Source: Legionellales bacterium
GTDB taxonomy: Bacteria > Pseudomonadota > Gammaproteobacteria > Berkiellales > Berkiellaceae
Assembly (NCBI GenBank): GCA_947475765.1
Contig: CANJMM010000016.1
Location: 1-40,226 of the forward strand
Direction of reading: 5' to 3'
Length of the DNA stretch: 40,226 bases
This document shows, piece by piece, positions 1-40,226 of the stretch. The position numbers and the translations under genes are program-made. The stretch's first letter is position 1. Each line of letters begins with the position of its first letter. The notes beneath the pieces were generated by a model. The model was not told the DNA's origin. It saw only the letters and a program-made list of their open reading frames with translations, and ran no database searches.

Positions 1-95
1 ATCCAAGGGGGTTTTAAAACCCCTTTATTTTTGCAGGCTTTTCTTTTCGCCCCCTTTGATAGGGGGCCGACAGCGCAGCTGGCGGGGGGATGTTC
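1..95. repeat. GC-rich palindromic patch, possible dispersed repeat
   Basis: In an otherwise AT-rich region there is a palindrome (8-23), then a second hairpin CCCCC-TTTGATA-GGGGG at about 50-67, then a G-rich stretch ending near 95. The paired C-run/G-run hairpins and the sharp base-composition change resemble small interspersed palindromic elements. No other full copy was seen in the window, so the repeat status is a guess. No gene was found in 1-180. Confidence 0.3.
5..32 (+). terminator. Probable rho-independent terminator of a gene upstream of the window
   Basis: A perfect palindrome, GGGGTTTTAAAACCCC at 8-23, is followed by a T-rich run (24-32). This fits an intrinsic terminator read on the plus strand, presumably ending a gene left of the window. 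The same bases could be part of a dispersed repeat (see 1-95). Confidence 0.5.
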
Positions 96-180
96 ACAGT
101 AATTTTGAAAAAAATTTTTCTTTTAAGCTGTAGTTAGCTGCTTGAAGTGATTAATGTCGGCTTTAAGATAGAGTTTAAAA

Positions 181-471
181 TCAAATTAGCTCGCCCTGCT
201 CAGAAATCAGCATTTGAAAATCGGGCGTCAAACCAGCCCACTCGACTAAATCTACTCTCATCGGTAAATCTGAATTAGAAAAATCTTCTCTAAGATTTGC
301 TATTTTATCTATTGATAATAATTCTTGCCCCATAATACATAAATCCAGATCAGAATAAGGTTTAATCTGACCCTTCACGCGTGAGCCAAAAACCATCACT
401 TTTTTTTCTGGAAGATGCTTTTCTAAAATAGTGCGCACCAAAGAAAGATACGCTAATTCTAAATAAATCAT
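181..471 (-). CDS. mntA: MntA-type nucleotidyltransferase antitoxin
   Basis: This is a minimal nucleotidyltransferase of 96 residues. It carries the motif GS-X10-DXD (G29, S30, D41, D43), which binds Mg-ATP. In characterised HepT/MntA (type VII) systems the MNT protein neutralises the HEPN RNase partner by adding AMP to a tyrosine near its active site. The gene overlaps the end of the HEPN gene by four bases (ATGA), so the two are almost certainly translationally coupled, with the HEPN gene first. The length is normal for stand-alone MNT proteins. The pair also belongs to the group once annotated as HI0073/HI0074-type nucleotidyltransferase plus substrate-binding protein. Function is inferred from motifs and pairing. 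Confidence 0.88.
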   Translation of the reverse strand: MIYLELAYLSLVRTILEKHLPEKKVMVFGSRVKGQIKPYSDLDLCIMGQELLSIDKIANLREDFSNSDLPMRVDLVEWAGLTPDFQMLISEQGELI

Positions 472-875
472 CCCTTATTTATCCGTTTTTGTAATTCAGC
501 CACTAAAAATTCTGCCTCATTTAAAAAAACAGGGATAATTAAAAAAACTTCTTTCGCTTTAGATTCATTATAAGCATGACTGGTATTATTTCTAGCTTCT
601 CGAAAAGTAAACCATAATGGGACCTGCTGAATTAAACCAATTTCACCGGCTATTCTGAGTAAATCTCTAAAATTTAACTGATCTATTTTTTCAGTTATGG
701 CTGACTCTTGTTCAAGATATCTTTTAATAAATTTTATACTGAGTTCATAGCTATACTCAAATCGTTGAATACACCCATCTCTTACTTCCAAATCTTGGTT
801 GTTTTGAGCTGCACGAGCAAGGCCATTGGCTAAGCTCAGCAATGCATTTTTAAGTGGCTGAATGATTAACGTCAT
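468..875 (-). CDS. hepT: HepT-like HEPN-domain toxin (HI0074 family)
   Basis: This is an all-helical HEPN protein of 135 residues. It has the RX4HXY motif (R95, H100, Y102), the RNase active site of HepT-like toxins; the tyrosine is the residue modified by MntA in studied systems. The family is also known as the HI0074 nucleotidyltransferase substrate-binding proteins. Translation starts at 875, 16 bases after the mdh stop codon, with a purine-rich AGGTGGAG overlapping that stop. The toxin gene may therefore be co-transcribed with mdh as well as with mntA, unusual for a toxin-antitoxin pair. The motif is intact, so an active RNase is plausible, but not every HI0074-type protein is a proven toxin. 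Confidence 0.85.
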   Translation of the reverse strand: MTLIIQPLKNALLSLANGLARAAQNNQDLEVRDGCIQRFEYSYELSIKFIKRYLEQESAITEKIDQLNFRDLLRIAGEIGLIQQVPLWFTFREARNNTSHAYNESKAKEVFLIIPVFLNEAEFLVAELQKRINKG

Positions 876-891
876 TCGTCAGTATCTCCAC

Positions 892-1872
<981 letters not shown>

Positions 1873-1923
1873 TTATCTAATGGATTTTAATTAAAATATC
1901 ACGTGACAAAATCACGTCATTAT

Positions 1924-3219
1924 TTATAAAACCGGCTCTGTTTTTAACTGCTTCTTTTCTTCTATTTTAGGGTAATGTGCTGGATAAGCTGCTCTGGCCA
2001 CACCAGTTTGAATGGCGGCTAACGCGACTTTTGAAGCAACAGCCTCTAATAAACGAGCATCCATGGGTTTAGGTAAAATGTACCCTGAACCAAATGCCAG
2101 CCCTGTTTCTAGACCATAAGCCTCTAATACTGCTTGTGGCACAGCTTGCTTGCTCAAAGATCGTATTGCTTCTACGGCAGCAAGTTTCATTTCTATATTA
2201 ATTGTAGTCGCCTTCACATCGAGTGCGCCTCTAAAAATATAAGGGAAACACAAAACATTATTCACTTGGTTTGGATAATCACTTCTGCCTGTTGCCATAA
2301 TTAAATCTTGACGACAAGCATGTGCCGTTTCCCAATCAATTTCAGGATCGGGATTAGATAAAGCAAATACAATAGGATTTGCTGCCATGGATTTTAGTAA
2401 CTTAGCAGATAATAAATTTGCCCCTGATAAGCCAATAAACACATCTGCGCCTTCTATGGCTTCTTCTAGAGTCCGCTTTTCTGTTTCACAGGCTAAAGAC
2501 TGCTTATACGCATTTAAGTCTGTGCGACCTGTATGAATAATACCCGTTCTATCAATCATAAATAAATGATCGCGCTTCGCGCCCAATGTGAGTAATAAAC
2601 GCATAGAGGCAATCCCTGCTGCCCCTGCGCCTAAACACACTATTTTGACTTCACTTAATTTTTTTTGTTGTATTTCTAAGGCATTTAATAAGCCTGCGGC
2701 AATAATAATAGCCGTACCATGTTGATCATCATGGAAAACAGGGATATCTAGTTTTTCAATCAGGGCCTCTTCAATTTCAAAGCATTCTGGCCCTCGAATA
2801 TCTTCTAGATTAATGCCACCAAAAGTGGGGGCAATGCGCGCAACCGTATCAATAAAATCAGCAGGATCTAGGGCATCTACTTCAATGTCAAACACATCGA
2901 TATTCGCAAAACGCTTAAATAATACGGCTTTGCCTTCCATGACTGGTTTAGCCGCAAGTGGGCCCACGTTACCTAAGCCTAAAACAGCCGTTCCATTTGT
3001 AATAACACCAACTAAATTTGATTTGGCCGTATATAACTCCGCCAACGCTGGATTTTCTGCAATGGCTCGAACTGGCTCTGCAACCCCGGGAGAATAGGCT
3101 AAGGATAAATCCAATTGTGTTTCAGTTGGCTTAGTAATGGCTATCTCTAGTTTCCCAGGTTTAGGATACTGATGATAATCTAAAGCATTTTGTTTAAAAT
3201 TGGCTAACTTGGTGGACAT
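1924..3219 (-). CDS. Malic enzyme, short form without phosphotransacetylase domain
   Basis: Oxidative decarboxylation of malate to pyruvate, giving NADPH or NADH. At 431 residues it contains the malic N-terminal domain (YSPGVAEP near 42-49, a GTAVLGLGNVG stretch around 76-86) and the C-terminal nucleotide-binding domain (PVFHDDQHGTA, then GAGAAGIA). It ends where MaeB-type enzymes would continue into a phosphotransacetylase-like domain of about 300 residues. So it is the short, single-unit form common in many bacteria and archaea, not a truncated pseudogene: the reading frame is clean and the C-terminus is plausible. It sits upstream of mdh and downstream of rpmE on the same strand; a hairpin separates it from rpmE. 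Coenzyme preference cannot be read from the sequence with certainty. Confidence 0.92.
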   Translation of the reverse strand: MSTKLANFKQNALDYHQYPKPGKLEIAITKPTETQLDLSLAYSPGVAEPVRAIAENPALAELYTAKSNLVGVITNGTAVLGLGNVGPLAAKPVMEGKAVLFKRFANIDVFDIEVDALDPADFIDTVARIAPTFGGINLEDIRGPECFEIEEALIEKLDIPVFHDDQHGTAIIIAAGLLNALEIQQKKLSEVKIVCLGAGAAGIASMRLLLTLGAKRDHLFMIDRTGIIHTGRTDLNAYKQSLACETEKRTLEEAIEGADVFIGLSGANLLSAKLLKSMAANPIVFALSNPDPEIDWETAHACRQDLIMATGRSDYPNQVNNVLCFPYIFRGALDVKATTINIEMKLAAVEAIRSLSKQAVPQAVLEAYGLETGLAFGSGYILPKPMDARLLEAVASKVALAAIQTGVARAAYPAHYPKIEEKKQLKTEPVL

Positions 3220-3270
3220 CGAACAACCCTCACCGATTTATAATAGAAGATCATTGGCAAAAATATCGCC

Positions 3271-3303
3271 TAAAAATAAGGCGCCATAAAGCGCCTATTT
3301 TTT
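3271..3303 (-). terminator. Rho-independent terminator after rpmE
   Basis: The stem AGGCGC/GCGCCT (3279-3284 and 3291-3296) has a short loop and is flanked by T-rich tracts on both strands. Read on the minus strand it is followed by TATTTTT, so it ends the rpmE transcript just before the malic enzyme gene. Confidence 0.7.
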
Positions 3304-3319
3304 AAAAAAATTTTAAAGA

Positions 3320-3541
3320 TTACTCAGCCGTAGGTTGAGTAACGCCATAACGACGCATAAATTGATCTACACGACCTTCTGTGTCTAAAATTTTCTGTTT
3401 ACCCGTAAAAAACGGATGGCAAGCATTGCACACTTCTACTTTTAGCTCGGATTGAGCATAAGTAGAACGTATGTCAAAACGACTACCACAACCACAAGAT
3501 ACGGTAATCATTTTATAATTTGGGTGGATCTCAGCTTTCAT
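3320..3541 (-). CDS. rpmE: Ribosomal protein L31, zinc-binding form
   Basis: This 73-residue protein is a large-subunit ribosomal protein at the central protuberance bridging the two subunits. It has the zinc ligands C16, C18, C38 and C41, as in the RpmE (C+) form, so it is the zinc-containing type rather than the YkgM-type paralogue without cysteines. The start is supported by a TTAAGGA-type site upstream and by the family N-terminus MKxxIHPxY. A near-consensus sigma-70 promoter lies at 3603-3631 and a terminator follows, so it probably forms its own transcript. Cys-containing L31 often serves as a zinc reserve, but no Zur site was seen. Confidence 0.96.
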   Translation of the reverse strand: MKAEIHPNYKMITVSCGCGSRFDIRSTYAQSELKVEVCNACHPFFTGKQKILDTEGRVDQFMRRYGVTQPTAE

Positions 3542-3602
3542 AACAGACGAATCCTTAATTAAAACTTATAAGAGGCCACTACAGCACTCATCTCAATGCC
3601 GG

Positions 3603-3631
3603 ATCATATAGAAAGCTGTAATATAAAGCAA
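3603..3631 (-). promoter_or_regulatory. Sigma-70 promoter for rpmE
   Basis: On the minus strand, TTGCTT (3626-3631) and TATGAT (3603-3608) are separated by 17 bases. This is a near-consensus pair about 60 bases upstream of the rpmE start codon. Confidence 0.7.
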
Positions 3632-3661
3632 CTCGATTTTTACTTTATTTTTACTTTATTT

Positions 3662-3934
3662 TTAATTCGTTTTTTTCCAAATATCTGGCTCCCCTTCTTG
3701 CCATAAATGAATATCGGTGGGCACTTTAATTCGTGTATCTACATCCCACTGAATCTCTCCGGTAGTATGGTTGCACACATCTTCTATGGCATCTTGAGCC
3801 TCGTTATAAGCTCTAATTGTCGTGTCATCCATGCCTAAATAATAACGATGATGGTTATCACCATCATGATTTTCGTCACCTTCTTGGTTTGAGACAATCC
3901 AAAAAGTACCTAACTTCGTTTTAAGGTGCCACAT
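3662..3934 (-). CDS. Small hypothetical protein, acidic and His-rich
   Basis: No family was recognised for this 90-residue protein. The start at 3934 is chosen because AAAGGGGAG lies 7 bases before it and because the promoter -10 box (3975-3980) would leave no transcript for the longer frame opening at 3985. The protein has no signal peptide or membrane segment. It begins MWHLKTKLGTFWI, has an Asp/Asn/His-rich stretch near residues 19-29 and several Trp residues, suggesting a small soluble fold with a beta-rich N-terminus. The strong promoter and ribosome-binding site suggest it is well expressed. It stands alone between rpmE and the uppP unit. Confidence 0.75.
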   Translation of the reverse strand: MWHLKTKLGTFWIVSNQEGDENHDGDNHHRYYLGMDDTTIRAYNEAQDAIEDVCNHTTGEIQWDVDTRIKVPTDIHLWQEGEPDIWKKTN

Positions 3935-3974
3935 ATGATTGCTCCCCTTTGATCCGTGCTGATCTGAATAATTT

Positions 3975-4004
3975 ATTATACCCAAAAAATAAGTTATTTA
4001 TCAA
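3975..4004 (-). promoter_or_regulatory. Consensus-like sigma-70 promoter for the 3662-3934 gene
   Basis: On the minus strand, TTGATA (3999-4004), an 18-base spacer and a perfect TATAAT (3975-3980). Transcription would begin near 3968, leaving a leader of about 35 bases before the start codon at 3934. This is among the strongest promoters in the window. Confidence 0.8.
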
Positions 4005-4142
4005 GGTTATTTAAAATATTAATAAAATCATTTTCTACTGATACACTACTTATATATAACAGCCTGAAAATGTTTAAATAAGGGCTATCAACTGAGATAA
4101 GACTGCGATAATCGCTATACACGTGGAGGCCCAGTAAATTTA

Positions 4143-4565
4143 ATGACTAAAATCAAAACCTTAACCAAAATGTGCTTTATTTTTTGTGCGCTAGCCTACA
4201 GTTTTAGCTGGCCTATACGCCTAACGGCCATGCACACGGCCATTCCTACGCCTTTATTTCAGTTGAACGCCCATGATTTACCTGTACATAACTGGGTAAA
4301 AACACTGAATACCAGTATGAGCACTGGACTGTGCCAAGCCGGAAGCCATTGGCGAAACTGCTATGACATGACTTCAGATCAATGTATAGAACTGATTCAT
4401 AGCTTGACCCAAGGCTGTACCACTCGCATCATCGCGACTTTACCCAGCACCCTAACGCCAGGGGTTGCCAGTTTAGCGGGCCAACAAGTGGGCTTTTGTG
4501 TAGGCGAATTATTTCATCAGCTTGCTCAAGATCGCCTTAAATCTATTCCCGAGTGTCAAAAATGA
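4143..4565 (+). CDS. Exported cysteine-rich hypothetical protein
   Basis: This 140-residue protein has a basic start (MTKIKTLTK) and a hydrophobic segment to about residue 30, consistent with a signal peptide. The remaining domain has six cysteines spread over its second half, suggesting disulfide bonds in the periplasm. No known family was recognised. Its stop codon overlaps the uppP start (ATGA at 4562-4565), so the two are translationally coupled and may work together at the envelope, though UppP homologues have no known obligate partner of this kind. A GGAGG lies rather far (about 13 bases) before the start. Confidence 0.75.
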   Translation: MTKIKTLTKMCFIFCALAYSFSWPIRLTAMHTAIPTPLFQLNAHDLPVHNWVKTLNTSMSTGLCQAGSHWRNCYDMTSDQCIELIHSLTQGCTTRIIATLPSTLTPGVASLAGQQVGFCVGELFHQLAQDRLKSIPECQK

Positions 4566-5383
4566 GTGTCAATATTCTAAGCCTTTTTCAAGTGGCTATT
4601 TTAGCCTTAGTGCAAGGGATAACTGAGTTTTTACCTATCTCTAGTTCAGCGCACTTAATCTTAGTTCCTTATTTTGCCAACTGGCCGGATCAAGGCATTT
4701 TATTTGATGTTGCTGTCCATTTTGGTACTTTATTGGCGGTGACTTTATATTTTAGAAAAACCTTAATCAGTCTTGCCCTAAGTTGGATAGCCTCTATTGT
4801 AAAAAAAACCGCCACAGCAGAAAGCCGTTTAGCTTGGCAGTTGATTCTCAGCACCATTCCTGCTGTATTAGTCGGTTTATTATTTCATGATATAGTCGCA
4901 AACACCCTGCGTTCGCCTATTGTGATTGGCTTTACGACCATTATTTTTGGCTTATTATTATGGCTAAGCGATGCTCGTCATCTCAAGCTAGATAAAGCTA
5001 AAACTAAAACGCAATTAAGCTGGAAAGCCGTATTATTTGTTTCTATGGCTCAAGCCATTGCCCTTATCCCTGGAACCTCTCGTTCTGGCATTACCATGAC
5101 AGCCTGTTTATTGATGGGGTTAACACGGGAAAATGCAGCCCGTTTTTCTTTCTTAATGTCTGTGCCCATTATCTTAATGGCCACAAGCTACGAAGCCTTA
5201 AGATTATACAAAGAACCCATTGATTTTTCAGGAGAAGCGCTTGGATTGGGCATTGGGATTGCTTTTATCAGTGCCTATTTTTGTATTCACTATTTTTTAA
5301 AGTTAATACCCAAAATTGGCATGTTGCCTTTTATGCTTTATCGCGTACTATTGGGCACTAGCATCTTTTTGTTGTTTACCTAA
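4562..5383 (+). CDS. uppP: Undecaprenyl-diphosphate phosphatase (BacA family)
   Basis: UppP removes a phosphate from undecaprenyl diphosphate so the lipid carrier can be reused for peptidoglycan and surface polysaccharides; loss or gain alters bacitracin resistance. The 273-residue protein is polytopic and has both family signatures: (E/Q)XXXE in QGITEFLPISSSAHL near the N-terminus (here with Q in the first place, as in many homologues) and PGTSRSG in the second half, which form the active site. The start at 4562 is preferred over an in-frame GTG at 4553 because it forms an ATGA overlap with the upstream gene. The 3' end overlaps the convergent GGDEF-EAL gene by 36 bases. Confidence 0.95.
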   Translation: MSVNILSLFQVAILALVQGITEFLPISSSAHLILVPYFANWPDQGILFDVAVHFGTLLAVTLYFRKTLISLALSWIASIVKKTATAESRLAWQLILSTIPAVLVGLLFHDIVANTLRSPIVIGFTTIIFGLLLWLSDARHLKLDKAKTKTQLSWKAVLFVSMAQAIALIPGTSRSGITMTACLLMGLTRENAARFSFLMSVPIILMATSYEALRLYKEPIDFSGEALGLGIGIAFISAYFCIHYFLKLIPKIGMLPFMLYRVLLGTSIFLLFT

Positions 5384-7147
5384 ATTTTCTATGTAAAGCT
5401 GCATCTCTTGGGGTGGCATGGCTTGAGAAAAAAGATATCCTTGCATGCCGTCTACCCCTAATTGGGTCATAAAACTTTGTTGTACAATATTTCCAACCCC
5501 TTCTGCAATAATTTTCAAATTCAGGTTTTTGGCTAAAGCCACAATGGCCCTTACTACCGCTTGGTGAGCAGGGTTAGGGGCACATAACTTTTGTGTAAAC
5601 GATCGGTCTATTTTAATCACATCAATGGGCAATGCTGATAAGATGCTCAAACAAGAATAGCCTGTGCCAAAATCATCCATCACTATTTCAAAACCTTCTG
5701 CTTTTAATAAAAATAATTTATTCATGATAAAATCAGTATCATGAATGAAAACACTTTCTGTGATTTCAAGTTGAAGACTTGAAGGCGAAATATCATAATT
5801 TTTAACCGTTTGTAAAATAAAATCGACAAAATCTTCTTTTAGAAATTCTTTTACCGATAAATTAATGGCTAATTTAAACGAAGGCATGTTGCGCTTACCC
5901 TGATAGCTTTGATCAATTTGATCGGCTTGCGTCCATTTTGCGTAATAGGCACAAGATACCGAAAAAATATATCGCCCTAACATAGCAATAAAACCCATTT
6001 CTTCTGCCACCTGAATAAATTCTTGGGGTGGAATGTAGCCTAAATGAGGATGATGCCATCTTGCCAAGGCTTCAACCCCCAGCAATCTTAAAGTTTTGGC
6101 TTGCAATAAAGGTTGGAAATACACTTCTAATTGATTGTTTCTCAGCGCTTTCCTAAGCTCATTGGCCAAAATGATTTTGCGTTGCGCTATTTTTTGAAAA
6201 CTATCATCATAATACTGATATGAACCTTTTTCTTTTTTCTTGGCCTCTAAGAGCGCCGTTTTGGCACATTGAATAAGCGCGGTAGGATCTTGTTCATCTT
6301 GTGGATACACAGCAATTCCTGCGCTAATATTCATGAAATCAATTTCTAACTCAGCCTCAAAAGGTTGCTGTATGGCATGGATAATATACTCGATGATTTT
6401 TGCTACATTAACCGTATCGGTTATGGTATCTAATAATACTAAAAATTCATCTCCCCCAAATCTTGCGACCACATCTGTATCTCGGACAACACTTTGAATG
6501 CGTTTGGTGATTTCTTTTAAAATAAAATCGCCCCGTTGGTGGCCATAAGCTTGATTCACTGCCATAAAGCCATCGAGGCCTAAGAAAATAACAGCACAAT
6601 TTGTTTTATATCGCTTGACTCGCCCCATGCTTCTTTGTAATTTTTCTACAAAAGCGTTACGGTTTAAAACCCCTGTGGTGATATCATAATTTTTTAAAAA
6701 ATCATGTTCGTGTCTTGATATAGCATAATGAGAGATGTCTTTAATAGATAAGCTTATCATGTGAGCATGATGTTTCTTTACAAGCCGGGTAACTTCAACA
6801 ACATAAAGCCTTGCTCGTCCAGTTGCATCTTTAGCATTCAGCTCTATCAAGTGATTCAGCTGCGTGGAAATTAGGGCTTGTTTTAAAATCAATAATTCTT
6901 TTGCTTCAAAACAACAAAAAGCTTGATCCACTGATCTTCCTATCAAAGTTTCGTTACTAAAAGAACAAAGGGCTACTGCTTTTTTATTCGCGTAAATCAC
7001 TTCTCCTGAAGCCGTTAAAGCCATTACCCCTTCATTAGATTCGTTTAAGATCATTTCTGGGATAGAGGTGAACCTTCTAGGGATAAACCATAGAAATGCT
7101 AGACCTTTCTTGATTACCATGTACAATCGCACTAGCCACTCCATCAT
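5348..7147 (-). CDS. PAS-GGDEF-EAL cyclic-di-GMP enzyme
   Basis: This 599-residue signalling enzyme could make and/or degrade cyclic di-GMP. Order: a short hydrophobic N-terminus (5-22, weak membrane anchor), a PAS domain (about 30-135), a GGDEF domain with intact GGDEF (231-235) and an inhibitory I-site RDTD (222-225) five residues before it, and an EAL domain with EAL (359-361), the LEITES, DDFGTGYS, IKID and AEGV motifs and the QGY motif. Both catalytic cores therefore look intact, and net activity cannot be told. It is divergent from the secreted-protein/YfiR operon. YfiR proteins elsewhere repress a diguanylate cyclase, so this gene is a candidate partner. A palindromic operator sits in its promoter. 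Confidence 0.93.
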   Translation of the reverse strand: MMEWLVRLYMVIKKGLAFLWFIPRRFTSIPEMILNESNEGVMALTASGEVIYANKKAVALCSFSNETLIGRSVDQAFCCFEAKELLILKQALISTQLNHLIELNAKDATGRARLYVVEVTRLVKKHHAHMISLSIKDISHYAISRHEHDFLKNYDITTGVLNRNAFVEKLQRSMGRVKRYKTNCAVIFLGLDGFMAVNQAYGHQRGDFILKEITKRIQSVVRDTDVVARFGGDEFLVLLDTITDTVNVAKIIEYIIHAIQQPFEAELEIDFMNISAGIAVYPQDEQDPTALIQCAKTALLEAKKKEKGSYQYYDDSFQKIAQRKIILANELRKALRNNQLEVYFQPLLQAKTLRLLGVEALARWHHPHLGYIPPQEFIQVAEEMGFIAMLGRYIFSVSCAYYAKWTQADQIDQSYQGKRNMPSFKLAINLSVKEFLKEDFVDFILQTVKNYDISPSSLQLEITESVFIHDTDFIMNKLFLLKAEGFEIVMDDFGTGYSCLSILSALPIDVIKIDRSFTQKLCAPNPAHQAVVRAIVALAKNLNLKIIAEGVGNIVQQSFMTQLGVDGMQGYLFSQAMPPQEMQLYIENLGKQQKDASAQ

Positions 7148-7159
7148 AAATTAAACAGG

Positions 7160-7189
7160 CATATAATGTTCTTTCGACCGAAAGAACAA
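7160..7189 (-). promoter_or_regulatory. Promoter with palindromic operator upstream of the GGDEF-EAL gene
   Basis: On the minus strand TTGTTC (7184-7189) and TATATG (7160-7165) are 18 bases apart. A perfect inverted repeat, GTTCTTTCG-AC-CGAAAGAAC (7168-7187), fills the spacer and part of the -35, the usual place for a repressor operator. On the plus strand a TATAAT (7162-7167) abuts the same palindrome, so it could also affect the divergent operon. The cognate regulator was not seen. Confidence 0.5.
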
Positions 7190-7365
7190 AAATAGTGAAC
7201 TTTAAACCATTTTTATTAATCTATTGTTTATTCATTAATCCATTAAATTTTTATAAATTAAAAATGGTGTACTAAAGTCCAGTTAATATCTATTATCTTT
7301 AAGTGTAAAGTAAGAATTGGTAGAGAGCAAAATGGCTTTAGTCTGATAAAAGCATGTAGGTGCAC

Positions 7366-10300
7366 ATGGCCATCAAAGAAAATGAAGAAAAAGACAGGTA
7401 TGATTTTTCAAATTTAACTTTTGAAGAATTATTTAAAGTACCTGTGGTAGAAATGTCCTTTCGGGGTGAACCTCTGAGTGGCCCTGATTTTTTTGAACTG
7501 AATTGGTTCGACCTACACACCATCCCGGTGTTTTTAAGCACAGATAAAGACAAATTAACCTCTTCTGGGGCAGTGGACTCAACAGAAGACAGTTCCTTTG
7601 ATTTTTCAGGTTTAAGCTTTGAAGAATTATTAAAAGTCCCCGTTAGAGTCAGTCGCTGGCAAGATAATGACAGTGTCCCTGAGCCTGACTTAGACAATTT
7701 AAGCTTAGAAGATTTGATGCGACTACCCGTCAGAAGAACATTTGTATCTGACTTAGATCCGGATGCTTTAAAAAAACTACTAGGCGGGGAAGATTTTTTT
7801 TCGGATTTACCTGCTACTGAAAGTGGCAACAGCGGAGGTAATAGCAGTGGTTTATTTTTTCAGGAAAACTTTGGTGGAACAGGCAGCTTTTCTAATTTTT
7901 TTGTTCCAATCAATAATAATACCAACGATAACAATCAAAATAATCTAGGCAGCAGCTTTAGTCTTCCTCCCCCTATTAATACTATTCCTGTTGCCTATAA
8001 TGATGGCAATCTTCCTCTGCATAGTCCCGGTCAGTATTTTGCCATTAAAAGCTTTGGTACTGCTCCCCAAAATATAGGCAATTTATTTAATAACGATCAA
8101 CCTGGTCAAGATACCCCTATTCAAATCTATAATAGTATTAACCCTTTACCAGGGATCTTGATTCTTAATTTTCAAAATGGTGATTTTAATTACTTACCGC
8201 CTGTGGCCAATAACCCTAATCCTGGCTTACCCACTGACTATGCTTTTTTTTATAGCTTAATAGATTCAAATGGATCGCTTTCAAACTATGCTTCTGTGAG
8301 TTTACGTGTTTATGATCCACCCGTTTTGCATATTAACGATGTAAAAATCATAGAAGGATCTGCTGCACTGGCTATCTTTACGGTCATATTAACAGGAGCC
8401 ATTCCTATTCCCTTGAGCATTCATTATTCAACGAAAGATGGTACTGGCCAAGATCATCAGGCCATATCTGGAGAAGATTACAGCCCTATTTCTATGCTAT
8501 CTGGCCATTATACTTTTAATAACCTAGATCCTTCAGTCACTTCGCAACAATTTAGCTTTTCTGTGGCCATTTTAAATGACAACATCCGTGAATTGGTGCA
8601 AAATTTTCAGGTTAAGTTAAATGTTTCTGGGACCTTTGTTAATGTTTTGGCTTCTGATTTAATAGGGGAAGGGGCTATCTCTGACCCAGATAGTTTAGAG
8701 GTTAATGATATTTTGGGCGGAAAAGTCTATGAATCGGGCTTAAATAATGGCTCAAATCCAGATCTTAGTCCAGACCCTACTCCACTTGTTCAAACAGGCA
8801 ACCTATTAGCTGGCCAAAATTTTGGCCAAATCCCCTCTCCTGATAATATTGACATTTCTAGTTTAAGCTCAAGTGATCAGAGTGAAGAAGCTTTTTATAA
8901 TAGCGATACGGGTATTTGGACTTTAAGCGGAAATTATTTCAAGCTTACTGTTTATAATGCAGACAGCGATGGCCATAGTAAAGGCGATTATATTTATACG
9001 CTCACCCATCCTGTTCAAAATACGGGCAATGCCGATTTTACTCAAAGTATTCAATTTAGCCTTACCCCTATTGATCCTGGCTCAGAGGTTGATCAAGACT
9101 CACGCACCGGCACAGGGACTTTAAGCATACAAATAGTCGACGATATACCAATAGCCGAAGATAATAATACAGGCTACGCTATACAAAGCAGTAATAGCAG
9201 CCAATATTCAAGTGGCAATTTATTGTCTCTTAGCACCCAAAGTGCCGATCAATCCTTACATGTTACCTCTATCCGCTATCAAAATAACCAGGGTGTATTC
9301 ACAACAGTCTTGATACCAGAAGATGGAAACAGCGGTAGCATTTCGTCTTTTTATGGCACCATAGGCGGTACCTTAACCGTACATGCTGATGGCCAATATG
9401 CTTATGTGCCAAATGGAGAGGGCCCTGGAACCGGAAATATTCAGTTTGATTATACTATTCAAGATGCTGATGGCTCAATAAGTACCGCTTCAGTAGACAT
9501 ACAAGTTTATGCTGCCTTAATGGCCGAAAATGATATAGTGAGTGCCCAAGAGTTAGCCTTAAGTTCTAATACCCCAGTCAACGTTGCCGCTTCCAGTGGT
9601 AATCTCTTAACAAATGACAGTATTAACACAGGCCAAAAGTCTTTACTTAGCGTCAGTAGCATCGAATTTACGGTGAGTAATTTAGACCCTGATTTATCTC
9701 AAAGTTACAAAAACCAAGGGGCGAATATTATTATTACAAATGTCACAGACTCTACCGTGCAATTTCAGATCCCTGCTAATACGAATAGCACAAATCCTTT
9801 ATCTATTACCCTGCCTGATTCTGCTGAATTAAAAATAGCCTCAAATGGGCACTATGATTTTTTTCAGCCTCTAGGTGGGATAAGCCAAGATACCACTTAT
9901 GACTTTACTTATAGCATCACTGCCCAACAAGCCCTGCCCCTTCATCCAGGGGAGAATCAAGCACATTTAACCCTTACCCTAAATGACGGTGTGATTTATG
10001 CCAATCATGATCTCGTCTTCTGGCAATTACCAAAATATCATGAAGAAAGAGAAGAAAGAGGAGAAAGAGGAGAAAGAGGAGAAAGAGGAGAAAGAGGAGA
10101 AAGAGAAGATGCAGAACATAATGTGTTCGCCTCTACAAGCATTAACTTACTCACTAATGATGTGAATACTTTTGGCTCTACTCAGGCTCACCCTAACACT
10201 ATTTATATTAGCCAAATTTCATTGGATGGGGGAAATACTTTTAACAATATATCCACCAGTCCTGAACATCCCAGTACCTTTAGGTCTCTTGGTGGCGCCC

Positions 10301-10860
10301 TGATTACGGTGAATAAAAATGGCGAGTTTAGTTACGCAACCAATTTAGATGATAATGTGACTCCCCCAATATTAGAAACATTCCAATATAAAATACAAAA
10401 TAATGCGCATAGTTCATCTACAGGCGAAATTTCTGTTTCGACGTATAATGGCTGTTATTATTTTATGAACTTAAATGGCTCAGATGGATCGACTGCACTC
10501 AATGCAAGAGGCCAAGGCACAGTGATAGTGTCTGAGAGGGAAGGAAATAATACCTTTACCATTGATGCAAGTGGGGACAATAACTCAAACTCAGATCTTA
10601 TTGTCATTCAACATCTTTCAGCAGAGGATACCCTGAAATTTACCGATGTGGTTGATCAAGATAGCCTCATTGAAAGAATCATGTCTGTATCTATAGATAG
10701 CCCCTATGCTGGAGCCAATGCACAATTTATGTTGTCAAATGGCACTCAAGTGATTATAGAAAATTTTACACCGCCTACTCCGTTTAATGCCACGCCTACT
10801 TCTACTGATTTATTAAAGGCCATAGCAGAATATGCCACTATTGTGACCACTACTTCTTAA
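7366..10860 (+). CDS. Large secreted repeat protein, Calx-beta and VCBS/cadherin-like, probable type I secretion substrate
   Basis: About 1,164 residues, acidic, rich in Asn, Asp, Ser and Thr, without cleavable signal peptide. The N-terminus has four copies of a 19-residue repeat with core LS-x-EELL-x-VPV (about residues 12-31, 40-58, 78-96, 107-125). A Calx-beta-like domain follows (about 320-430), then several VCBS/cadherin-like modules with GTLTVHADGQYAY and NGHYDFFQPLGG-type strands. A Glu-Arg-Gly tandem run lies near 895-915. The C-terminus (ASGDNNSNSDLIVI, then DTLKFTDVV) resembles C-terminal regions of type I secreted adhesins, though no canonical RTX nonapeptides or transporter genes are present. 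Likely role: surface or released adhesin. ATG 7366 is preferred over GTG 7360. First gene of a five-gene operon. Confidence 0.8.
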   Translation: MAIKENEEKDRYDFSNLTFEELFKVPVVEMSFRGEPLSGPDFFELNWFDLHTIPVFLSTDKDKLTSSGAVDSTEDSSFDFSGLSFEELLKVPVRVSRWQDNDSVPEPDLDNLSLEDLMRLPVRRTFVSDLDPDALKKLLGGEDFFSDLPATESGNSGGNSSGLFFQENFGGTGSFSNFFVPINNNTNDNNQNNLGSSFSLPPPINTIPVAYNDGNLPLHSPGQYFAIKSFGTAPQNIGNLFNNDQPGQDTPIQIYNSINPLPGILILNFQNGDFNYLPPVANNPNPGLPTDYAFFYSLIDSNGSLSNYASVSLRVYDPPVLHINDVKIIEGSAALAIFTVILTGAIPIPLSIHYSTKDGTGQDHQAISGEDYSPISMLSGHYTFNNLDPSVTSQQFSFSVAILNDNIRELVQNFQVKLNVSGTFVNVLASDLIGEGAISDPDSLEVNDILGGKVYESGLNNGSNPDLSPDPTPLVQTGNLLAGQNFGQIPSPDNIDISSLSSSDQSEEAFYNSDTGIWTLSGNYFKLTVYNADSDGHSKGDYIYTLTHPVQNTGNADFTQSIQFSLTPIDPGSEVDQDSRTGTGTLSIQIVDDIPIAEDNNTGYAIQSSNSSQYSSGNLLSLSTQSADQSLHVTSIRYQNNQGVFTTVLIPEDGNSGSISSFYGTIGGTLTVHADGQYAYVPNGEGPGTGNIQFDYTIQDADGSISTASVDIQVYAALMAENDIVSAQELALSSNTPVNVAASSGNLLTNDSINTGQKSLLSVSSIEFTVSNLDPDLSQSYKNQGANIIITNVTDSTVQFQIPANTNSTNPLSITLPDSAELKIASNGHYDFFQPLGGISQDTTYDFTYSITAQQALPLHPGENQAHLTLTLNDGVIYANHDLVFWQLPKYHEEREERGERGERGERGERGEREDAEHNVFASTSINLLTNDVNTFGSTQAHPNTIYISQISLDGGNTFNNISTSPEHPSTFRSLGGALITVNKNGEFSYATNLDDNVTPPILETFQYKIQNNAHSSSTGEISVSTYNGCYYFMNLNGSDGSTALNARGQGTVIVSEREGNNTFTIDASGDNNSNSDLIVIQHLSAEDTLKFTDVVDQDSLIERIMSVSIDSPYAGANAQFMLSNGTQVIIENFTPPTPFNATPTSTDLLKAIAEYATIVTTTS
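10054..10104 (+). repeat. In-frame 9-bp tandem repeat (GAAAGAGGA)
   Basis: Five perfect GAAAGAGGA units (10054-10098) and a partial sixth encode Glu-Arg-Gly repeats inside the secreted protein, between two VCBS-like modules. The unit is a multiple of three, so slippage would change linker length without breaking the frame. Confidence 0.9.
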
Positions 10861-10884
10861 CGTAATTTATACTATGCTAAGGCT

Positions 10885-11814
10885 ATGCGTAAAAAAACCT
10901 TTTTTTTTTCTGTTTTTATATTTTGCTGCTTTGGCCTCATACCAGCTACCGCTAGCTGGGCATTAAGCACGTCTCCAAGTCCTTTTTTAGCTCTGCCTAC
11001 TGAACAAAAATACGATGCTAAAATCGCCCGATTGGGCCAAAAATTATTTCAAGATGTAAGGCTCTCCAAAGATAACCAACTGAGCTGTAACAGCTGTCAT
11101 ATTAACCAGTTAAACGGCATTGATTCCAGACCTAAATCAATTGGCCCAGATAATCAGATTGGCCATTTTAATACGCCGTCTTTATATAATGCCACGCTAT
11201 TATCTAAATTATTTTGGGAGGGAAAAGAAAGCAATATTCATCAAGCCATTCATACCCATATACAAGACTCGACTATTATGGCCGGAAAGTGGCCAGATAT
11301 TTTAGCGGCCTTATCTCATGATATCACTCTCTCTACTGAATTTAAGAATAGCTTTACCTCCGGTATCACAGATCATAATATTGTCACTGCTTTAGTACAT
11401 TATCTTAACGCCTTTAATTACACCCCTTCCCGATTTGACGCCTATTTAAAAGGCAATGTTACGGCGATTAGCCCAGAAGAAAAAATTGGCTTAAAACAAT
11501 TCATGTCATTAGGTTGTCATTTTTGCCATCAAGGTAAATTAATAGGTGGCAATCTGATTATGCCATTGGGCGTTATCTATCCTTATCCTGACAACCCCAA
11601 TAATAAAAAATTCAGAGTGCCTTCTTTACGAAACGTCACTAAAACTGCGCCCTATTTTCATGATGGTTCTATTTCGACTTTAGAAGAAGCCATTAAAATC
11701 ATGGCCAAATATCAAACTGGCAACGACTTAAAAGACAATGAAATACATAGCATTGTTTTATTTTTAAAAACCCTTGAATCCACTTTAATTAAAGTGCCAA
11801 ACCATGAACCTTAG
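10885..11814 (+). CDS. Di-heme cytochrome c peroxidase / MauG-family protein
   Basis: This 309-residue periplasmic protein has an N-terminal signal peptide (to about residue 27) and two CXXCH heme-binding motifs, CNSCH (68-72) and CHFCH (211-215). The stretch FRVPSLRNVTKTAPYFHDGS is characteristic of bacterial cytochrome c peroxidases, and LFWEGKES (109-116) matches the first-domain FWDGR element. Family members reduce H2O2 with electrons from cytochrome c, or like MauG oxidise a protein substrate. It starts 24 bases after the secreted-protein gene and overlaps the kinase gene by 11 bases, so it is in the operon. Here it may modify or protect the secreted protein, or feed a redox signal to the kinase; both ideas are inference. 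Confidence 0.92.
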   Translation: MRKKTFFFSVFIFCCFGLIPATASWALSTSPSPFLALPTEQKYDAKIARLGQKLFQDVRLSKDNQLSCNSCHINQLNGIDSRPKSIGPDNQIGHFNTPSLYNATLLSKLFWEGKESNIHQAIHTHIQDSTIMAGKWPDILAALSHDITLSTEFKNSFTSGITDHNIVTALVHYLNAFNYTPSRFDAYLKGNVTAISPEEKIGLKQFMSLGCHFCHQGKLIGGNLIMPLGVIYPYPDNPNNKKFRVPSLRNVTKTAPYFHDGSISTLEEAIKIMAKYQTGNDLKDNEIHSIVLFLKTLESTLIKVPNHEP

Positions 11815-13615
11815 TAAAAAAATTGCGCTTTTTTCACTGTTCACTACGATTAGCGGCGTTATTTTTTATAAAATCTATGATGAAATGACCTCGCAGGCTT
11901 TTAGTTTTCAAGAAATTGAATTAAGAAATTATCGATTTCAAACCTATGACACTGAACTAAACGAATCCATTGTTCTTTCTCATTATGGCATTTTAGAAAA
12001 TTACGACTCCATTGATAACTCTCTTTCTTCCCTTGAAGAAAGAGTGCAAGATCTAAAACGTATTTCTGCCAAAGTTCAAAGTAAAAATCTAAATTATTTG
12101 TTGCTTAATTTAAGTGCTTCTTTACAGGAAAAACGCGATCTGGTTGAGCAATTTAAAAAAGACAATGCCACTTTAAAAATTGCCATTTTAAATTTCTCTC
12201 AAACGCTATCTAAAATCATTGAATCTCAAAAACATGAAGAAGTAGTAGAAGCGTGTTTATCTGGCAAGTTTTCATACGAGCTAACCGACTTAACTAATTC
12301 TTTATATCGAGATATGTTAGTCTATGTAAATACGGCTAATCCCAATTTAAAAAACACCCTTCTTTCTACTATCCAGGCCATTCGGTCTTTAGCAGAAATT
12401 AGTCCGGAATTACTAAATGGATTACTGTATGCCGATTTAATTTTAATCAACGAACCCAAAGTAGACGATATCGCAGCTCAAATTTTTAATGTTAAAACAA
12501 TAGACGCGTTAACTGCACTCAATTCAGAATTTAGAAGTATTTTTGAGCAATACTTAAAACAATCTAATATTAACAAAATATTATTGTATATTTTTTCTGG
12601 TATATTAGTTTGCTTACTACTCTGGGCGGTCAAACGCATACAGTCGACTATTGCCCAATTAAATGCTGAGGCAATAGAAAGAAAGCGTGCTCAAGAAGAT
12701 CTTCGTATCATAAACCAAGAGCTAGAAACACGTGTCAAAGATCGTACCCAACAATTGACCACTAAAAACAAAGATCTCAAAAAAACTCTGTCCAAGCTAA
12801 AAGATACTCAAGAGCAATTGGTTCTAAACGAAAAAATGGCCTCTGTCGGTATGCTTACTGCCGGTATTTCACATGAATTGAAAAACCCGCTCAATTTTAT
12901 TAACAATTTTTCAGAAGCTTCGTCTGATCTGCTTAAAGAAATTAAAACAGAACTCTCTGAATTTTATGCAAATCCCTCAGAAAAAACCAAAACTTACCTC
13001 GATGAAATGATAGCAGATTTAAGTGTGAATGCTGAGAAAGTATTAACACATGGTAGACGAGCCGATAAAATTGTTGAAAACATGCGCTTACACTCACAAT
13101 CGACCCCGGCATCAAAAGCCCTAATCGATATTAATAAATTAATCGAAGAACAACTTGATTTGGCCTATCATAATTATATTGCACAAGATAAAGATTTTAA
13201 AGCCACTATCATTAAAAACTTAGATGAAAATATAGAAAAAATTACCCTAATCCCTCAAACAATGGGCCGAGCTATTTTAAATATCACCATGAATGCCCTG
13301 TATTATTTGCAGAAAAAAGAAAGACTTTATCCAGAGACTTTTGATCCTCAAATCATTGTCTCAACCACGCAAACCAATGATAAAATCGTTCTCACTATTC
13401 GCGATAATGGCCTAGGCATTCCTCAAGCCAATACCCGTAAAATTTTTGAGCCTTTTTTTACGACCAAGCCAACAGATGAAGGCACTGGCTTAGGTTTATC
13501 TATAGCTTATGACACCATTGTAAAAGAGCATGGAGGAAGCCTGCGAGTCAACTCACAAGAAGGCGAATATGCTGAATTTATTATCGAATTACCTTGCCAA
13601 AAAGCATCAACCTAA
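11804..13615 (+). CDS. Membrane histidine kinase with all-helical periplasmic sensor
   Basis: The 603-residue kinase has a first membrane helix (about 7-24), a periplasmic region (25-255) predicted almost entirely helical, a second helix (259-277), a coiled coil (about 285-345), a HisKA dimerisation domain with H357 in GISHELKNPLNF, and a HATPase domain with N-box (ITMNALYYL), G1 (DNGLGIP), F-box (FEPFFTTK) and G2 (GTGLGLSI). All catalytic motifs are present. The double helical sensor resembles the DAHL type of periplasmic ligand-binding domain, but that is from memory. The sensor and the neighbouring peroxidase and YfiR-like protein all lie at the periplasm. No response regulator gene is in this operon or elsewhere in the window, so the output partner is unknown. 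Confidence 0.92.
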   Translation: MNLSKKIALFSLFTTISGVIFYKIYDEMTSQAFSFQEIELRNYRFQTYDTELNESIVLSHYGILENYDSIDNSLSSLEERVQDLKRISAKVQSKNLNYLLLNLSASLQEKRDLVEQFKKDNATLKIAILNFSQTLSKIIESQKHEEVVEACLSGKFSYELTDLTNSLYRDMLVYVNTANPNLKNTLLSTIQAIRSLAEISPELLNGLLYADLILINEPKVDDIAAQIFNVKTIDALTALNSEFRSIFEQYLKQSNINKILLYIFSGILVCLLLWAVKRIQSTIAQLNAEAIERKRAQEDLRIINQELETRVKDRTQQLTTKNKDLKKTLSKLKDTQEQLVLNEKMASVGMLTAGISHELKNPLNFINNFSEASSDLLKEIKTELSEFYANPSEKTKTYLDEMIADLSVNAEKVLTHGRRADKIVENMRLHSQSTPASKALIDINKLIEEQLDLAYHNYIAQDKDFKATIIKNLDENIEKITLIPQTMGRAILNITMNALYYLQKKERLYPETFDPQIIVSTTQTNDKIVLTIRDNGLGIPQANTRKIFEPFFTTKPTDEGTGLGLSIAYDTIVKEHGGSLRVNSQEGEYAEFIIELPCQKAST

Positions 13616-13658
13616 ATAAGATAGTCATATATTATCTTATAAAACTAAGGAATGTGAT

Positions 13659-14225
13659 ATGGCTCGTCTCTTTTTTCCTCGTCTTGTTATTTTAGTGGTT
13701 AGCTTACTACTCAGCCATGCGACTTTTGCTGAATCAAAAACCGATTCTCGTGAGTACCATCTTAAAGCTGCCTTTTTAAGATACGTGATTAAATACGTTA
13801 ATTGGCCTACTGAAGTTACAAGCAAATCTCCTAGCTCGACTCTTTGTATCTACGGAGAAGTCCCTTCTCTTGAAGGCTTGCAATCTATTACCGGAAAAGT
13901 CGTCAATGATAAAAGTATTGTGGTTCGAACCATTAGCAGCATCCCAGAAGGCATTAGCGCTCAATGTAATCTTGTCTTCGTCAGCAAGCAAAAGCAAACA
14001 GAGCAAGATCAACTGATCAAAGCTTATAAAGGCCTACCCATTTTAACCTTTGGGGATATGCCTACCTTTGCAGAAGCAGGGGGTGCCATGGGTTTTTATG
14101 TGGTAAACAACAATTTAGCCATCATGATCAACTCTGAAGCAGTTCAGCAATCTAAATTAACCATTAATCCTAAAATGCTCAAATTAGTAACAATAGTACC
14201 CCCCGCTGGAGAAACAGCCGGCTAA
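13659..14225 (+). CDS. YfiR-family periplasmic protein (DUF4154)
   Basis: The 188-residue protein has a signal peptide (about 1-24, cut near ATFAES) and the YfiR/HmsC-like core: EYHLKAAFLRYVIKYVNWP near the mature N-terminus, LCIYGEVP, a GK-x-V-x-D-x-S-I-x-VR segment, a CNLVFVS strand and GGAMGFYVVNNNLAIMIN near 145-162. YfiR of Pseudomonas represses the diguanylate cyclase YfiN from the periplasm and responds to redox and envelope stress. Many YfiR-like genes sit beside sensor kinases and TonB-dependent receptors bearing a DLS-EELL-type motif. Here it follows a kinase by 43 bases, and the same motif type is repeated in the first gene of the operon. Mature cysteines (in LCIYG and QCNLVF) could form a redox-sensitive pair. 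Confidence 0.9.
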   Translation: MARLFFPRLVILVVSLLLSHATFAESKTDSREYHLKAAFLRYVIKYVNWPTEVTSKSPSSTLCIYGEVPSLEGLQSITGKVVNDKSIVVRTISSIPEGISAQCNLVFVSKQKQTEQDQLIKAYKGLPILTFGDMPTFAEAGGAMGFYVVNNNLAIMINSEAVQQSKLTINPKMLKLVTIVPPAGETAG

Positions 14226-14263
14226 TACTTATTATTATTTTAATTATCAAGGATAATCCCACT

Positions 14264-15100
14264 ATGTCTCATGTACTAAATAGCGAGCCTACCTTGCCCC
14301 CAACACGTCCATTGATTCGTTCCTCTTGGATGAATTATATTCATCCTTTATCTTATGATATCACTCGTTCTGTTCTTGATTTCTTTTTAGAAGGCACCTT
14401 AAAACCCATGGCGGATTATGCTAGTACAAAATCTAATTCAGACTCTAAAATAATTTACTTAGCTAAAGCCGCCCTAGGCACAATAAGCAATTTTTTTCGT
14501 CCTATCACACAAAATTTATCGCATGTATTTGGCACAGTCATAAGCTTTGGCCCTAAATATCTTATTGGAGGAATATTGGGTTCTCTTTGGCCTCAAGAAA
14601 AAAAACAACCTTATGTATTAGATAACCAAAATATGGGCTGGATCAATCGAACCGTCACTGATTTTTCCACCCGTAATTTCCTTTCTATGGCCATAGGTGC
14701 CTTAAGCTTTAACTTAATCTTTCCTAAAATAGGCCATACTTTATTAAGCCGTTTAGGGATAGGTGCGGGAATAGGATTCGGTGCAAAACAAATTTTACCT
14801 AAACTGTTTCAATTTTTTTCCTTGGCTAAATGGCCTACCTTCACTGAGGACAAAACAAGCCTCTCTGACACCCTTTCTTCATCTGATGATGAGAGCGACA
14901 CCAGCAGTCCCACTTCTCCCCATTCAGAACAACCTGGTTCGGCTAATGATCAACCTCTTGAATCTCCTGCTTCTCAGGTTTTTACACCAAGCTTTGCAGC
15001 GAACAGCATGCCGCTAAGCTTAGCTCAACAAATACAAGAACCCAACATACGTTTGCGTTTACGTTCTGCTGCCAAATCTGACAAAAAGTTGACAGGGTAA
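14264..15100 (+). CDS. Hypothetical protein with hydrophobic core and Ser/Asp-rich tail
   Basis: This 278-residue protein has no recognised family. It lacks a signal peptide. Weakly hydrophobic, Gly-rich stretches occur near 90-110, 144-158 and 165-180, which may insert in membranes or form a helical bundle. From about residue 195 the protein becomes a Ser/Asp/Pro-rich disordered tail, ending in a basic stretch (RLRLRSAAKSDKK). It lies 38 bases after the YfiR-like gene and is the last large gene of the operon. A hydrophobic body with a disordered tail is compatible with an exported effector or an accessory of the secreted protein, but nothing in the sequence proves this. Confidence 0.7.
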   Translation: MSHVLNSEPTLPPTRPLIRSSWMNYIHPLSYDITRSVLDFFLEGTLKPMADYASTKSNSDSKIIYLAKAALGTISNFFRPITQNLSHVFGTVISFGPKYLIGGILGSLWPQEKKQPYVLDNQNMGWINRTVTDFSTRNFLSMAIGALSFNLIFPKIGHTLLSRLGIGAGIGFGAKQILPKLFQFFSLAKWPTFTEDKTSLSDTLSSSDDESDTSSPTSPHSEQPGSANDQPLESPASQVFTPSFAANSMPLSLAQQIQEPNIRLRLRSAAKSDKKLTG

Positions 15101-15180
15101 ATATTTCAGATCAAAATGATGAGGTAGGCTTTTCCTACTGTGCTTTTATTATCGTTGTCAATTTGTTTCAAGGAGGAAAC

Positions 15181-15297
15181 ATGTTCACTAAACAGCAAAG
15201 TACTAATAGCCCTAATACCCTTCAGCCTATATCCACTCATTTACTCAAATGGATATCTGGTGGTCATCGTGAATCTCGACCACACAAGCCAAAATAA
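15181..15297 (+). CDS. 38-residue peptide with possible double-glycine leader
   Basis: A perfect AAGGAGG lies 5 bases before the ATG at 15181. The frame of 38 codons ends at TAA 15295-15297, eight bases before a strong terminator. The N-terminal part is polar and ends ISTHLLKWISGG. Aligned on the GG, it has I at -4, L at -7, S at -11 and I at -12, similar to leaders cut by C39-peptidase transporters; the usual Glu at -8 is Leu. The rest is a short basic tail, HRESRPHKPK. No transporter lies nearby. The ribosome-binding site and placement make a real gene likely, and the leader reading is tentative. Confidence 0.6.
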   Translation: MFTKQQSTNSPNTLQPISTHLLKWISGGHRESRPHKPK

Positions 15298-15303
15298 TAT
15301 GAT

Positions 15304-15337
15304 AAAAAAAGGGGGCCTGAATGCCCCCTTTTTTTTG
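15304..15337 (+). terminator. Strong rho-independent terminator ending the 7366-15297 operon
   Basis: GGGGGC-CTGAAT-GCCCCC (15311-15316 and 15323-15328) is extended by A6/T6 arms and followed by eight T residues. It lies a few bases after the 38-codon gene and most likely ends the operon. Confidence 0.9.
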
Positions 15338-15475
15338 CCTATTTTTTTTGATCTATCATTACACACTCTACAAACAAGCCAATTGGATTACTAAATAGTT
15401 CTTTAGGCTATTTCATGGTATACTTACGAAGTCTAAAGTAAAAAAAGAGGTATCTGCGGCACTTTTCCGCACATC

Positions 15476-16111
15476 ATGTTAACCCTTGACGCTATGCTTA
15501 TTTTCCTAGCTACCCTCATCTCTATAGTTGGCTATCTACCTTACATTTCGGGTATTATTAAAGGCAAAAGCAAACCAAATCGAGTTACCTGGCTTATATG
15601 GTCTGTATTAGGTACTGTATTATGCTTTGCTAGCTTTGAGCTCAGTGATTATGACTGGATGATGATTTGTGTTCCTCTGGTGTATACCGTTGGGCCAACC
15701 ATTGTTGCTATTATGTCATTTTGGTATGGTGAAGGCGGTAGCAGTAAATTTGATGTTTTTTGCTTTCTCTGTGCTTTTCTTGGACTAGGCTTATGGCTGA
15801 TACTTGATATGGTTGTACTCGCATTATGGTTAAGTATTATTATTGATGGTATAGGCGCTCTGCCGACTATTCGCAAAAGTTATCTTAAGCCAAAATCCGA
15901 AAGCTTAATCGGCTGGTCTGCTTTTTCCATTGCCAATGCCCTAAATTTTGGTGTCATGTACCATCGTTTTGATGGAAATGAGTCTATACATGCTCTGGTT
16001 TACCCACTTTATTTATTCTTAATTTCTATTATTATTTTACTGGTGATGCTAAACCCAAAAATAAAATTATTATTTTACAATCTTAATATGCTGAGCAAAA
16101 AAAGCGCCTAG
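15476..16111 (+). CDS. PQ-loop-like polytopic membrane protein
   Basis: This 211-residue protein has about seven hydrophobic segments. It is built of two similar halves: GYLPYISGIIKGKSKPNRVTW (22-42) and ALPTIRKSYLKPKSESLIGW (about 126-145). Each has a proline-containing helix, a basic loop with Lys-Pro and a Trp, as in PQ-loop/SWEET-like transporters. Substrate unknown. No clear ribosome-binding site precedes ATG 15476, and a second in-frame ATG at 15491 is possible. The 3' end overlaps the convergent exported-protein gene by 42 bases. The upstream gap (15338-15475) is AT-rich and holds no other gene that I can support. Confidence 0.75.
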   Translation: MLTLDAMLIFLATLISIVGYLPYISGIIKGKSKPNRVTWLIWSVLGTVLCFASFELSDYDWMMICVPLVYTVGPTIVAIMSFWYGEGGSSKFDVFCFLCAFLGLGLWLILDMVVLALWLSIIIDGIGALPTIRKSYLKPKSESLIGWSAFSIANALNFGVMYHRFDGNESIHALVYPLYLFLISIIILLVMLNPKIKLLFYNLNMLSKKSA

Positions 16112-16666
16112 TTTAGTTAATAACTGGGGGATATCTTCTTTAGGTGAAATGCTTTTAATATATTGAATACTCACTGCATTCACTGGACCAGATATCGCAT
16201 AAAAATATAAAATTTCTGTTCTGCTTTCTAATTGATATCGTGCTATAGCCGTTGCTACTTGATACTCTTTTTCATTTTTAAAAGCACTATTCAACATCGT
16301 AAATTCTGTGGTTTTCGCTTTTAAGCCCCCTAGTACCGAATCTCTAAAAGTATGTGCCTGTACACTTGTGTTATTTAAAATCATAACTGAAAGCAACTCA
16401 GACCATTTTTCTGCATTATTTTCAGTATTTTTAGGGATAAATTCAATCAGTCCCGTTTTTATAGCCTCTGCCAATTTATCCTGCCCAACAATAGGCGTAA
16501 ATTGACTGGGTACACTGAGTTCAAGCGAAATATGCTCATTCGCATTAATTAAAAAAGACAACACTGTTGGGGTAACGGGTTCTATAGCATAGGTGCATAG
16601 CCCCATACTCAGGAATAGCTGGGAAATAATAAAAATAATATAATAAGTCAATTTAGGATATTGCAT
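16070..16666 (-). CDS. Exported hypothetical protein
   Basis: With the start at 16666 the 198-residue protein begins MQYPKLTYYIIFIISQLFL, a good signal peptide with a likely cut after about residue 23 (TYA). A longer frame opening at 16693 would place ten polar and hydrophobic residues ahead of this, so the shorter form is preferred, although neither start has a strong ribosome-binding site. The mature part is a mixed alpha/beta protein without cysteines or recognised motifs. It ends in a helical segment (LLTKLGAFFAQHIKIVK). Its 3' end overlaps the PQ-loop-like gene. No function can be assigned. Confidence 0.65.
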   Translation of the reverse strand: MQYPKLTYYIIFIISQLFLSMGLCTYAIEPVTPTVLSFLINANEHISLELSVPSQFTPIVGQDKLAEAIKTGLIEFIPKNTENNAEKWSELLSVMILNNTSVQAHTFRDSVLGGLKAKTTEFTMLNSAFKNEKEYQVATAIARYQLESRTEILYFYAISGPVNAVSIQYIKSISPKEDIPQLLTKLGAFFAQHIKIVK

Positions 16667-16772
16667 ACTTAACTTAATCGGCAGACAAAGCATTTACTAC
16701 AGCTAAATCGCATTGGGCCGGCTCGGACGGAGATCGGATGAGGGAAAAAAAGGATTTGCAAAAAAATTGGCA

Positions 16773-17087
16773 TTAGCCACGCTTATTCAGTATCTCAGCG
16801 CTAAGTGCATTAATCTTATCTTTATATATTTTTTGACTCAGATAAGGATCACTTTCTTGTTGTTTATTTTTTAATTTTTCTTGTTCTTCCTGTTGAATCT
16901 TTTTTACCTCCATCTGATATTGTTCTATTTTTTTTTGTTTTCCCATCATTACAAATCCGTCTCGTTGTATCGCCTCCCTGTCAGACTCATATATTTCTAT
17001 AATATTACTATCAACCCCAGAAGCATATAGATTTGAACTAGTCATAAATAATGAAAGAAATAATGACATTATTATTAAAAATCTCAT
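16773..17087 (-). CDS. Small exported coiled-coil protein
   Basis: This 104-residue protein has a signal peptide (MRFLIIMSLFLSLFMTSSNLYA, cut after about 22) and a mature part that is nearly all charged helix, rich in Lys, Glu and Gln (about 48-100), so a short coiled coil is likely. AAGGTAGG lies 4 bases before the ATG. No family recognised. It is just outside the distal end of the tRNA-linked islet, and its promoter region lies next to the repeated tRNA end at 17179-17203. Confidence 0.7.
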   Translation of the reverse strand: MRFLIIMSLFLSLFMTSSNLYASGVDSNIIEIYESDREAIQRDGFVMMGKQKKIEQYQMEVKKIQQEEQEKLKNKQQESDPYLSQKIYKDKINALSAEILNKRG

Positions 17088-17178
17088 AAGCCTACCTTAA
17101 AGGGATGTAACAGAAGAAGTTTGAAAAAAGACTTAAACTTAAAACGGGAGAGATAACCATTATTGTCTTATCTTCCAG

Positions 17179-17203
17179 ATATGGTGGGCCTGCTCAGACT
17201 TGA
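17179..17203 (-). repeat. Distal attachment repeat (copy of tRNA 3' end)
   Basis: These 25 bases are identical to 19113-19137, which cover the last 23 bases of the tRNA (3' half of the T-arm, acceptor stem and CCA) plus two bases beyond. The direct repeats bound a 1.9-kb islet. A tRNA-end duplication of this length is typical of integrase-mediated insertion. Confidence 0.85.
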
Positions 17204-17255
17204 TCTTTTGCTTTGGGCGAATAATTGAAAGATTAAATATTTTATCCATAACATA

Positions 17256-17984
17256 TTACACCATAATTCTCTTTGTTGACACTTTAGCCTTAAGCTCTAC
17301 AAAAATATATAAAGTTGGCCTATCTGGTTGGCCATTCTTTTTTTCTACGAACGCTCTTTCTATTCGATTATCACTCAACCAGTTATGAAAATCATTTAAA
17401 AGCGGTCTAGTAACATATCCAATTTTTTTGCCCTGAATCAAGATCTTAATCGCATTTGGATCTATGTTATTTTCTGGTTCTGCTTCAAAAGCAACAAGAG
17501 AATCTAATGCAATTTCACCTATAGGGATTGGAGAGTGATGACGAAATCCAGTAACTTCGATCAAAAATTCATATGGCTGCTCTATCTCTTGAAAAGAAGG
17601 GATAATTGAAAATTCATCCCCTGGCAGTTTAGCACCTGAATACCCTAATAATGAAAAATCACTAATTTCTGAATTTTTAGGCAATCGGAACATTTCAAGA
17701 TACTTCCCAAAGTCTTCACGACCTCTAGGAGGAAGTCGCCGTTGAAATGCCTCTAACACTCTATTATTATGAAGTTCTATCTCTACGGAAAATGCAGGAT
17801 AACCAACAAAGCCAAATGATACAGCTTTTTTAAAATCTTCACTAGCATTCAAATATCTCAATTGAATGCCACTTTCATTCTTAATTAATTCCGCAACAAC
17901 ATAACGAAGGTGATTAGAATCATTTTCTGATTGCCAGACTAAATTTAGTTTCTTAAATTCAATAATGTGCTTAATAAAATTCAT
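17256..17984 (-). CDS. HIRAN-domain protein with HipA-N1-like N-terminus
   Basis: This is a 242-residue protein. The C-terminal part (about 138-230) fits the HIRAN domain: FLIEVTGFRHH, then FEAEPENNIDPNAIKIL (166-182) and KKIGYVTRPL (186-195). HIRAN domains bind DNA ends or single-stranded 3' ends in helicases such as HLTF. The N-terminal part (about 55-130), with FSVEIELHNNRVLEAFQRRL and FSLLGYSGAKLPGDEF, resembles the N1 subdomain of HipA, which in the split HipBST system is a separate antitoxin-like protein (HipS). That similarity is from reading and needs profile testing. The gene starts two bases after the kinase stop codon with GAGGGC upstream, so the pair is translationally coupled. 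Confidence 0.75.
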   Translation of the reverse strand: MNFIKHIIEFKKLNLVWQSENDSNHLRYVVAELIKNESGIQLRYLNASEDFKKAVSFGFVGYPAFSVEIELHNNRVLEAFQRRLPPRGREDFGKYLEMFRLPKNSEISDFSLLGYSGAKLPGDEFSIIPSFQEIEQPYEFLIEVTGFRHHSPIPIGEIALDSLVAFEAEPENNIDPNAIKILIQGKKIGYVTRPLLNDFHNWLSDNRIERAFVEKKNGQPDRPTLYIFVELKAKVSTKRIMV

Positions 17985-17986
17985 AA

Positions 17987-18958
17987 TTAAGCCCTCAATG
18001 CTAATAAAAGTTTATTTTGTCGATATAATAATAAATTGAGCATAAATTTTGCTCGAACTTCGCTTAAACGAGGTTCTATTCTAAAAGCAGACAATCGTTG
18101 CAAAATTTCTTTAATTTGGGCATCAGAAAATTGTAAACAATTTATCATTTGATCTCTGCAATATGGAAAAGCTTCAGCCATTTTTATAATCAGATTTTCA
18201 TGATTGTCTTTTTTTCTCCATTCTTGATTTAAATCCCACATAACATGAGGCTTTCCCTTTTTTACATATTTTTCAATATTAAATTTATGAAAGTCTCGCT
18301 CATATATTTCATGCCCCATACTAGTACCATTATCAAAAGCCGGAGACATCATGCTCTCAACAATTGTAGCATTAGTTTTTTCATTCCTAGAAGCTTTGTC
18401 TAAACGACCATATTTACCAACAATACCCCAGTTGCCTTGATGCCGATCTGAGTTGCCAATAAGTGCATCGAAAATTAATATTTTTGCCCATTCAATTGTC
18501 CAACATAATGGACCCCAGTTTAAGCCTTTCATGAAGTCAAAAATATCTCCAAGGTTATGTTGCAACCCTCTTTTGATATCATAATCACCAATCATTGACT
18601 GCATAACGTCACCGCCACGTATATATTCATCTTCATATTGATTATAAAACCATTCTATAACGACCCCAGAAATTTTTTCTTTACTATCGTATGCAACAAA
18701 AGCAGGGGGAACCGGAACATTAACAAGACAACCTAGCTGGTAAGCAAAAATCTCCATCCAAAACTGTTCAGGAAACACCTTCCTAGAAGTTTTAAACATA
18801 TAAAGCCATGATGGCGTACAGAAATCATATGAGGTTGTATCTGCGGGCAAAATAAAGGTCGCCTTTACACGCGCACCCTCTGGGTAAACTTCATACTCTT
18901 TCGGAAAATTAGCAATATCAATTATTTGCTCAGGCTCTTGTTCTTTTAATGTTATCAA
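17987..18958 (-). CDS. HipA-family kinase (C-terminal domain only)
   Basis: The 323-residue protein has HipA-type kinase motifs: a likely ATP-binding lysine (K56) and helix-C glutamate (E69), a catalytic loop GNSDRHQGN (168-176, D171 and N176) and a metal-binding SPAFDNGTS (205-213, D209). All residues for catalysis appear present. HipA kinases phosphorylate translation factors or aminoacyl-tRNA synthetases and can cause dormancy. Classical HipA (about 440 residues) has an N1 domain, absent here but apparently encoded by the next gene. No HipB-like DNA-binding protein is nearby. The best start is TTG at 18958, five bases after AGGGAAG; no in-frame ATG fits. Confidence 0.85.
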   Translation of the reverse strand: MITLKEQEPEQIIDIANFPKEYEVYPEGARVKATFILPADTTSYDFCTPSWLYMFKTSRKVFPEQFWMEIFAYQLGCLVNVPVPPAFVAYDSKEKISGVVIEWFYNQYEDEYIRGGDVMQSMIGDYDIKRGLQHNLGDIFDFMKGLNWGPLCWTIEWAKILIFDALIGNSDRHQGNWGIVGKYGRLDKASRNEKTNATIVESMMSPAFDNGTSMGHEIYERDFHKFNIEKYVKKGKPHVMWDLNQEWRKKDNHENLIIKMAEAFPYCRDQMINCLQFSDAQIKEILQRLSAFRIEPRLSEVRAKFMLNLLLYRQNKLLLALRA

Positions 18959-19047
18959 GTTGACTTCCCTGTAAATTGTATATCTTAGTTACCATTAGAT
19001 GATAGACAAACAAATTTGAACTTCAAATAAAAATAAATTCACCTGTT

Positions 19048-19069
19048 TATTCGACACATATTCGACATG
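19048..19069 (-). promoter_or_regulatory. Tandem 11-bp direct repeats upstream of the islet genes
   Basis: TATTCGACA occurs at 19048-19056 and again at 19059-19067, one helical turn apart, about 90 bases before the kinase start codon and 45 bases from the tRNA end. Phased direct repeats are typical of regulator or integrase arm-type sites. The binding protein is unknown. Confidence 0.45.
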
Positions 19070-19114
19070 AGAATTTATTGGATTTTTAGACTGACGCTAA
19101 GTCATTGATATATA

Positions 19115-19191
<77 letters not shown>

Positions 19192-19261
19192 AAATTTATG
19201 ATTGAAATCATACCCCAAAACACAGGAAGATCTCAAGCACTAATAGTGGATATAATTATGC

Positions 19262-21205
19262 TTATAATTCTTCTTCGCTATCATTCAAGAACCCGCGTAA
19301 GTCGTCTGACCTGCTTGGCTGGCGAAGTTTACGTAAGGCTTTGGCCTCAATTTGACGAATACGCTCACGCGTCACATCAAACTGTTTACCCACTTCTTCT
19401 AAAGTATGATCTGTATTCATATCAATACCAAAACGCATCCGTAAGACTTTGGCCTCTCTGGTCGTTAAGCCGGATAAAATACGCGTAGTGGCTTCTCTTA
19501 AGCCTGCCTGATTCGCTGAATCGGCAGGGGAAGAAATCCCAGTGTCTTCAATAAAATCCCCTAAATGGGAATCTTCATCATCCCCAATAGGCGTTTCCAT
19601 TGAAATAGGTTCTTTGGCAATTTTCAATACTTTACGAATTTTTTCTTCCGGCATCATCATGCGCTTAGATAATTCTTCAGGGGTTGCATCGCGGCCCAAT
19701 TCTTGCAGCATTTGACGTGCCACGCGATTTAATTTATTAATCGTCTCAATCATGTGCACCGGAATACGAATGGTACGCGCTTGATCCGCAATAGAACGTG
19801 TAATCGCTTGACGTATCCACCAAGTCGCATAAGTCGAAAATTTATAGCCACGACGATATTCAAACTTATCGACCGCTTTCATCAGGCCAATATTCCCTTC
19901 TTGAATCAAATCTAAAAATTGTAAGCCTCGATTGGTGTATTTTTTGGCAATAGATATCACTAATCTTAAGTTAGCTTCCACCATTTCTTTTTTGGCTCTG
20001 CGCGCTTTGGCTTCCCCTACAGAAATACAACGATGCAATTCTTTAATTTCAGGAATGGTGCGCCCCACCCGCATGCTAATATTTTGTAAATTTTTCTGAT
20101 GCGAGATAATTTTTTCTTCATGCAAGGCCAAAGACTGAGAATAAGACTTGCCTTTGGCCATTTCTAACCTCACCCACCCAAAGTCCACTTCATAACCTGG
20201 GAAAGTGGTAATAAAAGTCTGTCTAGGCATTTTTGATTTTTGCACACAAACATACATAATGGCTTTTTCTTGAGCACGAATGGTTTCTAATATTTTTCTA
20301 GTATTCCCTGTCAAAGACTCAAACAACCTAGGCACTAATTTAAAAATAGAAAAAACTTCTCCTAAATGTTGATATTCTAGGGCCATGTCAGGATGAAGAT
20401 AGCCTAAGGCTTTTTCTTGTTCTAAAGCTCTAGCATAAGCACGCCTTAAGTCTGCAAAATTATTTTTTGCTAATTCAGGATCTGGACCTGGTTCTAATGT
20501 ATCTTCTGCATCGCCTGGCGCTTCTTCTTCGTCTTCTTTTTTTAACTTAACTTCATCCGCTGTGCCTTCTTCATCAAGCGAAACTGGAATAATTGCCGTT
20601 ACATCCACGTCGAGAATAGGATCTACTATCACATCAGCAAGTGCATCAGCAAGCGCATCAGGCACTGAAAGTGCCATCTGAATAGGTTCCAAAAACCCTG
20701 TAATCACTTCTCCTACTCGAATTTCTCCGCGTTCTGCCCGTGCATAATCATGCAACACGCGCCCAACATTCGGCAAGTAACTTGCTAAAGAGGCCATCAC
20801 CTGACGCATGCCCGCTTCAATGCGCTTAGCAATCTCTATTTCACCCTGGCGCGTTAATAATTCCACCGTGCCCATTTCACGCATATACATACGAACCGGA
20901 TCTGTCGTACGACCAAACTCACTATCAGAGGCAACATAAGAAAGTGCTTCTGAGGTATCTAATGCGGCATCGTCTGAATCTCCGCCATTGCCTAATAATA
21001 GCGTATCTTCATCTGGCGCTTCTTCATAAACTTTAATGCCCATTTCATTGATCATGCCGATAATGTCTTCGACTTCTTCGGGATCAACAATATGATGAGG
21101 TAATAAATCGCTGACCTCAGTATAAGTCAGATAACCTTTCTCTTTGCCCGCAGCAATAAGTGCTTGAAGCTGGGATGCTTGTTGATCCTGATCAACGTAA
21201 CTCAT
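19262..21205 (-). CDS. rpoD: Primary sigma factor RpoD (sigma-70)
   Basis: A 647-residue primary sigma factor. Region 1.1 is at the N-terminus, region 1.2 begins at [11 protein letters not shown] (102-112), a variable acidic segment (about 205-245) lies in the non-conserved region, region 2 has [18 protein letters not shown] and the -10-recognition helix with [10 protein letters not shown], region 3 follows, and region 4 ends with [19 protein letters not shown] for -35 recognition. All parts are present with normal length. It is the last gene of the rpsU-yqeY-dnaG-rpoD cluster, with an internal promoter before it and a tRNA 70 bases after it on the same strand. Confidence 0.98.
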
Positions 21206-21302
21206 AAAACTTTACTCTCGGATGTTATTAATGCATTAATTTAATTTAATTACTTTATTTAATTTATATAATATATAAAGCCATCTGCTCGATTAACCGC
21301 TG

Positions 21303-21332
21303 ATTGTAACGGTTCTTAGAGATTCAAACCAA
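21303..21332 (-). promoter_or_regulatory. Probable promoter upstream of rpoD
   Basis: In the 164-base dnaG-rpoD gap, the minus strand has TTGGTT (21327-21332), an 18-base spacer and TACAAT (21303-21308), about 100 bases before the rpoD start. E. coli also has internal promoters before rpoD within this operon. Confidence 0.45.
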
Positions 21333-21369
21333 TATTTTTAAATTAGTTATAAAACTTGCATATTGTATA

Positions 21370-23151
21370 TTAATAAATGCCCCCTCTTGATAAAATTATT
21401 TTTAATTGTTCTTTTTCTTCAAGAGAAAGTTCCCCTATATGGGCTTTTTTTAATAATTGTTCTGCTATATGCTTCCTTGCCTGCTGTAATATTGCTTTTA
21501 TCGCCCCAGCAAACTCCTCGGCTACGCCATTTTTAGGAATCAGATCTAAACGTTCTTTAAAACGATGGTAAATACCCTGTTTGGAGCTTAGACCAGAAAA
21601 AGCTGCATTAAGTTCCAGTTTATTTTGCTCAGTGAGAGAAATATTGGTATTTAGTTGACGAACACGAGAGGCTATTTGAGGCCCCCATTCTATGCTTGCC
21701 CTTTCAAGATAGGTCAAATCCATTTCTTTTGGCAAAACAGCAGCAAGTGCCTCTGGATGCTCTGCTAATAAATACCAAGCTAATTCATTGGGTTTAATAG
21801 ATTGAGGAGGCAAAGGCGCCACAATGCCTTGATAAGGGCTTTTATTTTTCTCATAGTAGGTCGACCATTTTTTTTGCCCTTGCTCTGATGATTTAGCCAG
21901 AATCGGGGGCGAATAACGCATTTCATGAGAAAGCTTTTGAAACATCATTTCTTTAAAAGATCCACGAGGCAATTTCTCTAAAAAACGCTTGATGGCCTGA
22001 GCAAAACTCGCTCGACTATCAATACTGGTCGCAGGATATTGCACCCGTAATTGTGTAAATAAAAATTCTGATAAAGGTTGTGCATTCAGCACCAAAGCAC
22101 CAAAAGCGGCTGGGCCTTCTTTTCTGACAAAATCATCGGGATCTTGACCTTTAGGCAACATAATAAATTTAATGATTCGGCCATCTTCCATATGGGGCAA
22201 TAAGATCTGTAAAGCCTTCCAAGCTGCTTGTTGACCCGCTTCGTCCCCATCAAAACAAAAACACACTTCTGAAAATAACCCAAAAAGTGTTTTAACATGC
22301 CCTTCTCCAAAAGCCGTCCCCATTGTGGCCATCGCAGAATAAAAACCAAACTGATGTAGTATCACCACATCCATATAGCCTTCTACTATAATCGCAGTAG
22401 GTGTTTTTTGTTTGCTCAACAAATATTCATATAATCCATATAATATCTGTTGTTTGTGAAAAACAGCCGTTTCAGGAGAATTTAAATATTTTGGTTTACT
22501 GTCATCTAATACCCTACCCCCAAAACCGACTACTCTACCTATTTTGTCTCGAATAGGGAAAATAATTCTATGACGAAATCTATCGTAATATTTCCCTGAA
22601 TCGTGTTGAATCACCAATCCTGCTTGCAACAAAATTGCCCTGTCAGGAAAAAGTTGACTTAAATTATCCCATTGATTCGGTGCAAACCCTATTTGAAAAT
22701 GCTTAACATTTTTACCTATTAAATCACGATTTTTTAAATATTGAATGGCCGTTTGGCGAGAAGCATTATCCAATAATTGCTTTTGATAATACTGAGTGGC
22801 TTGAGCAAGCATGTCATAAATAGGCTTAGTTTTTTCTTGCTTTTGAAGCGCTAAAGGCGTGGTAGGAATTTTCATTCCAGCCCAATCGGCTAACTTAGTC
22901 ACTGCCTCGATAAAACTTAAATTATCATACGCTTCTAAAAATTGAATGCTATCCCCCCCTGTCCCACAGCCAAAACAATGATAGCGCTGCTTAGCAGAAG
23001 AGACACTAAAAGAAGGGGTTTTTTCTTGATGAAAAGGACAAAGCCCAATATAATTACCCCCCATTTTTTTTAGGGGGAGGCGCGAATGAATAAGCTCAAC
23101 GATATCTACTTTTGAATGCAGCTCTTGAATAAAACTATCTGGAATTAACAT
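21370..23151 (-). CDS. dnaG: DNA primase
   Basis: DnaG synthesises RNA primers at the replication fork. The 593-residue protein has the zinc-binding domain (C38, H41, C59, C62; CPFHQEKTPSFSV), the RNA polymerase core, the TOPRIM domain (EGYMDVV, then FDGDEAGQQAA) and a C-terminal helicase-interacting region. Length is normal (E. coli 581). It follows yqeY by 21 bases and precedes rpoD. The C-terminal domain is poorly conserved, as usual. Confidence 0.97.
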   Translation of the reverse strand: MLIPDSFIQELHSKVDIVELIHSRLPLKKMGGNYIGLCPFHQEKTPSFSVSSAKQRYHCFGCGTGGDSIQFLEAYDNLSFIEAVTKLADWAGMKIPTTPLALQKQEKTKPIYDMLAQATQYYQKQLLDNASRQTAIQYLKNRDLIGKNVKHFQIGFAPNQWDNLSQLFPDRAILLQAGLVIQHDSGKYYDRFRHRIIFPIRDKIGRVVGFGGRVLDDSKPKYLNSPETAVFHKQQILYGLYEYLLSKQKTPTAIIVEGYMDVVILHQFGFYSAMATMGTAFGEGHVKTLFGLFSEVCFCFDGDEAGQQAAWKALQILLPHMEDGRIIKFIMLPKGQDPDDFVRKEGPAAFGALVLNAQPLSEFLFTQLRVQYPATSIDSRASFAQAIKRFLEKLPRGSFKEMMFQKLSHEMRYSPPILAKSSEQGQKKWSTYYEKNKSPYQGIVAPLPPQSIKPNELAWYLLAEHPEALAAVLPKEMDLTYLERASIEWGPQIASRVRQLNTNISLTEQNKLELNAAFSGLSSKQGIYHRFKERLDLIPKNGVAEEFAGAIKAILQQARKHIAEQLLKKAHIGELSLEEKEQLKIILSRGGIY

Positions 23152-23172
23152 CCATAGAGCCCAAAAATAAAA

Positions 23173-23631
23173 CTAAGCCACAAAATGCTGTTTAATTAAA
23201 GTGCCCACTAAACCCATATCTGCCCGTCCTTGCATTTTTGGCTTTAAAATTGCCATAATTTTGCCCATATCTTGAATGGACTTAGCCCCTGTTTCAATCA
23301 TGGCATCTGAAATCAGCTGTTTTATTTCTGACTCAGCCAAAGGCTGTGGCATAAACGATTGTATAATCACCATTTCTGCTTGTTCAATATCGACTAAATC
23401 TTGTCGCGCTGCTTTTTGAAACTGAGTAATAGAATCTCGTCTTTGTTTCAACATTTTATCTAAAATAGACAGCATTCTTGTGTCATCTACCACAATGCGC
23501 TCATCTACTTCAATCTGCTTGGCTTCAGATAAAATTAGCCTGATGGTCGTTAAGCGCACTTTTTCTTGCGCGCGCATAGCCACCTTCATGGCCTCGGTAA
23601 TCAATTCTTTCAAAGACAAAGATACAGTCAT
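23173..23631 (-). CDS. yqeY: GatB/YqeY domain protein
   Basis: The 152-residue stand-alone YqeY protein resembles the tRNA-binding tail domain of the amidotransferase subunit GatB. It starts with helical MTVSLSLKELITEAMKVAMR and has the family's RLILSEAKQIEVDER region and a C-terminal MGKIMAILKPKMQGRADMG stretch. Precise function is unknown; it probably binds tRNA or assists tRNA-dependent amidation. Its place between rpsU and dnaG is shared by many gammaproteobacteria. Confidence 0.93.
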   Translation of the reverse strand: MTVSLSLKELITEAMKVAMRAQEKVRLTTIRLILSEAKQIEVDERIVVDDTRMLSILDKMLKQRRDSITQFQKAARQDLVDIEQAEMVIIQSFMPQPLAESEIKQLISDAMIETGAKSIQDMGKIMAILKPKMQGRADMGLVGTLIKQHFVA

Positions 23632-23644
23632 GGTTCACCAAAAA

Positions 23645-23685
23645 TAAAAAAGTTAAGCTTGAAAGTTGAGTGCCTAAAGCTTAAT
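23645..23685 (-). terminator. Terminator or attenuator between rpsU and yqeY
   Basis: On the minus strand an 8-bp stem (TTAAGCTT/AAGCTTAA, 23653-23660 and 23677-23684) is followed by CTTTTTTATTTTT. The rpsU stop codon lies inside the stem. The E. coli rpsU-dnaG-rpoD operon has a comparable partial terminator after rpsU that gives excess S21 mRNA, so a similar role is likely. Confidence 0.6.
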
Positions 23686-23902
23686 GACGACCGCCTTCTT
23701 TTTCAAAACGATTATCACGGCCCTGCTTCTTGCGAAAGCGCTTAACAGCAGATGCCATCGCACGTTTCTTTTGCTCAGAAGGGGGTTCAAAGAATTCGCG
23801 ACGACGGATTTCTGAAAGAATCCCAGACTTTTCAACGGTTCTTTTAAAACGACGTAAAGCAGATTCAAAATTTTCATGATCTCTAACACGGATAAATGGC
23901 AT
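23681..23902 (-). CDS. rpsU: Ribosomal protein S21
   Basis: A 73-residue small-subunit protein, Arg/Lys-rich, needed for initiation on natural mRNAs. The start at 23902 gives the family N-terminus [19 protein letters not shown]; a frame opening at 23923 would add seven unconserved residues. The [17 protein letters not shown] segment matches S21. GAGGAT lies about 12 bases before the start. It is the first gene of the macromolecular synthesis cluster, divergent from tsaD. Confidence 0.96.
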
Positions 23903-24033
23903 GGAAAAACTATCCTCAGTCAATAATATATGTTAATTAAATTACAAAATAACTGATTCATCTAAAGAATCTCAGTTAATTGCTTCGGCATTCTACTCTA
24001 AAAGCTGGTAAACGTTAAGTTTAGCAAGAAAAT

Positions 24034-24067
24034 AACTAAAATAAACAAAAATAAACAAAAATAAACA
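24034..24067. repeat. Three tandem 10-bp AT-rich units in the rpsU-tsaD gap
   Basis: ATAAACAAAA-type units are repeated three times in the intergenic region between divergent rpsU and tsaD. Likely low-complexity promoter-region DNA; no regulatory role is shown. Confidence 0.6.
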
Positions 24068-24125
24068 TGGCTGTCCCAATTAATTTTCTCAAAATCAGTT
24101 ATCATAAGGGCATTATGATAATCTT

Positions 24126-25160
24126 ATGATAGTCTTAGGTATTGAAAGTTCATGTGATGACACGGGTGTCGCGCTATACAGTTCCGAGCACGGCCTACTG
24201 GCACACCAAGTACATGCCCAAAATGCCATTCATGCCCCATATGGCGGCGTGGTACCTGAGCTGGCCTCCCGCGATCATATTCGCGTTGCCCTGCCTTTAA
24301 TTCACGAATTACTTGCCTCAACAGGCTTAAGCCCAAAAGCCATTCAAGGCGTTGCTTATACTAAAGGCCCAGGGTTAGCGGGCTCTTTACTCGTTGGTAG
24401 TTTATTAGCAAGAAGCTTGGCTTATGCGTGGGGATGCCCTTCTATAGGCGTGCATCATTTAGAAGGCCACTTATTGGCGCCCATGCTCGAAAACCCTCAA
24501 CCCTCTTTTCCTTTTTTAGGCTTATTAGTCTCAGGTGGACATACTTTAATCATTGCGGTCAAAGCATTAGGAGAGTATGAAATTTTGGGTGAAACCCTAG
24601 ATGACGCCGTAGGGGAAGCGTTTGATAAAACTGCCAAGCTGCTTGGATTAGGCTATCCAGGTGGGGCAAAATTAGCTGAGTTAGCTAAATTGTTTGTAGC
24701 CCCTGTTTCAGGAGCACCTGCCTTAAACTTTCCACGCCCTATGACGGATAGGCCAGGACTGGATTTTAGCTTTAGTGGCCTCAAAACACATGTGGCGGTA
24801 GAATTTAAAAAACAAACTGCTTTATTAGGCGAGCTGCCTGAAAGCCATAAAATCGCCATCGCCCATGCTTTTGAAACAGCTGCTGTCGATACCTTATTAA
24901 TAAAAATCAAAAGGGCCCTAGCGCAAACGGGTTATACACAACTGGTGATCTCAGGCGGTGTCAGCGCCAATATCCAACTCAGAACAAAAATAGCCGAGCT
25001 CAGCCAGCATCACCAGATCTGCGCTTACTTTCCACGATTTGAATTTTGTACGGATAATGGCGCAATGATTGCCTATGTGGGTTGCCAAAGATTATTAAGA
25101 GGCGAACAAGACGGCTTAGATCTCACTATTCACCCTCGTTGGCCTTTAAATTCACTTTAA
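24126..25160 (+). CDS. tsaD: tRNA threonylcarbamoyladenosine transferase subunit TsaD
   Basis: TsaD, with TsaB and TsaE, transfers the threonylcarbamoyl group to A37 of tRNAs reading ANN codons. The 344-residue protein has the ASKHA-type nucleotide-binding start (VLGIESSCDDTGVA), the iron-binding HHLEGHLLA (111-115 in the usual numbering), FSFSGLKTH, ISGGVSAN and FCTDNGAMIA. All catalytic elements are present. It is divergent from rpsU, the standard arrangement in gammaproteobacteria. Confidence 0.97.
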   Translation: MIVLGIESSCDDTGVALYSSEHGLLAHQVHAQNAIHAPYGGVVPELASRDHIRVALPLIHELLASTGLSPKAIQGVAYTKGPGLAGSLLVGSLLARSLAYAWGCPSIGVHHLEGHLLAPMLENPQPSFPFLGLLVSGGHTLIIAVKALGEYEILGETLDDAVGEAFDKTAKLLGLGYPGGAKLAELAKLFVAPVSGAPALNFPRPMTDRPGLDFSFSGLKTHVAVEFKKQTALLGELPESHKIAIAHAFETAAVDTLLIKIKRALAQTGYTQLVISGGVSANIQLRTKIAELSQHHQICAYFPRFEFCTDNGAMIAYVGCQRLLRGEQDGLDLTIHPRWPLNSL

Positions 25161-25184
25161 TTTTAAATAAATTTTATTTAGATT

Positions 25185-25802
25185 TTATTTAGATTTAGCC
25201 CCAATTTTCTGTTCTTTGCCGGCATATAAATTTTGAATATTGCTGCGATGTCGCCAAATTAATAAAACCGATAACAAACTGGTAGTAATAAGATAAATCG
25301 GGACGCCAGGATACAAAAAACAAGTGAGTATTGGGGCAAAAAAAGCTGCCGTTACTGCTGCCAACGACGAATATCTAAATATAAAGGCCATGCCTAACCA
25401 TATGGCGATTAATATTAGGCCTAATAAAGGCATAAACCCTAAAATCGTCCCAATCGCTGTGGCAACGCCTTTGCCCCCTTTAAATTTAAAGAAAACAGGA
25501 TATAAATGCCCTAGAAATGCCCCAATGCACGCTACCGAACTTAGAAGGGGGTCTTGTAATACCTGGGAAATAGCCCATACCGGGAGTAAGCCTTTAGATA
25601 AATCGCCTAAAAGCGTATATAAGCCTGCTTTTTTACCGCCGTGCCTTAATACATTCGTCGCACCGGGATTGCCAGAGCCCACTTGCCTTGGATCGGGTAA
25701 ACCCATAAATTTACACACTAATATTGCTGCCGAGATAGACCCTAAAAAATAAGAGATGCTAAAAGTGGCCAAAAGCAATCCAAAATCTACTGAAACTTTC
25801 AT
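25185..25802 (-). CDS. plsY: Glycerol-3-phosphate acyltransferase PlsY
   Basis: PlsY is an integral membrane enzyme that transfers the acyl group from acyl-phosphate to glycerol-3-phosphate, the first step of phospholipid synthesis. The 205-residue protein has the three family motifs: SYFLGSISAA near the N-terminus, GSGNPGATNVLR (42-53) and FKFKGGKGVATAIG (105-118). About five membrane helices are present. Convergent with tsaD, from which it is 24 bases away; its C-terminal codons lie in a tandem 11-bp repeat (ATTTTATTTAG type, 25169-25192). It is divergent from folB. Confidence 0.95.
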   Translation of the reverse strand: MKVSVDFGLLLATFSISYFLGSISAAILVCKFMGLPDPRQVGSGNPGATNVLRHGGKKAGLYTLLGDLSKGLLPVWAISQVLQDPLLSSVACIGAFLGHLYPVFFKFKGGKGVATAIGTILGFMPLLGLILIAIWLGMAFIFRYSSLAAVTAAFFAPILTCFLYPGVPIYLITTSLLSVLLIWRHRSNIQNLYAGKEQKIGAKSK

Positions 25803-25919
25803 AGGTTAATCAACTTAATTTTATTTATGGCTAGCTAAAAATGCAATATTTATATTATATTACCCACAGTTTAAATTAAACAAAAAAATTCAGTAAATTA
25901 AATATTTAGGTATAGCTTC

Positions 25920-26261
25920 ATGACCATTGAAAATTTAGATTGCATTTACATCAAAAATTTTGCTTGCCCTGCCTCTATCGGTATTTACCCTCATGAGAAA
26001 ATTGCCCCTCAACCCCTTATCTTTCACCTTGAAGCCTATGGAAAATGGACCGAGACGGATTTTTTAGATTACGACAAAATCATTGCCTATATTCAAACTG
26101 TATTGGCTGAGCAGCATTATGAATTATTAGAAAGCTTGGTCAATAAAATAGCCGAATGTTTACTAACTCATTTTCCTGTTCAAAAATTAGTTTTAGCCAT
26201 AGACAAGCCAAACGCAGTAAAAAATGCTTTAGTCGGAGTAAAGATTGAACGCACTGCCTAA
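25920..26261 (+). CDS. folB: Dihydroneopterin aldolase
   Basis: FolB converts dihydroneopterin to hydroxymethyl-dihydropterin and glycolaldehyde in folate synthesis. The 113-residue protein has the family start IYIKNFACPASIGIYPHEK with the catalytic Glu near 23, a YELLESLVNKIAE helix and the C-terminal DKPNAVKNA with the active-site Lys. The next gene overlaps it by 17 bases, so the two are co-translated. Confidence 0.92.
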   Translation: MTIENLDCIYIKNFACPASIGIYPHEKIAPQPLIFHLEAYGKWTETDFLDYDKIIAYIQTVLAEQHYELLESLVNKIAECLLTHFPVQKLVLAIDKPNAVKNALVGVKIERTA

Positions 26262-27492
26262 GCTTTCTGCCACAGAACAAGCACATAGCCATCAATTAAT
26301 TCAGGTAATACAAGAAAAAATTAGGCAAGCTGGCGGAAAAATAGCTTTTAGTGATTTTATGCAAGCCTGCTTATATACCCCACAATTAGGCTATTATAGC
26401 GCGGGGGCCATCAAATTTGGCCCTGCAGGCGATTTTGTCACGGCGCCTGAAATATCCGATTTATTTGGCCAAACCCTAGCAGAATATTATACTCAACTCA
26501 AAAAACAAGATTTCATAGACAAACCCCTAAGCATTATTGAATTAGGGGCCGGTACTGGCAAGCTTGCTTATGATATTTTAAGCCATTTAACAAAACAAAA
26601 TAACTTGCCTAGTCATTATTATATTTTAGAAATATCTGCTGATTTAAAGCACAAACAACAAAATTATTTACAGCATCACTTGCCTGATTATATTCACCAA
26701 ATCACCTGGCTTAGCAGCCTAGATAATCTCCCCCATTTTAATGGCAACGGTCTTATTATTGCCAATGAAGTTTTAGATGCCTTACCGGTAGATTTATTTA
26801 AACTTAAATTCAATGCTAATGCTGATACTGATACTGATCTGGAACTATACCAAACTTTTATCATCAATCATCTTGATTTACCCAATACCTTTCAAGAAAT
26901 TCACTTAGCTGCCGATCCTGTTTTTAAAGCAGATCTAAACGCTATGTTAAATTTAGAAAAACTTAAGGCTGATTTTAATTGCTCAGAATATCATTCAGAA
27001 ATAAACACCCATTTATTTTCTTGGCTATCGGGCATAGAAAAAATAATCACTCATGGGCAGCTTATTTTTATTGATTATGGCTTTGGCCTCAAAGAATATT
27101 ATCATCCCGCTCGACACATGGGCACACTCATGTGTCATTATAAACATCGTGCTCACAGTGATTTTTTGTTGAACATTGGACTACAAGACATTACGGCTCA
27201 TGTGAATTTTACCCAAGTTGCCCTGGCAGCTAAAAAACTCAATCTTAGGGTAGATAACTTTAGCACCCAGGCAGAATTTTTACTGTCACAAAATTTGGCT
27301 TTGCTTGCCGAAAAAAAAATAGCCCAAGCTACTTTAAGCAAAAATCACACGATGAAAAAAATGGCCATTGCCAATGAAATTCAAGTATTAACCGCCCCAC
27401 ATGAAATGGGGGAATTATTTAAAGTCTTGATTTTACACAAAGGGGAAACCAGCTCAATTGATTCTGGCCGATCGCATTTTCATCGGCTGTAA
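26245..27492 (+). CDS. SAM-dependent methyltransferase, MidA/NDUFAF7 family
   Basis: A 415-residue protein of the family formerly called DUF185 (COG1565), whose mitochondrial member NDUFAF7 methylates an arginine in complex I. It has the N-terminal signature FSDFMQACLYTPQLGYYS followed by GDFVTAPEIS, the SAM-binding ELGAGTGKLA, an ANEVLDALPVD motif and FIDYGFG. The start is TTG at 26245 with GGAG six bases upstream, inside the end of folB; an ATG-initiated form would miss the conserved N-terminus. Substrate in bacteria is not established. Confidence 0.88.
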   Translation: MNALPKLSATEQAHSHQLIQVIQEKIRQAGGKIAFSDFMQACLYTPQLGYYSAGAIKFGPAGDFVTAPEISDLFGQTLAEYYTQLKKQDFIDKPLSIIELGAGTGKLAYDILSHLTKQNNLPSHYYILEISADLKHKQQNYLQHHLPDYIHQITWLSSLDNLPHFNGNGLIIANEVLDALPVDLFKLKFNANADTDTDLELYQTFIINHLDLPNTFQEIHLAADPVFKADLNAMLNLEKLKADFNCSEYHSEINTHLFSWLSGIEKIITHGQLIFIDYGFGLKEYYHPARHMGTLMCHYKHRAHSDFLLNIGLQDITAHVNFTQVALAAKKLNLRVDNFSTQAEFLLSQNLALLAEKKIAQATLSKNHTMKKMAIANEIQVLTAPHEMGELFKVLILHKGETSSIDSGRSHFHRL

Positions 27493-27494
27493 AC

Positions 27495-28709
27495 TTAAAC
27501 ATACTGTCCTGCAGCCCAACCAGATGACCAGGCCCATTGAAAATTATAGCCTCCCAGCCACCCGGTTACATCCAACACTTCCCCAATAAAATATAAGCCT
27601 TTTATTTTATTGGCTTCAAAAGTTTTAGAAGAAATGCCCTGTGTGTCTACCCCCCCAATGGTTACTTCCGCTGTACGATAACCTTCTGTGCCATTAGGGG
27701 TTATTTGAAAGGCTTGAAAAAGTTCTGCTATTTTTTCAACCTCACGATGTGTAATCGCCTGTAAGCAATGGTGCTCTAATGGATGATTGGCTAATAAAAT
27801 ACTCACCAGTCTTTTAGGCAAACACTGCCCCAACATTTCTTTTAAACTGCTATTGGGTTTTTGTTTTTGAGCTTGTTTAAATATAGCCAAGAATAAAACA
27901 TCGGGCAAAAAATTAAGCTTGAGCTTTTGCCCAGGCAACCAATAGTTCGATATTTGTAACATAGCGGGCCCACTTAAGCCTCTATGTGTAAATAACATAT
28001 TTTCTCTAAACGCGGTCTCTCCTACCGAAACCACACTGTCACAGGCCACCCCAGATAACACTTCAAATTTATGCTTATCGTCAAGATGTAAGGTAAAGGG
28101 CACTAAGCCCGCTCGCACAGGTACAATATTTAAACCAAATTGTTCTGCTATTTTATAACCAAAAGGGGTTGCCCCCATCGTGGGAATAGACAAGCCGCCT
28201 GTTGCTATGACCAAAGATTGAGCATAATACACTTCTTGATTGCTAAGCTGAACTTCAAAAAAACCCTTATCAGTTTGTTTAATTTGCCCTATCATGCTAT
28301 TTAAATAAATCTTTACCCCTGCATGCGCACATTCTGCTAATAACATATCCAATATGTCTTTGGCTTTATCATCACAAAATAATTGACCTAATTTTTTCTC
28401 ATGGAAAGGGATTTTATAGCGCTTAACTAGCTCAATAAAATCCCACTGTGTATATCTCTTGAGCGCTGAGTGACAAAAATGAAGATTTTGTGACAAATAT
28501 TTATGAGGATGAATTTCTTGATTGGTAAAATTACATCGCCCTCCCCCTGACATGAGAATTTTTTTACCTGGCTTATTGCTATGATCTAAGACCAGCACTT
28601 GACGGCCTCGTTTGCCTGCTTCCATTGCGCACATTAAGCCAGCAGCGCCTGCACCAATAATGATCACGTCTTTTTTATTATTATTATTATTATTATGATT
28701 ATTTTGCAT
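27495..28709 (-). CDS. HI0933/YhiN-family flavoprotein
   Basis: A 404-residue FAD-dependent oxidoreductase-like protein of the HI0933 family; its reaction is not well known. It has the Rossmann GAGAAGLMCA (18-27), the family signature KKILMSGGGRCNFTN (50-64), an ATGGLSIPTMGATPFG segment and the C-terminal GEVLDVTGWLGGYNFQWAWSSG. The N-terminus carries a run of Asn, made by seven tandem TTA units (28675-28695 on the plus strand), which is not part of the conserved fold. It is convergent with the MidA gene, separated by two bases. Confidence 0.9.
   Translation of the reverse strand: MQNNHNNNNNNKKDVIIIGAGAAGLMCAMEAGKRGRQVLVLDHSNKPGKKILMSGGGRCNFTNQEIHPHKYLSQNLHFCHSALKRYTQWDFIELVKRYKIPFHEKKLGQLFCDDKAKDILDMLLAECAHAGVKIYLNSMIGQIKQTDKGFFEVQLSNQEVYYAQSLVIATGGLSIPTMGATPFGYKIAEQFGLNIVPVRAGLVPFTLHLDDKHKFEVLSGVACDSVVSVGETAFRENMLFTHRGLSGPAMLQISNYWLPGQKLKLNFLPDVLFLAIFKQAQKQKPNSSLKEMLGQCLPKRLVSILLANHPLEHHCLQAITHREVEKIAELFQAFQITPNGTEGYRTAEVTIGGVDTQGISSKTFEANKIKGLYFIGEVLDVTGWLGGYNFQWAWSSGWAAGQYV
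28675..28695. repeat. Trinucleotide repeat (TTA)7 in the 5' end of the HI0933-family gene
   Basis: Seven perfect TTA units encode the Asn run near the start of the flavoprotein. Expansion or loss would keep the frame and only change the disordered N-terminus. Confidence 0.9.
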
Positions 28710-29033
28710 TTTATTTTTTAGTTAATTTTATAACAAATAGCTGGATTTTCCGATCATATCGTACTCTCCCCCAAATAAAAAGAGTGAACATTAAACTAGT
28801 TATTTATCTCCAGTTGACGAGAGGCATTTTGAGCTGCCCACTAAGTTGTACACAGGTGGCTTAGTTAATAAGCTTAATCTCTTAAATGCGCTTATTAGCC
28901 GGTTTCTTTAATGAAAATAATTATTAAGCTGTTGATTTTAATTGCTATTTTTTTTTATTCTGATTAGGTTTACTAAAACAGTCTCTTAAAAAATACGCTC
29001 TAAATTTGAATAAAAAAATAATTATGCACAGAG
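28710..29033. other. 324-base gene-poor interval with DnaA-box matches at its edge
   Basis: No convincing gene is present. The right end is very AT-rich and has two DnaA-box matches, TTATGCACA (29022-29030) and TTATCCACA (29034-29042), 12 bases apart and in the same direction; the second overlaps the last codons of the cysQ-type gene. A weaker match, TTGTACACA, lies at 28846-28854. An 18-codon hydrophobic frame (28911-28967, plus strand) is discussed in the findings. The rest shows no clear structure. Confidence 0.5.
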
Positions 29034-29879
29034 TTATCCACAGATTTTTTTAAATAAATCGGGTTGACTTATGGCTATAAAATGTGGATTAGTCAAACTT
29101 TTTTTAGTGTTGTAACTAAGTTGGTTTCCTGATAGATCGCTTAATGCACCACCGGCTTCTGTCAAAATAAGATGGCCTGCGGCAATATCCCATTCTGAAG
29201 TAGGACCCAGCCTAAGATACACATCTGCCTTATCTTCGGCTATTTTTGCCAGCTTCCAACTGCTCCCTAAAGAACTCAAATGATAAGCTTCTAACTTTCT
29301 TAAAATACTTTCTAATGCCAATACACCATGGCGACGACTGGAAATAACGCGCGTCAAAAAAGTGGGATGATGGATATCCACCTTAGCAATATTCAGCTGC
29401 TTTGCGGGGGTATCTTTTTTTGCTTCTAAAAAAGCCCCTTTGCCTTCTTGTGCATAATATAATAAATCATAATAAGGAATATATATCACCCCTAATATAG
29501 GCCGATTTTCATGAATCAAGGCAATATTCACGCTAAATTCATGGGTATGTGCCATAAATTCTTTGGTGCCATCTAAAGGATCGACCAGCCAAATCGTGGT
29601 GGCCTCTAATCTACTATCAGAAATAGCTTGATCTTCTTCTGAAATAATCGCCGCATCTAAACCATATTTTTTATTGAGCTGAGCTAGGCCCAATATTATT
29701 AACTCATGCGCTAATTTATCGGCTTGAGTTACTGGGCTTTTATCGGCTTTGAATTCAACTTGAGACAAGCATAAAACCAGCTCATCGGCTTTTTCATAAA
29801 TACTTAAAATAGCCTTGCCCGCCAAACGGGCAAGTAGTGAAACTTCTTTAAGTAAATCTGGCGCTAAATCTAAGTACAT
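29034..29879 (-). CDS. cysQ: 3'(2'),5'-bisphosphate nucleotidase
   Basis: The 281-residue inositol-monophosphatase-type enzyme dephosphorylates PAP, a by-product of sulfate assimilation and of acyl-carrier-protein holo-formation. It has the metal-binding WLVDPLDGTKEF (about 94-105), a SEEDQ upstream with a catalytic Glu, and WDIAAGHLILTEAGG at the C-terminal side. These fit CysQ rather than SuhB, where the second motif differs. No cys genes lie nearby. It follows the pseudo-HtpX gene by 19 bases on the same strand and may be co-transcribed with it. Confidence 0.93.
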   Translation of the reverse strand: MYLDLAPDLLKEVSLLARLAGKAILSIYEKADELVLCLSQVEFKADKSPVTQADKLAHELIILGLAQLNKKYGLDAAIISEEDQAISDSRLEATTIWLVDPLDGTKEFMAHTHEFSVNIALIHENRPILGVIYIPYYDLLYYAQEGKGAFLEAKKDTPAKQLNIAKVDIHHPTFLTRVISSRRHGVLALESILRKLEAYHLSSLGSSWKLAKIAEDKADVYLRLGPTSEWDIAAGHLILTEAGGALSDLSGNQLSYNTKKSLTNPHFIAISQPDLFKKICG

Positions 29880-29898
29880 GCGCTTATTTTAGCAGAAA

Positions 29899-31251
29899 TT
29901 ACCTGTATGTAGGCCTATAACGTTTTGCCTCAAGTCTTGCGCTTCTTCTTACAGGTTTAGGTTCAGGTGCGACTACAGGAGCAGGTGCTGCTAGAAAAAG
30001 CAATGGTTGAGGGCCAACCGGGACTAAATCAGGCAGATCTGCATCTTCAGGAGCATGAGCATGAGCACCATGAGCATGACCTGCAGTTAAGCTTTCAACA
30101 TAAACCCTATCGCATAAATTATAGCAATCTTGATCTGCCGGCATTTGCCTAACAGGGGCATTTTCAGCCATATAAGCCCGTATGGCTGCAAGGCGATTTC
30201 CCATACGCGGCACAGCAGAATATAACTCTTTAAAATAAGCAGCAAAACGCATGACGGCATTATCCATGGCTTGCAAGAGCACATAACCTGTTTTATCTTC
30301 AGCAGGAGGGCTGTCTTCACGAACCTTTTTTTCAAAATTGTGCCAGGCACGCTTTAAAAAGGCAAAAGGACCTGTATAGACTGAATCCGGCAAGTTGGCC
30401 TCTGGCGCAGCAGCAGGCGGTACCTTACCCTTATTATTGGGCGCATTTAAATAGCTTAAGGCATCTATTAAGTCTTGACCGTAACCACATTCAGCCACTA
30501 TTTTATCTGCTTGATAATAGGCATTCGTACGAGACATGGCATTAATCAGCAATTGACCAAAAGGCCCGACTAACAAGCCTATTAATTTAAGCGGCAAGAA
30601 TTCATGTTCTTTAAAGCTTTTTAATAATTGTCCAAAATCCATGGCAATGGCGACTATCATGCCTGAAAAAGTTGAGCGTAATTTAATTTGGGCCAAGGCT
30701 TGTAAAATTAAGGCATTTAACACCAAAACGTTGCCATCCAAGTGGCTAAAAGTGCCCGTGGCAATGGCAATCATGGCTTTACCTGGATTACGGCCCGTCA
30801 CCACTAATTTATGATGTGCCTCAACAAAAGTGCCTAATCGAACAGGAGGTAAAGGCGTATCCCTTGGATATTTGGCATTAATGACGCCTCTTAAATGATT
30901 CACGACTTTAGCAAGATCATATAAGACTGCTTCGCCATGAGCATTCGAAAGGCCTACCTCATAAAGTGTATCTCCGCTATCATCAGAAGTGTAGGTTAAT
31001 CCTAACATCGCCGTTTGTATTTCACGTGAAAACCAAAAATTACTAAAGGCGGTTAATGCAGTCACCGCCATAACGGGTAAAATGGCCGCAATACCAGATA
31101 AAAATACCGTGCTGGCCACTATCACCGCAGCTATCATGGCTAAAGAAAGTACAGTCCTAAAATCAGGTAAAATATGATAAAAATAAGATTGTTTGCTGGT
31201 CGATTTACGGGTAAGGTATGTAATAAATTGCGTGATTGGTCCTGCTGCCAT
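29899..31251 (-). CDS. HtpX-like M48 protein lacking catalytic residues (pseudo-protease)
   Basis: The start at 31251 is chosen because GAGGA lies 8 bases before it; a longer frame opening at 31347 has no ribosome-binding site. The 450-residue protein has two hydrophobic segments (about 35-70), then FWFSREIQTAMLG (72-84) and VTGRNPGKAMIAIATG (151-166), which match HtpX/M48 peptidases closely. Where HtpX has the zinc motif HEXXH, this protein reads QALAQ (184-188): both His are Gln and the Glu is Ala. The downstream SR-x-x-EY-x-AD motif reads SRTNAYYQAD (240-249), so the third zinc ligand is lost too. A C-terminal extension of about 180 residues is Ala/Pro/His-rich and ends in basic RRSARLEAKRYRP. 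It probably binds rather than cuts substrates. Confidence 0.8.
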   Translation of the reverse strand: MAAGPITQFITYLTRKSTSKQSYFYHILPDFRTVLSLAMIAAVIVASTVFLSGIAAILPVMAVTALTAFSNFWFSREIQTAMLGLTYTSDDSGDTLYEVGLSNAHGEAVLYDLAKVVNHLRGVINAKYPRDTPLPPVRLGTFVEAHHKLVVTGRNPGKAMIAIATGTFSHLDGNVLVLNALILQALAQIKLRSTFSGMIVAIAMDFGQLLKSFKEHEFLPLKLIGLLVGPFGQLLINAMSRTNAYYQADKIVAECGYGQDLIDALSYLNAPNNKGKVPPAAAPEANLPDSVYTGPFAFLKRAWHNFEKKVREDSPPAEDKTGYVLLQAMDNAVMRFAAYFKELYSAVPRMGNRLAAIRAYMAENAPVRQMPADQDCYNLCDRVYVESLTAGHAHGAHAHAPEDADLPDLVPVGPQPLLFLAAPAPVVAPEPKPVRRSARLEAKRYRPTYR

Positions 31252-31368
31252 AAGTAAGATCCTCAAAGATAAGCTAGTTAGTTGTGCAAAAACTCTCTTT
31301 CCCTGAGAGAATAACTTTAATAGACGGGGGGTAGCCGTGTCAACCATGAAGGCGTAAAATTCCAGTCC

Positions 31369-33372
31369 ATGTCAGCAAAAAAAATAAATTTAGTGTTAAA
31401 AATCGCCTTAGGCTATCCTTTGCCTCTATTTGATTATTTGGCACCGCATGATACCTCTATAGAAAATATCTGCATTGGCATGCGCATTTGTGTGCCATTT
31501 GGTAAAAAAGAAGTCATCGGCCTTATTGTCGAAAAAGGCGAATCTACACTCCCTCCCTCTAAGCTCAAAGCAGCATTGAGCTTACCCGATACTTTTGCTT
31601 TATTTTCACCCGAAATGATTACCTGGTTCAAACAGGCTGCCAATTATTATCACCACCCCATTGCTGAAGTGATATTTACAGGCTTACCTGCTTTACTCAA
31701 AAAAAATCTGCCTATTGCTCAATTGCTCAGCACCCGAAAAAGCCGCCTGGTACAGGCTACACCCCCTAAACTCGAGCATAACCCCTTAATCTTAACGCAA
31801 GAACAAGAACAAGCAATTTCGGCTATTAGCTCAAATTTAAGCCAATTTACCTGTTATTTGCTTAAAGGCATTACGGGATCGGGTAAAACAGAAGTATATT
31901 TACAAGCCATTGAACGCTGCCTACCTAAACAAGTGTTAATTTTAATTCCTGAAATTGCCCTTGCTCCTCAAACCTGTCAACGCGTAATTGATAGATTTGG
32001 TGAAAAAGCCGCTATTTATCACTCTCAGCTCTCCCCTGTTAAAAAATTAAGCGCTTGGCATGCGGCATTTTCTTCAGAAAAACAAATTATAATCGGCACG
32101 CGTTCTGCTTTATTCTTGCCCTTTAAAAACTTAGGCATGATAATGATTGACGAAGAACATGATATTTCGTTTAAACAACAAGAAGGTTTCTTATTTTCAG
32201 CTAGAGACATGGCCATATGGCGGGCAAAATTAGCGAATATCCCTATTGTTTTAGGCTCGGCAACCCCTAGCCTTGAAAGCTTACACAATACTCACTTAAA
32301 TCGGTTTGTGCCTTTGGTTTTATCCGAGCGTCCTAATGAGGCAATGTTACCTAGCGTAAAACTCATTGATACCAATCTGGAAAAATTAAATCAAGGCTTA
32401 TCTCACGCCTTAATTCTTGCCATGAAAAAAGCCTTGGCTTCCCATCAACAAAGCTTATTATTTATTAATCGAAGAGGCTATGCCCCCACAATTATGTGTG
32501 TTCAGTGCTTTTGGCAGGCAAAATGCCCTCACTGTGCAGGGCGTTTAACCTATCATTTACAATATGAACGATTACGCTGTCATGTCTGTGTAGGGGCATA
32601 TCAGCCTTTTCCCACACACTGCCCTAGTTGTCAAAGCCCTAAAATTAAAGCCATTGGCCTAGGCACAGAAAGAGTAGAAAGCGCCTTATCCCACTTATTT
32701 CCAAATGCACAGATTGCTCGTATCGACAGCGACACCATTACTACCCCTAAAAAATTAAACACAGCTTTAGACAAAATTCATAGCGGTGAAAGCCAAATCT
32801 TAATCGGCACACAATTATTAGCCAAAGGCCATCATTTTCCTAATGTCACGGTCGTGGGCATACTTCATATTGATAGCGGCTTATATAGCACCGATTTTCG
32901 AGCAACCGAACGTACCGCCCAATTAATTACCCAAGTCTCTGGACGTGCTGGCAGAGCGAATTTGCCTGGCACGGTCTATTTGCAAACCGCCTTACCCCAA
33001 CACCCCCTATTACAGGCTATCTTATTGGGTGGCTATGATGCTTTTGCCCGCTATATTCTGAACGAACGGCAACAAACCTATTTGCCCCCTTTTAGTCATT
33101 TGGCCATTATTCGGGCAAAAGGCAAATCCAAAGAAGCTTTAGTCGAAACACTCAGTTATTTAAAATCACATTTAACTTGCCAGCAAGAAGTTAAGTTGCT
33201 TGGCCCAATTATGTCTGATTCCAGCCGCCATAAAGATTTCCATCAAGCCCAATTATGGGTACTCGCAGATAAAAGAAGTGCATTGCAGCTTACTTTAAAA
33301 CAACTCAGTGATTTTAGCCCCCCTTATTCAGTCAAATTAGCCATAGATGTAGACCCACTTTCTACCTATTAG
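31369..33372 (+). CDS. priA: Primosomal helicase PriA
   Basis: PriA restarts collapsed replication forks. The 667-residue protein has an N-terminal DNA-binding region, Walker A GITGSGKTEV (167-176), the DEEH helicase box (IDEEHD), a Cys-rich zinc insert with eight cysteines (CVQC, CPHC, CHVC, CPSC) and the helicase motif GRAGRAN. It is somewhat shorter than E. coli PriA (732) but complete in motifs. Divergent from the HtpX-like gene with which it shares a 117-base promoter region. Confidence 0.96.
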   Translation: MSAKKINLVLKIALGYPLPLFDYLAPHDTSIENICIGMRICVPFGKKEVIGLIVEKGESTLPPSKLKAALSLPDTFALFSPEMITWFKQAANYYHHPIAEVIFTGLPALLKKNLPIAQLLSTRKSRLVQATPPKLEHNPLILTQEQEQAISAISSNLSQFTCYLLKGITGSGKTEVYLQAIERCLPKQVLILIPEIALAPQTCQRVIDRFGEKAAIYHSQLSPVKKLSAWHAAFSSEKQIIIGTRSALFLPFKNLGMIMIDEEHDISFKQQEGFLFSARDMAIWRAKLANIPIVLGSATPSLESLHNTHLNRFVPLVLSERPNEAMLPSVKLIDTNLEKLNQGLSHALILAMKKALASHQQSLLFINRRGYAPTIMCVQCFWQAKCPHCAGRLTYHLQYERLRCHVCVGAYQPFPTHCPSCQSPKIKAIGLGTERVESALSHLFPNAQIARIDSDTITTPKKLNTALDKIHSGESQILIGTQLLAKGHHFPNVTVVGILHIDSGLYSTDFRATERTAQLITQVSGRAGRANLPGTVYLQTALPQHPLLQAILLGGYDAFARYILNERQQTYLPPFSHLAIIRAKGKSKEALVETLSYLKSHLTCQQEVKLLGPIMSDSSRHKDFHQAQLWVLADKRSALQLTLKQLSDFSPPYSVKLAIDVDPLSTY

Positions 33373-33391
33373 CACCTATTAGCGCCTATTC
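33360..33391 (+). repeat. Three tandem 10-bp units across the priA stop codon
   Basis: CTACCTATTA, GCACCTATTA and GCGCCTATTC follow one another, starting inside the last priA codons and running into the non-coding DNA. Likely a local duplication; the stop codon (TAG) is in the first unit junction. Confidence 0.65.
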
Positions 33392-33478
33392 GCTAAAAAA
33401 CTGGTTATACTTTATGTTAAGATTAACTTTTTAAACAATAACGCACTTAATATTAATATAAGTTAGAAAAACATCTCT

Positions 33479-34099
33479 ATGAGAGATTACGCGCATAAGC
33501 CAGGCTTAAATAGCCATCAGACAAGACTTGCTTCAAAAAAAGCAGCCCGCCCAGACATCGCGCCTGCTTGGGGTTGGACGATTTTGGGCATTGCTTTAGG
33601 ATTAGGGATAGCCCTCTTAGTGGCCATGAAACTTTTTCCTAAACTTGCTGGAATTGATAGAACACTGGCAATAAGCAGCGAGCTGAATGAACCACCAAAA
33701 GAGAGAGTAGCCAGTCAAAAGCCTACAGAAGCTCCGCCTCAACCTAAATTTGATTTTTATACTTTATTACCCAATATGGAAGAAATTGAACCAAAACTTG
33801 AGCCAAAAATCGAGACTAAAGCTGAAACTAAAGTTGAGACTAAACAAGCCACGGCCCTTTCTTTTATCGTACAAGCGGCGGTTTTTCACGCTAAGCCTGC
33901 TGCGGATAACTTAAAAGCCCAGCTGACTTTACAAGGATTTGACGTTCATATTGAACCCTACCAAAAAAATAGCGCTTCTGATACGTGGTATCGGGTTTAT
34001 CTTGGGCCTTTCACAGAAGAAGCTCAAGCCAAACTCGCTCAAGCCTCTTTGCAACAAACTGCTCAAGTTGCGTCTTTTGTGATAAAAAATAAGGCATAA
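33479..34099 (+). CDS. SPOR-domain membrane protein (FtsN-like)
   Basis: A 206-residue single-pass protein: a basic cytoplasmic start, a membrane helix (about 35-52), a Pro/Glu/Lys-rich periplasmic linker with EPKLEPKIETKAETK repeats (about 100-122) and a C-terminal SPOR domain (about 127-206; SFIVQAAVFHAKPAADNLKA, WYRVYLGPF). SPOR domains bind denuded glycan at the septum, and FtsN triggers septal peptidoglycan synthesis. The place before hslVU is where ftsN lies in many gammaproteobacteria, supporting the assignment. It lacks clear FtsN activation motifs, so the name is probable rather than certain. Confidence 0.85.
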   Translation: MRDYAHKPGLNSHQTRLASKKAARPDIAPAWGWTILGIALGLGIALLVAMKLFPKLAGIDRTLAISSELNEPPKERVASQKPTEAPPQPKFDFYTLLPNMEEIEPKLEPKIETKAETKVETKQATALSFIVQAAVFHAKPAADNLKAQLTLQGFDVHIEPYQKNSASDTWYRVYLGPFTEEAQAKLAQASLQQTAQVASFVIKNKA

Positions 34100-34105
34100 T
34101 AGCTC

Positions 34106-34639
34106 ATGAAACAATTTTGTGGCACCACCATTGTGGCCATTCGAAAAAACAATCAAGTCGCCATTGGAGGCGATGGCCAGGTCTCTTTTGGTCAGACTAT
34201 CTTAAAAGGCAATGCAAAAAAAATTCGGCGTTTATTCAACGGTAAAGTGTTAGCCGGTTTTGCAGGAGGCACCGCAGATGCCTTTACCTTATTTGAACGA
34301 TTTGAAGCCAAATTAGAAAAACATCATGGCCAAATGTTACGTGCAGCGGTTGAATTAGCCAAAGACTGGCGTACGGATAAAATGTTGCGTCGATTAGAAG
34401 CCTTGCTTGCTGTGAGCAATCATGAAACTTCTCTTATTTTAACCGGAAATGGCGATGTGATTGAACCTGAAAATGGCCTGATTGCTATTGGTTCAGGCGG
34501 GCCATTTGCTCAAGCTGCGGCCAGTGCCTTGCTCACACATACCAATTTAAGTGCCAAAGAAATTGTAGAAGAATCCCTCAAAATTGCGGCTTCTATTTGT
34601 GTTTATACGAATAATAATTTTACAATAGAAGTGCTTTAA
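34106..34639 (+). CDS. hslV: ATP-dependent protease peptidase subunit HslV
   Basis: The 177-residue proteasome-like peptidase has the catalytic N-terminal Thr (T7, after removal of MKQFCG) in [20 protein letters not shown], and [11 protein letters not shown] and [11 protein letters not shown] downstream. It forms a dodecamer capped by HslU hexamers and degrades misfolded and regulatory proteins. It starts six bases after the SPOR gene and precedes hslU by 25 bases. Confidence 0.97.
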
Positions 34640-34664
34640 AAAAATAATTAAGCAGGTAAGTTTT

Positions 34665-35981
34665 ATGTCTATTAACGCTATTAACGCTATCATGACCCCC
34701 CGCGAAATTGTCCTTGAGCTAGACAAACATATTATTGGTCAACAAGCGGCCAAAAAAGCGGTGGCCATTGCCCTGCGTAATCGCTATCGTCGTATGCAAT
34801 TGCCAGATGACTTAAAAAACGAAGTGACCCCAAAAAATATTCTCATGATTGGACCAACCGGGGTAGGCAAAACAGAAATTGCCCGAAGACTGGCTAAATT
34901 AGCCCATGCGCCCTTTATTAAAGTCGAGGCCACTAAATTTACAGAGGTGGGTTATGTGGGCCGAGACGTAGAATCCATTATTCGGGATTTAATTGATATG
35001 GCCATTAAAATGGCGCGTGAAACTGCCCTTCGTGAAGTAGCCGATAAGGCGCTCGCCCAAGCCCATCATCGTATTTTAGACACGTTAACCGCTGTAGCTC
35101 AAGCTGATTCTCATGATGCCTTAAAAGCGCAATTACTGGCGGGCGAATTAGATAATACTGATATTGAAATTGAAGTAGCAAGCCAAAGCGTTGGCGTAGA
35201 AATTATGGCGCCTCCAGGCATGGAAGACATGACCAACCAATTACAAGGCATGTTTCAAAATTTATATGGCAATAAAACCAAAACGCGACAGCTCAAAGTC
35301 AAAGATGCCTTAAAATTAATCAAAGAAGAAGAAGCGCAAAAATTAATCAACGATGAAGACTTAAAATCTAAAGCACTTTACAATGTGGAACAAAATGGCA
35401 TTGTGTTTTTAGATGAAATAGATAAAATCACCCGGCGTTCTGAATACAGTGGTGGTGGCGATATTTCACGTGAAGGCGTACAGCGCGACTTATTGCCTTT
35501 GGTCGAAGGTGCAACCGTCTCGACAAAATATGGTATGATAAAAACCGATCATATTTTATTTATTGCCTCTGGCGCCTTTCACTTATCTAAACCTTCTGAT
35601 TTAATCCCAGAACTACAAGGCCGCTTACCTATACGAGTAGAACTAGAAGCCTTAAACGCAGCAGATTTTTCGCGTATTTTAACCGAACCCGACGCCAGTT
35701 TAACCAAACAATATCAAGCCTTGCTTGCAACAGAAGGGGTAACCATTACTTTTACCCCCGATGGCATTCAACGCATTGCTGAAATTGCTTTTGATATTAA
35801 CGAACGCTCTGAAAATATTGGGGCCAGAAGATTGCACACAGTCATTGAAAAATTATTAGAAAGCATTTCATTTGAAGCCACCGATAGGTCGGGAGAAAGC
35901 TTTTTAATCCATTCAGATTATGTCAATAGCCAACTTGGGGCCTTAATTCAAGATCACGATCTCAGTAAATTTATATTATGA
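34665..35981 (+). CDS. hslU: HslU unfoldase ATPase
   Basis: The AAA+ partner of HslV, of 438 residues, has the N-terminal [16 protein letters not shown], Walker [10 protein letters not shown] (63-71), Walker [10 protein letters not shown], the central I-domain, and a C-terminal sensor-2 region ending in the [20 protein letters not shown]-like tail that docks into HslV. The last codon overlaps the ubiE start (ATGA, 35978-35981), so both are translationally coupled. The start includes a short INAINAI duplication not found in most homologues. Confidence 0.97.
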
Positions 35982-36733
35982 GCGAACAAAAAACCCACTT
36001 TGGTTTTAAAGAAGTCCCACTTTCTGAAAAAACAAAAAAAGTGTCAGATGTCTTTGAATCGGTTTCAAACCGTTATGACATCATGAACGATGTGATGTCT
36101 TTTGGGCTACATCGATTATGGAAACAAATCGCCTTACAATATGCTGAAATCAGACGAGGCGATCTTATTTTAGATTTAGCCGGGGGCACAGGCGATATTA
36201 CGGCGCTTTTAGCCCAAAAAACAGGCCCCACAGGGCAGGTTATGTTAAGCGATTTAACTTATCCTATGATTGAAGTAGGTCGACAAAAATTAATCAATAA
36301 AGGCCTTTTAAACATTCAGTATGTTCAAGCCAATGCTGAAGTTTTGCCTTTTAAATCCAACTGTTTTGATAAAATCACCATGGGCTTTGGGCTCAGAAAT
36401 GTGGCTCAAAAAGAAAAAGCCCTTTCTGCTATGGCCAGAGTACTCAAACCGGGTGGAAAAGTAATTATCTTAGAATTTTCAAAACCGACTCAAACTTTGC
36501 CTTTTTCTGGCTTATTTAATAAATTATATGATTTATATTCATTTCATATTTTGCCAAAAATGGGCGAGATCATTGCTCAAGATCGTGAAAGTTATCAGTA
36601 TTTAGCCGAATCTATTCGCATGCATCCTAGCCAAGAAGCCTTATTAACCCTAATGAACACAGCGGGTTTTACAAAAACTGGCTATCAAAATTTATTAGGT
36701 GGTGTGGTCGCCATTCATTATGGAAGCAAATAA
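35978..36733 (+). CDS. ubiE: Ubiquinone/menaquinone C-methyltransferase UbiE
   Basis: UbiE methylates the ring carbon in ubiquinone (and menaquinone) synthesis. The 251-residue protein begins with the conserved THFGFKEVP, has [15 protein letters not shown] (25-39), the SAM-binding [11 protein letters not shown], and [13 protein letters not shown] with the second family signature. It overlaps hslU at its start and the next gene, ubiJ, at its end; ubiE-ubiJ-ubiB is the canonical gene order. Confidence 0.97.
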
Positions 36734-37376
36734 CGTGCTGTCTACTTTTTTAAGTCTCGTGATTCAAAAAATCAAACAGATGGATCCAGATATTTTTACC
36801 CCGCTGAATCCGCATATTGGCAAAACAATACAACTTAATCTTAATCTTAATCTTAACCAAAAATATTTTTTACGCATAGAAAAAAATAATATTCTCTTAT
36901 CTTATACGCAGACACCTACGCACAGCGCCTTTATAGCAGATTTAACGTTAACCGCAAAATTGCTTGACTTAGGTCAATTTGGCTTAGCCTATTTACAAAG
37001 TAATAAAACAGAATTCACCCACTTACTCTATCGTCATCATATACAATTTATCGGGGACATTGCTCTTTTAGAAGCCTTTCAAACCCTACTCCAACAAATG
37101 GATTTAGACTGGACGGTATTATGGTCTTCCATTGTAGGGGACAAGCTGGCGTATCCTATGACACAAATTTTCAAGCAAACTAAAAATCACCTTGCTGGCT
37201 TAGCCTTTAATGCCCAAGATAGCCTAAAAAACTATTTTTTATATGAAAACAAATACTTCGTGACAAAGCAAGAACTTGAACATTGGATCGAAAAAAATAT
37301 GGCTTTAAAAAATAATGCTGAACGATTAGAAAAAAATATCGCTTTACTCAAATCTCGCATTGAGAAACTCACATGA
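36720..37376 (+). CDS. ubiJ: Ubiquinone biosynthesis accessory factor UbiJ
   Basis: A 218-residue SCP2-domain protein that binds ubiquinone intermediates and scaffolds the Ubi complex. It is identified by its place between ubiE and ubiB and by an SCP2-like N-terminal part: LRIEKNNILLSY, FIADLTLTAKLLDL, HIQFIGDIALLEAF (a match to the conserved GD(I/V) element). The C-terminus is helical and charged. ATG 36720 overlaps the ubiE end by 14 bases and is preferred to an in-frame GTG at 36699. A short CTTAAT microrepeat encodes LNLNLNLN. Confidence 0.85.
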   Translation: MEANNVLSTFLSLVIQKIKQMDPDIFTPLNPHIGKTIQLNLNLNLNQKYFLRIEKNNILLSYTQTPTHSAFIADLTLTAKLLDLGQFGLAYLQSNKTEFTHLLYRHHIQFIGDIALLEAFQTLLQQMDLDWTVLWSSIVGDKLAYPMTQIFKQTKNHLAGLAFNAQDSLKNYFLYENKYFVTKQELEHWIEKNMALKNNAERLEKNIALLKSRIEKLT

Positions 37377-38800
37377 AATTGCTCAAAAGAACCCTTAGAC
37401 TTCGCTCGATAATCAAAAACTTATTAATCTATCGATTTGATGAAATTTTAGAAGAAGTAGGCATAGAAAATCATTTAAACTGGTTTAGATTATTTTTCCC
37501 TAGCCTGTGGTTTAAGCCTAAACATACACTCGATGCCCTAGAAAGAGGCCAGGCCATTCGATGCTGCTTAGAATCTTTAGGGCCTATTTTTGTTAAATTT
37601 GGCCAATTGCTTTCTACTCGTCGCGATATTGTTCCCGATGACATAGCAGATGCCTTAGCCCTGTTACAAGATCAAGTCACACCATTTGACAGTAATATAG
37701 CCAAAAAAATGATAGAAAGCCGTTTTAAGAAACCCATTTCTGATATTTTTTCTACTTTTGAAGAACATCCTTTTGCCTCTGCTTCTATGGCCCAAGTACA
37801 TGGTGCGGTTTTAAAAGAAGGACAGGCTGCCATTGTTAAAATTTTGCGTCCCAATATACAAAAAAAAATCGAACAAGATCTAGAATGGATGCGCTCTCTG
37901 GCAAAATGGACCCATCGTGCTTTTCCTAAGCTTCGGCGCTTTAAGCCAATAGAAGTGGTTAAAGAATTTGAAATCACGCTATTTGATGAATTAGATTTAT
38001 TAAGAGAAGCCGGCAATGCCTCTCAGCTAAAACGAAATTTTAAACATTCTGCCATTATTTATGTGCCGACTATTTATTGGGATTATACCCACCACGATAT
38101 CTTAGTAATGGAACGCATTCATGGCGTGAACATTTCAGACATGGCAACGCTTAAAGCGCATGGCACCAATTTTAAATTATTAGCCGAAAGAGGCGTTGAA
38201 ATATTTTTTACGCAAGTCTTTAGAGATTCTTTTTTTCATGCAGACATGCATCCTGGTAATATTTTTGTAGACATTACGGAACCTCAAAATCCTAAATATA
38301 TGGCCATTGATTTTGGCATTATGGGTTCATTAACCCCAGAAGATCAACAATATTTAGCCCTAAACTTTTTGGCTTTTTTCAAAAGAGATTACCGAAAAGT
38401 AGCCGAATTACATGTGCAATCGGGCTGGGTGCCTAAAGATACACGTATCGATGCTTTTGAAGCAGCCATTCGAACGGTATGTGAACCTATTTTTGAACGC
38501 CCCCTTAAAGAAATTTCTTTTGCCCAAACGCTTATCCGCTTATTCCAAACGGCTCAACGCTTTAATATGCCCGTGCAACCACAGTTGATTTTACTGCAAA
38601 AAACCTTACTCAGCATCGAAGGCCTCGGCCGACAACTCTATCCCGATTTAGATTTATGGGCAACCGCAAAGCCTTATCTGGAAAAATGGATGAAAGAACG
38701 ATTTAGTTTAAAATCGTTTATTAAAGAAATTCGGCTACAATTGCCAAGATGGATGCAGTTATTACCCCATTTGCCTGATAGAGTTTTAAAGCCTAAATAA
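37373..38800 (+). CDS. ubiB: UbiB-family atypical kinase/ATPase, lacking C-terminal membrane helices
   Basis: UbiB (ADCK/COQ8 family) is required for ubiquinone synthesis, probably by extracting lipid intermediates from the membrane. The 475-residue protein has KFGQ (KxGQ motif), the Ala-rich nucleotide loop ASASMAQVH, an IVKILRP lysine strand, the EAGN element, FHADMHPGN catalytic loop and AIDFGIMGS metal motif. The C-terminus ends at LPHLPDRVLKPK, about 70 residues earlier than E. coli UbiB (546), which has two membrane helices there. So this form appears to lack the membrane anchor, although the kinase core is intact. It starts four bases before the ubiJ stop. Confidence 0.93.
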   Translation: MKLLKRTLRLRSIIKNLLIYRFDEILEEVGIENHLNWFRLFFPSLWFKPKHTLDALERGQAIRCCLESLGPIFVKFGQLLSTRRDIVPDDIADALALLQDQVTPFDSNIAKKMIESRFKKPISDIFSTFEEHPFASASMAQVHGAVLKEGQAAIVKILRPNIQKKIEQDLEWMRSLAKWTHRAFPKLRRFKPIEVVKEFEITLFDELDLLREAGNASQLKRNFKHSAIIYVPTIYWDYTHHDILVMERIHGVNISDMATLKAHGTNFKLLAERGVEIFFTQVFRDSFFHADMHPGNIFVDITEPQNPKYMAIDFGIMGSLTPEDQQYLALNFLAFFKRDYRKVAELHVQSGWVPKDTRIDAFEAAIRTVCEPIFERPLKEISFAQTLIRLFQTAQRFNMPVQPQLILLQKTLLSIEGLGRQLYPDLDLWATAKPYLEKWMKERFSLKSFIKEIRLQLPRWMQLLPHLPDRVLKPK

Positions 38801-38818
38801 TAAGGCTATTTTTTTATA
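38789..38818 (+). terminator. Terminator after ubiB
   Basis: AGCCT (38790-38794) and AGGCT (38803-38807) form a 5-bp stem with an 8-base loop, followed by ATTTTTTTAT. It overlaps the ubiB stop codon and the end of the convergent membrane-protein gene. The stem is short, so efficiency is uncertain. Confidence 0.5.
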
Positions 38819-39519
38819 GTTTTATATTTAAACGAAAAATAAACATAAAAAAATATCGATGTAATAGAAATTAAAATTGGGACAAATAGATGAGAAATGG
38901 GAACAAGATCCAGCCATTCTAATCCTAAATACCATCTATATAAAGATAATGTAGTTAAAATTGGGGTAATAGAAGAAATAAAATAAAAATAATCTACTTT
39001 TCCAATAATAAAATCAAAGGTGGTGGCCCCTGGACCTGAAAACAGAAAAAGTGTCCTTTTCCAAAAGTTCTGCCTTTCTGGCATAGCGCGAAGGATAATA
39101 GGGTATGCTTTTAAAAAAGTTGCCCATAAAATAGAAGTAAGAGCAAGGTAAGCTAATTGATAAAAAAAAGAAATGCAATATATTTGTTTGACAGAAAGCC
39201 CTGCAGTAAATAAAAAACAGACAATTTGATTTGCCTCTTTATCTAAGCTTGGAGAATGAATAACGGTATTAATAATATCAAAGCTAGTGCCTCCTATTAT
39301 TAAAAACAATCCAAATATCAAGTAGGAAAAATTCATTTTTCCAGGTAAAGCTTTAAAAGCTTTAATTGAAAAATATAGGGCTGAAATCGCACATAGCAAC
39401 ATTATAATAAGTACGGCATAACCACTCAAAACATTTAGATCACTGAAAAGAAAAAAACAAGTGGTCAGGCCATAGATAATCGCTAACCAATATATATATT
39501 TATAAATTTTTTTAAACAT
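38806..39519 (-). CDS. Polytopic membrane protein of unknown function
   Basis: The 237-residue protein has about seven hydrophobic segments and no recognised family. AAAGG lies 5 bases before the ATG. It is downstream of the double-glycine peptide gene on the same strand, with two hairpins between. Small bacteriocin genes are often followed by a polytopic immunity protein, and this position fits, but there is no sequence match that I can name. The hairpin at 39543-39557 with its seven-T tail ends five bases before the ribosome-binding site, suggesting leader attenuation or a separate promoter. Confidence 0.7.
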   Translation of the reverse strand: MFKKIYKYIYWLAIIYGLTTCFFLFSDLNVLSGYAVLIIMLLCAISALYFSIKAFKALPGKMNFSYLIFGLFLIIGGTSFDIINTVIHSPSLDKEANQIVCFLFTAGLSVKQIYCISFFYQLAYLALTSILWATFLKAYPIILRAMPERQNFWKRTLFLFSGPGATTFDFIIGKVDYFYFISSITPILTTLSLYRWYLGLEWLDLVPISHLFVPILISITSIFFYVYFSFKYKTIKK

Positions 39520-39533
39520 TTATACCTTTATTT

Positions 39534-39557
39534 AAAAAAATGATCCCCTGAGGGGAT
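39534..39557 (-). terminator. Hairpin with T-tract just before the membrane-protein gene
   Basis: On the minus strand ATCCCC-TCA-GGGGAT (39543-39557) is followed by CATTTTTTT (39534-39542), an intrinsic-terminator shape. It sits immediately before the ribosome-binding site of the 38806-39519 gene. It may be the main terminator of the peptide gene or an attenuator. Confidence 0.65.
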
Positions 39558-39611
39558 AAAACGTAACTGCTCTAATCTAAATAAAAAATCTTGAAAAATT
39601 CTAGAAGATAG

Positions 39612-39651
39612 TTAAAAATAAAATATGAGCCGTTGATCAAAGGTCAACGGC
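39612..39651 (-). terminator. Terminator after the double-glycine peptide gene
   Basis: An 8-bp perfect stem, GCCGTTGA/TCAACGGC (39629-39636 and 39644-39651), is followed on the minus strand by TCATATTTTATTTTT. It lies about 30 bases after the peptide stop codon. Confidence 0.65.
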
Positions 39652-39682
39652 ATCAGGCCTACATTTTATCGAGTTTGTAGGA

Positions 39683-39853
39683 TTATCTGTCTTTATTATG
39701 GTAATGGTCCTTCTCTGGTCTTTTCGGCATGGTTGCACAACCACCCAGTATAGTTGCAGCAACCAGTACAATCAGCCCTAGAAATCCACCATTAACAGAA
39801 AGTGCTTCTTTTTCTGATAATTCACGCATACCTGATTTATTTTTTTCTTTCAT
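39683..39853 (-). CDS. Small double-glycine-leader peptide (bacteriocin-like)
   Basis: The start at 39853 has AAGGA seven bases upstream; the longer open frame to 39994 begins with a TTG in the promoter region and is unlikely. The 56-residue peptide reads MRELSEKEALSVNGG at residues 9-23, with L(-12), S(-11), E(-8), V(-4), G(-2), G(-1), a close match to leaders cut by C39 peptidase ABC transporters. The mature part (about 33 residues) has a hydrophobic, Gly/Ala-containing helix (FLGLIVLVAATILGGC) and a charged tail (PKRPEKDHYHNKDR), compatible with a pore-forming bacteriocin. An alternative is a lipoprotein: LGGC resembles a loose lipobox. No C39 transporter is in the window. Confidence 0.7.
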   Translation of the reverse strand: MKEKNKSGMRELSEKEALSVNGGFLGLIVLVAATILGGCATMPKRPEKDHYHNKDR

Positions 39854-39979
39854 TTTTTTATCCTTAATAAAATTATTTTTTAAAAATAATAATCTTCTCC
39901 TACTTTTACCGACTACTATTTTGGATAGATGATACTCATTATTATTATTTATATCAATAATTTTTTGATTCGCTTTAGC

Positions 39980-39985
39980 ATTATA
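39980..39985 (-). promoter_or_regulatory. -10 box for the double-glycine peptide gene
   Basis: The minus strand has a perfect TATAAT here, about 125 bases before the ATG. The -35 is poor (TAGAAA, 18 bases upstream). The 39854-40020 stretch would thus be a long AT-rich leader without another gene. Confidence 0.4.
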
Positions 39986-40136
39986 CTTACCCAAAAAGTT
40001 ATCTTTCTACTTCATCTTAAAGTTTTTAGACCAAGGATTTCTACCCGCATCCGTATAGCACGGCAAATTCAGGATTGATTAAAAACATGCTAAAATTTAA
40101 GGCAATGAGCAAATACCTTTAAAAACAGGAAGTTAT

Positions 40137-40226
40137 ATGTCTGATTGTATATTTTGTCGGATAGCAAGTGGCGCCATTCCCTCTGAAAAAATCCTAGATA
40201 ATGAACATTTTTTTGTGATTCAAGAT
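40137..40226 (+). CDS. HIT-family (histidine triad) hydrolase, 5' part only
   Basis: The first 30 codons are present; the window ends inside the gene. The start MSDCIFCRIASGAIPSEKIL has the zinc-binding CxxC element and RI-x-x-G-x-IPS of HinT-type HIT proteins, which hydrolyse adenosine phosphoramidates. The HxHxH active site lies beyond the window. AGGAAG lies five bases before the ATG. In many gammaproteobacteria this gene stands alone. Confidence 0.85.
   Translation, partial: MSDCIFCRIASGAIPSEKILDNEHFFVIQD

Follow-up and report, generated by a model that had tools for sequence, protein, structure and literature searches.

The window analyzed here, a 40,226-nt stretch of a Legionellales contig (CANJMM010000016.1), carries two genes on the minus strand separated by a gap of 2 nt. 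The first (17987..18958, TTG start) encodes P0002, a HipI-type (PDC-M03A) serine/threonine kinase of 323 amino acids that consists of a HipA core without an N1 domain, and the second (17256..17984) encodes P0001, a HipN-type (PDC-M03B) partner of 242 amino acids in which a HipS-like half is joined to a HIRAN domain. A preliminary description of the locus had placed the kinase gene first and both genes on the minus strand, as the ORF positions bear out. When we compared the products of these adjacent genes with PADLOC, P0002 matched PDC-M03A (4.4e-35) and P0001 matched PDC-M03B (1.1e-27).

The pair makes up a 1.9-kb segment between a tRNA-Met(CAT) gene (19115..19191, minus strand), which serves as the insertion site and adjoins rpoD, and a repeat. 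One att copy lies within the 3′ end of the tRNA (19112..19139, minus strand) and the other marks the far end of the inserted segment (17179..17206, minus strand); the two are identical at 27 of 28 positions, share an exact core of 25 nt, and are spaced 1,933 nt apart. A tandem TGTCGAA motif (19050..19068, minus strand), read from the sequence, is a putative set of integrase arm sites. The closest homologous pair, found in a sister genus with 67% identity in HipN, sits at the same tRNA within an island of 10.4 kb that is bounded by 80-nt repeats (90% identity) and has, at the end away from the tRNA, a truncated integrase (Arm-DNA-bind_3, 5e-13), and a tandem TGTCG motif 3′ of the tRNA is common to both islands. 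The best reading of the window copy is an island of this type that has been reduced to two genes and has no integrase of its own. In another genome of the family, the same tRNA is followed by a SocA/Panacea antitoxin and an Mrr-like nuclease. The tRNA-Met(CAT) gene 3′ of rpoD thus looks like an insertion hotspot in the family, with loci (window 17179-19191, L020 559-11041, and L025) that hold the pair in two genera and the SocA/Panacea antitoxin with the Mrr-like nuclease in a third. We sought att repeats at the other tRNA-linked copies of the pair and did not find them.

Elsewhere in the window, we noted a second toxin-antitoxin-like pair (181-875, minus strand) composed of a nucleotidyltransferase (PF18765) and a PF08780 substrate-binding partner that overlap by 4 nt. 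In a small ORF (39683-39994, minus strand), a stretch resembling a double-glycine leader, MRELSEKEALSVNGG, comes before a hydrophobic segment and a lipobox-like cysteine, and from these motifs the ORF product is possibly a secreted peptide. The 1166-aa product of 7360-10860 (plus strand), which has Ig/cadherin/Calx-beta-like matches and contains an internal repeat close to its beginning, is probably a surface or secreted protein.

At its TTG start, P0002 aligns from the same residue as its homologue in genome G005. The Pfam model HipA_C fell under its cutoff in P0002 (22.3 vs. 30.5 bits) and exceeded it in two relatives (7e-8 and 3e-14). Across 20 members of the kinase family, G28, K32, K56, E69, D164, D171, R172, H173, N176, W177, and D209 were invariant, including residues of the Gly-rich-loop motif GARVK (residues 28-32, 18863..18877, minus strand; G28 and K32), the catalytic loop GNSDRHQGNW (residues 168-177, 18428..18457, minus strand; D171, R172, H173, N176, and W177), and the metal-binding motif SPAFDNGTS (residues 205-213, 18320..18346, minus strand; D209). 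A profile of the family matched CtkA (4.7e-26), Legionella HipT (3.4e-9), and a HipA-family toxin (2e-4), with the HipA and HipT matches confined to the core kinase part. Since these residues are invariant and the matches do not extend beyond the core, we conclude that the catalytic set of P0002 is complete and that N1 is missing.

We modeled P0001 with AlphaFold2, using 31 homologues (mean pLDDT 94.9, pTM 0.89), and compared the model with the PDB in Foldseek. The N-terminal half, a HipS/HipA-N1-like domain spanning residues about 1-131 (17592..17984, minus strand), matched HipS of E. coli HipBST (7ab3_E; probability 1.00, TM [target] 0.75) and the N-terminal domain of HipA (7czo; probability 1.00, TM [target] 0.62), and the C-terminal half matched the HIRAN domain of human HLTF, including DNA-bound entries (probability 1.00, TM [target] ~0.6). 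Pfam also placed HIRAN over its cutoff (9.6e-6) at residues 140-217 (17334..17567, minus strand), and we regard the HIRAN fold of P0001 as real. Couple_hipA, the HipA N1 model, scored over its cutoff in a fused homologue (7e-6) and slightly under it in two other homologues. A sequence-profile search with the N1-like part of P0001 matched no HipS or HipA chain in the PDB; the link to those chains is visible only by comparison of the predicted fold. Pfam, PADLOC, the invariant residues, and Foldseek agree on the split design set out in the preliminary description, a kinase without N1 plus an N1-like/HIRAN partner. Three results had been named beforehand as ones that could overturn that description, namely a lack of N1 similarity, a C-terminal part without the HIRAN fold, and rare co-occurrence of the genes; Foldseek, Pfam, and the pairing counts given below all came out in its favor.

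HipT is neutralized by HipS in vivo (PMC6581861, PMC10627512), and HipS blocks the kinase through Trp65, with Glu63 adjacent (PMC10627512). By a loop equivalence judged by eye, the Glu63/Trp65 loop is absent from most HipN proteins, which have RLPP(R/K)xR or a similar sequence instead; at this position, again equated by eye, P0001 reads FQRRLPPRGREDF, a basic stretch with R83 and R89 invariant. Because the loop is replaced in most HipN proteins, any inhibition must differ in detail from that exerted by HipS. In the HIRAN half, an alignment read by eye equates N91 of HLTF with N172 of P0001, which is conserved, and the base-stacking Y72 and Y93 with H149 and I174. In HLTF, these two tyrosines border a pocket that holds exactly one dinucleotide (PMC4666394).

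The design of the window pair, which is that of hipIN/PDC-M03, is genuine, and the architecture is not new. It was catalogued in 2021 by Gerdes, Baerentsen and Brodersen (mBio), who named the operon hipIN for a HipI kinase and HipN and already proposed abortive infection triggered by DNA ends or phage (PMC8262856). The window pair is like hipIN in its bicistronic order, with a kinase lacking N1 encoded first, in its HipS-like and HIRAN partner, and in the absence of HipB; nothing essential differs, and the setting of the window copy is the tRNA-Met island remnant. Likewise, both components matched PDC-M03, which has candidate status only among the defense systems of PADLOC-DB, and we found no difference from it. 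The statement in the preliminary description that no system with this architecture has been characterized stands experimentally, as far as the searchable literature goes, and falls for the architecture, which had been published as hipIN and listed as PDC-M03. In that literature, which excludes preprints and most subscription papers, we found no measurements of toxicity, binding, or effects on phage for hipIN/PDC-M03 members.

HipBST resembles the window pair in that a separate N1-like protein (HipS) is paired with a core kinase (HipT). The window pair differs in its gene order, its added HIRAN domain, the RLPP(R/K)xR sequence in place of the Trp65/Glu63 loop, and its lack of HipB, since no third gene encoding this HTH protein lies inside the att-flanked segment; the comparison with HipBST, the reversed order, and the missing HipB-like gene are all as first described. 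HipAD (DS-6; PMC13092281), which has been validated in phage defense, also combines a HipA-family kinase with a non-HipB partner, but that partner contains DUF3037 and DUF1829 rather than HipS-HIRAN. HipL has the same three domains, kinase-HipS-HIRAN, in one gene, whereas the window has two.

Such a single-chain protein, 547 aa long, is carried by P2-like prophages of E. coli (L001 4492-6696, L144 3356-5560, L140, and L143). We found it in 61 of 5,426 complete E. coli genomes and in E. coli phage 899. The predicted fold of this natural fusion reached a pTM of 0.53, from a shallow alignment in which the kinase rows were truncated. The fusion adjoins an Rv2179c-like DEDD 3′-5′ exonuclease, which is a weak candidate for a functional partner: each gene occurs in 61 genomes at identities of at least 99%, so that this is one lineage, and the link is further weakened by the abundance of this exonuclease family in phages (648 records). 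As a separate observation, in genome G706 (L083 148-2740), the partner of a HipA-like kinase is 573 aa long and has a HipN-like start, followed by repeated HTH-like segments and no obvious HIRAN domain.

A single-protein search of genome contigs returned a match only in the query's own genome. P0001 had no matches among plasmids, and P0002 had none among viral contigs. Among 369 genomes of the class, 14 contained a full-length HipN, and the kinase lay directly upstream in 13 of these (split into two ORFs in one of the 13). The same was true of 9 of the 11 testable HipN copies in the phylum sample, so that with both samples taken together, the kinase adjoins its partner in 22 of 25 testable full-length cases. 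Seen from the other side, all 11 strong kinase matches (E < 1e-30) in 339 class genomes adjoin a HipN. HipN is intact where the kinase is absent (G451 and G192), reduced to a remnant (G499), or split between ORFs (G069 and G518), and on an Oscillatoria plasmid (L105 2107-3520), where the kinase gene is apparently interrupted by a transposase-like ORF. Faulty assembly of draft genomes may account for some of the splits. The reverse case, an intact kinase without a partner, did not occur among the 11 strong kinase matches. Loss of the kinase with retention of the partner would be the pattern expected of a toxin and its antitoxin.

The computations show the architectures of both proteins, their conserved pairing, the settings in mobile elements and restriction operons, and the loss of kinases beside retained partners. 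From these we infer kinase inhibition, a DNA-end trigger, a phosphorylation target, and a role in defense, and we think it probable, though well short of certain, that hipIN is a toxin-antitoxin-like module in which restraint by HipN is lifted by DNA ends, with growth arrest and abortive infection as the outcome. The kinase would likely be the toxin, held inactive by HipN through its HipS-like half, a role that is well founded by homology. The signal would be free DNA ends or 3′ single strands, engaged by the HIRAN domain when a phage replicates, when phage DNA is restricted, or when DNA is damaged; such sensing is plausible from the modeled fold, but the residues aligned with the stacking tyrosines of HLTF are His and Ile here. 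This engagement would lift the restraint, and the kinase would then phosphorylate an essential component, by analogy with HipA and HipT a tRNA synthetase, stopping growth and so aborting the infection. Besides these tyrosines and the replaced HipS loop, two observations count against this reading: many relatives lie among ordinary chromosomal genes, and the window copy has no known defense gene beside it.

In Vibrio cyclitrophicus, 14-kb Vinavirales prophages carry the kinase-HipN pair next to an integrase (L103 10953-12646 and L104 2030-3744), and a relative in a C. difficile phage also adjoins an integrase. The presence of the pair in prophages and on plasmids, the att-flanked position of the window copy, and the decay of the kinase with its partner kept could also reflect selfish stabilization, with a toxin-antitoxin pair preventing the loss of islands, prophages, and plasmids without dedicated phage sensing. 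We consider this unlikely, as addiction does not need a HIRAN domain and the recurrence of the pair in operons that restrict DNA suggests a trigger linked to DNA.

The pair lies within or next to a type I restriction-modification operon in G244, in G034, and on a Rhodococcus plasmid. In G401, G468, and G518, it stands between an SNF2 helicase with a DpdE/DrmD-like helicase and a DrmMI-like methylase; this conserved operon, in the order SNF2 helicase, DpdE/DrmD-like helicase, kinase, HipN, and DrmMI/type IIG-like methylase (L159, L167, and L164), is 63-83% identical across three genomes. These six loci within or beside type I and DISARM/Dpd-like operons would suit a guard of the restriction system, which would stay silent as long as the neighboring enzyme works and become active once a phage inhibits that enzyme, and PrrC beside EcoprrI provides a precedent. 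Such a role is rather improbable for the family, since a restriction-modification operon is missing beside most copies, among them the window copy, the prophage copies, and the E. coli fusion. Outside the six loci, the neighboring genes are mixed or ordinary.

It is quite improbable that HipN is instead a targeting subunit that recruits the kinase, in its active state, to DNA ends or forks, where repair or replication proteins would be phosphorylated. HLTF does require its HIRAN domain for fork binding (PMC4666394), the Trp65 loop of HipS is not conserved in HipN, and single-chain fusions exist; against this, the fold of HipN matches the HipS antitoxin, and the kinase is lost while the partner is kept, as expected of a toxin and antitoxin.

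One HipN homologue departs from the usual pairing. In genome G003 (L005 582-2244, with HipN at 1465-2244; also L027 3087-4749), the gene 1 nt ahead of a HipN (HIRAN 4.5e-12) encodes not the kinase but a PIN-like protein of 293 aa. Its PIN-like motifs (LDTCFLN, YELA, DGLIMIEYA, and SQDKN) were read by eye; Pfam gave no match for the protein, and no relatives were found in plasmids, viral contigs, or 398 genomes of the phylum. A toxin swap is possible from these motifs in one draft genome. Because this HipN adjoins a PIN-like protein and not a kinase, HipN might be a general, swappable antitoxin-sensor; its HIRAN pocket, in turn, might read 3′-terminal dinucleotides or free deoxydinucleotides. 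We regard this proposal as a long shot. The HLTF pocket fits exactly one dinucleotide (PMC4666394), and deoxydinucleotide-specific nucleases adjoin hipIN in Gram-positive bacteria (2025, PMC11706625), so that such a nuclease could erase the signal. Least probable of all is a nonfunctional, decaying window copy, as might be suggested by the TTG start and by an island that retains two genes and no integrase; against this, both ORFs are intact, all catalytic residues are present, and identity to an unbroken pair from another genus is 61-67%.

To what was known of hipIN, our analysis adds the island remnant, the sister-genus island at the same tRNA, and the contexts of the relatives. Some copies lie inside restriction operons, and restriction yields the kind of ends that would be sensed by the HIRAN domain of a toxin-antitoxin-like hipIN. 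With the single-chain version present in 61 E. coli genomes, E. coli phages and tools are directly applicable. We conclude that hipIN is a widespread candidate immune module in which a Hip kinase would be coupled directly to a sensor of DNA ends.

Follow-up and report, generated by a model that had tools for sequence, protein, structure and literature searches.

The gene at 29899-31251 of the window, the 40,226-nt stretch of Berkiellaceae DNA analysed here, very probably encodes a pseudopeptidase derived from the M48 metallopeptidase HtpX. This protein (pseudo-HtpX) would be an inner-membrane descendant of HtpX in which neither the catalytic glutamate nor any of the four zinc ligands remains, and it would have been retained for a non-proteolytic task. 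The fuller statement, that it is an integral inner-membrane pseudopeptidase kept as a non-cutting binder that feeds FtsH, is given slightly less than an even chance. The features of the locus are listed in Table 1.

Table 1. Features of the pseudo-HtpX locus (positions in the window)
Feature	Position	Strand	Description	Basis
Pseudo-HtpX gene	29899..31251	minus	450 codons + stop, ATG at 31251	open frame, GAGG-type ribosome-binding site, family orthologues
N-terminal hydrophobic hairpin, aa 26-75	31027..31176	minus	ends in FWFS	hydropathy, HtpX alignment, helix in model
FWFS, aa 72-75	31027-31038	minus		sequence
GRNPGK, aa 153-158	30778..30795	minus	loop after HtpX edge strand; retained	alignments
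QALAQ, aa 184-188	30688..30702	minus	replaces HExxH; CAA GCC TTG GCC CAA	alignment, codons
SRTNAYYQAD, aa 240-249	30505..30534	minus	replaces SRxREYxAD; third-ligand Glu to Ala	alignment
VPRMGNR	30193..30213	minus	replaces HPx4R active-site plug; fourth-ligand His to Val, Pro and Arg retained	
C-terminal tail, about aa 352-450	29902..30198	minus	Ala/Pro rich, basic end; no HtpX counterpart	alignment
HAHGAHAH	30055..30078	minus	histidine cluster in tail	sequence, alignment
cysQ-like gene	29034..29879	minus	next gene downstream, spacing about 20 bases	NCBIfam CysQ E 2.8e-66, slightly below cut-off; synteny
priA	31369..33372	plus	divergent upstream neighbour, constant landmark	TIGR00595 over cut-off; synteny

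The first-pass annotation of this DNA had described an intact frame of 450 codons with a ribosome-binding site, and this description was confirmed. The ATG at 31251 is the better start, as it is preceded by TTTGAGGATCTTACTT, with GAGG nine bases before the ATG; the first ATG of the frame would give a longer product of 482 aa (29899..31347) and is without support. The best of seven promoter-like sites was found at 31343-31314, and the number of such sites was not above that in shuffled sequences.

The motif columns were read from a joint alignment with 12 active HtpX and HtpX-like proteins, which is nearly gap-free around the motifs. FWFS, TGRNP and the SR...AD region had been recognised earlier as matching HtpX-type M48 peptidases, and both the alignment and the profile-profile comparison agree with that assignment. 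The NAFATGRNP region of HtpX reads KLVVTGRNPGK in pseudo-HtpX. The HExxH columns hold Q-A-L-A-Q, the third-ligand Glu is replaced by A and the His of the STHPP plug by V. In the published description of BepA (PMC7950410), the zinc ligands are the two HExxH histidines, a Glu and the plug His; these residues are described there as conserved across all four E. coli M48 proteins, and HPx4R as an active-site plug motif whose His is the fourth ligand. Read against the aligned columns, this ligand set indicates that the window protein retains none of the four ligands and has also lost the catalytic Glu. The replacement of HEXXH by QALAQ and the loss of the third ligand had been reported in the first-pass annotation, and the loss extends to the plug His.

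An alternative local alignment that restores the zinc ligands was sought and none was found. No other HExxH is present in the frame of pseudo-HtpX, and the only such string across the six frames of 29700-31450, HEHEH, lies on the opposite strand. HEHSH in one orthologue (L005) was likewise rejected as a zinc motif, since it sits in the His-rich tail of that protein, outside the core. A sequencing error behind QALAQ is unlikely, because G001, a second genome of the same genus, has the same QALAQ string and likewise uses CAA for the two former histidines. HtpX has four membrane helices; in pseudo-HtpX, hydropathy analysis clearly showed the N-terminal hairpin, and the further segments within aa 171-241 were weaker.

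Profile comparisons point to common descent with HtpX. The alignment of eight orthologues matched that of the 12 HtpX-type proteins with a probability of 99.3% (hhalign, profile-profile; E 1.3e-20), and the NCBIfam HtpX models detected the window protein at E 1.3e-8 and 5.5e-6, with a score of 34.3 that is far below the curated cut-off of 422. The best of these models matched four of the eight orthologues at E 0.01 or better. The Pfam M48 model gave a marginal hit to the window protein (E 0.13; 12.5 bits vs a cut-off of 20.3) and matched one of the eight orthologues at E 0.1 or better. Additionally, the family profile found Ste24p in the PDB (E 0.0012), over the third-ligand region.

Structure prediction, which had been proposed as a check of the HtpX relationship, gave a divided result. 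A first model, built from the window protein and three orthologues without active HtpX rows, reached a pLDDT of 38.2 and matched no M48 structure. For a second AlphaFold model, the tail was cut and three active HtpX rows from viral contigs were added to the alignment. This model was of intermediate confidence, with a mean pLDDT of 56.6 and blocks of 65-81 between residues 111 and 190, and its best structural matches were Ste24p (Foldseek E 7.1e-4; Z 10.7, rmsd 4.9 A over 191 residues), HtpX (domain 3cqb; Z 10.5, rmsd 2.7 A over 96 residues) and BepA. The matches ranked 1-15 were all M48-type metallopeptidases, selecase/abylysin or BlaR1. The second model is consistent with an M48 fold, and is a test of consistency and not an independent proof because its alignment included active HtpX rows. 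By homology and, with this reservation, by predicted fold, the protein belongs to the M48 superfamily by descent; it lacks the features of active HtpX/M48 enzymes, namely HExxH, the third Glu, the plug His and scores above the curated cut-offs.

A profile search identified an orthologue in 8 of the 14 genomes of the taxonomic family to which the window belongs. The carriers comprise the two g1 genomes (g1 being the window's genus), four of the five in g5 and one genome each from g4 and g8, the only one of its genus in either case; the g5 genome without an orthologue (G013) is only 61% complete. Neither HExxH His, nor the plug His, is kept in any of the eight proteins. At the five positions that correspond to His, Glu, His, third Glu and plug His, the orthologues read QAQAV, QAQAA, MQKEN, MEKEE, KEKEK, KEKEV, AQKEN and VEKHT. 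The HExxH columns read QALAQ in the two g1 genomes and MQLVK, MELVK, KELVK (two), AQMTK and VELLK in the other six. Hence QALAQ was ruled out as a signature of the whole family; the suggested check of its conservation in relatives found the string in the two genomes of one genus only. The third-ligand Glu, which is Ala in the window protein, is kept in five orthologues. Lys occupies the second-His position in six, including all five with the third Glu, and the resulting Lys-Glu pair is possibly a salt bridge in place of zinc.

In a tree of M48 proteins, the eight orthologues formed one clade (support 100/99) on the HtpX side, and a branch with 99/94 support split the HtpX-like rows and the pseudo clade from the LoiP/BepA-like rows. 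Each of the remaining 59 M48 rows of the tree has HExxH. The simplest account would be that the histidines were lost once, in a common ancestor within the family. The two glutamates would have been lost additionally in the window's genus. Among 274 genomes of the class, the search for wider orthologues gave seven matches outside the family, all partial and all seven with HExxH. In 398 genomes of the phylum, 74 partial matches were obtained besides the window's own, and the best 2 of the 74 are active HtpX. No relative of pseudo-HtpX was found in viral contigs. In a PriA tree, the carriers were set apart by a branch supported at 76/87, and long branches meet, so that support for the carriers having arisen only once in the species tree is weak.

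Every one of the eight carriers has the gene at a site between the cysQ-like gene and priA, with genus-specific genes inserted. In the non-carriers G007, G006 and G003, the corresponding block is present without the gene; the G006 contig ends before priA. The names bioA, bioD and tex at the loci of the family are those we take to be correct from our own reading of the sequences, and the other names are from NCBIfam. In the window, pseudo-HtpX and cysQ may be co-transcribed because of the short spacing and the shared direction. In genus g5, an S9-like peptidase/esterase gene of about 620 aa is next downstream of the pseudo-HtpX gene (L064 6805-8682, L060 12443-14308, L061 11692-13554 and L062 11501-13375), with one further frame between the two genes in L060. 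A flavoprotein-like gene is found at 27495-28709 of the window; its start reads MQNNHNNNNNNKK and its product has an N-terminal asparagine run.

The frames are open in all eight orthologues, and the TGA reported for G012 is the gene's own stop at the match end. Between the window and G001, pN/pS was 0.42 in the first 310 residues, 0.52 in the next 60 and 0.79 in the tail; the whole-gene value was 0.50 and the six neighbours ranged from 0.17 to 0.52 (five of six at 0.17-0.32). With synonymous sites nearly saturated (dS about 1.7), all of these values are approximate. The core thus appears to be under purifying selection and maintained, and the tail loosely constrained. One clade, one chromosomal site, open frames and purifying selection together indicate an old, vertically inherited pseudopeptidase. 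The earlier proposals of a kept, HtpX-derived pseudo-enzyme and of a family of its own are both upheld by this distribution.

Retention at the same chromosomal spot suggests a new, non-cutting job for the dead protease. We propose that pseudo-HtpX still binds misassembled or unpaired membrane proteins without cutting them, since it has kept its membrane hairpin together with the M48 core and cleft scaffold. It might then hold these proteins or hand them to FtsH as an adaptor; FtsH is proposed as the receiver because it is the one protease degrading membrane proteins that was found in nearly all these genomes. This mechanism is a tentative one, as is the predicted membrane topology, and we put the chance of the mechanism somewhat below even. 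The mechanism draws on the rhomboid YqgP of B. subtilis, which is reported to be a substrate adaptor of FtsH independently of its own protease activity and to have a cytosolic domain that binds Mn and Zn (PMC7231995). By the same report, the adaptor role of YqgP needs an unobstructed active site, which counts against the analogy. In addition, HtpX-type substrate binding may be lost, because the substrate-side strand NAFA is altered to KLVV.

FtsH was found in 13 of the 14 genomes, including all eight carriers, and the copy in the window's genome matched PF01434 over the cut-off (E 3.6e-75). The pseudo-HtpX gene is not adjacent to ftsH, and the presence of FtsH is permissive evidence only because non-carriers have FtsH equally. 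Besides the normal FtsH, a second, divergent M41 (FtsH-like) match was present in G004, G005, G008, G010, G012 and G013, in frames of 553 to 1124 aa, and G005 had a third.

The main rival is an FtsH-independent scaffold, in which the dead core would be a structural or assembly subunit of one membrane complex and hold a partner. We consider this unlikely and still the strongest of the alternatives. The retained hydrophobic segments and core, the vertical inheritance, new conserved positions outside the HtpX motifs (e.g., DKTG near aa 319-322) and a YDVIGPxGxG motif in the tail of five orthologues would all suit such a subunit. However, no partner gene adjoins pseudo-HtpX in all genomes, and the gene between pseudo-HtpX and cysQ differs by genus.

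The tail bears on a second rival, in which the protein is delivered or exposed to the host, e.g., as a Dot/Icm substrate with its signal in the tail. The tail had been annotated as a new region of 180 residues with a basic end; the basic end was confirmed (net charge +7 in the last 20 residues of the window protein), but the length is about 100 residues. From aa 371 on, it is the least conserved part of the protein, with 26% identity to the nearest relative, and its charge varies among orthologues. Clusters of at least three His per eight residues occur in four of the eight orthologues (shuffle p 0.0006 to 0.02) and the other four have one or two, so a His-rich tail was rejected as a defining feature of the family. 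From two published Berkiella genomes, dot/icm genes are reported along with putative effectors in the hundreds (PMC9803151), which would fit delivery to a host. Nevertheless, the suggested role of the tail in host contact gained no support from its poor conservation and varying charge, and inheritance at one common housekeeping locus speaks against a recently acquired effector, which makes host delivery quite improbable.

A strict iRhom-type function, in which pseudo-HtpX would regulate an active HtpX paralogue of its own cell or act as its decoy, depends on the M48 content of the genomes. Canonical HtpX was found in 4 of the 14 genomes, all of them g5 carriers, so it co-occurs with pseudo-HtpX in half of the eight carriers. 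The window's genome is 98.9% complete, and its M48 matches are two LoiP/BepA-like genes (392 and 520 aa), for each of which the nearest NCBIfam model is that of BepA. The HtpX profile found no HtpX in this genome and was answered by these two genes only (E 7e-9 and 4e-7), so the HtpX whose substrates, according to the first-pass annotation, this protein might bind is missing from the window's own cell. G008 (100% complete, 1.4 Mb) gave no M48 match besides its divergent pseudo-HtpX. A decoy or regulator of HtpX is not the general function, because the window's genome is without HtpX and G008 without any other M48, and we regard the strict iRhom type as very unlikely. The sister genome G001 has two HtpX-like HELGH paralogues (L048 and L020) that the window's genome lacks. 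Other genomes of the family are rich in M48, with up to 12 matches in G010 (3.6 Mb), nine in G011 and eight in G004, including types of 577-663 aa with HEFSH and of 357-373 aa with HEMGH or HEMSH.

It is slightly less probable still that the protein is an enzyme with different chemistry, its former metal site having become a metal-free active site. The recurrent Lys at the second His, present in all five orthologues that keep the third Glu, might hint at such a site, but Lys and Glu are better read as the putative salt bridge, and the Q-A-Q-A of the window's genus at four of the positions leaves no shared reactive group. A decaying gene without function is hardly credible, since the frame is open in eight of eight deep relatives and the core (pN/pS 0.42), GRNPGK and the membrane segments are retained, even if the protein changes faster than most of its neighbours.

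The reading we prefer thus remains an HtpX-derived binder that may feed FtsH. In an extended and improbable form, an HtpX-type metallopeptidase would have become a Derlin/YqgP-like membrane-protein receptor for FtsH independently. In this scenario, a Lys-Glu pair would first have taken the place of zinc in the former metal site, neutral residues would have followed in the window's genus, and some members might sense metal with their His-rich cytosolic tail. Should a retained inactive clade have arisen from HtpX, the conversion of quality-control proteases into receptors might be possible more generally. The family offers a natural experiment, as its carriers fall into those that have HtpX, those that lack it and those that lack all other M48 genes. 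A search of the open-licence PMC literature returned no paper combining HtpX with pseudoprotease or pseudoenzyme, or with both M48 and 'catalytically inactive'.

Compared with HtpX (M48B; E. coli HtpX and Vibrio domain 3cqb), pseudo-HtpX shares the hairpin ending in FWFS, the (T)GRNP loop, the helix that bears HExxH in HtpX, the SR..Y..AD region and the F/Y-S..P plug region. It differs in the absence of HExxH, the third Glu and the plug His, in the altered NAFA strand, in a longer linker before GRNP and in an extra C-terminal region and tail. Ste24p/ZMPSTE24, the best solved-structure match of both the model and the family profile, has only the M48 core in common with pseudo-HtpX; these proteins are active zinc enzymes with a chamber and seven membrane helices.

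Pseudoproteases as a kind are well known, and those of membranes are known mainly from the rhomboid superfamily (iRhoms and Derlins). Like pseudo-HtpX, iRhoms are membrane pseudoproteases that arose from an active family and carry added domains. Unlike pseudo-HtpX, they have the rhomboid fold, are eukaryotic and have an active protease, ADAM17, as their target, whereas an active HtpX is missing from the window's genome. YqgP has an unrelated fold, is still an active protease and has a reported link to FtsH where that of pseudo-HtpX is only inferred. Like the adaptor that pseudo-HtpX is proposed to be, it is a membrane peptidase fold whose adaptor role does not need catalysis (PMC7231995), and its cytosolic Mn/Zn-binding domain may be compared with the His cluster of pseudo-HtpX, which might sense metal.
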